Assembly (NCBI RefSeq): GCF_005771565.1
Contig: NZ_VAWA01000014.1
Location: forward strand, 10,443-62,184
DNA: 51,742 nucleotides
Origin: Nesterenkonia sphaerica
GTDB lineage: Bacteria > Actinomycetota > Actinomycetes > Actinomycetales > Micrococcaceae
Direction: 5' to 3'
A model generated the notes under the pieces. That model saw nothing but the letters and a program-made list of their open reading frames with translations, was not told the origin of the DNA and made no database searches. Shown in pieces: positions 1-51,742 of the stretch. A program made the position numbers and the translations under genes. Every line of letters begins with the position of its first letter. Position 1 is the stretch's first letter.

Positions 1-606
1 GCGGACGACCTTCGGTGCCCAGGGGTCAGCCGCTCCCCCACTGAGGACCACCATGTCCGCCCCGGCTGCGTCAGCGGTGCGGATCATGGTGCCGACGTTC
101 CCTGGGTCCTGCACCCGGACCAGGGTGGCGACGAGTGCCGCGGCGTTGAGTTGATGAGCGGCCGCCGGCTCCGAGCTGCAGCTGGGGATGCGCGCCACTA
201 TGACCAAGCCCTGGGAGGTCTCCGCGTCCCCCATTGCGGCCAGCACCTCTGGGGTTGCTTCGCGCAGGAAGGGGCGGGCACCGCGCGGCAGCTCCGCAGC
301 GGGGTCGAACAGCACCGCTCGCAGGCGATCCACCAACGCTTCCACATCAGGAAGACGGCGCAGGGCAACGGGGTCGAAGAACAGGGAATCCAACTCTGGC
401 AGCCCGTCTGCGCGGCTCTGCCCAGCGGTACCGGGAGGCGGCTGAGGTTCGAAGCGGGACAACCACAGGGTGAGCGCCTCCCGCGCCACCTGAGGGCCCT
501 CCGCCAGGAACTGGCGATGTTTCTTCCTCCCGGCACGGCTGGCCAGCGATGCGACCCGTCTCACCCGCTCGCTGCGGGGGTTGTCCATCAGATGTTCATC
601 CACCAC
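1..606 (-). CDS. TrmH/SpoU-family RNA 2'-O-methyltransferase (3' end outside window)
   Basis: A minus-strand frame runs open to the window edge. It starts with a basic stretch (NPRSERVRRVASLASRAGR), then HRQFLAEGPQVAREAL, which is the substrate-binding N-terminal part typical of TrmH/SpoU rRNA methyltransferases. The last visible residues (LSGGAADPWAPKVVR) match the start of the SPOUT fold around the bound S-adenosylmethionine. The C-terminal catalytic part with the knot lies outside the window. A GTG at 606 has a GGGGGGAG stretch about 10 bases upstream; GTG at 603 and ATG at 588 are alternatives. The gene follows rplT on the same strand, as in the usual actinobacterial order infC-rpmI-rplT-trmH-pheS-pheT, so it probably methylates 23S rRNA. 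The exact target nucleotide cannot be told. Confidence 0.82.
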   Translation of the reverse strand, partial: MVDEHLMDNPRSERVRRVASLASRAGRKKHRQFLAEGPQVAREALTLWLSRFEPQPPPGTAGQSRADGLPELDSLFFDPVALRRLPDVEALVDRLRAVLFDPAAELPRGARPFLREATPEVLAAMGDAETSQGLVIVARIPSCSSEPAAAHQLNAAALVATLVRVQDPGNVGTMIRTADAAGADMVVLSGGAADPWAPKVVR

Positions 607-786
607 TGTCTCGCTTTCTCCCCCCGGACGGCACATTCGAGGGGACGTTGCTGCCAAGAAGCTGGCGGCGTCGCACTGATTGTTGCAATACCCATGGTCC
701 AGCGGCCCCGGCTGCAACATTGTGTGGGACACAATGGCTCAGCACGCCCAGCGTCCCATCGAGTTTCCCAGATAGGGGTGCTTAAC

Positions 787-828
787 GCAGTGATGCCCGC
801 TCCACAATGTGGAAGCGGGCATCACTGC
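787..828 (-). terminator. Hairpin terminator downstream of rplT
   Basis: A perfect 15-base inverted repeat (GCAGTGATGCCCGCT at 787-801, with its complement at 814-828) encloses a further CCAC-AAT-GTGG hairpin. It lies just past the rplT stop and would fold in RNA from either strand. There is no clear U tract on the minus strand, as is common for high-GC actinobacterial terminators. Confidence 0.65.
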
Positions 829-842
829 AGCCGACCCAGGGG

Positions 843-1229
843 TCAGGCAGACACCTTGGGAGCGTTGACATCCGAGGGCAGAGCCTGGCGCGCAGTCTCC
901 ACCAGGGAGCCGAATGCCTTGGAGTCGGTCACGGCCAACTCGGCGAGCATCCTGCGGTCGACCTCGACTCCGGCGGCCTTCAGGCCCTGGATGAACCGGT
1001 TGTAGGTCATGCCGTGTGCGCGGGAGGCCGCATTGATGCGCTGGATCCAGAGGCGACGGAAATCGCCTTTGCGCTTCTTGCGGTGCTGATAGTTGTAGGT
1101 GTAGCTGTGCAGCAGCTGCTCTTTGGCCTTGCGGTAGAGGCGGGAGCGCTGTCCGCGGTAGCCGGAAGCCCGGTCAAGGACTTTGCGGCGCTTCTTGTGG
1201 GCGTTGATCGCCCTCTTGACACGTGCCAT
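843..1229 (-). CDS. rplT: 50S ribosomal protein L20
   Basis: The 128-residue product begins [18 protein letters not shown] and carries the strongly basic N-terminal extension that threads through 23S rRNA. The globular part follows with [18 protein letters not shown], a signature of L20. Length and sequence agree with the family. L20 is needed early in assembly of the large ribosomal subunit. The gene sits 50 bases after rpmI and in the same direction as infC, the standard infC-rpmI-rplT operon. A strong hairpin follows it. In several bacteria L20 represses this operon by binding its own mRNA; no such binding site is visible to me here. Confidence 0.97.
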
Positions 1230-1279
1230 GAATGTTTCTCCTGTGAGCTAAGTCTGGGGTCGTACTCGATGCGTGGGGC

Positions 1280-1474
1280 TCAGAGGCCCAGCATCTTCTT
1301 GATGCGCGATTCGTCAGCCTTGGTGACAATCTGGTCAGATGCCAGGCGACGGGTCAGGCGCGAAGACTTGTGCTCCAGGTAATGGCGACGGTTGGCCTGC
1401 TGGCGCTTGATCTTGCCGGAGCCGGTCTGCTTGAAACGCTTCTTGGCCCCAGAGTGAGTCTTTTGCTTCGGCAT
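1280..1474 (-). CDS. rpmI: 50S ribosomal protein L35
   Basis: The 64-residue protein begins [20 protein letters not shown], the hallmark of L35, and ends in [13 protein letters not shown]. An AAGGAG ribosome binding site lies 8 bases before the ATG at 1474. An open frame continues upstream to 1639, but that part has no similarity to L35 and would move the start away from the binding site, so I reject it. L35 is a small basic protein of the large ribosomal subunit. It lies between infC and rplT in the usual order. Confidence 0.97.
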
Positions 1475-1748
1475 TGAGCCGCACTCCTTCGTTTTGTTCG
1501 GACCTGCAGTGCCTTGGATGATCGACGGGACAACCACGACGACGGCACAGAGGTGGGCTGCCCCATTCTCCGGAGATGAGCGGCAGCCCCTTTGTCGCGG
1601 ATTGAACGGCTGTGCCCTGTAACGGACGCAGACTGCCAACCCAACGGTATATCTTACGGGAACCGCGACGTCGACCCCAAATTCTTCAGGAATTCCCGCC
1701 GAGCTCGCCCGTGCGCGCGCCGGAGCTCACCGTGTGGAGAGCAGGGAA

Positions 1749-2462
1749 TCAGCGGTTCTTGAGCTCATCCGGGAGGTAATCCTCCATGGAGTGAGACAGC
1801 GGCTTGACGTCCTTGGGGTCGGTGGAGACCCGCTTCTGACGCTCCTGTGTCTTCTGTGCCCGGCGCTCGTTCTTGGCCTTGGTCTTGGCCTTGTTGTCCT
1901 CGTTGTCGGAGACCTCGCCCTCATGGGTGGCTGCGGCCTTGGCCTGCTGGGCCTTGGTGCGCAGCGGACCGACCACCATCACCATATGACGCCCGTCCTG
2001 GCGGGGGGAGGACTCCACCTGACCCAGATCGGCGACGTCTTCGCTGAACCGCTGGAGCAGGCGCACACCCATTTCAGGGCGCTGCTGCTCACGTCCACGG
2101 AATTGGATCATCGCCTTGACTTTGTCTCCGGCGTCGAGGAACCGGCGAGCGTGACCGACCTTCGTCTTGTAGTCGTGGTCGTCAATCTTCAGACGGAAGC
2201 GAACTTCCTTCAGCGTGGTGGTCGACTGGTTCTTCCGAGATTCGCGCGCCTTGACTGCGGCCTCGTACTTCCACTTGCCGAAGTCCATCAGCTTGCAGAC
2301 AGGCGGCTTCGCCTGCGGAGCAACCTCTACCAGATCAAGATCAGCTTCGCCTGCCAGGCGCAGGGCGTCTTCTATTCTGACGATGCCCACTTGTTCCCCT
2401 TGAGGGCCCACGAGGCGGACTTCCGGAACTCGGATTCGGCTGTTGATGCGTGGTTCGCTGAT
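1749..2462 (-). CDS. infC: Translation initiation factor IF-3 (probable ATC start)
   Basis: IF-3 binds the 30S subunit, keeps it free of 50S and checks the start codon. The protein shows the N-terminal domain ([19 protein letters not shown], then [13 protein letters not shown] and [15 protein letters not shown]) and the C-terminal domain ([20 protein letters not shown], then [11 protein letters not shown]). A charged tail of about 55 residues follows. No ATG or GTG stands at the conserved N-terminus. Instead ATC at 2462 begins the ISEPRIN motif and has AGGAG exactly 8 bases upstream. infC is known in other bacteria to start at AUU or AUC, which lets IF-3 limit its own synthesis. An in-frame ATG at 2495 gives an 11-residue longer protein but lacks a good binding site. 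Confidence 0.93.
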
Positions 2463-2555
2463 CTGTCTTGCTCCTGATTCGATGAGATGCTCCATGAGGC
2501 CGATCTCGAGGCACGCGGTGGCGCGGTGGAAATCGACTGTGAGAATCTTATCAGT

Positions 2556-2951
2556 ATGACTAGTGACCAGAACACCCCGTCGGGACACAGCTCCGCTGCC
2601 GAGGACGACGTCGCCGCACTCATCGGCACCCAGACCCGAGATATTGCCGAGGTTCCGGCCGTGGAGCTGATCAACACTGTGGCAGTGCACCTGATGAGCG
2701 CCGCCGCCGTGAAGACCGGCCTGGCAGAAGGGCCAGACGCTGAGGAACTGAAGGATCTCGACGAGGCGCGCAAGCTTATTACCGCCCTCGCCGGGCTGGT
2801 CACCGCCGCGGCGCCGGAAGTCGGATCCACGCACGCCGCTCCTCTGCGGGACGGAGTGCGATCTCTGCAGCTGGCGTTCCGGGAAGCCTCCCTGATTACT
2901 GATGCGCCGGGCAAGGGCCCGGGCGAGAAATGGACCGGGGCGGTCTCCTGA
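2556..2951 (+). CDS. DUF1844 family protein
   Basis: The predicted 131-residue protein starts [10 protein letters not shown] and contains the DUF1844 core from about residue 25 ([26 protein letters not shown], then [17 protein letters not shown]). It has no signal peptide or membrane segment. The family is small, widespread in actinobacteria and of unknown function. It is transcribed away from infC, a neighbourhood commonly seen in this phylum. The open frame begins at 2487, but that upstream part overlaps the infC leader and is not conserved, so ATG 2556 is preferred. No strong ribosome binding site is seen, so the message may have a very short leader. Confidence 0.85.
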
Positions 2952-2961
2952 TCGGCTCCCG

Positions 2962-3363
2962 CTAGGGTTGGCCTGCCTCGAGCCACTCAGCGGTCGGCTT
3001 GATGAAAAGCAGCACCAGCGCGGTGCCTGCAGGCACCAAGAAGATCAGCCCAGTGCTGAGCGCGCCTCCGGCGAAAAAGCTGAACGAGAGGACCACCATC
3101 AGCAGCTGAAGGACCATGGCTGGGGTGCGCGCGGTGGCGGAGCCCAGGAAGATCCGGAATCCCAACAGCACCAGCACGGCCCCAGAGAGCAGGTACAGCA
3201 CCGTCAGGGCAATTGTTCCGGCGGCATCAAGGACTTGAGCGTCCGAGCTCAGGGCAGTCACCAATGTGCCCCCAATGATGGCTGCGCCCTGACAGAACAG
3301 GATCACGTAGACGACCCATACCGATGTGGGGCGTGGAGGCCTCGCCGACGACGTCTCTGCCAT
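2962..3363 (-). CDS. Small four-helix membrane protein
   Basis: The 133-residue protein has a short polar N-terminus ([12 protein letters not shown]) and four likely membrane helices at about residues 15-37, 48-72, 81-100 and 102-121. It ends in a short cytoplasmic tail. No catalytic or binding motif is evident and I do not recognise a named family. It lies convergent to the DUF1844 gene and 65 bases from whiB on the same strand. Function unknown. Confidence 0.75.
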
Positions 3364-3427
3364 GGGAACTATTCAATCATTTGCACCCCGCAGCAGGCCT
3401 CACGCTGAGGTGAGACCTGCGTGGCGT

Positions 3428-3676
3428 TCAGCTGGCCCGGCGGGCACGTGCCGCGCGACGCTTGAGCGCGCGCCGCTCATCTTCAGACATGCCGCCCCAG
3501 ACCCCGGCATCCTGGCCGGTGTCCAACGCCCACTGCAGGCAGGTGTCCATCACTGGGCACCTGCGGCACACGCTCTTGGCCTCTTCGATCTGCAGTAATG
3601 CCGGGCCGGTGTTGCCCACCGGGAAGAAAAGTTCGGGGTCCTTGTCCAGACATGCTGCTCGGCTGCGCCAATCCAT
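3428..3676 (-). CDS. whiB1: WhiB-family iron-sulfur regulator (WhiB1 type)
   Basis: WhiB proteins are actinobacterial transcription factors that carry a [4Fe-4S] cluster and often bind the principal sigma factor. The 82-residue product has the four cluster cysteines at 9, 37, 40 and 46 (AACLD, SVCRRCPVMDTC), the turn GVWGG and a basic C-terminal tail (RRALKRRAARARR). The stretch DPELFFPVGNTGPAL is typical of WhiB1 of Mycobacterium and WblE of Streptomyces. ATG at 3676 lies 11 bases after AAGGAG; a GTG at 3685 is too close to it. In mycobacteria WhiB1 is essential and senses nitric oxide. Confidence 0.93.
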   Translation of the reverse strand: MDWRSRAACLDKDPELFFPVGNTGPALLQIEEAKSVCRRCPVMDTCLQWALDTGQDAGVWGGMSEDERRALKRRAARARRAS

Positions 3677-3738
3677 GGCGATCACTACTCCTTGTGCCTG
3701 CCGGCGACGCGCGCCTCAGGCCGGTCTTGGATGCTTTA

Positions 3739-3744
3739 GTATTA
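3739..3744 (-). promoter_or_regulatory. Candidate -10 element of the whiB1 promoter
   Basis: On the minus strand TAATAC stands about 63 bases before the whiB1 start, in the only AT-rich patch of this gap. A TTGCCT lies about 20 bases further upstream, a little too far for an ideal -35. No experiment supports it. Confidence 0.35.
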
Positions 3745-3865
3745 AAGGCTGGCATGTTACGCACAGGCAAACAAGACCTCTCAACGGCTGAATTTGACAA
3801 AACCCTGTGTGATTCGTCACGTTCAGCTGTGCGGCAGCTCCACGGGGGGAACGGGCGCTGAGGCG

Positions 3866-5392
3866 CTACCCGAGAATCGGTGCCCGAAGCACCACCCGGG
3901 TGCCCGGTCGCTGCGGATCCTCTCCGGTACCGGGCAGCCATTCGATAGCGCCGGAAAGCTCGCCCCGGACCAGCGTGCGAACAATCTGCAGACCCAGACC
4001 GGGCTCCCATTCACCCTCCGGCACCCCGACGCCGTCATCGGTCAGTTCAATCTCCAGCCGCTGACGCCCGGCAGCGTCAGCCAGGCGATTCACGGTCAGT
4101 GTCATGCGCAGCCGCTCGTCCGGGGGGAAGCCTGACAACCCGTGCTCGACCGCATTGGCGATCACCTCGGTGATCACCAGGACCAGCGGAGTCACCATGT
4201 GCGGCGGAAGCTGACCGAAACTGCCTTCGAACCGGGTCTCTGCAGAACGCTCTGACTGCGCCATCTCCGTGGCCAGATGCAGCTGCCGACGCATCAGCTC
4301 GTCCACGTCGACGCTCTCCTCCAAGCCCTGAGAGAGTGAATCGTGGACCATAGCGATGGTCTCCACCCGGCGCATGGCTCGCTGCAGCCCCTCCCGCCCC
4401 TCGGCGGAGCTCATCCGCCGGGACTGCATACGCAGCAGGGCCGAGACTGTCTGCAGATTGTTCTTCACCCGGTGGTGAATCTCTTTGATCGTGGCGTCCT
4501 TGCTCATCAGCTGCTTATCCCTGCGGCGCAGCTCGGTCACGTCCCGGCACAGTACCAGTGCGGCGAACCTCTCCCCCCGGTGCACCAGCGGAATGGAACG
4601 CAGGGTGACAGCCGCGCCGTGCGCTTCAAGCTCAGCGCGCATTGCGCGGCGTCCGGTGAGCATCTGCGGCTGTGAGGCGTCGACGGCGACGCCAGTGGCG
4701 CGCTGCAGCTCAGCGCCGATCCCCGCCAAGGACCTGCCTTCCAGCGCATCCTGCACGCCCAGACGCAGCAGGGCGGAGACAGCATTGGGACTGGCAAACG
4801 TGATCTTCCCCTCTGTGTCCAGCCGAAGCAGCCCGTCCCCGACTCGCGGGGCGCCGGAATATCCGGTGAATTCCTCCGTCGCGTCCGGCCATGCGCCGTC
4901 TGTCACCATGGCCATCAGATCCGCAGCGCAGCGCCGGTAGGTGAGCTCCATCCGCGAGGGAGTTCGCAGCGCAGCGACGGAGAAGTGCAGCGTCATCACG
5001 GCCACGGTCATGCCCGATCGCACCAGCGGTATCGCGGTGACCCGCATCCGAGCTGGAGACGGCTGGCCCTGATCGGAGGAATTTGTCTCCACCTGTGCCA
5101 CCCAGGCGCGTTCGACCATTCGCCGCAGATCGGCACGGATGCGGTCGCCGACCACATCACGGTGGACCAGCGTCTGGGTGGTAGAAGGACGCGCCTGAGC
5201 CAACGCCACATAGGAACGGCCCGCGGACTCCACCACGCCGTCGTCGGTGTCGGGGAACCACAGCACGAGGTCGGAAAAGGCCAAGTCGGAGAGCAGCTGC
5301 CAATCAGCGACCAAGGCATGGAGCCACTCGATGTCCTGGCGCCTCAGGTGCCGGTTGTCGTCCAACCGTTCGCTGAGTACGTCAACACCCAT
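3866..5392 (-). CDS. pdtaS: PdtaS-like sensor histidine kinase
   Basis: The 508-residue cytoplasmic protein has an N-terminal GAF-like sensor region (about 30-160), a PAS-like region (about 180-285) and a HisKA_2 kinase module. The phosphoacceptor motif KEIHHRVKNNLQ lies at 303-314, the N box TEVIANAVEHGL near 400 and the G box GLGLQIV near 475. There is no membrane segment. This layout matches PdtaS of Mycobacterium, which phosphorylates the antiterminator-type regulator PdtaR. The partner gene is not in the window. The kinase begins 2 bases after the stop of the NAD-glutamate dehydrogenase gene, so the two are probably co-transcribed. In actinobacteria this kinase is often near whiB1, as here. 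Confidence 0.9.
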   Translation of the reverse strand: MGVDVLSERLDDNRHLRRQDIEWLHALVADWQLLSDLAFSDLVLWFPDTDDGVVESAGRSYVALAQARPSTTQTLVHRDVVGDRIRADLRRMVERAWVAQVETNSSDQGQPSPARMRVTAIPLVRSGMTVAVMTLHFSVAALRTPSRMELTYRRCAADLMAMVTDGAWPDATEEFTGYSGAPRVGDGLLRLDTEGKITFASPNAVSALLRLGVQDALEGRSLAGIGAELQRATGVAVDASQPQMLTGRRAMRAELEAHGAAVTLRSIPLVHRGERFAALVLCRDVTELRRRDKQLMSKDATIKEIHHRVKNNLQTVSALLRMQSRRMSSAEGREGLQRAMRRVETIAMVHDSLSQGLEESVDVDELMRRQLHLATEMAQSERSAETRFEGSFGQLPPHMVTPLVLVITEVIANAVEHGLSGFPPDERLRMTLTVNRLADAAGRQRLEIELTDDGVGVPEGEWEPGLGLQIVRTLVRGELSGAIEWLPGTGEDPQRPGTRVVLRAPILG

Positions 5393-5394
5393 GG

Positions 5395-8300
5395 CTACGC
5401 GCCGACGAGGCCGCGCAGGTGCCGCAGCAGCACTGCAATGGAAGCCATGGTGAACTCGTGGTCCCGCACCTCAGCAGAGAGTCGCTCTGCGCGCGTCAGC
5501 GCCGAAGCGTTGGCCTGTTTCCACTCTGCCAAACGTTGCTGTGGATCCGTCTGCTGGTCGGTCGTCGTCAAAATCGACTGGGTGATCTCGTGCAGCGCGA
5601 AGTACAGTTCGTCGCGCTGGGCACCCCTTGCCAGGGCCTGCCACTTGTCTTTTCGGGGAAGATTCGTGATGTGGTTCAGCAGCGAATCGGCGTCGAAATC
5701 CGCGTAGACGGCGTAGTAGACCTCGGCGACCACGCGAGAGTCCATACTGTGGGCGCGGGCCAGGGCCGCGATGTCCAGTAGGGAGAAAGACTCGAACAGC
5801 TCGGCGTACCAGGAAGCCAGCTCGTCCCCCATTCCCAACTCAGAGACTTCCGCGCGGCGCAGGCTCACCCGCTCTGCATCGGCTCCCGCCAGCAGACCGT
5901 GGAGCTGGCGGTACAGCGGGGAGATGTGCTCCTGGTAGGCGGCGATGTCTTCTTCCAACGAGGCGCTGTCCACCCCGTGATTGACCAACCAGCGCACGGC
6001 CCGGTCCAGCAGACGGCGCATATCCACATAGGCCTCTGCCCACGACGAGGTCGGGAACTCCACCGGGAGACGGCGCAGTGCGGCGTCAAATTCGTCGAGC
6101 TGGAAAAGCTCACGCACCACGAGGAATGCCCGCACCACCTGCGCCGGAGAGGCGAACGTCTCCTCAATGGTGCGGAAGACAAAGGTGGAGCCGGCCATAT
6201 TGATCACGTCATTGGCCACTTCATTGGCGATGATGCGTCCAGCCAGCGGGTGGCGGGGCAGCTGCTCAGTGAACTGTTCCGTCAGCTGTGTGGGGAAGTA
6301 GCTCTCCAGAACCCGCAGCAGCCAAGGATCCGCCGGCAGGTCGGATTCGCTCAGCTCGCCTTTGAGATGGATTTTTGCGTAGGCCGCCAGCACTGCGATC
6401 TCGGGAGCCGTCAGCGGAGGCACCTGCGCTGCCAGCCGGTCCTGCATGTCCTGGTCGGTGGGCAGGACCTCCAGCTGGCGATCCAGTCCCGCGTGGGCCT
6501 CCAGCCAGGAAATGAGACGTCCGAAGCTAGGAGACCACTCGGTGAGCCGATGCCGCTCTGCAAGCAGGAGCACGTTCTGATCCTCATTAGTCTGCAGCAC
6601 CAGCTCCGCAACGTCCTCTGTCATCTGCTCGAGCAGCCCGTTGCGCGCCTCAGGCGCCAGGTGCTCAGAGTGGACCAGGGCTTCAAGAAAGATCTTGATG
6701 TTGACTTCGTGGTCGGAGCAGTCCACCCCGGCGGAGTTGTCGATGGCATCGGTGTTCAGCAGCACGCCGTGCTGGGCGGCCTCTATGCGCCCAGCTTGGG
6801 TCAGTCCCAGGTTGCCGCCCTCCGCGACTACCTTGGCGCCGACCTCCGAGCCGTTGATGCGGATTCCGTTGTTCGCGCGGTCGCCGACATCCTCGTGCGA
6901 CTCGGCTGCGGCCTTGATGTAGGTCCCGATCCCCCCGTTGTACAGCAGGTCCACCGGCGCCTTCAGCAGGGCGCTGATCAGTTCCGGAGGCGTCAGCTGA
7001 TCCGCCTCGAAGCCGAACCTCTCCTTCATCTGCGCAGTGATGTCGATGCTGCGTGCGTCCCGGGAGAAGACGCCACCCCCGGCGGAGATCAGCTCCGGGT
7101 CGTAGGCGTCCCAGCCTGATTTCTGCGCGGAGAAGAGACGCTTCCGCTCGGCGTGCGAGACTGCGGCGTCCGGGTTCGGGTCGATGAAGATATGCAGATG
7201 GTTAAACGCTGCGACCAGTTGGATGTGCTCAGAAAGCAGCATGCCGTTGCCCATCACATCGCCGCCCATGTCGCCGATGCCGATCACCGTGAAGTCTTCA
7301 GCCTGGGTGTCGTGCCCGAGAGTCTTGAAATGTGACTTCACCGATTCCCAGGCGCCCCGGGCGGTGATGCCCATCGCTTTGTGATCGTACCCAACCGAGC
7401 CGCCGGAGGCGAAGGCGTCACCCAGCCAATGACCGTACTCCAGGCTGATCTCATTCGCCGTATCGGAGAAGGCAGCGGTGCCCTTATCCGCAGCCACCAC
7501 CAGGTAGGGGTCGTCCCCGTCATGCCGGATAACGTTCTCCGGGGCCACGACCTCCATCGCACCCTCACCGGTGAGCTGATTGTCTGTCACGTCCAACAGC
7601 GCTCGGATGAACGTCTTGTACGCGTTCCGCCCGGCTTCGAACCACGCGGCGCGGTCCTGTTCGGGGTCCGGCAGCTGCTTGGGGTAAAACCCCCCTTTGG
7701 CACCTGAGGGGACGATCACCGCGTTCTTTACCATCTGAGCCTTCACCAGCCCCAGGACTTCGGTGCGGAAGTCCTCGGAGCGGTCTGACCAGCGCAGTCC
7801 GCCGCGGGCAATCCGGTCGAACCTCAGATGCGATCCCTCCACAGTCGGTGAGTACACCCAGATCTCGTGGGCCGGGCGCGGTGCAGGGGCAGCGTCGATG
7901 GATTGGGGTCTCAGCTTCAGGGACACCCAGTCTTTGCCCTGGTAAAGGTTGGTGCGATCGGTGGCGTCGATGAGGTTCAAGAAAGCCGAGAGCACCCGGT
8001 CCGCATCCAGGGTCCGGACTGACTCCAAGGCGGCGAGGACCTGTCCGCGGCAGGCTTGAACCGACTCCGCGCGCCCCGAGCTCAGCCGGGGATCGAACTT
8101 GGCGGTGAACAGCGCGATCAGCGCCCGCGCTACCTCGGGGTTGGCCAGCAGCGCCTCGGCCAGGAAATCATAGGAGTTCGGCACTCCCAACTGCCGCATG
8201 TACTTCGCGTAGGCGCGCAGAACTGTCACCCGGCGAATGTCCATCTGCAGATGCAGCACCAGGCGGGAGAACTCGTCGGACTCAACACGCCCGACCAGTA

Positions 8301-10269
8301 CCTGGTGGTACGCCTCTTTGAACAGCTCACTGGTGCCCGATGGGTCCACTCCCGGCGGGTAGCAGATACCCAGATCGTAGAGGTAACACATCGCCCCATC
8401 GGCAGTGACGATGGTGTAAGCGCGCTCATCCAACAGCGACAGGCCGAAATCGTCGATGATCGGCAGGGTGTCGGTCAGTGTCTTGGCGTCTGCAAGATAG
8501 AGCTTCAGGCGCATATCTGCGGGGTCGTCGGACTCCGGGGCGTAGAAGTACAGCCGCGGTCCGGCCTCCGGTTGCGCTTGGAGAGTTTCGAACTCTGCGG
8601 CGTCGTGCAGCGCGTCAGAGACTTCGTAGACAGCCCGGTACTCAGGGGGAAATGCCTCTCCCCATCGGCTGGAAATGCGATCAGCGTGTGCTTGGGTGTA
8701 ACGTTCAGCAGCTTCCTGGGCAATCCCCTCACTCCAGGATCGCACCGCGCGGGCCAGCCGCAGTTCCAGCTCCTCCTCGCTGATGCTCATCTCCGCTGCA
8801 TCAGCGTTGAGCCGCATCCGGAAGAAGACCCGAGCCAGCACGGAGTCGGACAGCCGGACGGTGAAGTCGATGGACTCTGCATCAATGTGTGCCATCAGCT
8901 CGGCCTCAGTGCGTTGCCGAGTGTTGGTGTTGTAGCGGTCGCGCGGCAGGTACAGCAGCGCAGTCATGAATCGCCCATAGTGGTCCTTGCGGAGGAAGAG
9001 CTTGACGCGGCGGCGTTCCTGCAGCTGCAGGATCTGCCAGGCGGTGTCCTCAACTTCGGCAATATCCATCTGCATCAGCTCGTTGCGCGGATACGTCTCC
9101 AGTATCTGCAACAGGTCAGAGCCGGAGTGGGAGTCGGCGCTGAACCCTGAGCGTGCCAGGAGCTGCTTGGCGCGGGACCGCAGCAGCGGGATGGTGTCAA
9201 TCGACTGCGTATAGGCACGCTGGCTGAACAGTCCCAGGAACCGGCGCTCCCCGGTCACCTGCCCGTCGTCGCTGAAGGTCTTGACTGCGACGTAGTCCAT
9301 ATAAGTTCGCCGACGCACCGTGGAGCGTGAGTTCGCCTTCGTGATCACCAGCGCGCGGGGCTGCAGCGCCCGGGCCCGGCCCGCGGCGGAGAGTTCCGAG
9401 GAGCTGCGGGCGCGGGGAACTCCCTCGACGTCGGCGAGGATGCCGAGTCCCGTGCCGGGCACCGGCTCCAATCGAGCGTGGATCTCCTCCTCATCCGGCC
9501 ACTGCTCGGAAGGGTCCGAACCTTCTGCGTCGGCCGGCTGGCCACCCTCAAAGGTCAGCGAATATTCACGGTAGCCGAGGAAGAGGAAATTTCCATCGCC
9601 CATCCACTCCACAAACTCCGCAGACTCGTCGCGGTCCATCACCCCGTCAAGCCGCCGGATGGTCGAGGCCGCACGGTGGGCCTGCGCAACCATTTTCGTC
9701 TGGTCTCGGTAGCTGGCGCGCACATCGTGCAGGACGCGGCTCAGCCCGGCCACCAAAGCCTCGGCGGCCTCTGCATCTAGGACCCGGTCCAATTCCACCG
9801 CGATCCAGGACTCCACCTCAAAGCGATCCTGTTCGTCGATGATCGCGGCCAAGCTCGGCAGCGCCTGGGTATCACCAGAGGACAGGGAGCGGCCCTGCGT
9901 GGGCAGCGACTGCACCGCTTTCAGCCGGGCGTCGCGAGAGCTGCGCTTGGTCAGCAGAATGGGGTGGACCACCAGGGAGATCGCATGTCCACACCGGGTG
10001 ACCTCACTGGTGACCGAGTCCACCAAATAGGGCATGTCATCGGTTACGACCTGCACCACGCTTCGGTGCCCGACGCGCACCACTGTCACCGCAGGCTGTG
10101 CGCTCCGGCGGGAATCGGCCAACCGCACATGTGATTCAACGCGGTGGAGACGCTCCGAGAGGTCGATCTCAGCCAGATCCTCTTGTGCGATATGGGCGAA
10201 GTATGCCTCCGCGAGCGCCTCAAACTGATCGTCGTCCCGGGTCCAGAGTGTGGTGGGCTGATCGGCCAT
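5395..10269 (-). CDS. gdh: NAD-specific glutamate dehydrogenase, large (180-kDa class)
   Basis: The 1,624-residue enzyme converts glutamate to 2-oxoglutarate and ammonia with NAD. A long N-terminal regulatory half (ACT-like repeats, about 1-690) precedes the catalytic region. Visible landmarks are GGLRWSDRSEDFRTEVLGL and QMVKNAVIVPSGAKGGF (glutamate site with catalytic lysine), VIGIGDMGGDVMGNGML (nucleotide site), FIDPNPD and VVAEGGNLGLTQ. A helical C-terminal domain follows. These match the large GDHs of Streptomyces and Mycobacterium. The open frame extends to 10401, but ATG 10269 (MADQPTTLWTRDDD) starts the conserved part and avoids overlap with the next gene. No strong binding site is seen at this ATG. 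Confidence 0.95.
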   Translation of the reverse strand: MADQPTTLWTRDDDQFEALAEAYFAHIAQEDLAEIDLSERLHRVESHVRLADSRRSAQPAVTVVRVGHRSVVQVVTDDMPYLVDSVTSEVTRCGHAISLVVHPILLTKRSSRDARLKAVQSLPTQGRSLSSGDTQALPSLAAIIDEQDRFEVESWIAVELDRVLDAEAAEALVAGLSRVLHDVRASYRDQTKMVAQAHRAASTIRRLDGVMDRDESAEFVEWMGDGNFLFLGYREYSLTFEGGQPADAEGSDPSEQWPDEEEIHARLEPVPGTGLGILADVEGVPRARSSSELSAAGRARALQPRALVITKANSRSTVRRRTYMDYVAVKTFSDDGQVTGERRFLGLFSQRAYTQSIDTIPLLRSRAKQLLARSGFSADSHSGSDLLQILETYPRNELMQMDIAEVEDTAWQILQLQERRRVKLFLRKDHYGRFMTALLYLPRDRYNTNTRQRTEAELMAHIDAESIDFTVRLSDSVLARVFFRMRLNADAAEMSISEEELELRLARAVRSWSEGIAQEAAERYTQAHADRISSRWGEAFPPEYRAVYEVSDALHDAAEFETLQAQPEAGPRLYFYAPESDDPADMRLKLYLADAKTLTDTLPIIDDFGLSLLDERAYTIVTADGAMCYLYDLGICYPPGVDPSGTSELFKEAYHQVLVGRVESDEFSRLVLHLQMDIRRVTVLRAYAKYMRQLGVPNSYDFLAEALLANPEVARALIALFTAKFDPRLSSGRAESVQACRGQVLAALESVRTLDADRVLSAFLNLIDATDRTNLYQGKDWVSLKLRPQSIDAAPAPRPAHEIWVYSPTVEGSHLRFDRIARGGLRWSDRSEDFRTEVLGLVKAQMVKNAVIVPSGAKGGFYPKQLPDPEQDRAAWFEAGRNAYKTFIRALLDVTDNQLTGEGAMEVVAPENVIRHDGDDPYLVVAADKGTAAFSDTANEISLEYGHWLGDAFASGGSVGYDHKAMGITARGAWESVKSHFKTLGHDTQAEDFTVIGIGDMGGDVMGNGMLLSEHIQLVAAFNHLHIFIDPNPDAAVSHAERKRLFSAQKSGWDAYDPELISAGGGVFSRDARSIDITAQMKERFGFEADQLTPPELISALLKAPVDLLYNGGIGTYIKAAAESHEDVGDRANNGIRINGSEVGAKVVAEGGNLGLTQAGRIEAAQHGVLLNTDAIDNSAGVDCSDHEVNIKIFLEALVHSEHLAPEARNGLLEQMTEDVAELVLQTNEDQNVLLLAERHRLTEWSPSFGRLISWLEAHAGLDRQLEVLPTDQDMQDRLAAQVPPLTAPEIAVLAAYAKIHLKGELSESDLPADPWLLRVLESYFPTQLTEQFTEQLPRHPLAGRIIANEVANDVINMAGSTFVFRTIEETFASPAQVVRAFLVVRELFQLDEFDAALRRLPVEFPTSSWAEAYVDMRRLLDRAVRWLVNHGVDSASLEEDIAAYQEHISPLYRQLHGLLAGADAERVSLRRAEVSELGMGDELASWYAELFESFSLLDIAALARAHSMDSRVVAEVYYAVYADFDADSLLNHITNLPRKDKWQALARGAQRDELYFALHEITQSILTTTDQQTDPQQRLAEWKQANASALTRAERLSAEVRDHEFTMASIAVLLRHLRGLVGA

Positions 10270-10315
10270 CGCCTTGTGTCTTCTCCCTCGAAGTTCTGAT
10301 GAAGCACTAGCCAGC

Positions 10316-11695
10316 CTATCCTCCGTTCTCACGCCCAGGAAGCCCCGCCGCGGCTTCGGCCGGTCGCCGGCTGCGCAGCAGTGTGCCGGAGCTGGCAGCA
10401 CGAGTCAGACGACGACGTCTCCGGGGGATCCCGATTCCGACCAGGGCGGCGATCTGCCGGCGCAGCGCGGACTCTGCGGCAGACTCGGCAAGGACGTGGC
10501 CGCCCCGAAGGGCAGCGTCGCAGACCGCTGGCTCCCAGGGCAGGAATGCCGCAATCGGGGCGTGGCTGCCCAGCTGCAGCCAGGCCTCGCTGAGCTGCCT
10601 GCGCGGGGAGCGCCCGACGACGTCTTTGCGGAGCTTGTTGATCACCACTTTCGGAGCAGGCGCCGCCGGCAGCTCATCGACAAGCTGCTGAGCTGCTTTG
10701 ATGAGTCGAGAGAAGCCGACGGGGTCAGGGGTGCCGATCAGCAGGGTGTGGTCGGCTGAGCTGAGTACCGTTCGCGCCGCCGAGTTGCGTTCGACGGCAG
10801 GCTGCTCGTATCCCCACTCCTGGTCTCCGGTGATCTCCGAGGCGAGGTCCACCACGACGTGGTCGTACTGGTGGCGACACATCTGGAGCACTTTCTCCAG
10901 CGCCCGGGGACGCAGCTCAGTCCATCGGTGTGCGCGAGGCAGCCCGGTCAGCACGTCACACCGAGCCTTTCCCACCTCGACGGCGGAAGTCGCACGCAGC
11001 AGCGCTTCTGTGTCCAGACTGCCGAATTCAGCCGCCCGACAGACCTGGGCGATGCCTGCCGACTCTTCGATCAGCCCCAGATGGACGGTGACCGCCGCCG
11101 CATAGGTGTCCGCGTCGATCAGCAGCACCGAACTGCCGCTGAGGGTCAGTTCCGCGGCCAGGTTGACCGCGACTGTGGTGCGCCCCGGCGCACCCGCAGG
11201 ACCCCAGACCGCGGTGATTCCTCGGGCGGAGAGCTTGGCAGCGCTGGGGCTTTGCGGGCTCTCTCCGGGCGCTTCCGTCAGCTCGTAATCTTGGACCAGT
11301 GCAGCGAACCTCGCCTCCTGGTCCGTGTGTGCCGCTGCTACGTCCCGCCGTAGCGGGTCTCTCGAGCGCAGCGCGTGAGCCAGCTCGGCGGCGGTGACGG
11401 CGTCGTCGAAGGCCACCAGGCCCAGCTGCTGCAGCCGGGTGCGCTCTGCGGGGCGGTCCGAAATCACCACTACCGCTGAGACATCTTGGCGGAGCTGTTG
11501 GACAGTGGTCTCGGTGATGTCGTCGGTGTTGCCGATGATCAGCGCCGCATCGGTCCTGCCGGTACGGGTCACCGCGATGAGCTCGGTGAGGTCGGCACAG
11601 CGCCGGTCGATGGTCACATCAGTGTGCAGGCGCTCCAACGCGGTGACGTGGTCGGTGGAGAGCAGACCGGTGGTGACCACAGCGCAGCGGCTCAT
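10316..11695 (-). CDS. TadZ/CpaE-like P-loop ATPase (orphan)
   Basis: The 459-residue protein has a receiver-like N-terminal region (about 1-115), a linker and a MinD/ParA-like ATPase domain. The P-loop reads WGPAGAPGRTTVAVNLA (164-180), then LLIDADTY and a Walker B-like HVVVDLASE. Both lysines of the deviant Walker A are absent, with arginine 172 just before the two threonines. The C-terminus is rich in arginine and probably unstructured. TadZ/CpaE proteins place Tad/Flp pilus machinery in the cell, but no cpaF, tadB, tadC or pilin gene is nearby. ATG 11695 overlaps the stop of the upstream SAF-domain gene (TGATG), so the two are translationally coupled. It could instead be a ParA-like protein with another role. 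Confidence 0.8.
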   Translation of the reverse strand: MSRCAVVTTGLLSTDHVTALERLHTDVTIDRRCADLTELIAVTRTGRTDAALIIGNTDDITETTVQQLRQDVSAVVVISDRPAERTRLQQLGLVAFDDAVTAAELAHALRSRDPLRRDVAAAHTDQEARFAALVQDYELTEAPGESPQSPSAAKLSARGITAVWGPAGAPGRTTVAVNLAAELTLSGSSVLLIDADTYAAAVTVHLGLIEESAGIAQVCRAAEFGSLDTEALLRATSAVEVGKARCDVLTGLPRAHRWTELRPRALEKVLQMCRHQYDHVVVDLASEITGDQEWGYEQPAVERNSAARTVLSSADHTLLIGTPDPVGFSRLIKAAQQLVDELPAAPAPKVVINKLRKDVVGRSPRRQLSEAWLQLGSHAPIAAFLPWEPAVCDAALRGGHVLAESAAESALRRQIAALVGIGIPRRRRRLTRAASSGTLLRSRRPAEAAAGLPGRENGG

Positions 11696-12396
11696 CAATT
11701 GTCTCCAGCGCCTGCGGGCAGGACAGTCAGTTCATCGCCGGCGCCAAGAGCTGCCAAGAGGTCGGGCACCTCCGCCGGGTCCACCAGCAGCTCCACAGTC
11801 ACCGCAGCACCGGGCTCGAAGGTGGCATCGGATTCGCGAATGTCGGTAACCTCCGCGGCAGTCGCCAGCATCGTGACCTCGCCGGACTGCTCGAGCGCGG
11901 AAAACCCAGAGGCGGCCCACACGTCCACGCTGCGGCCCGGCTGCACCGAGCGGGCCAAAGCGTGCTGGACGTCCACCGTCACAGCCTGGCGACGCTGCTG
12001 ATCCACCGCACCCAGCGCCGCCGCTGGCACCAACTCACCTTCCGAGAGAGGCCGAAGCAGCTCGACGTCTGGCGGCAGCTCTGCCTCTGCGGAGAGATAG
12101 TGCTCAGCGGCGGCGTCGAGCCGGACGTGGACGGTGTGCAGGTCCTCAGCACTGAGCTGCGTGCCGGTGCTGAGCTCACGGTCAGCGGCATATACCGGAA
12201 GGGTGCGGTTTTGGGCGTTGAGCAGGAATATCACACCGGCCACAGACGCCAGGATCAGCCCCACGCCGATTATCATCCGCGGATCAAACCAGGCGGGCCG
12301 ACGCAGTCTGCGAGCCGGGGCCGGCTGCGGAGCTCCACCCCGCAGTGCCCGCTCGGCGAGCTCAGGGTCTCCGGATGCATAGTCCAATGTGGCCAC
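11695..12396 (-). CDS. SAF-domain membrane protein, CpaB-like
   Basis: The 233-residue protein has a cytoplasmic N-terminus of about 40 residues with an arginine-rich patch (RRLRRP), one membrane helix (about 41-60, MIIGVGLILASVAGVIFLL) and an outer region. The outer part begins with a SAF-like fold (LPVYAADRELSTGTQLSAEDL), as in the CpaB/RcpC family that assembles Flp pili. GTG at 12396 is preferred because AGGAG lies 6 bases upstream; the frame is open to 12534 without conserved sequence. The gene is coupled to the TadZ-like ATPase and divergent from an excisionase-like gene. The same gene pair without the rest of the Tad cluster suggests a simplified or different envelope function. Confidence 0.78.
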   Translation of the reverse strand: MATLDYASGDPELAERALRGGAPQPAPARRLRRPAWFDPRMIIGVGLILASVAGVIFLLNAQNRTLPVYAADRELSTGTQLSAEDLHTVHVRLDAAAEHYLSAEAELPPDVELLRPLSEGELVPAAALGAVDQQRRQAVTVDVQHALARSVQPGRSVDVWAASGFSALEQSGEVTMLATAAEVTDIRESDATFEPGAAVTVELLVDPAEVPDLLAALGAGDELTVLPAGAGDN

Positions 12397-12511
12397 TACC
12401 CACTCCTGATGCAGTGTCGAACACAAGTGTTCAGATGTTAACTGATGCATGCACCTGTGGCGAGAGGCCAACCGCGCCGCGGCCATGCTTGATTCTGGCC
12501 TCGAGAGTGCC

Positions 12512-12541
12512 ACAATAGAAGCAAATGACAACAAACGTCAA
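12512..12541 (-). promoter_or_regulatory. Candidate promoter of the SAF/TadZ-like gene pair
   Basis: On the minus strand TTGACG (12541-12536) and TATTGT (12517-12512) are 18 bases apart, close to the vegetative consensus. They lie about 115 bases before GTG 12396. The spacer contains the shared AATGAC...CAAACGT motif, so a protein bound there would block or tune this promoter. Confidence 0.5.
12524..12538. promoter_or_regulatory. Shared motif copy 1 (AATGAC-N2-CAAACGT type)
   Basis: AATGACAACAAACGT occurs here between the divergent SAF-domain and excisionase-like genes. A near-identical 16-base copy lies at 13385-13400 in front of the next minus-strand gene. The regulator that binds it is unknown; the excisionase-like protein encoded in between is the obvious candidate. 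Confidence 0.45.
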
Positions 12542-12554
12542 GTAAGGGGCTAAA

Positions 12555-12764
12555 ATGCGGACGTTTCTCACCTTGCCGGACGTGGCCGAGGCGCTGAACA
12601 TCTCCATGTCACAGACGCGAGCACTGATCCAGCGCGGAGACTTGGAGGGGATTCAGATCGGCGGCCGGGGCCAGTGGCGAGTCGAAGAGGCCAAGCTGGA
12701 TGAGTACATCGAGCGGCTGTACGCCGAGCAGCGGCAGGCGCGAGCCGAACAGAAGACCCGCTGA
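12555..12764 (+). CDS. Excisionase-family helix-turn-helix DNA-binding protein
   Basis: The 69-residue protein is almost entirely a MerR/excisionase-type winged helix: LTLPDVAEALNISMSQTRALIQRGDLEGIQIGGRGQWRV, with a C-terminal helix (KLDEYIERLYAEQRQ). The GGRGQWRV wing is typical. AAGGGG lies 6 bases before the ATG. No integrase, att site or phage gene is near, so this is more likely a small chromosomal regulator than a true excisionase. It is divergent from the SAF/TadZ-like pair and convergent with the hypothetical gene at 12771-13295. It may bind the repeated motif found at both ends of this segment. Confidence 0.85.
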   Translation: MRTFLTLPDVAEALNISMSQTRALIQRGDLEGIQIGGRGQWRVEEAKLDEYIERLYAEQRQARAEQKTR

Positions 12765-12770
12765 TCCACC

Positions 12771-13295
12771 TCAGGAGCGCACACTGCGCACCGCGGTGAT
12801 CACAGACAACGGAACAGTGCTGAGACGAACCTGTGCGTGGGCCCGCACATCGAGGAAGTCTCGACCTGCGCCGAGAAGTCGGCCTTGGACCAGAATCCCC
12901 GCCTCACCGTGAACCGCCACCTGTGCGCCCGCGTCGGCAAGCGCGCGCAGCGGCGAGGTGATGGTTAACCTGCGCCGCACCTGACTGCGCTCCACCTCTG
13001 CTCGCCGGGTCAGTCCGGAAATCATCTGCATCGCCGCCCCAGGTATCAGCCATTGGCAGCCTCGCGCGAGACCGCTGACCCAGTCGGTACCCGCTGCCGT
13101 CATCTCCAGGGTCAGTGTCTCTCCGCCGTGCAGCTTGATGTCCAGCTCCTGGCCGCGGTGAGCGCGAAGGCGATCAGCCAACAGCACCCGTGACCATTCC
13201 AGCGCGATAACCTCTGCGACCCCGTGCTCGAAGTCGTCCTGCCGCATTGCCGCAGCCTCGGCCTGCAGATCAGCAAAGAGTGCATCCCAGCGCAT
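12771..13295 (-). CDS. Conserved actinobacterial protein of unknown function
   Basis: The 174-residue protein begins MRWDALFADLQAEAAAM, a start I recognise from a family found in many Micrococcales and related actinobacteria. Two parts can be seen: an N-terminal helical segment (about 1-50) and a beta-rich part (VAGTDWVSGLARGCQWLIPGAAM and, later, VQGRLLGAGRDFLDVRAHA), which looks like two Sm-like or small-barrel repeats. No catalytic motif, signal peptide or membrane helix. ATG 13295 follows GGGGG by 5 bases; the frame is open to 13376 but that part is not conserved. It lies convergent with the excisionase-like gene, and a copy of the shared motif stands upstream. Confidence 0.7.
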   Translation of the reverse strand: MRWDALFADLQAEAAAMRQDDFEHGVAEVIALEWSRVLLADRLRAHRGQELDIKLHGGETLTLEMTAAGTDWVSGLARGCQWLIPGAAMQMISGLTRRAEVERSQVRRRLTITSPLRALADAGAQVAVHGEAGILVQGRLLGAGRDFLDVRAHAQVRLSTVPLSVITAVRSVRS

Positions 13296-13384
13296 ATTCG
13301 CCCCCTGATTTCCGGCGGCTGAGGAGCCGACGTAGCCATTTTTGCACAACCCCTGTTGCGCCACGAGGTACTGCATGTACCATC

Positions 13385-13400
13385 AATGACTATCAAACGT
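13385..13400. promoter_or_regulatory. Shared motif copy 2, in the divergent intergenic region
   Basis: AATGACTATCAAACGT matches the copy at 12524-12538 in 14 of its positions with one extra base. A second half (TATCAAAC, 13401-13408) follows directly, so ATCAAACGTTATCAAAC forms a short direct repeat. It sits in the short AT-rich gap between two divergent genes, where a regulator could control both. Confidence 0.45.
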
Positions 13401-13426
13401 TATCAAACAAGCTTTAAAGATCTGCT

Positions 13427-13699
13427 ATGCCACCTTTTGTTCCCGAACGACCCTCAGTATCCGCTCCCCGGCATCAGGGCCTCCCCTCCCGCCACAGGGA
13501 AGAGGCCACGCGGACCGTGGCAGGTGAGGTGACGTTGTGGACCCTCGTCGCCGAGCATCTGGGTGGCGATGCCACTGACTGGGAGATCGCTCGGGAGTGG
13601 CCTCGCTGGCACCAGTTCAATATTGACCGGATTGGACAGGAACCGGGCAGCCTGCGCCCCGGCACAGCCCTGCGAGTGCCCCCACCACCCCGGTACTGA
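13427..13699 (+). CDS. Small LysM-like domain protein
   Basis: The 90-residue protein has a proline-rich N-terminus and a C-terminal LysM-like unit (about 33-85): GEVTLWTLVAEHLGGDATDWEIAREW, then RWHQFNIDRIG and LRPGTALRVPPP. The last motif is the usual end of LysM units, which bind N-acetylglucosamine in peptidoglycan. No signal peptide or membrane helix is visible, which is odd for a cell-wall-binding protein; export could use a start or partner I do not see. It lies 44 bases upstream of the Rv3235-like gene on the same strand. ATG 13427 lacks a clear ribosome binding site. Confidence 0.65.
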   Translation: MPPFVPERPSVSAPRHQGLPSRHREEATRTVAGEVTLWTLVAEHLGGDATDWEIAREWPRWHQFNIDRIGQEPGSLRPGTALRVPPPPRY

Positions 13700-13743
13700 C
13701 CCGCCGACCCTCGACCCCACCAGAGACCAAGGAGCCGATCCCG

Positions 13744-14391
13744 ATGATCCCCACGAGCAGACGCTCAGCGACAATGGTGCAAAGCCTTGCGCCCCCAGCA
13801 TCGCGACCCCTGCGCGCCCGCTTGGAGCCGCCGGGCGCGGATCCTCAGGAAAGCATCCAGGAGGGCTGGGAGGATGCGGAGGTGGCCGAGGATCACCAGA
13901 CGGCGCATCCATGCTTCCGCATTCAGCGGGAGGCTGAGGTGCCCCGACTGCTGAGGACCATAGGGGTCGCCCCACGGCTGCCGGACTCAGCCGCTGACTC
14001 AGCCGCTGACTCAGCGCAGAGCCAACGCCCCGATGAGTTGGCCACCAAGCGGCAGGAGCGCCGACAGGTGGTGGCAGTGGCGCGCGTGGTGTGCCAGGCC
14101 ACAGCCGAGACTCTGGTGGGCCTGCGCCCGGTGACCCAACTGCGCAGGTGGCTGGAGGCTGAGGTTTACCACAAGGTCCAGCAGCGCGCGGCGATTATGG
14201 CCAGGCACCGAGCGGGGCTCGCTGTTCAGCCCCGGACACTGCACTTCCGCTCCGAACGCGCCTGCCAGCCCAGGCCCGGCTGCTGGGAAGTCTCTGTGGT
14301 CTTCAGTGACGAGCTGCGCGCCAGGGCGTGCGCGATGCGGCTTGAAGCCCACCGCGGGCGGTGGCGGGTAGTCGCCATGGAGCTGGGGTGA
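13744..14391 (+). CDS. Rv3235-family protein
   Basis: The 215-residue product has a variable N-terminal half and a conserved C-terminal half. The latter (about 100-215) includes VVCQATAETLVGLRPVTQLRRWLEAEVY and a closing beta-rich stretch (CWEVSVVFSDELRARACAMRLEAHRGRWRVVAMELG), the pattern of the Rv3235 family of actinobacteria. The family function is unknown. It lies next to secA but in convergent direction, as in relatives where Rv3235 is close to the mtrA-secA block. AAGGAG lies 9 bases before the ATG. A 12-base tandem repeat (13984-14015) encodes a DSAA repeat in the linker. Confidence 0.75.
   Translation: MIPTSRRSATMVQSLAPPASRPLRARLEPPGADPQESIQEGWEDAEVAEDHQTAHPCFRIQREAEVPRLLRTIGVAPRLPDSAADSAADSAQSQRPDELATKRQERRQVVAVARVVCQATAETLVGLRPVTQLRRWLEAEVYHKVQQRAAIMARHRAGLAVQPRTLHFRSERACQPRPGCWEVSVVFSDELRARACAMRLEAHRGRWRVVAMELG
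13984..14015. repeat. 12-base tandem repeat in the Rv3235-like gene
   Basis: GACTCAGCCGCT occurs twice in tandem and a third time in part (GACTCAGC). It keeps the reading frame and encodes repeated Asp-Ser-Ala-Ala in the region linking the two halves of the protein. Slippage would change length without a frameshift. Confidence 0.8.
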
Positions 14392-14403
14392 CAGAGCCTC
14401 CGG

Positions 14404-17019
<2,616 letters not shown>

Positions 17020-17120
17020 CAGTGAGTCGATCTCCGTCAAATGTTCTACAGCGTCAACAAAACAGTGTATGCCCGCGGACCGCTGTCGGCTAACCTGCAG
17101 CGCTTCCCGACAGCGAAGCC

Positions 17121-17150
17121 GGAGCCCCCTTCGCAGAGGAAGGAGGCTCC
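17121..17150 (-). terminator. Hairpin between hpf and secA
   Basis: GGAGCCCCCTTC and GAAGGAGGCTCC face each other across a six-base loop with one mismatch. It lies 34 bases past the hpf stop, so it fits a (partial) terminator for hpf. No U tract follows. Confidence 0.6.
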
Positions 17151-17183
17151 GGGACAGGTCTTGCGCAGTGGCTCAGGGAGGGC

Positions 17184-17912
17184 TCAGGCAGCGCTGACCC
17201 GCGAGCGGGTGGTTCCCTGTGATGGCCGGTACGGCCGCTCCTCGACGTCGCTGTCGGTGGACTGGCCTGAGGGATCCAAGGAGATCACCCCGTAGGTCCA
17301 GCCCCGGCGCCGGTACACAGCTGAAGGCTGCTGAGTCTCCGCGTCCAGGTACAGATAGAAGTCGTGGCCCAGAAGCTCCATTGCATCCACCGCCGCATCC
17401 ACGCTCATCGGCTGAGCGGGGAACACCTTTCGGCGGATCCGGATCGGCTCGTCCCAATCGTCGGTCTCCGGCGGCACGTCATCGACGGCCTCCGCGTCCA
17501 GGACCTGCTCATACAGCGGACGGTCCGGGTCCACCGGAGTCAGTCCGGCCAAAGCCTGCCCCACCGACTGGGCAGGATGACCAAGTGTGCCATTGCTGCG
17601 CGCCCGGGACTTCTTCTTGTCCCTGACCCGGCGCAGACGCTCACAGAGCTTGTCCCAGGCAATTTCGAATGCGGCGAATTTGTCCTCCGCCTGCGCCTCA
17701 GACCGGATGATCTTGCCCCGCCCAATGAGAGTGAGTTCCACAGTGATTGACGTCTCGGCTCGGCGATGCGCACTTTCACTGGACACCTTGACCTCAAGCC
17801 GCTGTCCCTTATCCGAGAGCTGCTCCACCTTGTCGAGTTTGGACTCGAGGTGTTCCTTGAACGCTGACGGGATAGTGATATTGCGTCCGGTGTAGGTGGT
17901 CTGCAGAGTCAT
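17184..17912 (-). CDS. hpf: Long-form ribosome hibernation promoting factor
   Basis: Long HPF pairs two 70S ribosomes into inactive 100S particles in slow growth. The 242-residue protein has the N-terminal S30AE/YfiA domain (about 1-105; YTGRNITIPSAFKEHLESKL and AETSITVELTLIGRGKIIR) and, after a charged linker, the C-terminal dimerisation domain (about 180-235; VFPAQPMSVDAAVDAMELLGHDFYLYLDAET, then AVYRRRGWTYGVI). AGGAGG lies 6 bases before the ATG at 17912. The position between comF/lpqB and secA is conserved in actinobacteria. In mycobacteria the equivalent gene is induced in hypoxia and starvation. Confidence 0.95.
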   Translation of the reverse strand: MTLQTTYTGRNITIPSAFKEHLESKLDKVEQLSDKGQRLEVKVSSESAHRRAETSITVELTLIGRGKIIRSEAQAEDKFAAFEIAWDKLCERLRRVRDKKKSRARSNGTLGHPAQSVGQALAGLTPVDPDRPLYEQVLDAEAVDDVPPETDDWDEPIRIRRKVFPAQPMSVDAAVDAMELLGHDFYLYLDAETQQPSAVYRRRGWTYGVISLDPSGQSTDSDVEERPYRPSQGTTRSRVSAA

Positions 17913-18082
17913 GATGGTCCTCCTTGGCGTCCGTCATGCAGTTGGCGCGACGACGGGTGAGGACTCCCTTCAGAGCCCACCGTCGTTGCGATGGGTCTCG
18001 TCATCTAAACACCCATACTTCACCGTATGCCCTGCCTGGCACTTTTCGGAAGTGCTCACCGCACAATGGGGCCGAGGACTTT

Positions 18083-18895
18083 TTATTCACTCTGCAGCCC
18101 CGCCCGCGGAGTCACCGCGACCACCGCGGCACCGCGCACGAATGCGCCGGCCTCGGTCAGCGCAGCGTACATCCCGTGGATCGTGGCCCCGGTGGTGAGC
18201 ACGTCGTCGATCAGCAGCACCTGCTGGCCCGACACGGCGCGGCGCGCCTGTTCAGTGAGCTCAAACTGTGTCACCGCAGCGCGCCGGCTGCTCTTGGCCC
18301 GGCCTTTTTGGCTGCGCAGGCCGGACAGGGAAAGCATTCCGCTGCGGGTGCGGTTCAGCACCGGTCCCTGCGCTCGGCAGCGCTGCGGCAGTGCCGCTGC
18401 ACTGACCAGTTCCTCCACCGGAGAGCGTCCGCGCCGCAGCCGTGCGCGGGGTGACGACGGCGGCCAGACGAGCAGCACGTCAGCACCGGGGGGCACGCCC
18501 TGGAGGGCGGTGCGCACCGAGCGGGACAGCGCCGGGGCCAAGACCCGACCCAGCCCGATGCGCTCATGATCTTTGAATGCAATGACCACATCGGCCACCA
18601 GGGTCTTGTACAGGCCAGCACTGCTCACCGGCAGCAGGTGGATCCCGTGCTCGTCGACATTCGTGATCGGCAGCGCTTCCGCGCCCTCAGCGGCGCTGAA
18701 GGGATCCCGGGTCAGGAGGCGAAAGTCCACACAGCACTCATCGCAGAGGTCCGTCGCTTCGGCCCCGCAGCCCACGCAGGCAACGGGCAGCAGCAGGTCA
18801 GCGGTCTGCTGGGCGGTCCGGCGCACCCCGCCTCCCAGCGGGGAGAACCATAGCCGGTCCAGCGCTGAGGTCAGAGACGGCGTCGAGCTGGGCAT
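18083..18895 (-). CDS. comF: ComF-family phosphoribosyltransferase-like protein
   Basis: The 270-residue protein has a cysteine cluster near residues 37-55 (ACVGCGAEATDLCDECC) like the zinc finger of ComF, and a C-terminal phosphoribosyltransferase fold. The latter ends in VLLIDDVLTTGATIHG, the typical phosphoribosyl-pyrophosphate loop. ComF is needed for DNA uptake in naturally competent bacteria, yet the family is common in non-competent actinobacteria and its reaction is not known. It lies between lpqB and hpf on the same strand, 64 bases after the lpqB stop. No other competence gene is present in the window. Confidence 0.88.
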   Translation of the reverse strand: MPSSTPSLTSALDRLWFSPLGGGVRRTAQQTADLLLPVACVGCGAEATDLCDECCVDFRLLTRDPFSAAEGAEALPITNVDEHGIHLLPVSSAGLYKTLVADVVIAFKDHERIGLGRVLAPALSRSVRTALQGVPPGADVLLVWPPSSPRARLRRGRSPVEELVSAAALPQRCRAQGPVLNRTRSGMLSLSGLRSQKGRAKSSRRAAVTQFELTEQARRAVSGQQVLLIDDVLTTGATIHGMYAALTEAGAFVRGAAVVAVTPRAGLQSE

Positions 18896-18959
18896 GGCTC
18901 CAGCATGTGCGCTCGGCGCAGGAGCGCGCCAGGGGTGGTGTGCAGCTGTGGAAAACTCG

Positions 18960-20696
18960 TCAGCCGGAGTAGCTGAGGTCCCGGACGTCGTCGTCGATCT
19001 CGTCCTGGATCATGTTGGAGTCCCCCACGATCTGCCACACTCCGGAGTCCTCCTGCTCAAAGTAGACCGGGCGCCCCTCACCGACGGAGACGTTGAGCAG
19101 CCCGGAGAGGCCTTCTGAAGGTGGGCCGGAGGCGCCGGAGATGTTGATCCGCTGCATATACCTGGTCTCCACCTCTTCCGAGTCGTGGGGCCGCCACACC
19201 AGCACCTCGTCATTATTTGACCAACGGACCTCCTCCAGCTCCACCTGTTCATCGTGGTGGAGACGCTGGTGCTGCTCCAGCCCCCACGGCACCCCGGTGG
19301 TGCCGTCCCGCTGCACGGAGGCGATGTAGAGGCTGCGCACTCCGGCGTCCTCGAGGATGAGCGCAGCCCGCGTGCCGTCTTGGGAGATACGCAGCGAGGT
19401 CACGCGCCGCCCTTCGATGAAGTCAGCGGTCACGGCCACCGAGTTGGCATCCTCGTCCTCATAGCTGAAGGCCCGGATAGTTGCCGAGTCCTCACCGTTG
19501 GTGGTCACTGTCCAGGTCCAGCCGAAGTTATCCATGGAGGGCCGCGGCATATTCTCTGACTCCACCAGCAGTTCGGGCTCATCAGCGTCGGCGCGCACAT
19601 GATAGAGCTCATTCAGATCCCCGGACATCACCGCGATCACTTCCCCTTCGGCTGCGGTGGAGACGGCGGGGAACCGAGGCTCGATGTCACTGAGGTCGGG
19701 CATTCCTGCCACCCGTGAGGTATCGGTGTTCAGCTGCCACACCAGTTCGTCACCCTGGAGGCCGATCTGTCGCTCCAAGGCTCTGGGCTGGGTCTCGATC
19801 TGCAGCCCCTGCCCTTCCGGGAGCTCAGGAAGCTCGACGTCAGCCCCGCCCACCGTCAGCCTGACCTCACGCACGGAGCTCAGCTGGGTCAGCGCCATGG
19901 AGAGCTGGTTGTGCATCAGAGCCAGCTCACGGTCAGAAGCGCCAGCGGTCACCGAGGGATCCAGGTCCACCGTGGCAGTTCCCTCGGAGACTGGAACAGC
20001 AGGCGTGCCGAGACTGGCGTTGTCGTCGAAGGCGGAGAGCACCCCTGGGGCCAGCCAGGGCGCAGGCCCGCGCAGCAGCAGATCCACCAATTCGGTGGAC
20101 TGGCCTGAGAGGCTGATCAGCCACCTGACGTCGGGCACCGCGTAGCGCTGCTGCGGATCGTAGAAATACAGGGTGAATTCGTCATAGGCGCTGTTGAAGG
20201 CCCCGGCTTCCAGGATCTTGCCGTCGGGGGCACCGCTGATGCGCCATTCGCCGTCGACTTCCTCGACCTCGAACGTCTGACTGGTGGGCTCATCCGGACG
20301 GGCCATGATGCCGTCAGAGTTAACCCGAGCGTCCATGGTCAGTTGAACGTTGTAGACCGCCTCCCCGGACGCATCGACGCTCATGTTTCCGTCGGTGTAG
20401 ACCATTGTCTGGGTCCACGGGTCCCATTCCTCCGCAAAATCCTCGGTCAGGTACTCGCGGGCCACCGCATGATCGTCATCAGGCCGAGCCCCAGCCTGCA
20501 GGAACCCCTCGATGATGTCTTCCGGGCTGGCCCCGGACTCTGGGGAGCGCACCACGACCCCCGAGTCGCGCTCGGATCCCGCTGGAGCCTCGGCGGTTCC
20601 CACGTCCCCGTCGGTGGGCAGCGTAGGAGTACAAGCACTGACCAACAAACCCACTGCGGCCAGCCCAGCGACCCATGTCCTCAGTGCCGCGCTCAT
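18960..20696 (-). CDS. lpqB: Lipoprotein LpqB, partner of the MtrAB system
   Basis: LpqB is an outer-face lipoprotein that binds the sensor domain of MtrB. The 578-residue precursor has a lipoprotein signal peptide with lipobox VSAC, cysteine 22 being the lipid site. A GerMN-like domain follows (about 200-310; VDLLLRGPAPWLAPGVLSAF, then SEGTATVDLDPSV), and the C-terminal half (about 320-570) is a beta-propeller-like region. The ATG at 20696 overlaps the mtrB stop by four bases (ATGA), so translation is coupled. Gene order mtrA-mtrB-lpqB is the standard one. Confidence 0.95.
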   Translation of the reverse strand: MSAALRTWVAGLAAVGLLVSACTPTLPTDGDVGTAEAPAGSERDSGVVVRSPESGASPEDIIEGFLQAGARPDDDHAVAREYLTEDFAEEWDPWTQTMVYTDGNMSVDASGEAVYNVQLTMDARVNSDGIMARPDEPTSQTFEVEEVDGEWRISGAPDGKILEAGAFNSAYDEFTLYFYDPQQRYAVPDVRWLISLSGQSTELVDLLLRGPAPWLAPGVLSAFDDNASLGTPAVPVSEGTATVDLDPSVTAGASDRELALMHNQLSMALTQLSSVREVRLTVGGADVELPELPEGQGLQIETQPRALERQIGLQGDELVWQLNTDTSRVAGMPDLSDIEPRFPAVSTAAEGEVIAVMSGDLNELYHVRADADEPELLVESENMPRPSMDNFGWTWTVTTNGEDSATIRAFSYEDEDANSVAVTADFIEGRRVTSLRISQDGTRAALILEDAGVRSLYIASVQRDGTTGVPWGLEQHQRLHHDEQVELEEVRWSNNDEVLVWRPHDSEEVETRYMQRINISGASGPPSEGLSGLLNVSVGEGRPVYFEQEDSGVWQIVGDSNMIQDEIDDDVRDLSYSG

Positions 20697-22363
20697 GGGG
20701 AACCGCCGTCCTTGTAGAGCGCCTGTTCGTTGACCCGGTCATGAGCCCGCTCCACCGCGATCAAGTCAGCATCGGCGCTGATCCGGTTGCGCTGCTGCAC
20801 TGAGTAGACCGGCGGCAGCGCCAGCGGGGAGGATTCGTAGGGAGCCCCTTGGACGCGAGGAAGCACCAGCCGGAAGCAGGAGCCCTGCCCGGTCTGGCCC
20901 CACGCGTCGAGGCTGCCCTGATGCAGCCTGATGTCTTCGGTGGCGATCGACAGGCCCAGCCCGGAGCCGCCGGTGGTGCGTGCCCGTGCCGGGTCGGCCC
21001 TCCAGAAGCGGTCGAAGACGTGGGCCACCTGCTCCGAGGACATACCCACACCATAGTCGCGCACCGCGATCGCCACCGCGCTCTCATTGGCGGAGATGAT
21101 CAGATCCACCGGCTGACCTTCGGAATGTTCAATGGCGTTGTTGACCAGGTTGCGAAGAATACGGTTGATCCGGCGCCGGTCCACCTCCGCGATGTAACTG
21201 TCCACCTCATCGGGAATCACCATGTTCAGCTCTGCTCCGGCACGGTCGGCCAGGGGGACGGCGGCGGTCAGCACGTCCTCCGCCAAGGCCCACAGGTCCA
21301 CTTCGGACAGGGCCAGCTCAGCGGCGCCGGCATCAAAGCGCGACATCTCCAGCAGGTCGGCCAGCAGCGCCTGAAAACGCTCCACCTGGTGGTGCAGCAG
21401 CTCGGTGGAGCGCTGACTCACCGGATCGAACTGGTCGCGGGATTCGTAGAGCATGCTTGCTGCCATGCTCACTGTGGTCAGCGGGGTGCGCAGCTCATGG
21501 GAGACGTCCGAGACGAAGCGCTGCTGCATCTTCGACAGGTGGGCTAACTGGGTGATCTGCTCCTGCAGAGTGGAGGCCATCCGGTTGAAGGAGACTCCCA
21601 AGCGAGCGATCTCGTCCTCGCCGATCACGGCAAGGCGCTGGTCGAGCTGCCCGTCGGCAATGCGTTCTGAGACCTCCGCGGCCTGGGAGACCGGCCGTAC
21701 CACCGACCGGGCTACCCAGGCGGCGATCAGCAGGTTCATCACCAGAATGGCGGTGGCTGCGACGAGGAAGACACGGAAGACAAAATTCACGTTCTCCTGC
21801 ACCGAGGAGAAGTCGTAGACGAAGAAGAGACCGTAAGGGGGGCCGGTGGGGAGCTGGATGCTGATGCCGAAAGCTACCCCCGGGACTACCACGCCATCGT
21901 CACCCTCGATGCCCACCGGCTGCCAGTGCTGCCGGTCGGGCCCACTGACCAAGACAGCCTCGCGGAGCTCCGGGCTGATCACATCCTGCGAGATTTCTGT
22001 CGAGCGCGGCATAACGGGCAAGTTCTCTGACTCCTCCAGCGGGATCAGCAGGCTTTCCCGGATCAGCGCCGAGGAGCCGCCCAGCCCCTCGAAGATCTCC
22101 GGCACGCGCTCTTCCAGGGTCGCCGACTCCGATGTTTCGATGGCGCCGAATGCCTGCCGAGCCTCGGCCAAACCCGCGGTGGCCTCAGCCTCCACCTGGT
22201 CAAGACGCTCCTGGTAGAGCCCGGTGGTGACCTGCTGGACGAGGAAGTAGGCGATCAGCGCCGAACCGACCAGGGTGATGACTCCGGTGATCACCATGGC
22301 GCGCGCCATCAGGGAGCGCGCCCAGAACTTCGAGAGTCTCGTCACGCGCCGCCGAAGCGTCAC
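20693..22363 (-). CDS. mtrB: Sensor histidine kinase MtrB
   Basis: MtrB is a membrane kinase that controls MtrA in response to cell-wall and division signals. The 556-residue protein has a membrane helix at about 21-43, an extracytoplasmic domain (about 44-195), a second helix (196-217), a HAMP linker (about 215-270), the phosphoacceptor site FVSDVSHELRTPL (histidine 289), an N box (LRNLVNNAIEHS), a G1 box (DYGVGM) and a G2 box (GSGLGLSIA). GTG 22363 is the first start in frame after the mtrA stop and has GGAGG about 12 bases upstream. The frame stays open further upstream with a non-conserved acidic stretch and no ATG, GTG or TTG start in a good context. Confidence 0.95.
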   Translation of the reverse strand: MTLRRRVTRLSKFWARSLMARAMVITGVITLVGSALIAYFLVQQVTTGLYQERLDQVEAEATAGLAEARQAFGAIETSESATLEERVPEIFEGLGGSSALIRESLLIPLEESENLPVMPRSTEISQDVISPELREAVLVSGPDRQHWQPVGIEGDDGVVVPGVAFGISIQLPTGPPYGLFFVYDFSSVQENVNFVFRVFLVAATAILVMNLLIAAWVARSVVRPVSQAAEVSERIADGQLDQRLAVIGEDEIARLGVSFNRMASTLQEQITQLAHLSKMQQRFVSDVSHELRTPLTTVSMAASMLYESRDQFDPVSQRSTELLHHQVERFQALLADLLEMSRFDAGAAELALSEVDLWALAEDVLTAAVPLADRAGAELNMVIPDEVDSYIAEVDRRRINRILRNLVNNAIEHSEGQPVDLIISANESAVAIAVRDYGVGMSSEQVAHVFDRFWRADPARARTTGGSGLGLSIATEDIRLHQGSLDAWGQTGQGSCFRLVLPRVQGAPYESSPLALPPVYSVQQRNRISADADLIAVERAHDRVNEQALYKDGGSP

Positions 22364-22458
22364 CCAAGGCGCTGCCTCCTCGGGTGCAGTGGGGTCCGGG
22401 TCTCCCGCCTGGCTCTCGCCAAACGAGCTGCTGTCCTGAGTGATGTCGGCGGCGCCCC

Positions 22459-23142
22459 TCAGCCGCCGGCCTTGTAACCGATGCCGCGAACGGTCTGGAT
22501 GATCTCCGGATTCTCCGGGTCCTTTTCAACTTTGGAGCGCAGCCGCTGCACGTGGACGTTGACCAGTCGGGTGTCAGCCTGGTGGCGGTACCCCCACACT
22601 TCTTCCAGCAGCATCTCCCGGTTCCACACCTGCCACGGTTTCTTCGCCAGCGTCGAGAGCAGGTCGAACTCCAACGGTGTCAATGAGATGCGGGTGCTGC
22701 CGCGCCGAACTTCATGACCAGCGACGTCGATGGTCAGGTCCCCGATAGTCAGAGTCTCCCCGTCCGGCCGGTTCGCCGGCTCCGGGGTGCGCAGCCGGGC
22801 ACGGACCCTGGCCACCAGCTCGGCTGGCTTGAAAGGCTTCGGCACATAGTCATCGGCACCGGCTTCGAGTCCTCGGACCACGTCAGCGGTATCCGACTTC
22901 GCCGTCAACATGACAATGGGGGTGTCAGCTTCCTCCCGGATTTCACGGCAGACCTCGATCCCGTCTTTGCCGGGCAGCATGAGGTCCAGCAGCACCAGGT
23001 CCGGGTCTGCGGAGCGGAACGCGTCAAGGGCAAGCTCCCCGGTGGCGCAGAAGGTCGGCTCGAACCCGTCATTGCGCAGCACGATGCCGATCATCTCCGA
23101 CAGCGCCTCGTCATCGTCGACCACCAAGATGTTGGCTCTCAT
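22459..23142 (-). CDS. mtrA: Response regulator MtrA
   Basis: The 227-residue OmpR-type regulator has a receiver domain (ILVVDDDEAL at 5-14; phosphoacceptor aspartate 53 in LLDLMLPGKDG; KPFKP switch lysine) and a winged-helix domain (about 130-225; LTPLEFDLLSTLAKKPWQVWNRE, then VNVHVQRLRSKVE). These are near-identical to MtrA of Mycobacterium and Corynebacterium. In those genera MtrA controls cell-wall hydrolases, osmoprotection and dnaA. ATG 23142 lies after GGAGCTCC; an upstream open frame to 23343 is not conserved. A small gap divides it from the divergent membrane-protein gene at 23280. Confidence 0.97.
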   Translation of the reverse strand: MRANILVVDDDEALSEMIGIVLRNDGFEPTFCATGELALDAFRSADPDLVLLDLMLPGKDGIEVCREIREEADTPIVMLTAKSDTADVVRGLEAGADDYVPKPFKPAELVARVRARLRTPEPANRPDGETLTIGDLTIDVAGHEVRRGSTRISLTPLEFDLLSTLAKKPWQVWNREMLLEEVWGYRHQADTRLVNVHVQRLRSKVEKDPENPEIIQTVRGIGYKAGG

Positions 23143-23279
23143 GGAGCTCCGTCCTTCCTCACTGCTGCTGAGACCGGCACGCGAGTCTAGGGACCCGCGC
23201 ACCTGCTGATTCTCCAGGATATATGAGGCGATAGGGTGGAACTCGGACCTCACGGCGGCTTCCGGGACAGGCGGGTGGT

Positions 23280-24368
23280 ATGAGCACGACGACGCCGGCG
23301 CGGCTGAGCCCCCACACCCCCCGCCCCGGCGCAGTATTCCCACTGCGCCCGCTGGCGCAGGACGAACTCTTCAAAGCCGCATTCACAGTGATTCGCCGCT
23401 GCCCGCGGGCTGTCCTGGGACTGCCGTTGGCAGCGGCCGTGGTGAACCTCGGCGTCGCTGTGCTGCTGCTGGCGGCCTCCCCCGGAGATGCCTATCTGCG
23501 AATGCTCACCGATCCGATGGCGTTTGAGAATGAAGAGATGCTGCTGGCGGCACTGAGTGAGGGCGGTGTGCTGCTGCTGATGGTGACCGGCTTCGTGATC
23601 AGTGGGCTGGCCTGGGCGGTCTCCGTGGGCCTCTTGGCCATCCCTGTACTGCGCGCCGCCTACGGCCTGCCCACCTCCCTGCGGCAGACCGTGGGCCTGC
23701 GCGCACGCCGGCTGGGGTGGCTGCTGCTGCATCTGCTGGTGGTGGTGACCGCGCTGCTGCTGGTGGGAGCGCTGGCCGTGGCCGCGGGGGTGCTGCTCAC
23801 GGTCGTTACCTTAGGTTTCGGACTGCTGGTGGCCCTACCCGCCCTGTTCCTGCTGCTGTGCTGGCTGACTGCGGGGCTGATGTTCGGACCGCTGCTGACG
23901 GTCGTCGAGGGCCGTAATGCCTTCAGCGCCATCGGCAGGTCCTTTACGCTGAATCGCGGAATGTGGTGGCGGCATATTGGCGCGGTCGCGCTGCTGTATC
24001 TGATGTTGGTGGTGGTCCTGGTGGTGACCGCCCTGCCCGCCACCTTGGTGACGGAGCTCGGCAGCGAGCTCGCGTGGCGCTCGGATCCCGAGCAGAGCGA
24101 GGTCCTGGTGCTGGTGGTACTGGGCCTCGGACAGCTGTACGACCTGGTGCTGAACACTCTGCTGGTCGCCCTGATCGGGACCTTGATCTCGGTCATGTAC
24201 CTCAACGCCCGTTTCCGCAGGGAAGCATTAGACGTCATGCTCAAGCACCTGGCCCCGCAGCCGGCACAGACCGAGGCCGAGGCTGCGAAGCTGGACACCG
24301 TGCTGCCGGGCTCACCGGAGCACCTGCGGCACAGCCCGCGCCCTCCGCTGCCGGGGGCACGGCGATGA
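23280..24368 (+). CDS. Multi-helix membrane protein at the head of a MoxR-type operon
   Basis: The 362-residue protein has a short polar N-terminus, a helix PLRPLAQDELFKAAFTVIRRCPRAVLGL like the start of GPDPase-membrane-like (YciC-type) proteins, and about six membrane segments (about 43-65, 94-120, 145-170, 172-200, 233-258, 275-300). A conserved motif FGPLLTVVEGRNAFSAIGRSF lies between helices and is typical of this family. No catalytic residues are clear. The stop overlaps the next gene's ATG (ATGA), so it is co-translated with the DUF4129 gene. It probably scaffolds or supports the envelope complex with MoxR and DUF58. Confidence 0.82.
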   Translation: MSTTTPARLSPHTPRPGAVFPLRPLAQDELFKAAFTVIRRCPRAVLGLPLAAAVVNLGVAVLLLAASPGDAYLRMLTDPMAFENEEMLLAALSEGGVLLLMVTGFVISGLAWAVSVGLLAIPVLRAAYGLPTSLRQTVGLRARRLGWLLLHLLVVVTALLLVGALAVAAGVLLTVVTLGFGLLVALPALFLLLCWLTAGLMFGPLLTVVEGRNAFSAIGRSFTLNRGMWWRHIGAVALLYLMLVVVLVVTALPATLVTELGSELAWRSDPEQSEVLVLVVLGLGQLYDLVLNTLLVALIGTLISVMYLNARFRREALDVMLKHLAPQPAQTEAEAAKLDTVLPGSPEHLRHSPRPPLPGARR

Positions 24369-25006
24369 ACCTAGGGTATGACCGCGACGAGGCCCGCCGA
24401 CTGCTGGAGGAGGAATTGGCCGAGGGTTCCTATCAGCGCCAGTTCACCGGCCCGCTGCGCCGCACCCTTGACGCTTTCCTGGAGTGGCTGACCGGCCGTG
24501 CGTTCTCAATCGGTGGCTTCGACGTTCCCTACGGTGGGCTGCTTGTGCTGGCTGTGGTGAGTGCTGCCGTGGTCATCCTGCTTGCAGTGGTCCGCCCGCG
24601 GCTGCACCGCAGGGCGCCGAAGGACCAGCCGGTAGAACTGGATCCGCAGGTGACGGCCGCCGAGTTCCGTGCTCGAGCTCAGCAATGTGCCCGGGCTGGG
24701 GACATTAACGCTGCCGCCCAATATGCCTTCCGCGCGATGGTCCGTGCTGCCGAGGAACGGGGGGTGGCGCACCAGCAGCAAGGCCGCACCGCCACTGAGA
24801 TCGCCGACAGTTTGGGCCGTTGGTACCCGCCAGCCGCCGCAGACCTGCAGCGAGCCGCGGACCTGTTCAACCGCTCGCTCTACGGCTCCGCCACTCTCGC
24901 CGAAGCAGACCTGGCGTTCATCTCTGGGCTCGATGACCAGCTGCACCGGGCCCCCGGCCCGGAGCGGCTGAGCCCTCCCGCACCACCTTTGGCGGCCCCC
25001 CGGTGA
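24365..25006 (+). CDS. DUF4129 domain-containing membrane protein
   Basis: The 213-residue protein has a cytoplasmic N-terminus with ARRLLEEELAEGSYQ, a membrane helix (about 58-80; LLVLAVVSAAVVILLAVV) and a C-terminal DUF4129 region (about 100-195; EFRARAQQCARAGDINAAAQYAFRAMVRAAEERG, then TATEIADSL). DUF4129 is usually found with MoxR and DUF58 genes. ATG 24365 overlaps the upstream stop by four bases, and its stop overlaps GTG 25003. An earlier open frame from 23963 is a shadow of the upstream gene. Confidence 0.88.
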   Translation: MNLGYDRDEARRLLEEELAEGSYQRQFTGPLRRTLDAFLEWLTGRAFSIGGFDVPYGGLLVLAVVSAAVVILLAVVRPRLHRRAPKDQPVELDPQVTAAEFRARAQQCARAGDINAAAQYAFRAMVRAAEERGVAHQQQGRTATEIADSLGRWYPPAAADLQRAADLFNRSLYGSATLAEADLAFISGLDDQLHRAPGPERLSPPAPPLAAPR

Positions 25007-26280
25007 GCGCGCAGACGGGCTCACCCACCGTCGCTCCAGCAGCGGCCGCTGTCCGCACGGCGGCCACCCGCTGGCAGTTCTGGATAGTGCTGGCAGTGGT
25101 GGCGGCGGCGGTTGCCCTGGTGGCCCAGCTGCTGGAGACGTCCGAGACTGAGGTCTTCGGGACGGAGAACACCGACCTCGACGGGTACGCCGCAGTGGCC
25201 AGTGTGCTCGAAGACCACGGCGTGGAGCTCCACCGTGTCTATTCTGCCCAGGCTGCCCGGGAGCTGATGGAGCAGAACCCGGGCGCTGGCGTCGTCGTAC
25301 TCCTGAGGGATATTCCACCGGAGGAGCGATTCACCGATGAGCTGGAGGCAGAAGTAGAGGCTGGGCGTGAGGTGCTGTGGATCAGTGCGGAGACCTGGCT
25401 GATCGGCGAGGTGTTCGGCGCGGAGGCACAAGCCGGTCCGCGCATCGGTGAAGGCGCAGCCGGTACCGCCCAGGTGCTGCACAGCGGGCCCCGCTGCCCC
25501 CACCCCGCCGCGGAAACGGCCAGCAGCCTGCAGGCCCCAGGTGGTTCACTGCATGCGGAGCGGGGATGCTTCCCCGTCGATCACGACAGCTATGTGCTCA
25601 GCGAGACCACGCACGGTCTCGTCTTCACCGCGCCGGAGGCGTTCACCAATCAGCACATCACCGCAGAGGGTAACGCCGCACTGGCGCTGGGTCTGTTGGG
25701 CGCTGCTGCCGAGAACGAGGCGGAACAGACCCTGATCTGGTACACGCCCTCCGGCACCGATCAGGTCGGTGCTCAGCAGTGGGGATCCCCTCTGGACTAC
25801 CTCCCCGCGTGGTTCTGGCCACTGCTCTGGTGGCTGATGATCTGCGCTGCCATTGGCCTGGTGGCCGCCGGACGGCGGTACGGGCCCGTGGTGAGTGAAC
25901 CCATGCCGGTCACCGTCCCGGCAGAGGAGGCGGTGGTGGGCCGAGGGCGGCTGTACCAGCGCGCCAATGCGGTCGCCGCGACCAACCAGGTGCTGCGCAG
26001 TGCGCATCTGCTGCGCCTGAGTCGGCTGCTCGGACTGGGGCGAGGTGCCTCTCCTGAAGCAATCGCAGCGGCGGCCTCGCACACCGCCCAGTGGGACCTT
26101 GACGCCGTGCGCCGCCTGCTGGAAGGCCCGGCGTCTGAGCACGCCCTTTCCCCCAACCAGCATGCGGCACGACCCCGAGACACGGACTCACCCAGCGACA
26201 TGGTGGCCAGGGCCGATGCGTTGGCCAAGCTGGAACGTGACGTCAGAGACGCTCTCAGAACACAAAGGAGAACCGAATGA
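25003..26280 (+). CDS. DUF4350 domain-containing membrane protein
   Basis: The 425-residue protein has a membrane helix near residues 25-43, an extracytoplasmic DUF4350-like region (about 44-265; FGTENTDLDGYAAVASVLEDHGVELHRVY is the usual start), a second helix (about 272-292; WFWPLLWWLMICAAIGLVAAG) and a cytoplasmic tail. DUF4350 resembles a GATase/IFT52-like fold. GTG 25003 overlaps the previous stop (GTGA). The stop TGA overlaps the ATG of the MoxR gene. The tail includes RYGPVV and AAASHTAQWDLDAVRRLLEGP; no catalytic motif is clear. Confidence 0.85.
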   Translation: MSAQTGSPTVAPAAAAVRTAATRWQFWIVLAVVAAAVALVAQLLETSETEVFGTENTDLDGYAAVASVLEDHGVELHRVYSAQAARELMEQNPGAGVVVLLRDIPPEERFTDELEAEVEAGREVLWISAETWLIGEVFGAEAQAGPRIGEGAAGTAQVLHSGPRCPHPAAETASSLQAPGGSLHAERGCFPVDHDSYVLSETTHGLVFTAPEAFTNQHITAEGNAALALGLLGAAAENEAEQTLIWYTPSGTDQVGAQQWGSPLDYLPAWFWPLLWWLMICAAIGLVAAGRRYGPVVSEPMPVTVPAEEAVVGRGRLYQRANAVAATNQVLRSAHLLRLSRLLGLGRGASPEAIAAAASHTAQWDLDAVRRLLEGPASEHALSPNQHAARPRDTDSPSDMVARADALAKLERDVRDALRTQRRTE

Positions 26281-27281
26281 CCGAGGATCACCCGGCCCCT
26301 CACCCCACCCTGGAGGCCGATGCGCTCTCTGCCGAGGAACTGCGCGGCCGGCTGGCCCGCGTCCGCGAAGAGGTGGCCAAGGCCGTGGTGGGGCAGGACG
26401 CAGCGGTGACCAGTGTGATCATCGCGCTGCTGGTGCGCGGCCATGTGCTGCTCGAAGGAGTGCCCGGGGTGGCGAAGACCCTGCTGGTGCGAGCGCTCTC
26501 AGCCTCCTTGGGCCTGCACTCCGCCCGGGTCCAGTTCACCCCGGACCTGATGCCCGGTGATGTGACCGGCTCGTTAGTCTACGACTCCAAGACCGGGGAC
26601 TTCAGCTTCCGTCAGGGGCCGGTCTTCACCAATCTGCTGCTGGCCGACGAGATCAACCGCACTCCGCCGAAGACGCAGGCCTCGCTCCTGGAAGCGATGG
26701 AGGAGCGGCAGGTCTCGGTGGACGGTGCGGCCCGGCCGCTGCCGGACCCGTTCTTAGTCGCGGCGACGCAGAATCCGGTGGAATACGAGGGCACCTACCC
26801 GCTGCCGGAAGCGCAGTTGGACAGGTTCCTGCTCAAGGTGGAGCTGCGCCTGCCAGAACGTGAACAGGAGGTGGAGGTGATCAACCGCCACGCCGCCGGG
26901 TTTGATCCGTCAAACCTGGCAGCCGCCGGAGTGCGTCCGGTCGCCGGCACAGACGACGTGCTTGCAGCCCGGAAGTCGGTCAGCGCGGTTCGCATCACTT
27001 CCGAGGTCGCCGGGTACATCGTCGACCTCGCACGCGCCACCCGCGCCGCCCCGAGCTTCCAGCTCGGCGTCTCACCCCGCGGGGCCACCGCCCTCATGAA
27101 TTCCGCCAGAGCCTGGGCCTGGCTGTGCGGACGTGACTATGTGACCCCCGACGATGTCAAAGCACTTGCACTGCCCGCGCTTCGCCACCGTGTGGCGCTG
27201 ACCCCGGAGGCGTCGATGGACGGCACCGGCGCTGACGAGGTGCTCCAAGGCATTCTGACCACGACGCCTGTCCCCCGGTGA
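26277..27281 (+). CDS. MoxR-family AAA+ ATPase
   Basis: The 334-residue AAA+ protein has Walker A EGVPGVAKT (about 60-68), Walker B LLLADEINRTPPKTQ, sensor 1 VAATQNPVEYEGTYPLPEAQLDRF and a C-terminal sensor 2 arginine region (GVSPRGATALM). MoxR ATPases act as chaperones for metal insertion or for assembly of complexes with DUF58/vWA proteins. ATG 26277 overlaps the stop of DUF4350 (ATGA). AAAGGAG lies 8 bases upstream. The DUF58 partner begins four bases after this gene. Confidence 0.95.
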   Translation: MTEDHPAPHPTLEADALSAEELRGRLARVREEVAKAVVGQDAAVTSVIIALLVRGHVLLEGVPGVAKTLLVRALSASLGLHSARVQFTPDLMPGDVTGSLVYDSKTGDFSFRQGPVFTNLLLADEINRTPPKTQASLLEAMEERQVSVDGAARPLPDPFLVAATQNPVEYEGTYPLPEAQLDRFLLKVELRLPEREQEVEVINRHAAGFDPSNLAAAGVRPVAGTDDVLAARKSVSAVRITSEVAGYIVDLARATRAAPSFQLGVSPRGATALMNSARAWAWLCGRDYVTPDDVKALALPALRHRVALTPEASMDGTGADEVLQGILTTTPVPR

Positions 27282-27285
27282 GTCT

Positions 27286-28584
27286 GTGCTGACACTGCGA
27301 TGCTTCTGGGTGGCACTGGGCATGTCAGTCGTGGTCATGCTGGTGCCCCAATGGCTGTGGTTGTGGCTGGGCATCCTGGCGGCGGCGGTGCTGGTGGACC
27401 TCATGGCCTGCGCTTCTCCACGGACGGTGCGGGTCACCCGGATTCCTGCCCAGCCCACCCGGGCAGGCACTCCGATCACCGTGGTGAGTCGGTTGCAGAA
27501 TCAGGGTCGACGCACCCTTCGCGGCTGGGCCAAAGACGGGTGGCAGCCGACCGCTTCCCCCCGTCAGGCGGTGCAGCCAGTGCAGTTGCGCGGACGCAGC
27601 ACCGTGGAGCTGGAGGTGACCCTGGAGCCGCAGCGGCGCGGCGAGCTCCGCAGCGAACACCTCACGATTCGGTCCCTGGGGCCGCTGGGGCTTGCTGGGC
27701 GGCAGGTAGTCCACCGCGTGCCGCACACGGTGCAGGTCCTCCCCCAATTCGCCTCCCGCAGGCACCTGCCCTCCATGCTGCGCAGACTGCGTGAGCTCGA
27801 TGGGGCGAGCGCAGTGCAGCTGCGCGGGGCGGGAACCGAATTCGACTCGCTGCGCGACTACGTCCGCGGCGACGATGTACGCTCTATCGACTGGCGTGCG
27901 ACGGCCCGACGCCAAGATGCCGCAGGGCAGCACCTGGTGGTCCGCACCTGGAGACCGGAGCGTGACCGGAGGATAATTCTGTGCCTGGACTCCTCGCGGA
28001 CCTCCGCGGCGCGGATCGATGACGGACCCCGCTTGGATGCCGGTGTGGAGTCGTCCCTGCTCTTGGGTGCGCTGGCTGCCCACGCAGGCGACCGGGTGGA
28101 CTTTCTCGCTTTCGCGCGCGAGGTGACGGCTCGGGCCTCGTCGTCTGAGCGCGGGACCTTCCTGAACCTGCTCAGCTTGGCCGTCTCCCGGGTGGAGCCC
28201 ACCCTGGTGGAGGCCGATTTCTCGCAACTGCCCGGTGAGATCGCTGCGCTCACCACGCACAGATCCTTGGTGGTGATTGTCACCGCCGCAGACTCCCCGG
28301 CCCTGCAGGAGGGGCTGCTGCCGGTGCTGCCTGCGCTGACCTCGAAACACCGGGTGGTGGTGGCCTCAGTGCGCAACCCGGAACTGCTGCAGCAGGCGGC
28401 AGCACGGGGCTCGGTGGCGGAGGTCTACGCGGCTGCGGCCGCGGAGCGGGCAATGATCGAGGCGGCAGCCATCGCTGCGGAACTGCACGCCAGGGGTGTG
28501 GAGCTGGTGGAAGCGGAACCCGACGCGCTGCCGGCAGCGCTGGCCGACTGTTACATCCGGCTCAAGGCCACCGGCAAGCTCTGA
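27286..28584 (+). CDS. DUF58 domain-containing protein
   Basis: The 432-residue protein has two N-terminal membrane helices (about 7-23 and 25-43), a beta-rich region, and the DUF58 signature near 185-205 (GTEFDSLRDYVRGDDVRSIDWRATAR). The C-terminal half resembles a von Willebrand A fold (RRIILCLDSSRTSAARIDDG). The partner of MoxR in most bacteria is a DUF58 protein, so these two likely form a functional unit. GTG 27286 starts the gene four bases after the MoxR stop. No individual substrate is known. Confidence 0.92.
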   Translation: MLTLRCFWVALGMSVVVMLVPQWLWLWLGILAAAVLVDLMACASPRTVRVTRIPAQPTRAGTPITVVSRLQNQGRRTLRGWAKDGWQPTASPRQAVQPVQLRGRSTVELEVTLEPQRRGELRSEHLTIRSLGPLGLAGRQVVHRVPHTVQVLPQFASRRHLPSMLRRLRELDGASAVQLRGAGTEFDSLRDYVRGDDVRSIDWRATARRQDAAGQHLVVRTWRPERDRRIILCLDSSRTSAARIDDGPRLDAGVESSLLLGALAAHAGDRVDFLAFAREVTARASSSERGTFLNLLSLAVSRVEPTLVEADFSQLPGEIAALTTHRSLVVIVTAADSPALQEGLLPVLPALTSKHRVVVASVRNPELLQQAAARGSVAEVYAAAAAERAMIEAAAIAAELHARGVELVEAEPDALPAALADCYIRLKATGKL

Positions 28585-28682
28585 CCACGGGCCGCGGCCG
28601 CGCACCTGCCCCACCGCCGCCGACCTGGTCTGCGGGGAGTGCAGTACCGAGCCAGAACCCCCTGGCCGAATGTGCCGCTTAC

Positions 28683-28712
28683 GTGCCGCTCAGCCGCCCG
28701 GCAGAGCGGCAT
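28683..28712 (+). terminator. Weak hairpin after the DUF58 gene
   Basis: GTGCCGCT and AGCGGCAT face each other across a 14-base loop, about 100 bases after the DUF58 stop and 120 bases before mnmA. It is the only inverted repeat I see in this 249-base gap. Without a U tract the call is weak. Confidence 0.35.
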
Positions 28713-28833
28713 ACGCGGCCAGTGAACGCGTCGAGTGCCCCGCCGAGAACCACTGCCCGGGAATGGCTGAGCCTGCGGCACCGTTGTACCCGCCTGTTGT
28801 CGCATCAGATCCCGATCCGTACCGTAGGTAGAC

Positions 28834-29958
28834 ATGAAAGTCCTTGCAGCTATGTCCGGTGGCGTCGACTCCGCCGTGGCGGCCGCACGCGCCGTCGATG
28901 CTGGCCACGAGGTGGTCGGAGTGCACCTGGCACTGTCCCGGATGCCCGGCACGCTGCGCACCGGCTCCCGCGGTTGCTGCACCATCGAAGACTCCTCCGA
29001 TGCCTGGCGCGCCTGCGAGCGGCTCGGGATCCCCTTCTACGTCTGGGACTTCTCCGAACGGTTCAAAGCCGATGTGGTGGATGACTTCATCGCCGAGTAC
29101 GCTGCCGGCCGAACCCCCAACCCCTGCATGCGCTGCAATGAGAAGATCAAGTTCGAGGCGCTGCTGGACAAGGCCATCGCCCTGGGCTTCGACGCGGTGG
29201 CCACCGGCCACTACGCCAAGATCACAGAGCACCCCGATGGGACCCGCGAACTTCACCGCGCCGCCACCTGGACCAAAGATCAGTCCTATGTGCTGGGTGT
29301 GCTCAACAATCAGCAGTTGGCTCACTGCATGTTTCCGCTGGGTGAGACACCCTCCAAGGAACTAGTTCGCGCCGAAGCCGCCGAACGGGGCCTGAGCGTG
29401 GCGCAGAAGCCCGACTCCCACGACATCTGCTTCATCCCCGACGGAGACACCCGGGGTTGGTTGGCCGAACAGATCGATATGACCGCCGGTCCCATTGTGG
29501 ATTCGCAGGGCAATCAGATTGGTGAGCACCAGGGAGCTCAGGCCTACACCGTCGGCCAGCGCCGCGGGATGAAGCTCGGCCGCCCCGCCCCCGACGGCAA
29601 GCCGCGGTTCGTCCTGGAGATCCGCCCCAAGGACAACACGGTGGTGGCAGGACCGCAAGAACTGCTGGAGATCGATGTGATCACCGGCATTCGGCTCTCC
29701 TGGGCTGGACAACCAGTACCTGAGGCGGTGACCGGAAAATGGTTCGGCATCGAACTGCAGATCCGCGCCCACGCTGATCCGGTGCCCGCCCGCGCCCGGG
29801 TTGAGGAGCAGTCTGACGGCCCGCAGCTGACGGTGGAGCTGATAGAGCCGCTCAAGGGCGTGGCCCCGGGGCAGACCGCTGTGATGTACCAGGGGACCCG
29901 GGTGCTGGGCCAGGCCACCATTGACACTGCTCGCTCGCACAACTACCAGCCGATCTGA
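28834..29958 (+). CDS. mnmA: tRNA-specific 2-thiouridylase MnmA
   Basis: MnmA thiolates U34 of Lys, Glu and Gln tRNAs. The 374-residue protein has the PP-loop SGGVDS at 8-13, catalytic cysteine 98 in [14 protein letters not shown], the second cysteine in [10 protein letters not shown], and the C-terminal domains with YTVGQRRGM and GQTAVMY. Length is normal. ATG 28834 has GTAGGTAG upstream as a weak binding site. The likely sulfur donor, a cysteine desulfurase, is encoded 4 kb away on the other strand. Confidence 0.96.
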
Positions 29959-29989
29959 CCGTCCGGACGCAAGTCAGTAAGCTGGGGTC

Positions 29990-30370
29990 ATGAGTACCGA
30001 CCCGCGGGCGGGCGACGCCGCCAAGTACGTCGACCCTCAGATCATGGATGAACTGCTCACCATGCGTTCCTCAATCGACAATATCGACGCCGCGCTGGTC
30101 CACCTCCTCGCCGAGCGGTTCAAGGCCACCCAACGGGTTGGGGTGCTCAAAGCCGAACACAAGCTGCCTCCGGCCGATCCCGGGCGGGAGAAGGCGCAGA
30201 TCGAACGGCTGAAACGGTTGGCCGGTGATGCGCACCTGGATCCGGACTTCGCAGAGAAGTTCCTCAACTTCATCATTGAGGAAGTGATCCGCCACCACCA
30301 GGCCATCTCGGACCACCCCACGCGGACAAGCGACGCTGAGGCGCCCTTCGACTGGGCGAGCCAAGAGTGA
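29990..30370 (+). CDS. Chorismate mutase (AroQ type)
   Basis: Chorismate mutase makes prephenate for phenylalanine and tyrosine. The 126-residue protein is a single AroQ helix bundle: MRSSIDNIDAALVHLLAERF (helix 1 with the conserved arginine), VGVLKAEHKLPPADPGREKAQIERL, then FAEKFLNFIIEEVIRHHQ. In actinobacteria this small form is often activated by DAHP synthase; no such partner is visible. It lies 31 bases after mnmA and 7 before the MetE-like gene, in one probable transcription unit. The start ATG is at 29990. Confidence 0.92.
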   Translation: MSTDPRAGDAAKYVDPQIMDELLTMRSSIDNIDAALVHLLAERFKATQRVGVLKAEHKLPPADPGREKAQIERLKRLAGDAHLDPDFAEKFLNFIIEEVIRHHQAISDHPTRTSDAEAPFDWASQE

Positions 30371-30377
30371 ACCGACC

Positions 30378-31472
30378 GTGGGACCTCCCGAGACGGTGAT
30401 CCGGGCCGCCGCCCCCGGTACGATGCCGGGCACTGACTTTCGCAGGGCCGCTGCGCAGCTGGAGGCTGAACTCGCGGCGCCGCACACCGCCGCTGTTCCG
30501 GACCTTCCGGCCCGGGGGCACCATGGGAGCCAGCTGGGCCGGAGCATCGCCCAGTTGGTCGAGCTCCCCGCAGAGCTGACCTCCTATGGATGGCGCCTGG
30601 TCCAGCGTCCCGGCGCCGATCATCAGCGCTGCTCGGCGCTGCTGCGCTCTGATGTGGATACGCTCGCGGATGTGCGCGGGGCCCAGGCGGAGCTCGGCAA
30701 GGAGCTGACGTCACTGCAGGTTGAGGCGCTGGGGCCGTTATCGCTGGCGGCGAGACTGCACCTTCCCAACGGGGAGAAGGTGCTGATCGACCACGGCGCA
30801 CGCCGGGACCTGACGCATTCCCTGGCCGCCGGGCTGGCCGAACACGTCATGCATGTCCAGCGTTCGGTCGGCCCAGAGGCACTGTGCGTGGTCCTCCAGG
30901 AACCGGATTACCCTCAGGTGCGCACCGGGACGATACCTACAGCGAGCGGTTACCGGACCATCCGGGCGCTGGGACGCGAGGAGACCCGAAACATGATCGG
31001 CGTTGTGGTGGAGGCGCTGCGGGCCGCCGGCGCGGATCAGGTCATTCTTGACTGCGGTCAGCCCTTAGAGGGCGAGCATCTTGAGGACTTCTTCCACCGC
31101 GCCTCCTCCGCAGCCGATGGGTTCGTCATCTCCACGTCCCACACCTCTGCCCGGCAGTGGGAGCGGGCCGCGGAGCTGGTGGAAGCCGGCGGGCTGGTCT
31201 GGGCCGGCCTGCTGCATGCCACGCCCGCTGGAGCAGGCCGGACGCTGCCGGAAGTCTCCAACCTCATGAGGCGTCTGACCGGGCCCTGGCAGAGTTTGGG
31301 TATGCCATCGGCGTCCTTGGCATCTGTCACGGTGGCCGGATACGGCGCTGCGGACCGACACCAGCTCGCTGAGGTGAGCGAGAGAGATTTCCTGCAGACG
31401 TGGACCCGCCTCAGGGACACCGCTGATGCGCTCACCGAGACGATGCACCAAGGGGAGGAGAGCTTCCGATGA
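30378..31472 (+). CDS. MetE/UroD-fold protein of the actinobacterial methionine-synthase-like family
   Basis: The 364-residue protein resembles the Rv3015c-type family: PGTDFRRAAAQLEAEL, then LPARGHHGSQLGRSIAQLVELPAEL, then the ELTSYGWRLVQRPGADHQR segment and LQEPDYPQV. The fold is likely the TIM barrel shared by cobalamin-independent methionine synthase and uroporphyrinogen decarboxylase. The zinc ligands of true MetE (HxC and a C-terminal cysteine) are not clearly seen, so methionine synthesis is unproven. GTG 30378 is the first start after the chorismate mutase. It lies near mnmA and a desulfurase, as in many actinobacteria. The stop overlaps the next ATG (ATGA). Confidence 0.75.
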   Translation: MGPPETVIRAAAPGTMPGTDFRRAAAQLEAELAAPHTAAVPDLPARGHHGSQLGRSIAQLVELPAELTSYGWRLVQRPGADHQRCSALLRSDVDTLADVRGAQAELGKELTSLQVEALGPLSLAARLHLPNGEKVLIDHGARRDLTHSLAAGLAEHVMHVQRSVGPEALCVVLQEPDYPQVRTGTIPTASGYRTIRALGREETRNMIGVVVEALRAAGADQVILDCGQPLEGEHLEDFFHRASSAADGFVISTSHTSARQWERAAELVEAGGLVWAGLLHATPAGAGRTLPEVSNLMRRLTGPWQSLGMPSASLASVTVAGYGAADRHQLAEVSERDFLQTWTRLRDTADALTETMHQGEESFR

Positions 31473-32104
31473 CCACTGGGAGGCCTTCTGAGGAACCCGA
31501 CGCGACACGGCGTATTCCGCGGACACCTGCCGAGGAGACATTCTCCAGCGCAGCGCACCCGCCCCCCTCACGCTGGCAGGAGCCTGCTCCGGCTGCTACG
31601 CACCACCAGCCCGGCTCCCCACAGCGCAGGTCCAGCGGATGCCTAGGCGTGGTGCTGACGCTGTGCCTGGCGGTGTGGGCCAGTCTCGGCACCCTTCTCC
31701 TGCTCTCGGCGTGGGCGCAGGCCAGTGCGGGCACACATTGGGCCTCAGCAGCCGAGCAGACCCTCCGGGGCGCCCTGCAGGACGGGGCCGGTGTCGGTAA
31801 CATGCTGCTGACAGCACCGGTGTTTCTGGCCGCCAGTGCCCTCTGTGTCGTCGCTGCTCTTCTGCTGCCCAGTGCCGCTGGGCTGGTGCGCGGTGCGGGC
31901 ATGTTCCTGCTGCTGGGCGGCACTGCAGCTTATGCCCTGGCGGTGATTCTTGAAGTCACAGCCCTGGCCGGGGACCCCGTGACCCGCTGGCAGGCTGCGG
32001 CGGCACTGTGGCCGCGCGTGGACATTGCCGATCTGGTATTGGTTCCGCTGTTCTTCATAGGTGCACTCGTGTGTGTCCTTGCCACCTCACCGCGCAAGCA
32101 GTAG
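31469..32104 (+). CDS. Four-helix membrane protein of unknown function
   Basis: The 211-residue protein has a proline-rich polar N-terminus (about 1-55), then four membrane helices (about 58-80, 112-130, 138-162 and 188-206). No motif or domain is recognised. ATG 31469 overlaps the stop of the upstream gene (ATGA), so it is co-translated with the MetE-like protein. Relatives of that gene in actinobacteria often have a similar hydrophobic neighbour. Its end is convergent with the YbaK-like gene. Confidence 0.75.
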   Translation: MTTGRPSEEPDATRRIPRTPAEETFSSAAHPPPSRWQEPAPAATHHQPGSPQRRSSGCLGVVLTLCLAVWASLGTLLLLSAWAQASAGTHWASAAEQTLRGALQDGAGVGNMLLTAPVFLAASALCVVAALLLPSAAGLVRGAGMFLLLGGTAAYALAVILEVTALAGDPVTRWQAAAALWPRVDIADLVLVPLFFIGALVCVLATSPRKQ

Positions 32105-32168
32105 CTGACGCTCGGTCCAGGATGGACCAGCAACGACGCAGTGCCTCGCCAGCCCAGCGCGCTGCAGC

Positions 32169-32651
32169 TCAGTGTGGGGGTCTGACCGGTTGCGGAGTCC
32201 CCCCGGTGACGGTCAGCAGCTGATCGTAGGTGGTGGGGAAGACCGTCTTCGGGTGTCCCGCTGCAGCCCACACCTCCTGGTACTCGGCCAGTGCCGGGTC
32301 CACATAGGTGACCACCTGCTGTGGATGCCCGACCGGGGCCACCCCGCCAATGACTTGGCCGGTGGCCTCCCGTACGACCTCCTTGGAGGCTCTCCCGATC
32401 GTCGTGCCGAGCTGCTGACCTAACCACTGGGTGTCCACCCGGTGAGCCCCGGAGGTCAGCAGCAGCACAGGCTCGGCATCAAAGGTGAAGACCAGCGAAT
32501 TGGCGATCTGCCCGACCTGCACTCCCAGCGCGTCGGCGGCGCTCTGGGCGGTGGTCACCGCATCGGAGAACCAGACCACCTCTGGCCGGAGTCCGTGCTC
32601 GGCAAGATCGTTGAGGACACGTGTGACGGCGGGGTGCTCAGTGCGCTCCAT
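32169..32651 (-). CDS. YbaK/EbsC-family aminoacyl-tRNA editing protein
   Basis: The 160-residue protein is a single YbaK domain: RVLNDLAEHGLRPEVVWFS, then TAQSAADALGVQVGQIANSLVF, then a central motif LLLTSGAHRVD and the end TGQVIGGVAPVGHP. The conserved lysine of the usual KxxxF region appears as GRASKEVVREATG. These proteins remove wrong amino acids from tRNA; family members act on Cys-tRNA(Pro) or Pro-tRNA. The lack of other features leaves the exact substrate open. It lies 9 bases past the cysteine desulfurase stop, same strand, a possible two-gene unit. Confidence 0.85.
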   Translation of the reverse strand: MERTEHPAVTRVLNDLAEHGLRPEVVWFSDAVTTAQSAADALGVQVGQIANSLVFTFDAEPVLLLTSGAHRVDTQWLGQQLGTTIGRASKEVVREATGQVIGGVAPVGHPQQVVTYVDPALAEYQEVWAAAGHPKTVFPTTYDQLLTVTGGTPQPVRPPH

Positions 32652-32660
32652 AGCACCAAT

Positions 32661-33869
32661 CTACCGTTCAGCTGGGGAGGGGGCAGCACGTCCGGCCAGC
32701 CCCGCGCTGCGAGAGCGCGCAATGATGTCCGGCAGTGCCCCCGCCAATGCGGCGACGTCGTCCTCGCTGGTGGTCCAGCCCAGCGAGAACCGCTGCGCCC
32801 CGCGCGCCTGTGTCTCACTGAGCCCCATGGCCAGCAGCACGTGGGAGGGCCTGGGAACTCCTGCGGTGCAGGCTGATCCGGTGGCAGTGTCGAAACCTGC
32901 CATATCCAGCATGAACAGCAGCGAGTCACCCTCCGCGCCGTCGACGGTGATGTGCAGGTTATTGGGCAGGCGCAGCTCGGGGCTCCTGCGCGGGTCCGGC
33001 CCGCAGAGCTGCACCCCCTCCTGCTCCAGCGCCACCTGGAGCAGCTGATGACGCAATCCGGACAAGCGAGCAGCCTCCTCCGGAAGCGCGGCGACTGTCT
33101 CCTCCGCCACTGCAGCCCATGCGCATATTCCGGCGGCGTCCAGCGTCCCAGAGCGGATATCGCGCTCCTGTCCCCCACCGTGGAGGACAGGCACAAGTTT
33201 GACGTCCCGGCGCACCAGCAGTGCACCGATGCCGACCGGGGCCCCCATCTTGTGTCCGCTCAGCGCCATCGTGGATGCCCCGGAGTCCGCGAAGCTGACC
33301 GGCAACGAACCAAACGCCTGGACCGCGTCGGTGTGCAGAGGCACACCGGCTGCTGCACAGTGACGGCCGATCTCAGCAATGGGCTGGACGGTCCCTACCT
33401 CGTTATTGGCCCACATCACTGTCACCAGGGCAATCGAACCTGGGTCAGTGGCCAGCATCGTCTCCAGCGCTTCCCGATCCGCCATACCTTGGGCGTCCAC
33501 GGGGATGAAGTCCAGCACCGCGGAATGGTGGGCCTCCAGCCACTCGGCCGTGTCGAGCACCGCATGGTGCTCGGAAGCCGGCAGCAGAATTCGCCGGCGG
33601 CGCGAATCCTCACCACGCCGCTGCCAGTACAGTCCTTTCAGAGCAAGGTTGTCCGCTTCAGTGCCGCCCGAGGTGAAGATAACCTCCGAGGGATCTGCCC
33701 CGGCGGCGGCGGCCAGCTGGGAGCGAGCAGAGTCTACCGCCAGGCGAGCTCGTCGCCCCGCCCCGTGCAGCGAGGAGGGGTTGGCCAGCCTGGGGAGCTG
33801 CTCGGTCAGCACCTGCACCGCGGTCGGTTTCACCGGGGAGGTCGCGGCATGATCGAAGTAGCGGGACAT
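32661..33869 (-). CDS. Cysteine desulfurase (NifS/IscS family)
   Basis: The 402-residue PLP enzyme takes sulfur from cysteine for thio-modified tRNA and iron-sulfur clusters. Visible are the start YFDHAATSPVKP, FTSGGTEADNLAL, HTDAVQAFG, the PLP lysine 207 in LSGHKMGAP and catalytic cysteine 334 in TGSACTAGVPRPSHVL. It resembles the IscS-like desulfurases linked to MnmA in actinobacteria, not SufS. ATG 33869 follows AGAGGTG very closely; a GTG at 33872 is directly upstream. No binding site fits either start well. It is divergent from the J-domain gene with only about 30 bases between. Confidence 0.93.
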   Translation of the reverse strand: MSRYFDHAATSPVKPTAVQVLTEQLPRLANPSSLHGAGRRARLAVDSARSQLAAAAGADPSEVIFTSGGTEADNLALKGLYWQRRGEDSRRRRILLPASEHHAVLDTAEWLEAHHSAVLDFIPVDAQGMADREALETMLATDPGSIALVTVMWANNEVGTVQPIAEIGRHCAAAGVPLHTDAVQAFGSLPVSFADSGASTMALSGHKMGAPVGIGALLVRRDVKLVPVLHGGGQERDIRSGTLDAAGICAWAAVAEETVAALPEEAARLSGLRHQLLQVALEQEGVQLCGPDPRRSPELRLPNNLHITVDGAEGDSLLFMLDMAGFDTATGSACTAGVPRPSHVLLAMGLSETQARGAQRFSLGWTTSEDDVAALAGALPDIIARSRSAGLAGRAAPSPAER

Positions 33870-33906
33870 CACCTCTGATTCTACGCGCGGTAACCTGGTG
33901 TCTCTG

Positions 33907-34950
33907 ATGAAAGAGCCCGACTTCTACACAGTGCTGGGGGTGGCGCCTGACGCCGAGCCCCGGGTCATCCGTGCCGCATACCGCCGTGCCGCACGCGAAC
34001 ATCACCCTGACCGGGGAGGCACCGCCGAGCAGTTCCACCAGGTGCAGGCCGCCTGGGACGTCCTGGGGACCCCAGACGCCCGGGCAGCCTATGACAGTCG
34101 ACGCCGCGGCACTGGTTCTGCGTCGTCGGCAGCCTCCCCTGCACCCACCGAAGAGGGCGCCGGGTTCACCTATTCGCGCAGTGACGCTTCCCGCAGCGGT
34201 GGCAGACGCGCCGCCGAAACGCGGACGCAGCGCCCGCCCTCGGGGAGGTCCTCCAGCGCAGACCGGCCCCCGGTCTACCATCCGCCGCTTTCTGAGCCGG
34301 AGCCGCTGAATCTGCGGCTGACCAGTCAGAAGGTCCACGGGGAGGTGGTCTCCGGTGGGCTCTTCGGGAGGCGAGCGCACCGCCGTCAGGAGAGGACCGC
34401 CCAGCTGCTGGAGAAGCACGTACTCAGCTCTCTTCCCGCTGCGCGGCTGTTCAACAATGTGTCACTGGAGGCACCTGCACTCGACCGAAAGGGTAGACCG
34501 CGGGTGCCCAGGGGCGCCGAGCGAGTGGATCATGTGCTGCTGTGCGGCACCACCCTGGTGCTGGTCAGTGGCACCCAGGTCCCCGGGTCGACCGCCTCCT
34601 GGGATGGGCGTGCGCTGCGCACGGCAGGCAGGACGGTTGCTCTGCCGGATCTCGCTGCCGCAGCCAAGAGGCTGCGCATCAGTCTGGCACAGCAGCTGCA
34701 AGCACAGTCGGTACGGGTCACCAGTTTGGAGACCGACTGGCAGCACGTACTCATCGCCGCCGACGGGGACCTGTTCCATCCCATCGTGGAGCCTCGGGGC
34801 ATCGCGAACCGCGGAGCGATTCCCCTGGCCGCCGGGCGCGCAATGGGGCACGTGGCCAATGTCCTGGCTGCCTCCGGTGAGGCCAACCTCGTCAATCGGC
34901 ACCTCGTCGCAGCGCTGCGCGCGCGGCTGAGTGATCTGGACCAGGTATGA
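33907..34950 (+). CDS. J-domain protein with a C-terminal NERD-like region
   Basis: The 347-residue protein begins with a J domain (about 1-65; DFYTVLGVAPDAE, then AAYRRAAREHHPDRGG with the HPD motif for Hsp70) and, after a low-complexity linker (70-145), a C-terminal domain. The latter (about 165-290; RRQERTAQLLEKHVLSSLP, then HVLLCGTTLVLVSGTQVPG) resembles the nuclease-related NERD fold, though key residues are uncertain. It has no G/F or zinc-finger part, so it is a specialised co-chaperone. ATG 33907 has TAACCT about 10 bases upstream, suggesting a nearly leaderless message; GTG 33898 is the other start. The stop overlaps trmL by four bases. Confidence 0.82.
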   Translation: MKEPDFYTVLGVAPDAEPRVIRAAYRRAAREHHPDRGGTAEQFHQVQAAWDVLGTPDARAAYDSRRRGTGSASSAASPAPTEEGAGFTYSRSDASRSGGRRAAETRTQRPPSGRSSSADRPPVYHPPLSEPEPLNLRLTSQKVHGEVVSGGLFGRRAHRRQERTAQLLEKHVLSSLPAARLFNNVSLEAPALDRKGRPRVPRGAERVDHVLLCGTTLVLVSGTQVPGSTASWDGRALRTAGRTVALPDLAAAAKRLRISLAQQLQAQSVRVTSLETDWQHVLIAADGDLFHPIVEPRGIANRGAIPLAAGRAMGHVANVLAASGEANLVNRHLVAALRARLSDLDQV

Positions 34951-35450
34951 GCGGGGTGGGGTTGCGTGTGGTGCTGGATCAGCCGGAGATTCCTGGCAAC
35001 ACCGGCAACATCATCCGGCTGGCTGCCCTGACGGGATTCGCACTGCACATCGCTGGTCCCACGCGGTTCGAATTCTCGGATGCCAGACTCCGCCGCGCCG
35101 GCCTGGACTATCACGACCTCGCGGTGATGACTGAACACTCCCACCTCGAGGCGGCCTACCAGCACCTGGGCATCACCGCAGCCGCCCGGGCCGGGGACTC
35201 CCCCGCCCGCCGCGTTTTCGCATTCACCGGTGAAGGCACTGCCGCGCACACAGACATCAGGTACCGCCCCGGCGACACATTGCTGTTCGGCCGCGAGTCC
35301 ACAGGGCTGGACGCACCCGTCAAACAGGACCCGCGAGTGACCGCCACGGTGCGCATCCCCATGCTGCCCGGACGCCGCAGCCTCAATCTCGCCAACTCGG
35401 TGGCGGTGGCCGTCTACGAGGCGTGGCGGCAGCTCGACTTCCGCAGCTGA
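34947..35450 (+). CDS. trmL: tRNA (cytidine/uridine-34 2'-O)-methyltransferase TrmL
   Basis: TrmL methylates the wobble base of two leucine tRNAs. The 167-residue SPOUT protein has VVLDQPEIPGNTGNIIRLAALTG at the start, LLFGRESTGLD in the middle and the knot MLPGRRSLNLANSVAVAVYEAWRQL at the end, which match the family. Its length is usual. ATG 34947 overlaps the J-domain gene's stop (ATGA), so it is co-translated with it. Confidence 0.93.
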   Translation: MSGVGLRVVLDQPEIPGNTGNIIRLAALTGFALHIAGPTRFEFSDARLRRAGLDYHDLAVMTEHSHLEAAYQHLGITAAARAGDSPARRVFAFTGEGTAAHTDIRYRPGDTLLFGRESTGLDAPVKQDPRVTATVRIPMLPGRRSLNLANSVAVAVYEAWRQLDFRS

Positions 35451-35535
35451 GCCAGGCCGCCACCGGCACACATGTCAGCCTCCTGACGAGTGTTGGTCGA
35501 CTCCGCGTCCAGGTCTGCTGATTAGACTCGGCGGT

Positions 35536-37071
35536 ATGAGCGAGACTCCCCCCCGCGACGGTATGACCTCTTTGAACGATGCCGCGCCGGTCGCCGAGAC
35601 CCCGGCGGACCCTGAGCACGACCCTCAGCCCGAAGAGCCGACGCTCTCGGACCTGCTGACCAGTACTGCGCAGGGAGACCAAGCAGCGTTCTCCGCGTTC
35701 TTCGACGCCACCGCAGACGTGGTCTACGGGCTGGCTCTGATCATGCACGCTGAGTACGACGACGCCCACTCCTCCACTATTGCGGTCTACCGGCACCTCT
35801 GGGATCAGGCTGACGCCCGGGCACGAGACCTTCGCCTGCAGACGCAGGCCTCTCAGTTGCTGACCGAGGAATTCGCCGACACCAGCTCCGAGCACCCCAG
35901 CTACCGGCCCAATGAGTATGAGCTGGTGCTGGAGTGGCTGATTCCACTGACGCACAGGATCTTTGTGGAGCGGTTCCGGGACCGCACCACCACCCCGATA
36001 CCGCTGACCCCGGTGCCGCAGAGCGAAGGGGGCGGCGTCGCCGGTCTCCCGGAGGAAGTGTTGGAGGATCTGCTAGCGCTCTCGGACTCCCAGGCACAGG
36101 CTCTGGCGCTGACGTTCTTAGCTGGCATCCCCCATCAGGAGGTGGCTCAGACGGTCGGCGCGGCAGTGCCCTCAATCAAGTCCCGACTGCGTGATGCCAT
36201 GCGCCGTCTGCACAGCCAGCGGCAGGCCCGGGATACCGGCTCGGATCCGGTCCTCCGCGCCGCGGTGACCAGGGAGGATCTGGAGCGCTCCGGAGGGGTC
36301 AACCGCAACTTCTCCAACCAGATTGCCGCAGACCTGGATAAGGGGCTGCTGGTGGAGCTGGCCGAGCTTTACGCTCTTGACGCGGTCGATGACGCGGAAC
36401 GGGCTCTGCTGGATGAGAAGGCCTTGACCGCCTCAGCCCAGGAGGCGCAGCAGTGGGAGACCCGCGTCCTGGCTGCCCGGCGCACGCTGGCAGAGATCTT
36501 CGCCTCAGACCCGGTGGCGCCGCCCTCGACCCTGCTGCAGGAGCTGCTCGACGGTCTGGGCGGCCAAGAGGTGGGGGTGGGCCTGGTCCAGGACATTTCC
36601 AATCACACTGGGGAGACCGAACGCCACAAACCGGTGCTGAAGAAATGGATGTTCATCGCCGGGTTCATCGCCATTGTGCTGATCGGGGCGGTGGTGATCT
36701 GGCAGTTCACCGCCCCGCGGGACGTGCAGGCCATCGCCGACGCGGACCCGGATGCCTCAGTGGTGGAGGACTATGAGATGGATGGGGGCGGGACCATCGA
36801 CGCCGTGCTCGCCCCGGCCGAGGACGTCGGATACGTGCAGTTCCAGGACGTGCCCAGCACCGAGGACGAGCACACATATCAGCTGTGGCTGCTCCCCACC
36901 GGCGCCGGAGAACCTGGCACGATCGGCAACTTCACCGCGGAGGAGCTTGAGGATGAAGTCGTCGACATCACCAACCTGGCCCAGCACCAGGCGCTGCTGG
37001 TCACCGTGGAGCCGGTGCGCGGGCAGGAGCGTCCGCAGGGCGACATCGTGGCCCAGCTTCCGCTGGACTAG
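35536..37071 (+). CDS. Fusion of ECF-type sigma factor (SigK-like) and RskA-like anti-sigma factor
   Basis: This 511-residue protein joins two parts that are usually separate. Residues 38-100 resemble sigma region 2 (LLTSTAQGDQAAFSAFFDATADVVYGLAL), and 172-228 sigma region 4 (VLEDLLALSDSQAQALALTF, then GAAVPSIKSRLRDAMRRL). Then 270-325 look like the anti-sigma domain of RskA (LAELYALDAVDDAERALLDEKAL) without zinc ligands. A membrane helix follows at 371-390, and an outer RskA-like domain at 398-511 (DASVVEDYEMDGGGT, TYQLWLLPTGAGEPG, LLVTVEPVRG). Region 2 is degenerate (the DAEDLVQE-type helix reads DDAHSSTIAVY), so promoter binding may be weakened. In the classical SigK-RskA pair the anti-sigma holds the sigma at the membrane; here both are in one polypeptide. 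No frameshift is seen. The stop shares CTAG with the facing gene. Confidence 0.85.
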   Translation: MSETPPRDGMTSLNDAAPVAETPADPEHDPQPEEPTLSDLLTSTAQGDQAAFSAFFDATADVVYGLALIMHAEYDDAHSSTIAVYRHLWDQADARARDLRLQTQASQLLTEEFADTSSEHPSYRPNEYELVLEWLIPLTHRIFVERFRDRTTTPIPLTPVPQSEGGGVAGLPEEVLEDLLALSDSQAQALALTFLAGIPHQEVAQTVGAAVPSIKSRLRDAMRRLHSQRQARDTGSDPVLRAAVTREDLERSGGVNRNFSNQIAADLDKGLLVELAELYALDAVDDAERALLDEKALTASAQEAQQWETRVLAARRTLAEIFASDPVAPPSTLLQELLDGLGGQEVGVGLVQDISNHTGETERHKPVLKKWMFIAGFIAIVLIGAVVIWQFTAPRDVQAIADADPDASVVEDYEMDGGGTIDAVLAPAEDVGYVQFQDVPSTEDEHTYQLWLLPTGAGEPGTIGNFTAEELEDEVVDITNLAQHQALLVTVEPVRGQERPQGDIVAQLPLD

Positions 37072-37859
37072 AAACCGGAGATGGTCCGGGGGTCGTTGAC
37101 CACCACATGGTGGAACTCCTCGGCGAATCCACCGGCGCCGTGAGCGGACTGCAGCTGCTCGCGGACGAACTCGCGCATCCGCTGCGCATCACGATGCTGG
37201 CTGAAATGCCGGTCCAGCGCGGCAAACTTCCGGTCCTCGTAGCCGGTGACGTCGACCCGCAGGTTGACCCGTTCTGCGGGTGAGCCCATCAGCAGCAGGT
37301 GCTGAATCTTGAACGCCGGCAGCCCGTCAGCCGCCAGCTCCGGATAGGCGAAGGGGTTCTCCACATAGGGGTAGACGGCGCGCACCACTGCTTCACCGGT
37401 GGCCAGATGATCCGGGTGCGCCTTCTGCAGCCGGTCCCACGCCCGTTCCGGGTGGAAGCTCAGCACCATATCTGGCCGTCGCTGGCGCATCACCTTGACC
37501 AATTGGCCCACCAGCTGGTGCGTGGGTTGGACGAAACCGTCACGCTCATCAAGGAAGACCACCTCGGAGATACCCACCACACTGGCTGCCGCCTGCTGCT
37601 CGGCACGTCGAATGCGCCCGGTCTCCGCGGGATCGCGGTCAGGGTCGAAACCTCCGGCGTCACCTGTGGTGAGCAGACAGAGGGTCACCTCAACTCCGGC
37701 CTGGGTCAGCGCGGCGATGGTCGCGGCGCTGCCGAAGTCGACGTCGTCCGGGTGCGCCGCGACTGCCAGCACAGTGTGCAGACCGAGCTCCGCGATCAGC
37801 TCTTCCGGGGAGCACAGCGGGGAGCTGGAGGGAGAGGTGAGACTCATCAGTGCGCTCAC
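37068..37859 (-). CDS. PIG-L family deacetylase
   Basis: The 263-residue protein has the zinc motif AHPDDVDFGSAATIA near residue 35, LLTTGDAGGFD, and HPDHLATGEAV further on, all diagnostic of PIG-L/LmbE deacetylases. In actinobacteria members include MshB and Mca of mycothiol metabolism; this one resembles the general Mca-like group but the exact substrate is not clear. GTG 37859 overlaps the stop of the protease gene upstream (GTGA). Its stop and the sigma-fusion stop share a CTAG, so the two genes' ends overlap by three bases. Confidence 0.88.
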   Translation of the reverse strand: MSALMSLTSPSSSPLCSPEELIAELGLHTVLAVAAHPDDVDFGSAATIAALTQAGVEVTLCLLTTGDAGGFDPDRDPAETGRIRRAEQQAAASVVGISEVVFLDERDGFVQPTHQLVGQLVKVMRQRRPDMVLSFHPERAWDRLQKAHPDHLATGEAVVRAVYPYVENPFAYPELAADGLPAFKIQHLLLMGSPAERVNLRVDVTGYEDRKFAALDRHFSQHRDAQRMREFVREQLQSAHGAGGFAEEFHHVVVNDPRTISGF

Positions 37860-39391
37860 ATGGAGGTCAGGGTGACGTCGACTTCCGTGGGTTCACCATC
37901 ACGAACGACTGACAGGGTCACCGTGTCACCTTCCCGGTACTCACGAATGATGGCGGTGAGGTTGTGGGCGTCTTCGATGCGGCGGCCCTCTACGGCCTGG
38001 ATGATGTCGCCGTCCTGGATGCCCGCCTCATCGGCCGGGGACCCCTCGGCCACTCCGGTGACCAGTCCCCCGACGCTGAATCCGGCCACCGGAACAGGCT
38101 GACCGTCCTCCGTCTGGAAGGCTTCGATATTGCGCTCATTGACCTCCGGGTCCGTGGAAGCCTGGTAGACATTGACCCCGAGCAACCCGTGAGATGCCTC
38201 ACCGTGCTCGATGAGGTCCTCGGCGACCCGGGAGGCGTAGTCAATGGGGATGGCGAAGCCCACCCCGATCGAGCCGGCTCCCTCGGATCCGAACATGCCG
38301 CCGCCGGAGGTAGCGATCGCTACATTGACACCGATCACCTGTCCCTCACTGTCCACCAGCGCGCCCCCAGAATTTCCCTGGTTGATCGCGGCGTCGGTCT
38401 GGATCACGTTGAGCGAAATGGGCTGAGCGGTGGGGTTGGTGCCGGGAAAGAAGAACTCATAACCATCGCCTTCCGGGTCCCGGGGGTCCCCAGGCTGTTC
38501 CGGCTGCCCGGGTGGCGCCTCGGCGTCGTCGTCGAAGAGACCGTCCGGATCCGCTCCGTCCTCAGTGTCGACAGCGGCGGAGGCGACCTGAATGGTCCTG
38601 TCCAAGGTGGAGACGATCCCTGTAGTCACCGTTCCATCCAGATTCAGCGGCGCTCCGATGGCGATGGTCTGATCACCCACATTGAGATCGGCAGAGCTGC
38701 CCAGCTCGGCAGGCACCAGGTCCTCAGCATCAGCCAGGCGGATCACCGCCAGGTCAGACAGGGGATCGGTGCCGACCACCTCAGCGCTTGTCACGCGCCC
38801 ATCGGAGAGCCGCACCTGGATCTCCGGATCCGCCTCCGCTCCGCCGAGGGTGACCACGTGCGTATTGGTCAGCACGTGACCCTCATCGTCAAGGATGATG
38901 CCGGAGCCGGACCCCGCGCCCTCCCCGCCGGCGACGGCCAGAGTCACCACAGAAGGTGCCGCCGCGTCCGCAGCCGCAGAGATCGCAGTCGCGTTCTCCG
39001 GCGCATTGAGCTCAATGCCACCGCCGGTCGACCCGCCGGCCGGGGAGTCCTGACCCTCACTGTCCAGCAGATACTGCCCGCCCAGGACGGCGCCGCCGCC
39101 CAGCAGGCCGGCGAGCAGCACTCCTGCTGCAAACCCGCCAGGACCGACTCCGCGCCGCTGAGCGCCGCCTCCACTGGGTGGCCGGTGGTGCGGATATGTC
39201 TCCGGGTGGCCCTCAGCGTGCGGCTCTGCTCCGGAACTCGACGACCGCTGATCAGCTGGTCCCTGGTGCGGTTCAGCTGCCGCCTCCTCCGGAGATGTCA
39301 TGGGTGCTCCGGGTGCCGGGATGTGGGCGGAAGGCCCGGGCGAAGTAGGCCGCGGCGGCTCGGGAAATTCGCCGCTGGAGTGCTGTGACAT
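37856..39391 (-). CDS. HtrA/DegP-type serine protease with PDZ domain
   Basis: The 511-residue protein has a proline-rich cytoplasmic tail (about 1-80), a membrane helix (86-107), a trypsin-like protease domain (about 135-385) and a PDZ domain (about 405-505). The catalytic triad is histidine 178 (VLTNTHVV), aspartate 213 (DLAVIRL) and serine 341 (NQGNSGGALVD). An acidic, proline-rich insertion of about 35 residues (275-312) sits between Asp and Ser and is larger than in DegP. It acts outside the membrane on misfolded proteins. ATG 39391 has AGGAG 12 bases upstream. The frame stays open to 41050 but that part is antisense to the coiled-coil gene. Confidence 0.92.
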   Translation of the reverse strand: MSQHSSGEFPEPPRPTSPGPSAHIPAPGAPMTSPEEAAAEPHQGPADQRSSSSGAEPHAEGHPETYPHHRPPSGGGAQRRGVGPGGFAAGVLLAGLLGGGAVLGGQYLLDSEGQDSPAGGSTGGGIELNAPENATAISAAADAAAPSVVTLAVAGGEGAGSGSGIILDDEGHVLTNTHVVTLGGAEADPEIQVRLSDGRVTSAEVVGTDPLSDLAVIRLADAEDLVPAELGSSADLNVGDQTIAIGAPLNLDGTVTTGIVSTLDRTIQVASAAVDTEDGADPDGLFDDDAEAPPGQPEQPGDPRDPEGDGYEFFFPGTNPTAQPISLNVIQTDAAINQGNSGGALVDSEGQVIGVNVAIATSGGGMFGSEGAGSIGVGFAIPIDYASRVAEDLIEHGEASHGLLGVNVYQASTDPEVNERNIEAFQTEDGQPVPVAGFSVGGLVTGVAEGSPADEAGIQDGDIIQAVEGRRIEDAHNLTAIIREYREGDTVTLSVVRDGEPTEVDVTLTSM

Positions 39392-39514
39392 GAACGTTTG
39401 CTGCTCCTGCATTTCGGACGGTGGCGGACAGGCCCACCAGATGACGGTGCCGTTCCTACCTGGACAATCCCTTGACCGATGAGCGTCAGCATTGTCTCCT
39501 ATAGACTCCTGCAC

Positions 39515-41002
39515 ATGGTGCCAGCAACCCTGATCACGCTGCCTGTGGCGACCGGTGCTGTGATCGTGGGGCCGCTCATCATCGGCGCGGCAATTTTGGC
39601 GCTCATCGGTGTGGGGGCAGTCTACCTCTCCGGCGGCAGGAAGCGGACCCGACGGTTCCTCCACAGTCCCAGCACATCGGCCCAAGGCAGCATCGAACGC
39701 GACTCCCTGGATCAGAAGTCCACAACGGAGCTCAGACTCCAGGCCGGTGAGCTGCTGGTGGCTGCCGATAATGCCGTGCAGTCCAGCGAACAGGAGCTGC
39801 TGTTCGCCTCTGCTGCCTATGGCGACGAGCAAGTGGCGCCGTTTCACCATGATTTGGCGCGGGCCCGGAAGCACCTGAGTGAATCGTTCAGGCTGCAGCA
39901 GCAGGTCGACTCCGCAAGTGAGTCTGACGACCGCCGCGCCCGGGACCTCTACCGGCAGATCATCAGGAACTGTGAACAAGTCAATGAGACGCTGCAGGCG
40001 CATAAGGACCAATTCGACCAGCTGCGCAGCTTGGAACGGGATCCCACTCCGGCGCTGATGGAGTTGGGAGAACAGGTGGAACGCCTGCGAGCGCGGCGTG
40101 CCCGCGCCGCCTCGGCCCTGCCTGATCTGGGTGAACGCTACAGCGAGGAGGCGCTGCGTCAGTATCGGGATAATCTGCAGCAGGCAGAGTCCAGTTTGGA
40201 CGCTGCAGAAGAGTCGCGGACGCAAGCCTCCGCAGCGGTGGACCGGGCTGATACGGCGCAGGCCGTGGTGGCGCTGCATTCCGGAGAGCAGGCCGCTGCC
40301 GACGCTCAGCGGCTGCTGGAGTCTATGGAGGAGACCGGGGAACGGCTCCGGAAGGCCGCCACGAATATTGAGATCGGTATCGCCCAGACTGAACAGGACC
40401 TGGCCCAGGCTAAAGCCACCTACCAGGCCGGGCAGGCACCTGAGCTGGCCGGTCCTATTGCGGCGGCCGAGAACGCTGTCAGCCGAGCCAAGCGAGCCCT
40501 CGCCTCCGGAGAGCGGATCGACCCGCTTGAACTGTTGCAGCAGCTGGAGCTGGCTCACCGAGAGTTGGACGCGCCGTTGAATTCGGTGCGAGACCGCCAG
40601 GCCCAGGACCGCCGAGCCCGGGAGATGCTGCAGCATGAGCTGCTGAGCGCGCGCCACCAAGTGCAATCCTCCCTGGATTTCTTGCGTTCGCGTCGGTACG
40701 GAGTTTCCTCGACCGCCCGGACCAGGATGGCTGAAGCCGAGCGTTGCCTCACCGAAGCTCAAAGTGCCGGAGAGGCCCAGCCTTCCCGCGCGGTGGAATT
40801 GGCCCAGCAGGCCAAGACGCTGGCGGTGCAGGCTGCGCAGATCGCTGAGCGTGAAGCGGCTACAGCGCAGATGCAGTCCATGGGCGGCGGCTATGGCACC
40901 GGCGGCGGTTTCGGTGGATTCGGTTACCCGGGTCACCACCGTCCCATGGGATACGGGCGCGGGTTCGGCTACGGACGGCGTCGGCGGCGAGGGTTGTTCT
41001 GA
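39515..41002 (+). CDS. Membrane-anchored coiled-coil protein next to pspA
   Basis: The 495-residue protein has a membrane helix (about 8-38; LPVATGAVIVGPLIIGAAILALIG), a long charged helical region (about 55-440) rich in alanine, glutamate and glutamine, and a Gly/Tyr/Arg-rich tail ending RGRGFGYGRRRRRGLF. In many actinobacteria a TPM-domain protein with the same coiled-coil and Gly-rich tail precedes pspA; here the TPM domain is absent. The open frame begins at ATG 39479. ATG 39515 is preferred because TATAGA (39500-39505) lies just upstream as a -10, giving a nearly leaderless message. It probably works with the PspA protein encoded next. No close homologue is known to me. Confidence 0.72.
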   Translation: MVPATLITLPVATGAVIVGPLIIGAAILALIGVGAVYLSGGRKRTRRFLHSPSTSAQGSIERDSLDQKSTTELRLQAGELLVAADNAVQSSEQELLFASAAYGDEQVAPFHHDLARARKHLSESFRLQQQVDSASESDDRRARDLYRQIIRNCEQVNETLQAHKDQFDQLRSLERDPTPALMELGEQVERLRARRARAASALPDLGERYSEEALRQYRDNLQQAESSLDAAEESRTQASAAVDRADTAQAVVALHSGEQAAADAQRLLESMEETGERLRKAATNIEIGIAQTEQDLAQAKATYQAGQAPELAGPIAAAENAVSRAKRALASGERIDPLELLQQLELAHRELDAPLNSVRDRQAQDRRAREMLQHELLSARHQVQSSLDFLRSRRYGVSSTARTRMAEAERCLTEAQSAGEAQPSRAVELAQQAKTLAVQAAQIAEREAATAQMQSMGGGYGTGGGFGGFGYPGHHRPMGYGRGFGYGRRRRRGLF

Positions 41003-41123
41003 CCGGGCGCCGAGGCGTAAGAAAAATTGGCGCCGGGACTGATGCCGCACCCGCGCTGGGCGTTAGTATCGTGAAGGTGATCGATCGACATGCATCGTCG
41101 CCCCTCAAGGAAAGGTGATCACT

Positions 41124-41930
41124 GTGACTAAGCAGTCCATTTTCGGCCGGATGTCCCAGCTGGTCCGCGCCAACGTCAACGCGATGCTGGACCGTGCCGA
41201 GGATCCGGAGAAGATGCTGGATCAGATGGTGCGTGACTTCACCGACAACATTCGGGAGGCCGAAGAGGCCGTCGCCCAGACCATCGGCAACCTGCGGATG
41301 ATGGAGGACGACTACAAGGAGGACCTCGACACTGCGCGCTCCTGGGGGCAGAAGGCTCTCGCCGCCTCACGGAAGGCCGATGATTTCCGCAGCGAGAACA
41401 ACGACGAGAACGCCGCCAAGTTCGACAACCTGGCGAAGGTCGCTATCCAACGTCAGCTTGATGCGGAAAACTCTGCCAAGAACGCAGAACCCACCATCCA
41501 GTCACAGCGGGAAATTGTGGAGCGTCTGCGTACCGGGCTGGAGCAGATGAAAACCAAGCGCCAGCAGCTGATCTCGAAGCGTGACGAGCTGGTCGCCCGT
41601 TCTAAGGCCGCACATGCCCAGTCGCAGGTCCATGATGCGGTGAAGTCCATCGATGTGATGGACCCCACCTCGGAGGTGGGTCGGTTCGAGGAGAAGATCC
41701 GCCGGGAGGAAGCCCGGGTTCGGGGGCAGAACGAGCTGGCCGCCTCCAGCCTCGACGCACAGTTCGAATCCCTGGAGGATCTGGGTGAACAGGCAGAGAT
41801 TGAGGCTCGCCTGGCGGCCCTGAAGTCGGGTTCATCCAGTCCGGCAGAGATCGGTTCCGGCAGCAACTCTGGCACCGGCGTCACCGAAGAGGATTTCGCA
41901 GCCCTAGAGTCTGAGAAGCGCCAAACCTGA
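41124..41930 (+). CDS. pspA: PspA/IM30 family protein
   Basis: PspA proteins bind stressed membranes and form rods or rings. The 268-residue protein begins with an amphipathic helix (SIFGRMSQLVRANVNAMLDRAEDPEKMLDQM) and is almost all alpha-helical coiled coil, ending in a flexible Ser/Gly-rich tail. The pattern matches the family. GTG 41124 has AAAGG 8 bases upstream; GTG 41115 is nine bases earlier but has no better site. A TAGTAT at 41064 is a possible -10. A strong hairpin lies 20 bases past its stop. Confidence 0.92.
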   Translation: MTKQSIFGRMSQLVRANVNAMLDRAEDPEKMLDQMVRDFTDNIREAEEAVAQTIGNLRMMEDDYKEDLDTARSWGQKALAASRKADDFRSENNDENAAKFDNLAKVAIQRQLDAENSAKNAEPTIQSQREIVERLRTGLEQMKTKRQQLISKRDELVARSKAAHAQSQVHDAVKSIDVMDPTSEVGRFEEKIRREEARVRGQNELAASSLDAQFESLEDLGEQAEIEARLAALKSGSSSPAEIGSGSNSGTGVTEEDFAALESEKRQT

Positions 41931-41948
41931 GCAGGAATAATCTGAGAC

Positions 41949-41978
41949 AATGGGGAGCTGAACTATCCGCTCCCCATT
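41949..41978 (+). terminator. Hairpin terminator after pspA, in front of pdxS
   Basis: AATGGGGAGC and GCTCCCCATT are perfect complements with a ten-base loop and are followed by TCTCT. It is the strongest terminator-like hairpin in the window. It lies in the 67-base gap before pdxS, so the pdxS message either starts after it or carries it in its leader. Confidence 0.75.
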
Positions 41979-41997
41979 TCTCTGTCCAAGGAGACGA

Positions 41998-42909
41998 ATG
42001 ACCAGCACGGCCGATAACTACGGAACTCCCTCCACCGGCGCCACCACGGTGAACACCGGACTGGCTCAGATGCTCAAAGGCGGCGTGATCATGGACGTGG
42101 TCACCCCTGAGCAGGCCACCATCGCTGAAGAGGCTGGCGCCGTGGCGGTCATGGCTCTGGAGCGGGTTCCCGCCGACATCCGCGCCACCGGAGGCGTGTC
42201 CCGGATGTCCGATCCGGACCTGATCAAGGGCATTATCGAGGCTGTCTCCATCCCGGTGATGGCTAAGGCCCGCATCGGTCACTTCGTCGAAGCGCAGGTC
42301 CTGGAGCACCTGAACGTCGATTACATCGATGAGTCAGAGGTCTTGTCCCCGGCTGACTACGTCCACCACATCGACAAGTCCAAGTTCAAAGTCCCCTTCG
42401 TCTGCGGCGCGACCAACTTGGGGGAGGCGCTTCGCCGGATCACCGAGGGCGCGTCGATGATCCGATCCAAAGGCGAGGCTGGCACCGGCGATGTCTCGGA
42501 GGCGATGAAGCATATTCGCACCATCAATGCCGAGATCGCCCAGCTGCGGTCGATGGCTGAAGATGAGCTCTACGTCGCGGCCAAGGAGTTGCAAGCGCCC
42601 TTTGACTTGGTCCGCCAGGTGGCGCGGGAGGGCCGCCTGCCGGTGGTGATGTTCGTTGCCGGTGGTGTTGCTACTCCCGCGGACGCGGCGATGATGATGC
42701 AGATGGGCGCCGATGGCGTGTTCGTCGGCTCGGGCATCTTCAAGGCAGGGAATCCGGCCGCCCGCGCTGCGGCTATCGTGAAGGCCACCACCTACTACGA
42801 CGATCCAGCAGTGATCGCTGAGGTCTCCACCGGTCTCGGGGAGGCCATGGTGGGGCTCAACGTCTCGGACCTGCCCGCACCTCACCGGTTGGCCGAGCGC
42901 GGCTGGTAA
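41998..42909 (+). CDS. pdxS: Pyridoxal 5'-phosphate synthase, PdxS subunit
   Basis: PdxS makes pyridoxal 5'-phosphate from ribose 5-phosphate, glyceraldehyde 3-phosphate and ammonia supplied by PdxT. The 303-residue TIM barrel shows [13 protein letters not shown] (with the catalytic aspartate), [13 protein letters not shown] (Schiff-base lysine 90), the second lysine in [14 protein letters not shown] and [14 protein letters not shown] lies 7 bases before the ATG. The pdxT partner follows in the same direction, as usual. No PdxR regulator is near. Confidence 0.98.
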
Positions 42910-43002
42910 GCCCTGCCCCTTCGCACACTTTTCTGGCCGGTGTTGGGCCCTCAACCCCACGCTGAGGGCCAGATAACCGCCTGACTCGAGGCAGGAGGCC
43001 CA

Positions 43003-43590
43003 TTGGCTCCGAAGATTGGCGTCTTGGCGCTGCAGGGCGCTGTGGCGGAGCACGAACGTGCGTTGCGCAGTTCCGGAGCGGAGGTGCGCAAAGTCCGTCG
43101 GCCCGCCGAGCTCGACGATCTCGACGGCTTGGTGGTGCCCGGCGGAGAGTCCACAGCTATGGCCCGGCTCGCGGCGCCCGTGCAGCTGATGCCGGCCATT
43201 CGGCGTCGGCTGGACGAGGGCATGGCGGTATTCGGCACCTGCGCAGGCCTCATCCTGGCCGCCGACACGGTCTCCGACGCTGAGGCACTGGTAGGGTTCG
43301 ACCGGATCGGCGGACTCGGAGTGGTCGTTCGCCGGAACGCCTACGGCAGCCAGCTGCACTCGTTCGAAGATGATCTCGAGGTCACGGGTCTGGATTCACC
43401 CCTGCCTGCGGTGTTCATTCGCGCGCCGGTGATTGAAGACGTCACCTCACCTCGCGTGGAAGTCCTCGCAGAAGCTGGTGGTCGTCCGGTGGCAGTGCGC
43501 CAGGGACGGATCCTTGCTGCCAGTTTCCATCCTGAGCTGACCCCCGACTTTCGGTTGCACAAGCTCTTCACGGAGTTGAGCGCGCAGTAA
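43003..43590 (+). CDS. pdxT: Pyridoxal 5'-phosphate synthase, glutaminase subunit PdxT
   Basis: PdxT hydrolyses glutamine and passes ammonia to PdxS. The 195-residue class I glutaminase has IGVLALQGAVAEHERAL, the oxyanion loop PGGEST, nucleophile cysteine 80 in FGTCAGLIL, and the histidine/glutamate pair of SFHPELT. The start is TTG 43003 with GGAGG four bases upstream, a rare but well-supported start. It lies 93 bases after pdxS. Confidence 0.97.
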   Translation: MAPKIGVLALQGAVAEHERALRSSGAEVRKVRRPAELDDLDGLVVPGGESTAMARLAAPVQLMPAIRRRLDEGMAVFGTCAGLILAADTVSDAEALVGFDRIGGLGVVVRRNAYGSQLHSFEDDLEVTGLDSPLPAVFIRAPVIEDVTSPRVEVLAEAGGRPVAVRQGRILAASFHPELTPDFRLHKLFTELSAQ

Positions 43591-43616
43591 CCGAGCAGGT
43601 TTGGCATGATGATCCC

Positions 43617-44669
43617 ATGACTGAGGACCCTGCAGCCCAGGCGGCCGACCCGACTACGTCGCACGCCCAGCTCTACGAGCTGGTTCGCTCCCGCCCGGAC
43701 CTCCGCCCGATTATCGCTGAGAACCCCAGCACCTACCCTGAGCTGTTGGAGTGGCTGAGCGGGCTCGGCGACCCGAAGATCGACGCCGCACTGGCCCGGC
43801 GAGGTGCTGGGGGCGGTGAGCAGTCCACCCAGGCTCTTCCCACGGAGGAGTTCGGCGCGACACATCATCCTGTGGCCCATCCTGCTCCGACTCAACCCAT
43901 GCCCCACCAGCCCCGGCCGGAGTTCGACGAGCAGGTTTTCGGCACGGCTGCCGGCTACGCCGCAGCTGAGCACCCGCCGTATGCAGGTGCCCCACCCTAC
44001 ACTCCGGAGCGCGTGACGGACCCGGAAGATGACCCGGCGCCTCACCGCAGGAGGGGAGGTGCGGGCGCGGTGGTGTTCCTCCTGGCCCTGCTGACTGTGG
44101 GGGCGCTGGCGGCCACCTATTTCTTGCTGATGGGAAACCCGCTCGGCAACGACGACGAACCCGCCGCAGGACAGGCCCCCACCCCGGCAGAGGAGCAGGC
44201 TGATCAGAGCCCTGAGCCCTCTCCGGAGGAGGACCCTGAGCCTTCACCTTCGCCAGAGGAGGAGGCTGGCACCGATGAGGACGACGAAGACGGGGAGGCA
44301 GAGGAAACGGAGTTGGAACGTCCCGCGCCGGATGACGCGCTGAGCATCACGGAGTTCTCCTCGCCCACTGGGAACATCAATTGCGCTCTCGGCGACGATG
44401 ATCTTCGCTGCACGGTGGCTGAATACGACTTCGACGCTCCGCAGGAGTGTGAGGGTGGGGTGACGTTCCGCGTGTCGGATCAGGGGTCCCCCACCATCGA
44501 CTGCAGCAGTTCAGTAGAGTCTCAGGGGCAGCTGTTGGAGTACGGCCAGGTGACGGGCAATGCGGACTTCGCGTGCGAAGCCAATGAGATGTTTTTCGAG
44601 TGTTGGTCTCAGCGCAGCGGCGAGGGCTTCGAAATCGCCCGCGAATACTACGAGTTCACCGGCGGCTGA
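43617..44669 (+). CDS. LRV-like domain, membrane-anchored protein with acidic linker
   Basis: The 350-residue protein has an N-terminal variant-leucine-rich (LRV-like) unit (about 5-62; AAQAADPTTSHAQLYELV, then RPIIAENPSTYPELLEWL), a proline-rich linker, an RRRGG membrane-insertion patch, a helix (about 150-170), and a very acidic stretch of about 65 residues rich in Glu, Pro and Ser. The C-terminal part (about 245-350) has six or more cysteines (NINCALGDDDLRCTV, then CEGGVTFRV and FFECWSQ) and resembles DUF6636-like outer domains. The function is unknown. ATG 43617 is 26 bases after the pdxT stop. Confidence 0.75.
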   Translation: MTEDPAAQAADPTTSHAQLYELVRSRPDLRPIIAENPSTYPELLEWLSGLGDPKIDAALARRGAGGGEQSTQALPTEEFGATHHPVAHPAPTQPMPHQPRPEFDEQVFGTAAGYAAAEHPPYAGAPPYTPERVTDPEDDPAPHRRRGGAGAVVFLLALLTVGALAATYFLLMGNPLGNDDEPAAGQAPTPAEEQADQSPEPSPEEDPEPSPSPEEEAGTDEDDEDGEAEETELERPAPDDALSITEFSSPTGNINCALGDDDLRCTVAEYDFDAPQECEGGVTFRVSDQGSPTIDCSSSVESQGQLLEYGQVTGNADFACEANEMFFECWSQRSGEGFEIAREYYEFTGG

Positions 44670-44689
44670 GTGCCTCCGCACCCCTAGAA

Positions 44690-44703
44690 AAGGGCCTGCC
44701 CTT
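44690..44703. terminator. Small bidirectional hairpin between two convergent genes
   Basis: AAGGG and CCCTT are separated by four bases. It stands between the ends of the LRV-like gene and the XRE-like gene and overlaps the latter's stop. Stem is only five base pairs. Confidence 0.4.
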
Positions 44704-45019
44704 AACTATCGTCTTCGAAGGCAGGACCGCCTTCGGCCTCCCAGTTCTGCAGCTGCCGAATCCTTGAGGAGGAGTATTTCCGGCGAACCCCGTAGCCGCC
44801 GTCGTCATCCTCGGCGATGAAAACGACTCCATACTCTTCCAGCGCCGCCCGTAACCGGTGGTTCGAGTCAGCGTCCAACGACACCCCCCGGTGTTCGAAG
44901 TCCCGGACTCGCGCGGGATCGACCGCCGCGGCCTCGCCAATGACCTCAGTCGACACCCTAGTCAGCGCGCGCGCCGCGCGCGCCACGTCTGGTGTGAGCA
45001 GGTCGGCATAGCGTTTCAT
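44702..45019 (-). CDS. Small XRE-like helix-turn-helix regulator
   Basis: The 105-residue protein has a Cro/C1-like helix-turn-helix: LTPDVARAARALTRVSTEVIGEAAAVDPARVRDFE, then NHRLRAALEEYGVVFIAEDDDGGYGVRRK. The second part is typical of short actinobacterial and proteobacterial XRE proteins with this closing motif. An acidic tail follows. ATG 45019 overlaps a palindrome (45019-45034), so it may control its own gene. No binding site for a ribosome is visible, which would fit a leaderless message. It could also regulate neighbouring genes. Confidence 0.8.
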   Translation of the reverse strand: MKRYADLLTPDVARAARALTRVSTEVIGEAAAVDPARVRDFEHRGVSLDADSNHRLRAALEEYGVVFIAEDDDGGYGVRRKYSSSRIRQLQNWEAEGGPAFEDDS

Positions 45020-45034
45020 GACACTAGTGTGTCA
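45019..45034. promoter_or_regulatory. Palindrome over the start of the XRE-like gene
   Basis: TGACAC-TAGT-GTGTCA is a perfect inverted repeat, with ACACTAGTGT inside it (45021-45030), directly against the start codon. This is the type of site a dimeric HTH protein would use to shut off its own gene. Confidence 0.5.
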
Positions 45035-45145
45035 AAGTTCACATCCACAGGGAACAGCTGGGTCACCGGCCATAGAGAGGCGGTGCCTTAAACACGACAA
45101 GGTCAGAGGCCTCAACACCGAGCTGCGGTCCTGAAGACGTATGGT

Positions 45146-46510
45146 TCAGAGCTGAAACGTCTGATTTTGGCGCGGAACGGTTGCGTCCCACGCGAGTTCG
45201 CGGTCAATTCGACTGCGAAATGTCTCTGCTGCTTGGGGTTCGCCGTGAACGATGAACACCCGTTGGGGGGCCTTGTGAAACTCTTTGAGCCATTTCACCA
45301 GTTCATCGGCGTCTGCGTGTGCTGAGAGCCCAGGTAAGTCGGCTACTTCTGCATTGATGGGTGTCCAGTCTCCATGGATCTTGATCTCAGTCGCTCCCTG
45401 TTGCAATGCGCGTCCGCGTGTTCCTGCGGCTTGGAACCCTGCCAGCAGAATGGTGTGCCGCCGGTCGCGGCCGAAGGATTTCAAGTGATGCAGTATCCTG
45501 CCGCCGGTGGCCATCCCGCTGGCAGAGATGACGATCTTCGGTTCACGGCTGCGTGAGATCCGCTTGGAGGCCTCCGGGTCGCGGGTGTAAGTTGCGACAT
45601 CGCCTACCGCGTCACAGGTCGCGGGGTCCAAGCGATGATCGTTGGGATGGGCGTGGAGCAACTCGCTGGCGTTGATCGCCATGGGGCTGTCGAGGTAAAT
45701 CGGCACCTTGGGCAGTCGGCCCGAATGGCGCAGGCTCCACAGATAGTACAGAAGGGTCTGAGCCCGTCCAACCGCGAAGGAGGGGATGAGCACGGTGCCG
45801 CCACGTCGTATTGTTCGTTCTACGGCATCAGCCAAAGCGTCCACCGCGGCCGCAGTCTCATGGAGACGGTCTCCGTAAGTCGACTCGATCACTACATAGT
45901 CTGCTTCCCGCACGGGGTCAGGAGCGATCATCACTGGATCGTCAAATCTGCCCAGATCTCCGGAGAACACGATCCGGCGGCCAGCCCAATGGAGCTCAAC
46001 AGTGGCGGCCCCCAAGATGTGGCCCGCCCGCCGGAACCGACCCGTGGCACCCCCAGGCGTGTGAAACGGCTGGTAGAACGGGTAGGTGATGAACGCATCA
46101 AGAGCGCGCTGGGCATCCGGCGAGTCGTAGAGCGGACGCGCCGGTGTGTGCTTCGACTTCTTTATGCGGTTCAAGAACATTGCCTCTTGCTCTTGGAGAC
46201 GGGCACTGTCCTTCAGGATCAGTTCGGCCACATCTCGGGTCGCCGCTGTGGAGATGATGGGGCCGGTGAATCCCTCGCGCACCAACCGGGGAAGGTAACC
46301 ACAATGGTCCAGATGAGCGTGAGTCAGGACCACCGCGTCGATCGTGGCTGCTTCGACGGGCAATGGCCTCCAGTTGAGTTCACGGAGGTTCTTCTGGCCC
46401 TGGAAGAGACCGCAATCGACAAGAATTCTGCCACCATCATGGTCCAGCAGGTGCTTGGAGCCGGTGACAGTCCCGGCCCCGCCCAGTGCTGTGAGCTGCA
46501 ACCCTGTCAT
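45146..46510 (-). CDS. Beta-CASP metallo-beta-lactamase-fold protein (RNase-like)
   Basis: The 454-residue protein has the MBL fold with zinc motif VVLTHAHLDHCGYLP, then a GDLGRFDDP aspartate, the beta-CASP insertion and a C-terminal RMMBL part ending in LSAHADADELVKWL and VFIVHGEPQAAETF. These motifs belong to RNA-processing beta-CASP nucleases (CPSF73-like and bacterial YSH1-like), not RNase J, which has different end motifs. ATG 46510 has AGAGG 8 bases upstream; the upstream open frame to 46720 is not conserved. It lies next to the accessory element and may be a transferred gene. Confidence 0.88.
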   Translation of the reverse strand: MTGLQLTALGGAGTVTGSKHLLDHDGGRILVDCGLFQGQKNLRELNWRPLPVEAATIDAVVLTHAHLDHCGYLPRLVREGFTGPIISTAATRDVAELILKDSARLQEQEAMFLNRIKKSKHTPARPLYDSPDAQRALDAFITYPFYQPFHTPGGATGRFRRAGHILGAATVELHWAGRRIVFSGDLGRFDDPVMIAPDPVREADYVVIESTYGDRLHETAAAVDALADAVERTIRRGGTVLIPSFAVGRAQTLLYYLWSLRHSGRLPKVPIYLDSPMAINASELLHAHPNDHRLDPATCDAVGDVATYTRDPEASKRISRSREPKIVISASGMATGGRILHHLKSFGRDRRHTILLAGFQAAGTRGRALQQGATEIKIHGDWTPINAEVADLPGLSAHADADELVKWLKEFHKAPQRVFIVHGEPQAAETFRSRIDRELAWDATVPRQNQTFQL

Positions 46511-46627
46511 CTCCGATACCTCTCGAATTTCCCCGCGTGAGTCAATACCGTTAACAAGTCTGCAGTCTGAACCGCCGATCTGGGAGCCCCGATCACCCTC
46601 ACCTTCAGGCACGTCGGAGAAAACCGG

Positions 46628-47948
46628 ATGACGCAAAGCACGGCTGAGACGGAATTCCGCAAGAAGCAGACACCGTATGCGGGGTGTCATGACGGAATGC
46701 CAGTTGAGACCGCACCGCATGTTCTGGTGTCGGGCCCGACCGGACGCGGGAAGACCACCCGCGTTCTCGCCCCAGGCGCTCTCATGTGGCGCGGACCCCG
46801 GGTCATTGTCTCGTCAAAGACCGACTATCTGAAGTGGCTGGTCGACTACGGAATACACCAGCGGGGACCGCTCTATGTATTGGATCTGGCTGGTGAGCTC
46901 GACGACGACTCTGAGTGGCTACAAGGAGTCGACTATCAGCGCGTGACCAGATCCCACGGCACTGATCGACAATGACGATGACGCGTTAGCCATGGCTTCG
47001 CTGCTGATGAAGGTCGGCGCACTTGGTGCTTACGACAATGGTGGTGGAGGTGGTGGTGACGGTGCCGCGTTCTGGCAGACGTTGACCACCCAGTCGATGG
47101 CCGCGGTGCTGCTGGCAGGTATGGAGTCCGAAGGTGGCATTGATTGGTCACTCCGGGCCTCGAGTGCAACCGCGGGTAAGGATGCTGAGGATGATTCTCC
47201 CAGTTGGGTTTCTGCTTACGACCTCGTGCGCGAGAAGTCCACTCACGCTGCTGACCTCTTCGGCAAGATCGACACGGATCCTAAGATGCGCGACTCCATC
47301 AAAGCCACTATGCACACAGGGCTTGCTCCGTGGCTCTTGAGCAACGTCTCTGGTCGCCACGGGAACTCGGTCCCCTTCCAGCCGAAGATGCTGGAGGATG
47401 CCGATGAGCCGACACTGGCGATCATTGCACCTGCTGATGGTGTGGCCGCTGGAGCTGCTGTTGCGGTTGTAGAAACCATCGTCCGTCACTTGCGCCGCGG
47501 CATTGAGCGTGGTCTCGATCGCGTGCTTCTGAGCATTGATGAGGCGGTCAATACGTGCCCGATTCCGAAGCTCCCAACGTATGTAACTGAAGCTCGTGGT
47601 CTCGGTGTTGCGTGCGTCATCGCTGTGCAGTCTACGAAGCAGATGACGCTCCGGTGGGGCAAGGAGGGCGCCGAAGTCCTGCGGGAGGTCTTCCCCTCGG
47701 CGCTGATCCTGGAGGGAGCTCCTGAGCGCGAGATGCTGGAGAACGCCGCATGGTGGGACGGTGAAGAGGACCGCTGGACTGAGTCAATCGACAGCCATCA
47801 GAATCGCAGTCTGTCGGCCGAAAGGGTCCAGCGCACGGCGCCCACGCGGCTGCTTCCGAAGAGCGTAGAGGAGGGCCGGCTCCTGCTTTACGGACAGAAG
47901 GGAAATATGGTGGAACTCCCGGGGATGTGGAACTTCCCGAAAGGCTGA
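46628..47948 (+). pseudogene. TraG/VirD4-like coupling ATPase, frameshifted
   Basis: Two adjacent frames encode one protein. The first (46628-46975) has the P-loop LVSGPTGRGKTTRVLAPGAL and DLAGELDDDSEWLQGVDYQRVT. The second (46992-47948) continues with KVGALGAYDN, then DEAVNTCPIPKLPTYVTEARGLGVA and AAWWDGEEDRWTESID. Removing one base near 46949 restores GVDYQRVTDPTALIDNDDDA and fuses them, so a one-base insertion has broken the gene. The intact protein would be about 440 residues and would lack an N-terminal membrane anchor. Coupling ATPases feed the relaxase-DNA complex to a type IV channel. The unmarked restart at 46992 may still be translated. GGAG lies 8 bases before ATG 46628. Confidence 0.82.
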
Positions 47949-48147
47949 TCGGAGGTCACGCGAAGAGGGTCTGGGCTCAGAGTTCAGGCCCTCCTTCTGT
48001 ATTGAGGGAGATGAAGCGGGTGAGTAGCAACTCGTTATCGACCTAACGCTGAATCCGCATCGACGACTTGTAAACCGTTCACTATCCGTCTCTCGATAGT
48101 CTGGATCTCCAGCAAGCGTCGACACTGGCACGGGAGTATTTCACAAT

Positions 48148-49716
48148 ATGGAACATAGCTGGCTCTCACTGACCTGGTGGATTCCCCTTCCAGAGTCAAT
48201 CGACCTGCCGGACAGACATACACGCTACGTCACGGCCGTTGTTCACCCCACCCATGCCGCACCTGATGGCAAGCCATTGGATGAAACCGACCCTTTTACT
48301 CAGGTCGATCACGAACTCAGGCTCACTGTTCATCAACGAGAAATTGATGTTTCGATTGCATCCCCTGTGCAGAAGGCCGTCTTCGAAGTCGCCCATGAGG
48401 TTCAGCAGGAAGGTGATACGCAGGCTGAAGGTGTTTCAGGCACCAGAATCAGCTACTTGAGTGTGATCGAGGCGGAGGCTCGTGTCTACGGCATCGATGA
48501 TGTGGATGAGGGCTTAACGACCGATCTGTTTGACATGGCCCTCGACCGAATCCGGCAACTGCAGGAGGGGTTGGCATTAATAACCCAGGACTTGAAGAAG
48601 GACTGGGTGGCGAAAGAGCGTCTCCCAGCGATGCTGCCCTTACGCACTCAGTTCTCAGATTCTGAGGACAATTCGGACGACCTCAGCGTCTTTCTGGTGA
48701 ACCAATTTGCACTAACTGACGTGAGCCCTCCAGAACCGATCCCCGAGTCTAAGTTCGCGGACTTGACGGAGTATCTCTCTATGGATGACCACGAGGCAAG
48801 CTTTTCGACCTATCACCGGTTGCGTTATGAGACGTCGGTCCTTTGCCACCGCCGGGGAGACTTTCGTATGACCGTCATTTCAGCGGCTATCGCGGCCGAG
48901 TCACTCCTCGACGAAATGTTGATGCTTCTGCTCTGGGACGAAGGCAATCAACCGGAAACCGTGGCTTACAAATTCAGTCAGAGCGGCCCAAAGCTCCTGT
49001 CGCGAGTCAAAAGCGAGTATTCGAGACATTTAGGTGGTGAATGGAGCCCTGGGAAGAAGGGGGCGGTTCGTGAATGGCGGGAGAAGATCGCGGAGCCGCG
49101 AAACCAGATCGCTCATGCTGGCGCAATCCCGACCCGACAGCACGCAATAGATGCAGTGCGGGCATTGAACAGCCTTGAACAGTTTCTGGGCCGACGTCTC
49201 AGAACACGAATAGCTCAACGGCCCCGCGCAGCAACGTTGTTCATCGGGGGTCGAACACTTGAAGCTGAAGGCGAAATCACGAACAGACTGAGAACCTTAT
49301 ACAACGATCCGTGGGAGCCGCATTGGGCCTCTACCTTCAGGCGGTGGCGTGATGTCCTCGAATTGGAGGTCGCCAAGACTGAGGGCTCACCGGTCCAACC
49401 AGTCAGAGACCGTGCGGTCGTCGCCGTGGTGGTCGGAGAACAAAGTCTTGAGTTCACACTTCTCGATGAGACAGCCTTGATGGCAGCACGCATTAGCCCC
49501 GTCCCAGACAACCTTGTATCGCAGTATGAGCGTTCGCTGGCGGAGCGGGAGCCAATTACTCCAGAACCCAGGCGAAACGACGTATGCAGGTTAATGCAGG
49601 AGGACTTGGAATCTAAGCGTCGGTTGCAGCTGGTAGGTGGATGGAGATACGCATACAAGCTCATTCCAACGTATAGCGTGATGGCTAATCGGCGCGATCG
49701 AGATGTGCAATCTTGA
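48148..49716 (+). CDS. Unknown protein with HEPN-like motif (accessory region)
   Basis: I do not recognise a named family. The 522-residue protein has no membrane helix. The central-to-C-terminal part (about 220-350) is helical and includes RMTVISAAIAAESLLDEMLMLLLW followed by AEPRNQIAHAGAIPT. The R318-N-Q-I-A-H323 spacing fits the RX4-6H motif of HEPN RNases, which often work in toxin-antitoxin and anti-phage systems. Residues 1-215 may be a sensor; a C-terminal part (about 350-522) has a beta-rich part (FTLLDETALMAARISPV). The GC content is clearly lower than that of the core genes. No antitoxin-like partner (for example a MNT nucleotidyltransferase) lies next to it. ATG 48148 is the first start. 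Confidence 0.62.
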   Translation: MEHSWLSLTWWIPLPESIDLPDRHTRYVTAVVHPTHAAPDGKPLDETDPFTQVDHELRLTVHQREIDVSIASPVQKAVFEVAHEVQQEGDTQAEGVSGTRISYLSVIEAEARVYGIDDVDEGLTTDLFDMALDRIRQLQEGLALITQDLKKDWVAKERLPAMLPLRTQFSDSEDNSDDLSVFLVNQFALTDVSPPEPIPESKFADLTEYLSMDDHEASFSTYHRLRYETSVLCHRRGDFRMTVISAAIAAESLLDEMLMLLLWDEGNQPETVAYKFSQSGPKLLSRVKSEYSRHLGGEWSPGKKGAVREWREKIAEPRNQIAHAGAIPTRQHAIDAVRALNSLEQFLGRRLRTRIAQRPRAATLFIGGRTLEAEGEITNRLRTLYNDPWEPHWASTFRRWRDVLELEVAKTEGSPVQPVRDRAVVAVVVGEQSLEFTLLDETALMAARISPVPDNLVSQYERSLAEREPITPEPRRNDVCRLMQEDLESKRRLQLVGGWRYAYKLIPTYSVMANRRDRDVQS

Positions 49717-49791
49717 AGGCTACTCTCAGTTCTTACCTACTGACTCGCGACTGTGATTCCAGAGCTTCCGAATCGCGGGCGCCCGCATGTC

Positions 49792-50082
49792 TCAGCTGAC
49801 CAAGCTAGCCCTGACCCCGGCGATGAACTCATCTACCAGTTCACGAGTGTGCATGACCCGCACATCTGCCCCGCGAGCCCGCGTACGATCGATCTGAACC
49901 TTCTGCAGGGAACTAAGCCGGCCATTTTTCGCCTTGAGCTCCACGAAGACGGTGCGCTCATTGATGAGCACAATCCGGTCCGGCACGCCATTGACCCCAG
50001 AAGAGAATTTGAAGCAGATTCCGTCAAGATCACTGATCCGATCCCTCAGGTACTGCTCGACGTGATTCTCAGCTTTTCCCAT
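49792..50082 (-). CDS. VRR-NUC domain protein
   Basis: The 96-residue protein is a complete small PD-(D/E)XK fold of the VRR-NUC type: a helix (NHVEQYLRDRI), then GVNGVPDRIVLI (Asp 35 of PD) and VFVELKAKNGRLSSLQ (Glu 48, Lys 50, Gln 60). These small proteins are common in phages and mobile elements and may resolve branched DNA. It is transcribed with the relaxase, which lies 12 bases upstream on the same strand. No helicase partner is present. Confidence 0.8.
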   Translation of the reverse strand: MGKAENHVEQYLRDRISDLDGICFKFSSGVNGVPDRIVLINERTVFVELKAKNGRLSSLQKVQIDRTRARGADVRVMHTRELVDEFIAGVRASLVS

Positions 50083-50094
50083 GACTCACCACCC

Positions 50095-51700
50095 TCACAG
50101 ACTCAAGCCCTGGTCGCGCTCAGATGCTTTCGCCCGTGCTTTCCGATACATTTCTTCGCGGGCTGAGACCTTCCGCCTCGTCGCAGCCTGGGCGTACTCG
50201 CCGCGGCTGATGTGGTCGTTGACGCTGCTCACCCCTGCTGTTGACTGACTGGCTGAGATCTCCCTTGCGACCTCCATCGCTTCCTCCCGGAGCTCCAGTT
50301 GCGCGCGCACATCTTCGTGCAGCACCTGCCTATGCTGCTGTTCAATCCTCTGAGATTAATCTTGAGAGCTGATGCTTCCTTTTCGAAGATTGCATCGGGG
50401 GTCTCACCGGCGCTGAATGCCTCGGCATACTTCTCGTCGAAAGCCGCCATCCTATCCAGGTAACTCTGCATCTGCCGCTGCTTCGGACCCGGTTTGGGTC
50501 GGAACGGTATAGGACAGCAGCATCCTCCGGCTTGGGTTGTCCCGCATTTGTCACGCCGCGTGCCACCGCATCGTTGGGTTCGATCACCTTCTCGACACGA
50601 TCAGCAGTGAAGTCCGCACCGAGCTTCGAACCTCGGCGGCGGTCTGTCTTCCCGGGCACTGCCCACGAGCCGTCGGCTTGCTGACGCATCATGCCGAAGG
50701 TGATGTCTTTGCCGCGCTTATCGACTGTCAGGTGCTTCTCCTGAGCAACACTCTTCAGCTCGTCGAAGGAGGCTGTCCGCGGAGCAGCCAGTGTGTTGGT
50801 CACCCGCTCATTGAGCTCTGCAACAGAGAACGGCTCCACCGGCAACGGTTGATCGTTGCGTGCAGCCAGTGCGGCCTGGTCGACCCAGAGCTGGTGTCGG
50901 TCATTTTGCCGCTTTTCGACCTCGATGGGCATCTCTCGTGACTGAGTAGCGACGCTGCGGTAGGAGAATCCCTTCTCCTTAGACTTCTGTCGCTGCTCGA
51001 CCTCAGCAGCCAATGCAAGCAAGTCTTCGCGCTGACTGATATTCTTCCTCAGCAATTGCCTGTCATGTGTTTTGGACAGGCGATGATGTGTGACCTTTGA
51101 TGAGTCCAGACTCGCCCCGGTCGTCTTGTGCACTGCATCGATGAGCATGTGATTGTGCAGCTTTCCATTACCCCCGACCTCAGTCACTACAAGCGCCATG
51201 TGTCCCTCGAACTCGTCGGCCTCTGCGATCGCCTGGCCCAGCTCCTGGGCCCGCTCCCAATCGTCGGGGTCGTCGGGGTTCAGCTCATCAAGCCCGAAGC
51301 CTTGGACCAGCGAATAATACTGCACGTACTTCGGCTCTTTAACCCTTCGGCCCTGCTTATCGAGCTTCGGAATCTTCCTGCCTCGTTCGTCTCGGAAGTG
51401 GACGCCATACTTGCCGCGTTCGAAGGCTCCGACAAGCTTGTCCTTACCGAAGCGTGCGTGGCGGAGTTCCATCTGCTCGAAGAAGGTACTCGGCAGAGCA
51501 CCGTTGGTCGCAGAAATTCCGACGTATTCTCTTTTCTCGGATATTTTCTGCAAATTATTTGTGAAATACCATTTCGCACCGCTGATGGATCTTTTCGGGC
51601 TCTTCGGACTTGGGGTGGGGCTGGCGACTCGCGGAGGATCTTGAGTAGGGCATGAAAGTGGGGCCGGGGCCTCGATGATGTGTAGCGACCAAGCCAACAC
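50095..51700 (-). pseudogene. Relaxase (MobA/TraI-like) broken by two frameshifts
   Basis: Three minus-strand frames make one protein. The N-terminal part (51700-~50510) has the relaxase core: YYSLVQGFGLDEL, then EFEGHMALVVTEVGGNGKLHNHMLIDAVH, where His 167, His 182 and His 184 fit the metal site. Near 50510 the reading moves to a frame with PFRPKPGPKQRQMQSYLDRM; near 50348 it moves to one with RIEQQHRQVLHEDVRAQLEL, ending at 50095. Each shift equals a one-base loss. The first 35 or so residues (GTG 51700) match no relaxase and lie in what may be another element. Relaxases nick DNA at oriT for transfer. Transfer is probably lost. Confidence 0.75.
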
Positions 51701-51723
51701 GTCTCAGAAGGACCCCGACCCCG

Positions 51724-51742
51724 ATGTTCGAGAATACGCGCC
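51724..51742 (+). CDS. Start of an unidentified gene, cut by the window edge
   Basis: ATG 51724 starts MFENTR and AAGGA lies 11 bases upstream. Only six codons are visible. The GC-rich sequence at 51655-51720 (GGGGCCGGGGCCTC and the following 50 bases) is unlike the relaxase region and could be the end of an insertion sequence whose transposase starts here. It cannot be confirmed within the window. Confidence 0.3.

Follow-up and report, generated by a model that had tools for sequence, protein, structure and literature searches.

The SigK–RskA system of Mycobacterium tuberculosis (ECF19; PDB 4nqw) is encoded by two genes, and its anti-sigma factor is built from an RskA_N domain, a membrane helix and an RskA_C domain. 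The sigma factor carries TQE in region 2.2 and AHRRAVDRVR in region 2.4. According to the excerpted text of PMC4598750, the region 2.2 helix binds the β′ coiled coil of RNA polymerase, and a portion of PMC7406223 describes regions 2.1–2.2 as also contacting helix 4 of the anti-sigma factor; our literature search on the region 2.2 residues yielded no paper. The mpt70 and mpt83 genes are targets of SigK (PMC7509140, extract).

Single-chain arrangements have also been described. IutY of Pseudomonas putida (ECF243), a protein of iron-siderophore cell-surface signalling, combines an ECF sigma factor, a membrane segment and an outer regulatory domain in one polypeptide and functions as a sigma factor after cleavage; excerpts of PMC5411451 attribute its activation to Prc and RseP. 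Extracts of PMC8999054 and PMC5826349 expect the actinobacterial ECF48, ECF52 and ECF53 proteins (e.g. SCO4117), in which an ECF sigma factor is joined to anti-sigma-like and membrane parts, to operate like IutY. In the alphaproteobacterial general stress response, the sigma-like domain of PhyR is described as an ECF fold that is bound by an anti-sigma factor as a mimic and has no sigma activity. Here we describe a gene of Nesterenkonia sphaerica in which a SigK-like sigma factor and an RskA-like anti-sigma factor form a single chain.

Architecture of the fused gene

The window, by which we mean the whole stretch of 51,742 nucleotides that was analysed, contains a 511-codon open reading frame on the forward strand that runs without interruption from an ATG at 35536 to a TAG ending at 37071. 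Four parts follow one another along the 511-residue chain: a SigK-like sigma part, an anti-sigma domain that resembles RskA, a single membrane helix and an outer domain of the RskA kind. The gene and its upstream region contain the following features (L numbers denote loci, G numbers genomes and g numbers genera).

35490–35498, + strand: GTGTTGGTC element upstream of the fused gene, after the TrmL-like gene; also upstream in close relatives (L001, L080, L081, L099, L102, L083 and L103)
35523–35528, + strand: −10-like TAGACT, 7 bases 5′ of the ATG
35536–37071, + strand: whole gene, single-chain SigK-like sigma/RskA-like anti-sigma membrane protein, 511 aa
35644–35820, + strand: sigma region 2.1–2.2 part, residues 37–95, aligned to SigK 4nqw_A with profile A2; without a Pfam Sigma70_r2 match
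35755–35805, + strand: region 2.2 helix, residues 74–90, without the QE pair (here I82, A83) of the β′ clamp-binding surface
35821–35916, + strand: insertion of about 20–30 residues between regions 2.2 and 2.3, within residues 96–127; genus g1 only
35917–35985, + strand: sigma region 2.3–2.4 helix, residues 128–150, unlike split sigmas at 131, 142, 143 and 145
36052–36225, + strand: sigma region 4, residues 173–230, with HTH motif KSRLRD
36226–36306, + strand: sigma/anti-sigma junction, residues 231–257, with DPVLRAAVT at residues 237–245
36307–36558, + strand: RskA-like anti-sigma domain, residues 258–341 (RskA_N 272–319)
36565–36582, + strand: juxtamembrane motif QEVGVG, residues 344–349
36643–36708, + strand: transmembrane helix, residues 370–391, from a hydrophobic stretch and the model helix
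36709–37050, + strand: extracytoplasmic RskA_C domain, residues 392–505

A TAGACT, TAAACT, TACACT or TAGAAT box was present just 5′ of a start codon in 13 of the 18 Nesterenkonia/Garicola stretches printed. Judging from this −10-like box, the fused gene likely has a leaderless promoter of the housekeeping type; the GTGTTGGTC element at 35490–35498 is too distant from the box to serve as its −35.

A previous interpretation made from the sequence alone (the sequence-only reading) had proposed that an ECF sigma factor is fused here to an RskA-like anti-sigma factor, and family searches bore this out. Pfam matched RskA_C (E 1.5e-14, residues 378–503), RskA_N (E 8.3e-10, residues 272–319) and Sigma70_r4_2 (E 1.1e-5, residues 179–225; 25.4 bits against a cut-off of 25.7), with borders within a few residues of those that had been given from the sequence alone. 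Sigma70_r4 reached 24.5 bits against a cut-off of 24.1, and the region 4 HTH of a SigK-type sigma factor is present. No Sigma70_r2 match was listed by Pfam at E up to 10, a null that has to be read in light of the HMMER filters, which discard most matches with E above about 0.1. The best sigma match in NCBIfam was the SigK model (E 1.2e-21; 77 bits against a cut-off of 226) and the best match overall was an anti-sigma model (E 4.8e-24), both below their curated cut-offs. When phmmer was run against PDB chains, SigK 4nqw_A (4.1e-12) and RskA 4nqw_B (5.2e-6) were recovered, and region 2 of SigK (4nqw_A) was also aligned, with 42.5 bits, once a 34-sequence profile (A2) was used. SigK is the nearest sequence family of the sigma part by both NCBIfam and PDB chains. 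Every A2 member contains RskA_C (34/34) and all but one contain RskA_N (33/34) at E <= 1. The complete set of RskA parts (RskA_N, one membrane helix and RskA_C) is found in the window protein; the usual RskA trait of a polypeptide of its own beside its sigma factor is missing, as the two form one frame in 30/30 genomes of the genus.

Structure prediction, which the sequence-only reading had proposed as a check, recovered the sigma fold. The AlphaFold model of the window protein had a mean pLDDT of 81.1 and a pTM of 0.60, with most of the sigma 2, sigma 4 and anti-sigma helices above 90, and contained a predicted long helix (residues 92–113) at the insertion peculiar to g1. Its best Foldseek match was SigK 4nqw_A (E 1.4e-4, TM 0.75 by target, rmsd 8.6); RskA 4nqw_B matched with a TM of 0.83 and 1.9 Å rmsd but an E of only 0.26. 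A model of the fused protein from Enteractinococcus (pLDDT 80.8) also matched SigK (TM 0.76, E 1.7e-4), and RskA 4nqw_B was absent from the 50 Foldseek matches listed for it. The sigma fold is therefore predicted to be kept in both the window protein and the divergent Enteractinococcus protein. The Foldseek matches to the separate chains lead us to predict that the sigma half binds its own anti-sigma domain in cis, in the manner of SigK/RskA.

Distribution and genomic context

The 395 genomes of the family yielded a match at 1e-10 in 209. Fused frames were found in at least six genera (g1, g2, g4, g35, g37 and g42), a number from which further genera may be missing as few candidates were scored per genome. 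In the Nesterenkonia group, all 30 genomes, the window genome included, contain a stop-free frame at 54–100% identity, and therefore the fusion is neither chance nor a lone artefact. A stop codon between two separate genes in related strains had been named as evidence that would undo the fusion; no stop lies inside the match in the 29 other genomes of the genus. As to whether the fusion is conserved or unique, it is conserved in this genus and in five more Micrococcaceae genera.

Our fused set comprised 56 proteins (30 from g1, the window genome's genus, 8 each from g4, g42 and g35, and 1 each from g2 and g37). One g35 locus, L064 of genome G230, was dropped because of Ns inside the sigma part, and the fused protein of G198 (g35) also lies outside the 56. 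The split set comprised 18 pairs after L036 (the window genome's other pair), L037, and L038 and L039 (other ECFs) had been dropped. A separate genome scan, in which a single DNA pattern from the region 4 HTH served as the query, gave 34 loci (L080–L113), 24 of them from Nesterenkonia or Garicola and the other 10 from Citricoccus, Micrococcus terreus, another Micrococcus, Auritidibacter, Yaniella, Enteractinococcus and a further Micrococcaceae bacterium. As the motif is present in these loci by selection, the scan is blind to members that have lost the HTH, and g35 was missed. These loci mostly overlap the genus genomes and were used for upstream and neighbour views, for alignments A2 and A3 (the window protein plus 33 of the loci, L101 being left out) and for one dN/dS sequence (L099).

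The fused gene is flanked on one side by a gene for a SpoU-type methylase (TrmL-like) and on the other by a convergent PIG-L deacetylase gene, beyond which, in the window, lies an HtrA-like trypsin/PDZ gene. The TrmL-like gene was present in the flank of 56/56 fused and 13/18 split loci, and PIG-L in 54/56 fused and 9/18 split loci, counts that come from flanks of unequal length. When longer flanks were inspected, 9/9 split loci had the anti-sigma gene followed by PIG-L and then, after about 2 kb, by HtrA and a PspA-like gene, with extra DNA separating the anti-sigma gene from PIG-L in some of the nine. Because sister genera hold two genes at the same locus (13/18 by the TrmL-like gene), the fused gene is the orthologue of a normal two-gene SigK-like/RskA-like pair whose chromosomal locus is unchanged. 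The two genes in sister genera represent the sister or ancestral state and no sequencing error. Since HtrA was found at all nine split loci with longer flanks, we rejected the idea that this neighbour is special to the fused genera. Relatives of a 507-aa open reading frame at 39479–41002 of the window, which has no Pfam match at E 0.001, occur near HtrA in many long-flank fused loci and in all nine split loci examined. Elsewhere in the window, G+C falls to as low as 0.55 at 48001–50000, against 0.61–0.68 in the remainder.

At 4 of the 12 split junctions printed (L065–L068), the anti-sigma frame follows the sigma stop in frame, so that the loss of one stop codon would fuse the two genes; in the other eight the frames differ. 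The split sequences formed a single clade in both trees (one of 18 pairs; one with 9 split loci, in which 64/69 loci were included, those with both TrmL and PIG-L), and thus a single fusion event is the simplest reading, two fusions or one fission being the other possible histories. Both trees were midpoint-rooted, and rooted in this way the fused Nesterenkonia sequences and the other fused genera are not sister groups; the support values, read off after re-rooting, could belong to adjacent branches. A 469-aa frame in another family (G057, L037) that looked like a second fusion was rejected, as Pfam found only the anti-sigma half and the part before it reads as out-of-frame sequence.

Sequence changes in the sigma part

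Region 2.2 of the 18 split sigmas is close to SEDTTQEVYLQVW, with Q and E each present in 18/18. Among the fused proteins, Q occurs in 2/56 and E in 1/56, and the QE pair through which a SigK-type sigma factor binds the clamp is missing from all 56. Eight fused proteins, all from g42, have an acidic D at the E position. Similarly, P131, R142 and A143 are each present in 18/18 split and 0/56 fused proteins (8 of the latter gapped at 143), and position 145 is D in the split sigmas, with D in 1/56 and the similar E in 31/56 of the fused proteins. The sequence-only reading had remarked that the region 2 helix was poor in conserved residues, and on this point it was correct.

Ordinary sigma factors of the same genomes served for comparison. 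Other region 2 matches in six fused genomes keep the Q in 22/22 visible cases and QE or QD in 20/22; the 22 are what remained of 24 after removal of L140, a fused protein, and L141, which starts after region 2.2, and the set leans towards ordinary sigmas, since the region 2 model was used to find it. All five solved ECF sigmas that we aligned also keep the region 2.2 Q. The window genome itself encodes a separate SigK-like protein that has LQEVF and matches Pfam region 2 at 3.5e-14, whereas its fused protein has no such match.

The loss of region 2 is graded, since some fused proteins retain weak Sigma70_r2 matches; only the absence of QE is common to all 56. Such matches were seen in the Citricoccus group (L042 at 1.7e-4; G084 at 23.5 bits, counted as above the cut-off of the family together with neighbouring matches in frame, 25.3 against 24) and, at E <= 1, in 6/34 A2 members. 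The KSRxRD motif of the region 4 HTH is kept in 48/56 fused proteins and lost in the 8 g35 proteins. RskA_N and region 4 are weak or undetected in some fused genera, where RskA_C remains strong, and so the sigma/anti-sigma contact itself may be lost there.

Two motifs accompany the fusion. DPxLxxxVT at the junction (36244–36270 in the window) is common to five fused genera and mostly absent from the sixth (g35); it could be a processing or docking site. The juxtamembrane motif Q(E/D/N)xG is present in most fused proteins and is unconserved in split RskA.

Selective constraint

In 13 within-genus pairs, dN/dS was 0.054 for region 2, 0.015 for regions 2.3–2.4, 0.046 for region 4 and 0.052 for the anti-sigma domain, and rose to 0.118 for RskA_C, 0.193 for the insertion and 0.485 for the N-terminal tail. 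The sigma part is thus under strong purifying selection within the genus and is not decaying. Between genera, identity in fused versus split proteins was 0.45 versus 0.62 for region 2, 0.33 versus 0.82 for regions 2.3–2.4, 0.40 versus 0.84 for region 4, 0.35 versus 0.45 for the anti-sigma domain and 0.38 versus 0.50 for RskA_C. The fused sigma part has thus lost the extra constraint that the split one shows between genera, while a constraint acts within the genus. An earlier suggestion that the sigma part has degenerated thus holds for the RNA polymerase and −10 surface, but not in the sense of decay.

Other RskA proteins in the same genomes

A search for RskA_C was made in 48 of the 56 fused genomes (G005, G007, G016, G024, G025, G171, G185 and G193 were left out). 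The fused protein was the sole RskA_C match found in 20/48, and 28/48 had at least one further match. The window genome contains, besides the fused gene, a separate and ordinary-looking SigK-like/RskA pair on contig C4 (39882–41079; L036), which is a different copy, and a third RskA_C protein in a 293-aa frame on C75 (56009–56371; L117). One M50 site-2 protease was found in this genome.

We also searched for fasciclin, which we take to be the family of the SigK target genes mpt70 and mpt83. It was found in 0/14 tested genomes in which the fused protein is the sole RskA_C match, in 9/12 fused genomes with another RskA_C match and in 11/16 split genomes tested. Within the genus, 6/13 tested genomes had fasciclin, in all six cases 1.1–1.2 kb from an RskA_C stretch of a separate frame and away from the fused gene; the window genome had no match despite its separate SigK-like/RskA pair. 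We therefore rejected, as unsupported, the fasciclin regulon of SigK as the target of the fused protein.

Excerpts of PMC8965627 report that an 'anti-sigma K factor (RskA)' of Nesterenkonia sp. Act20 was lowered under UV and then recovered. The Act20 genome carries the fused gene (L089), which may be the one that encodes the UV-responsive 'RskA'.

Discussion

We lean, without great confidence, towards a membrane sensor with one helix, in which a closed sigma mimic, and not a sigma factor that can be released, makes up the cytoplasmic half. The sigma half would be locked to its anti-sigma domain as a mimic and would be no working initiation factor, the two together forming the cytoplasmic half of the sensor, and the outer RskA_C domain would receive the signal. 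This signal might alter the closed unit, or the single site-2 protease found in the genome might set it free as a fragment, with output by protein contact, or by DNA contact where the region 4 HTH persists, and not by sigma activity. The region 2.2 surface, ordinarily used for the β′ clamp or anti-sigma helix 4, lacks residues that all 18 split relatives keep, and we infer from the missing region 2 surface residues that RNA polymerase binding has been lost. We favour the mimic because the QE pair and P131, R142 and A143 are absent from all fused proteins and invariant in the split ones, because other sigma factors of six fused genomes keep the Q, and because the sigma part is under strong selection within the genus but has lost its special constraint between genera. 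The kept fold, the same locus and the new motifs found only in the fused proteins point the same way, as do the 20/48 genomes in which no other RskA_C protein was found (with no fasciclin match in the 14 of them tested) and the one M50 protease of the window genome. Of the properties of a sigma mimic, the fold (in the model) and the loss of surface residues were seen, and anti-sigma binding is predicted.

Several findings count against the mimic. Strong selection and an HTH in most fused proteins would equally fit an active sigma factor, and a sigma that binds the core weakly or atypically could still function, as the D in g42 and the E at position 145 in 31 proteins could suggest; the weak Sigma70_r2 matches of the Citricoccus group point the same way. 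Somewhat more doubtfully, we propose an evolutionary account in which the sigma part, after fusion, gave up RNA polymerase binding and −10 recognition, re-tuned its surface (Q to V, L, T or I) to its own anti-sigma domain and, in six or more genera of the Micrococcaceae, came to serve as the conserved inner half of a membrane sensor of a new kind.

The main rival is a divergent but active sigma factor, which its own anti-sigma domain would inhibit in cis until intramembrane proteolysis and cytoplasmic trimming set it free, as in IutY. The window protein shares the IutY layout, a single chain that carries a sigma factor, a membrane helix and a regulatory domain outside, and precedents exist in IutY with Prc and RseP and, by prediction, in ECF48, ECF52 and ECF53. 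The HTH motif, the strong purifying selection and the residual Sigma70_r2 matches would all suit a working sigma factor, as would the site-2 protease and the HtrA-like trypsin/PDZ gene, which adjoins PIG-L here and is some 2 kb more distant at split loci. However, the QE pair and the region 2.3–2.4 residues are gone in all six fused genera. Moreover, a sigma part cut loose within the membrane would still be joined covalently to the anti-sigma domain, so that a further cut would be needed. Release of a working sigma factor by cytoplasmic proteolysis, as the sequence-only reading had envisaged, is weakened because the QE pair is absent from every fused protein, and we consider this rival unlikely, although a serious one.

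We regard as improbable a relic of which the membrane helix and RskA_C alone are still important, its sigma/anti-sigma part being an inert cytoplasmic plug without output. RskA_N and region 4 do fade in some genera while RskA_C stays strong, and between fused genera sigma identity is down to the level of RskA_C. Within the genus, however, the sigma and anti-sigma parts are more constrained than RskA_C, and the fold of the Enteractinococcus protein is kept at high confidence in the model. A decoy role, another earlier suggestion, is very hard to credit as an action in trans on a separate SigK/RskA pair of the same cell and was rejected as a general role. The window genome does have such a pair and 28/48 genomes have a further RskA_C match, but the fused protein cannot generally be a decoy for another RskA_C protein, since the search, which covered RskA_C-bearing proteins, found none other in 20/48 genomes.

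Compared with known systems, the fused protein is like SigK–RskA of M. tuberculosis in its sigma and anti-sigma families, its predicted fold and the order of RskA_N, membrane helix and RskA_C, and differs in being one chain without QE. We found no description of a single-chain SigK–RskA protein in the literature, although it may be listed in ECF classifications (Casas-Pastor 2021; Pinto and Mascher). Single-chain sigma/anti-sigma proteins are a known kind, and what would be new here is the RskA type and the loss of the sigma surface in six genera. IutY shares the one-polypeptide layout and differs in its iron-siderophore signalling and its function as a sigma factor after cleavage. To our knowledge, IutY has no RskA domain. 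The ECF48, ECF52 and ECF53 proteins, which have a C-terminal zinc finger and membrane helices, differ in their zinc-finger anti-sigma domain and, in ECF52, in a proline-rich and carbohydrate-binding tail, whereas the fused protein has an RskA_N without such a zinc match, plus RskA_C. PhyR differs in having a response-regulator part, in acting in trans on NepR and in lacking a membrane part.

Known single-chain sigma/anti-sigma proteins have been shown or are expected to free a working sigma factor. In each of the six genera described here, fusion coincides with loss of the RNA polymerase surface, and the split counterpart at the locus provides a built-in control. The locus thus offers a natural way of testing if a sigma fold may be converted into a non-transcribing signalling part outside alphaproteobacterial PhyR, and it suggests caution in annotating such proteins plainly as ECF19 sigma factors or RskA. 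If the sigma part has indeed turned sensor, that sensor would be the sole RskA-type protein found in many fused genomes.
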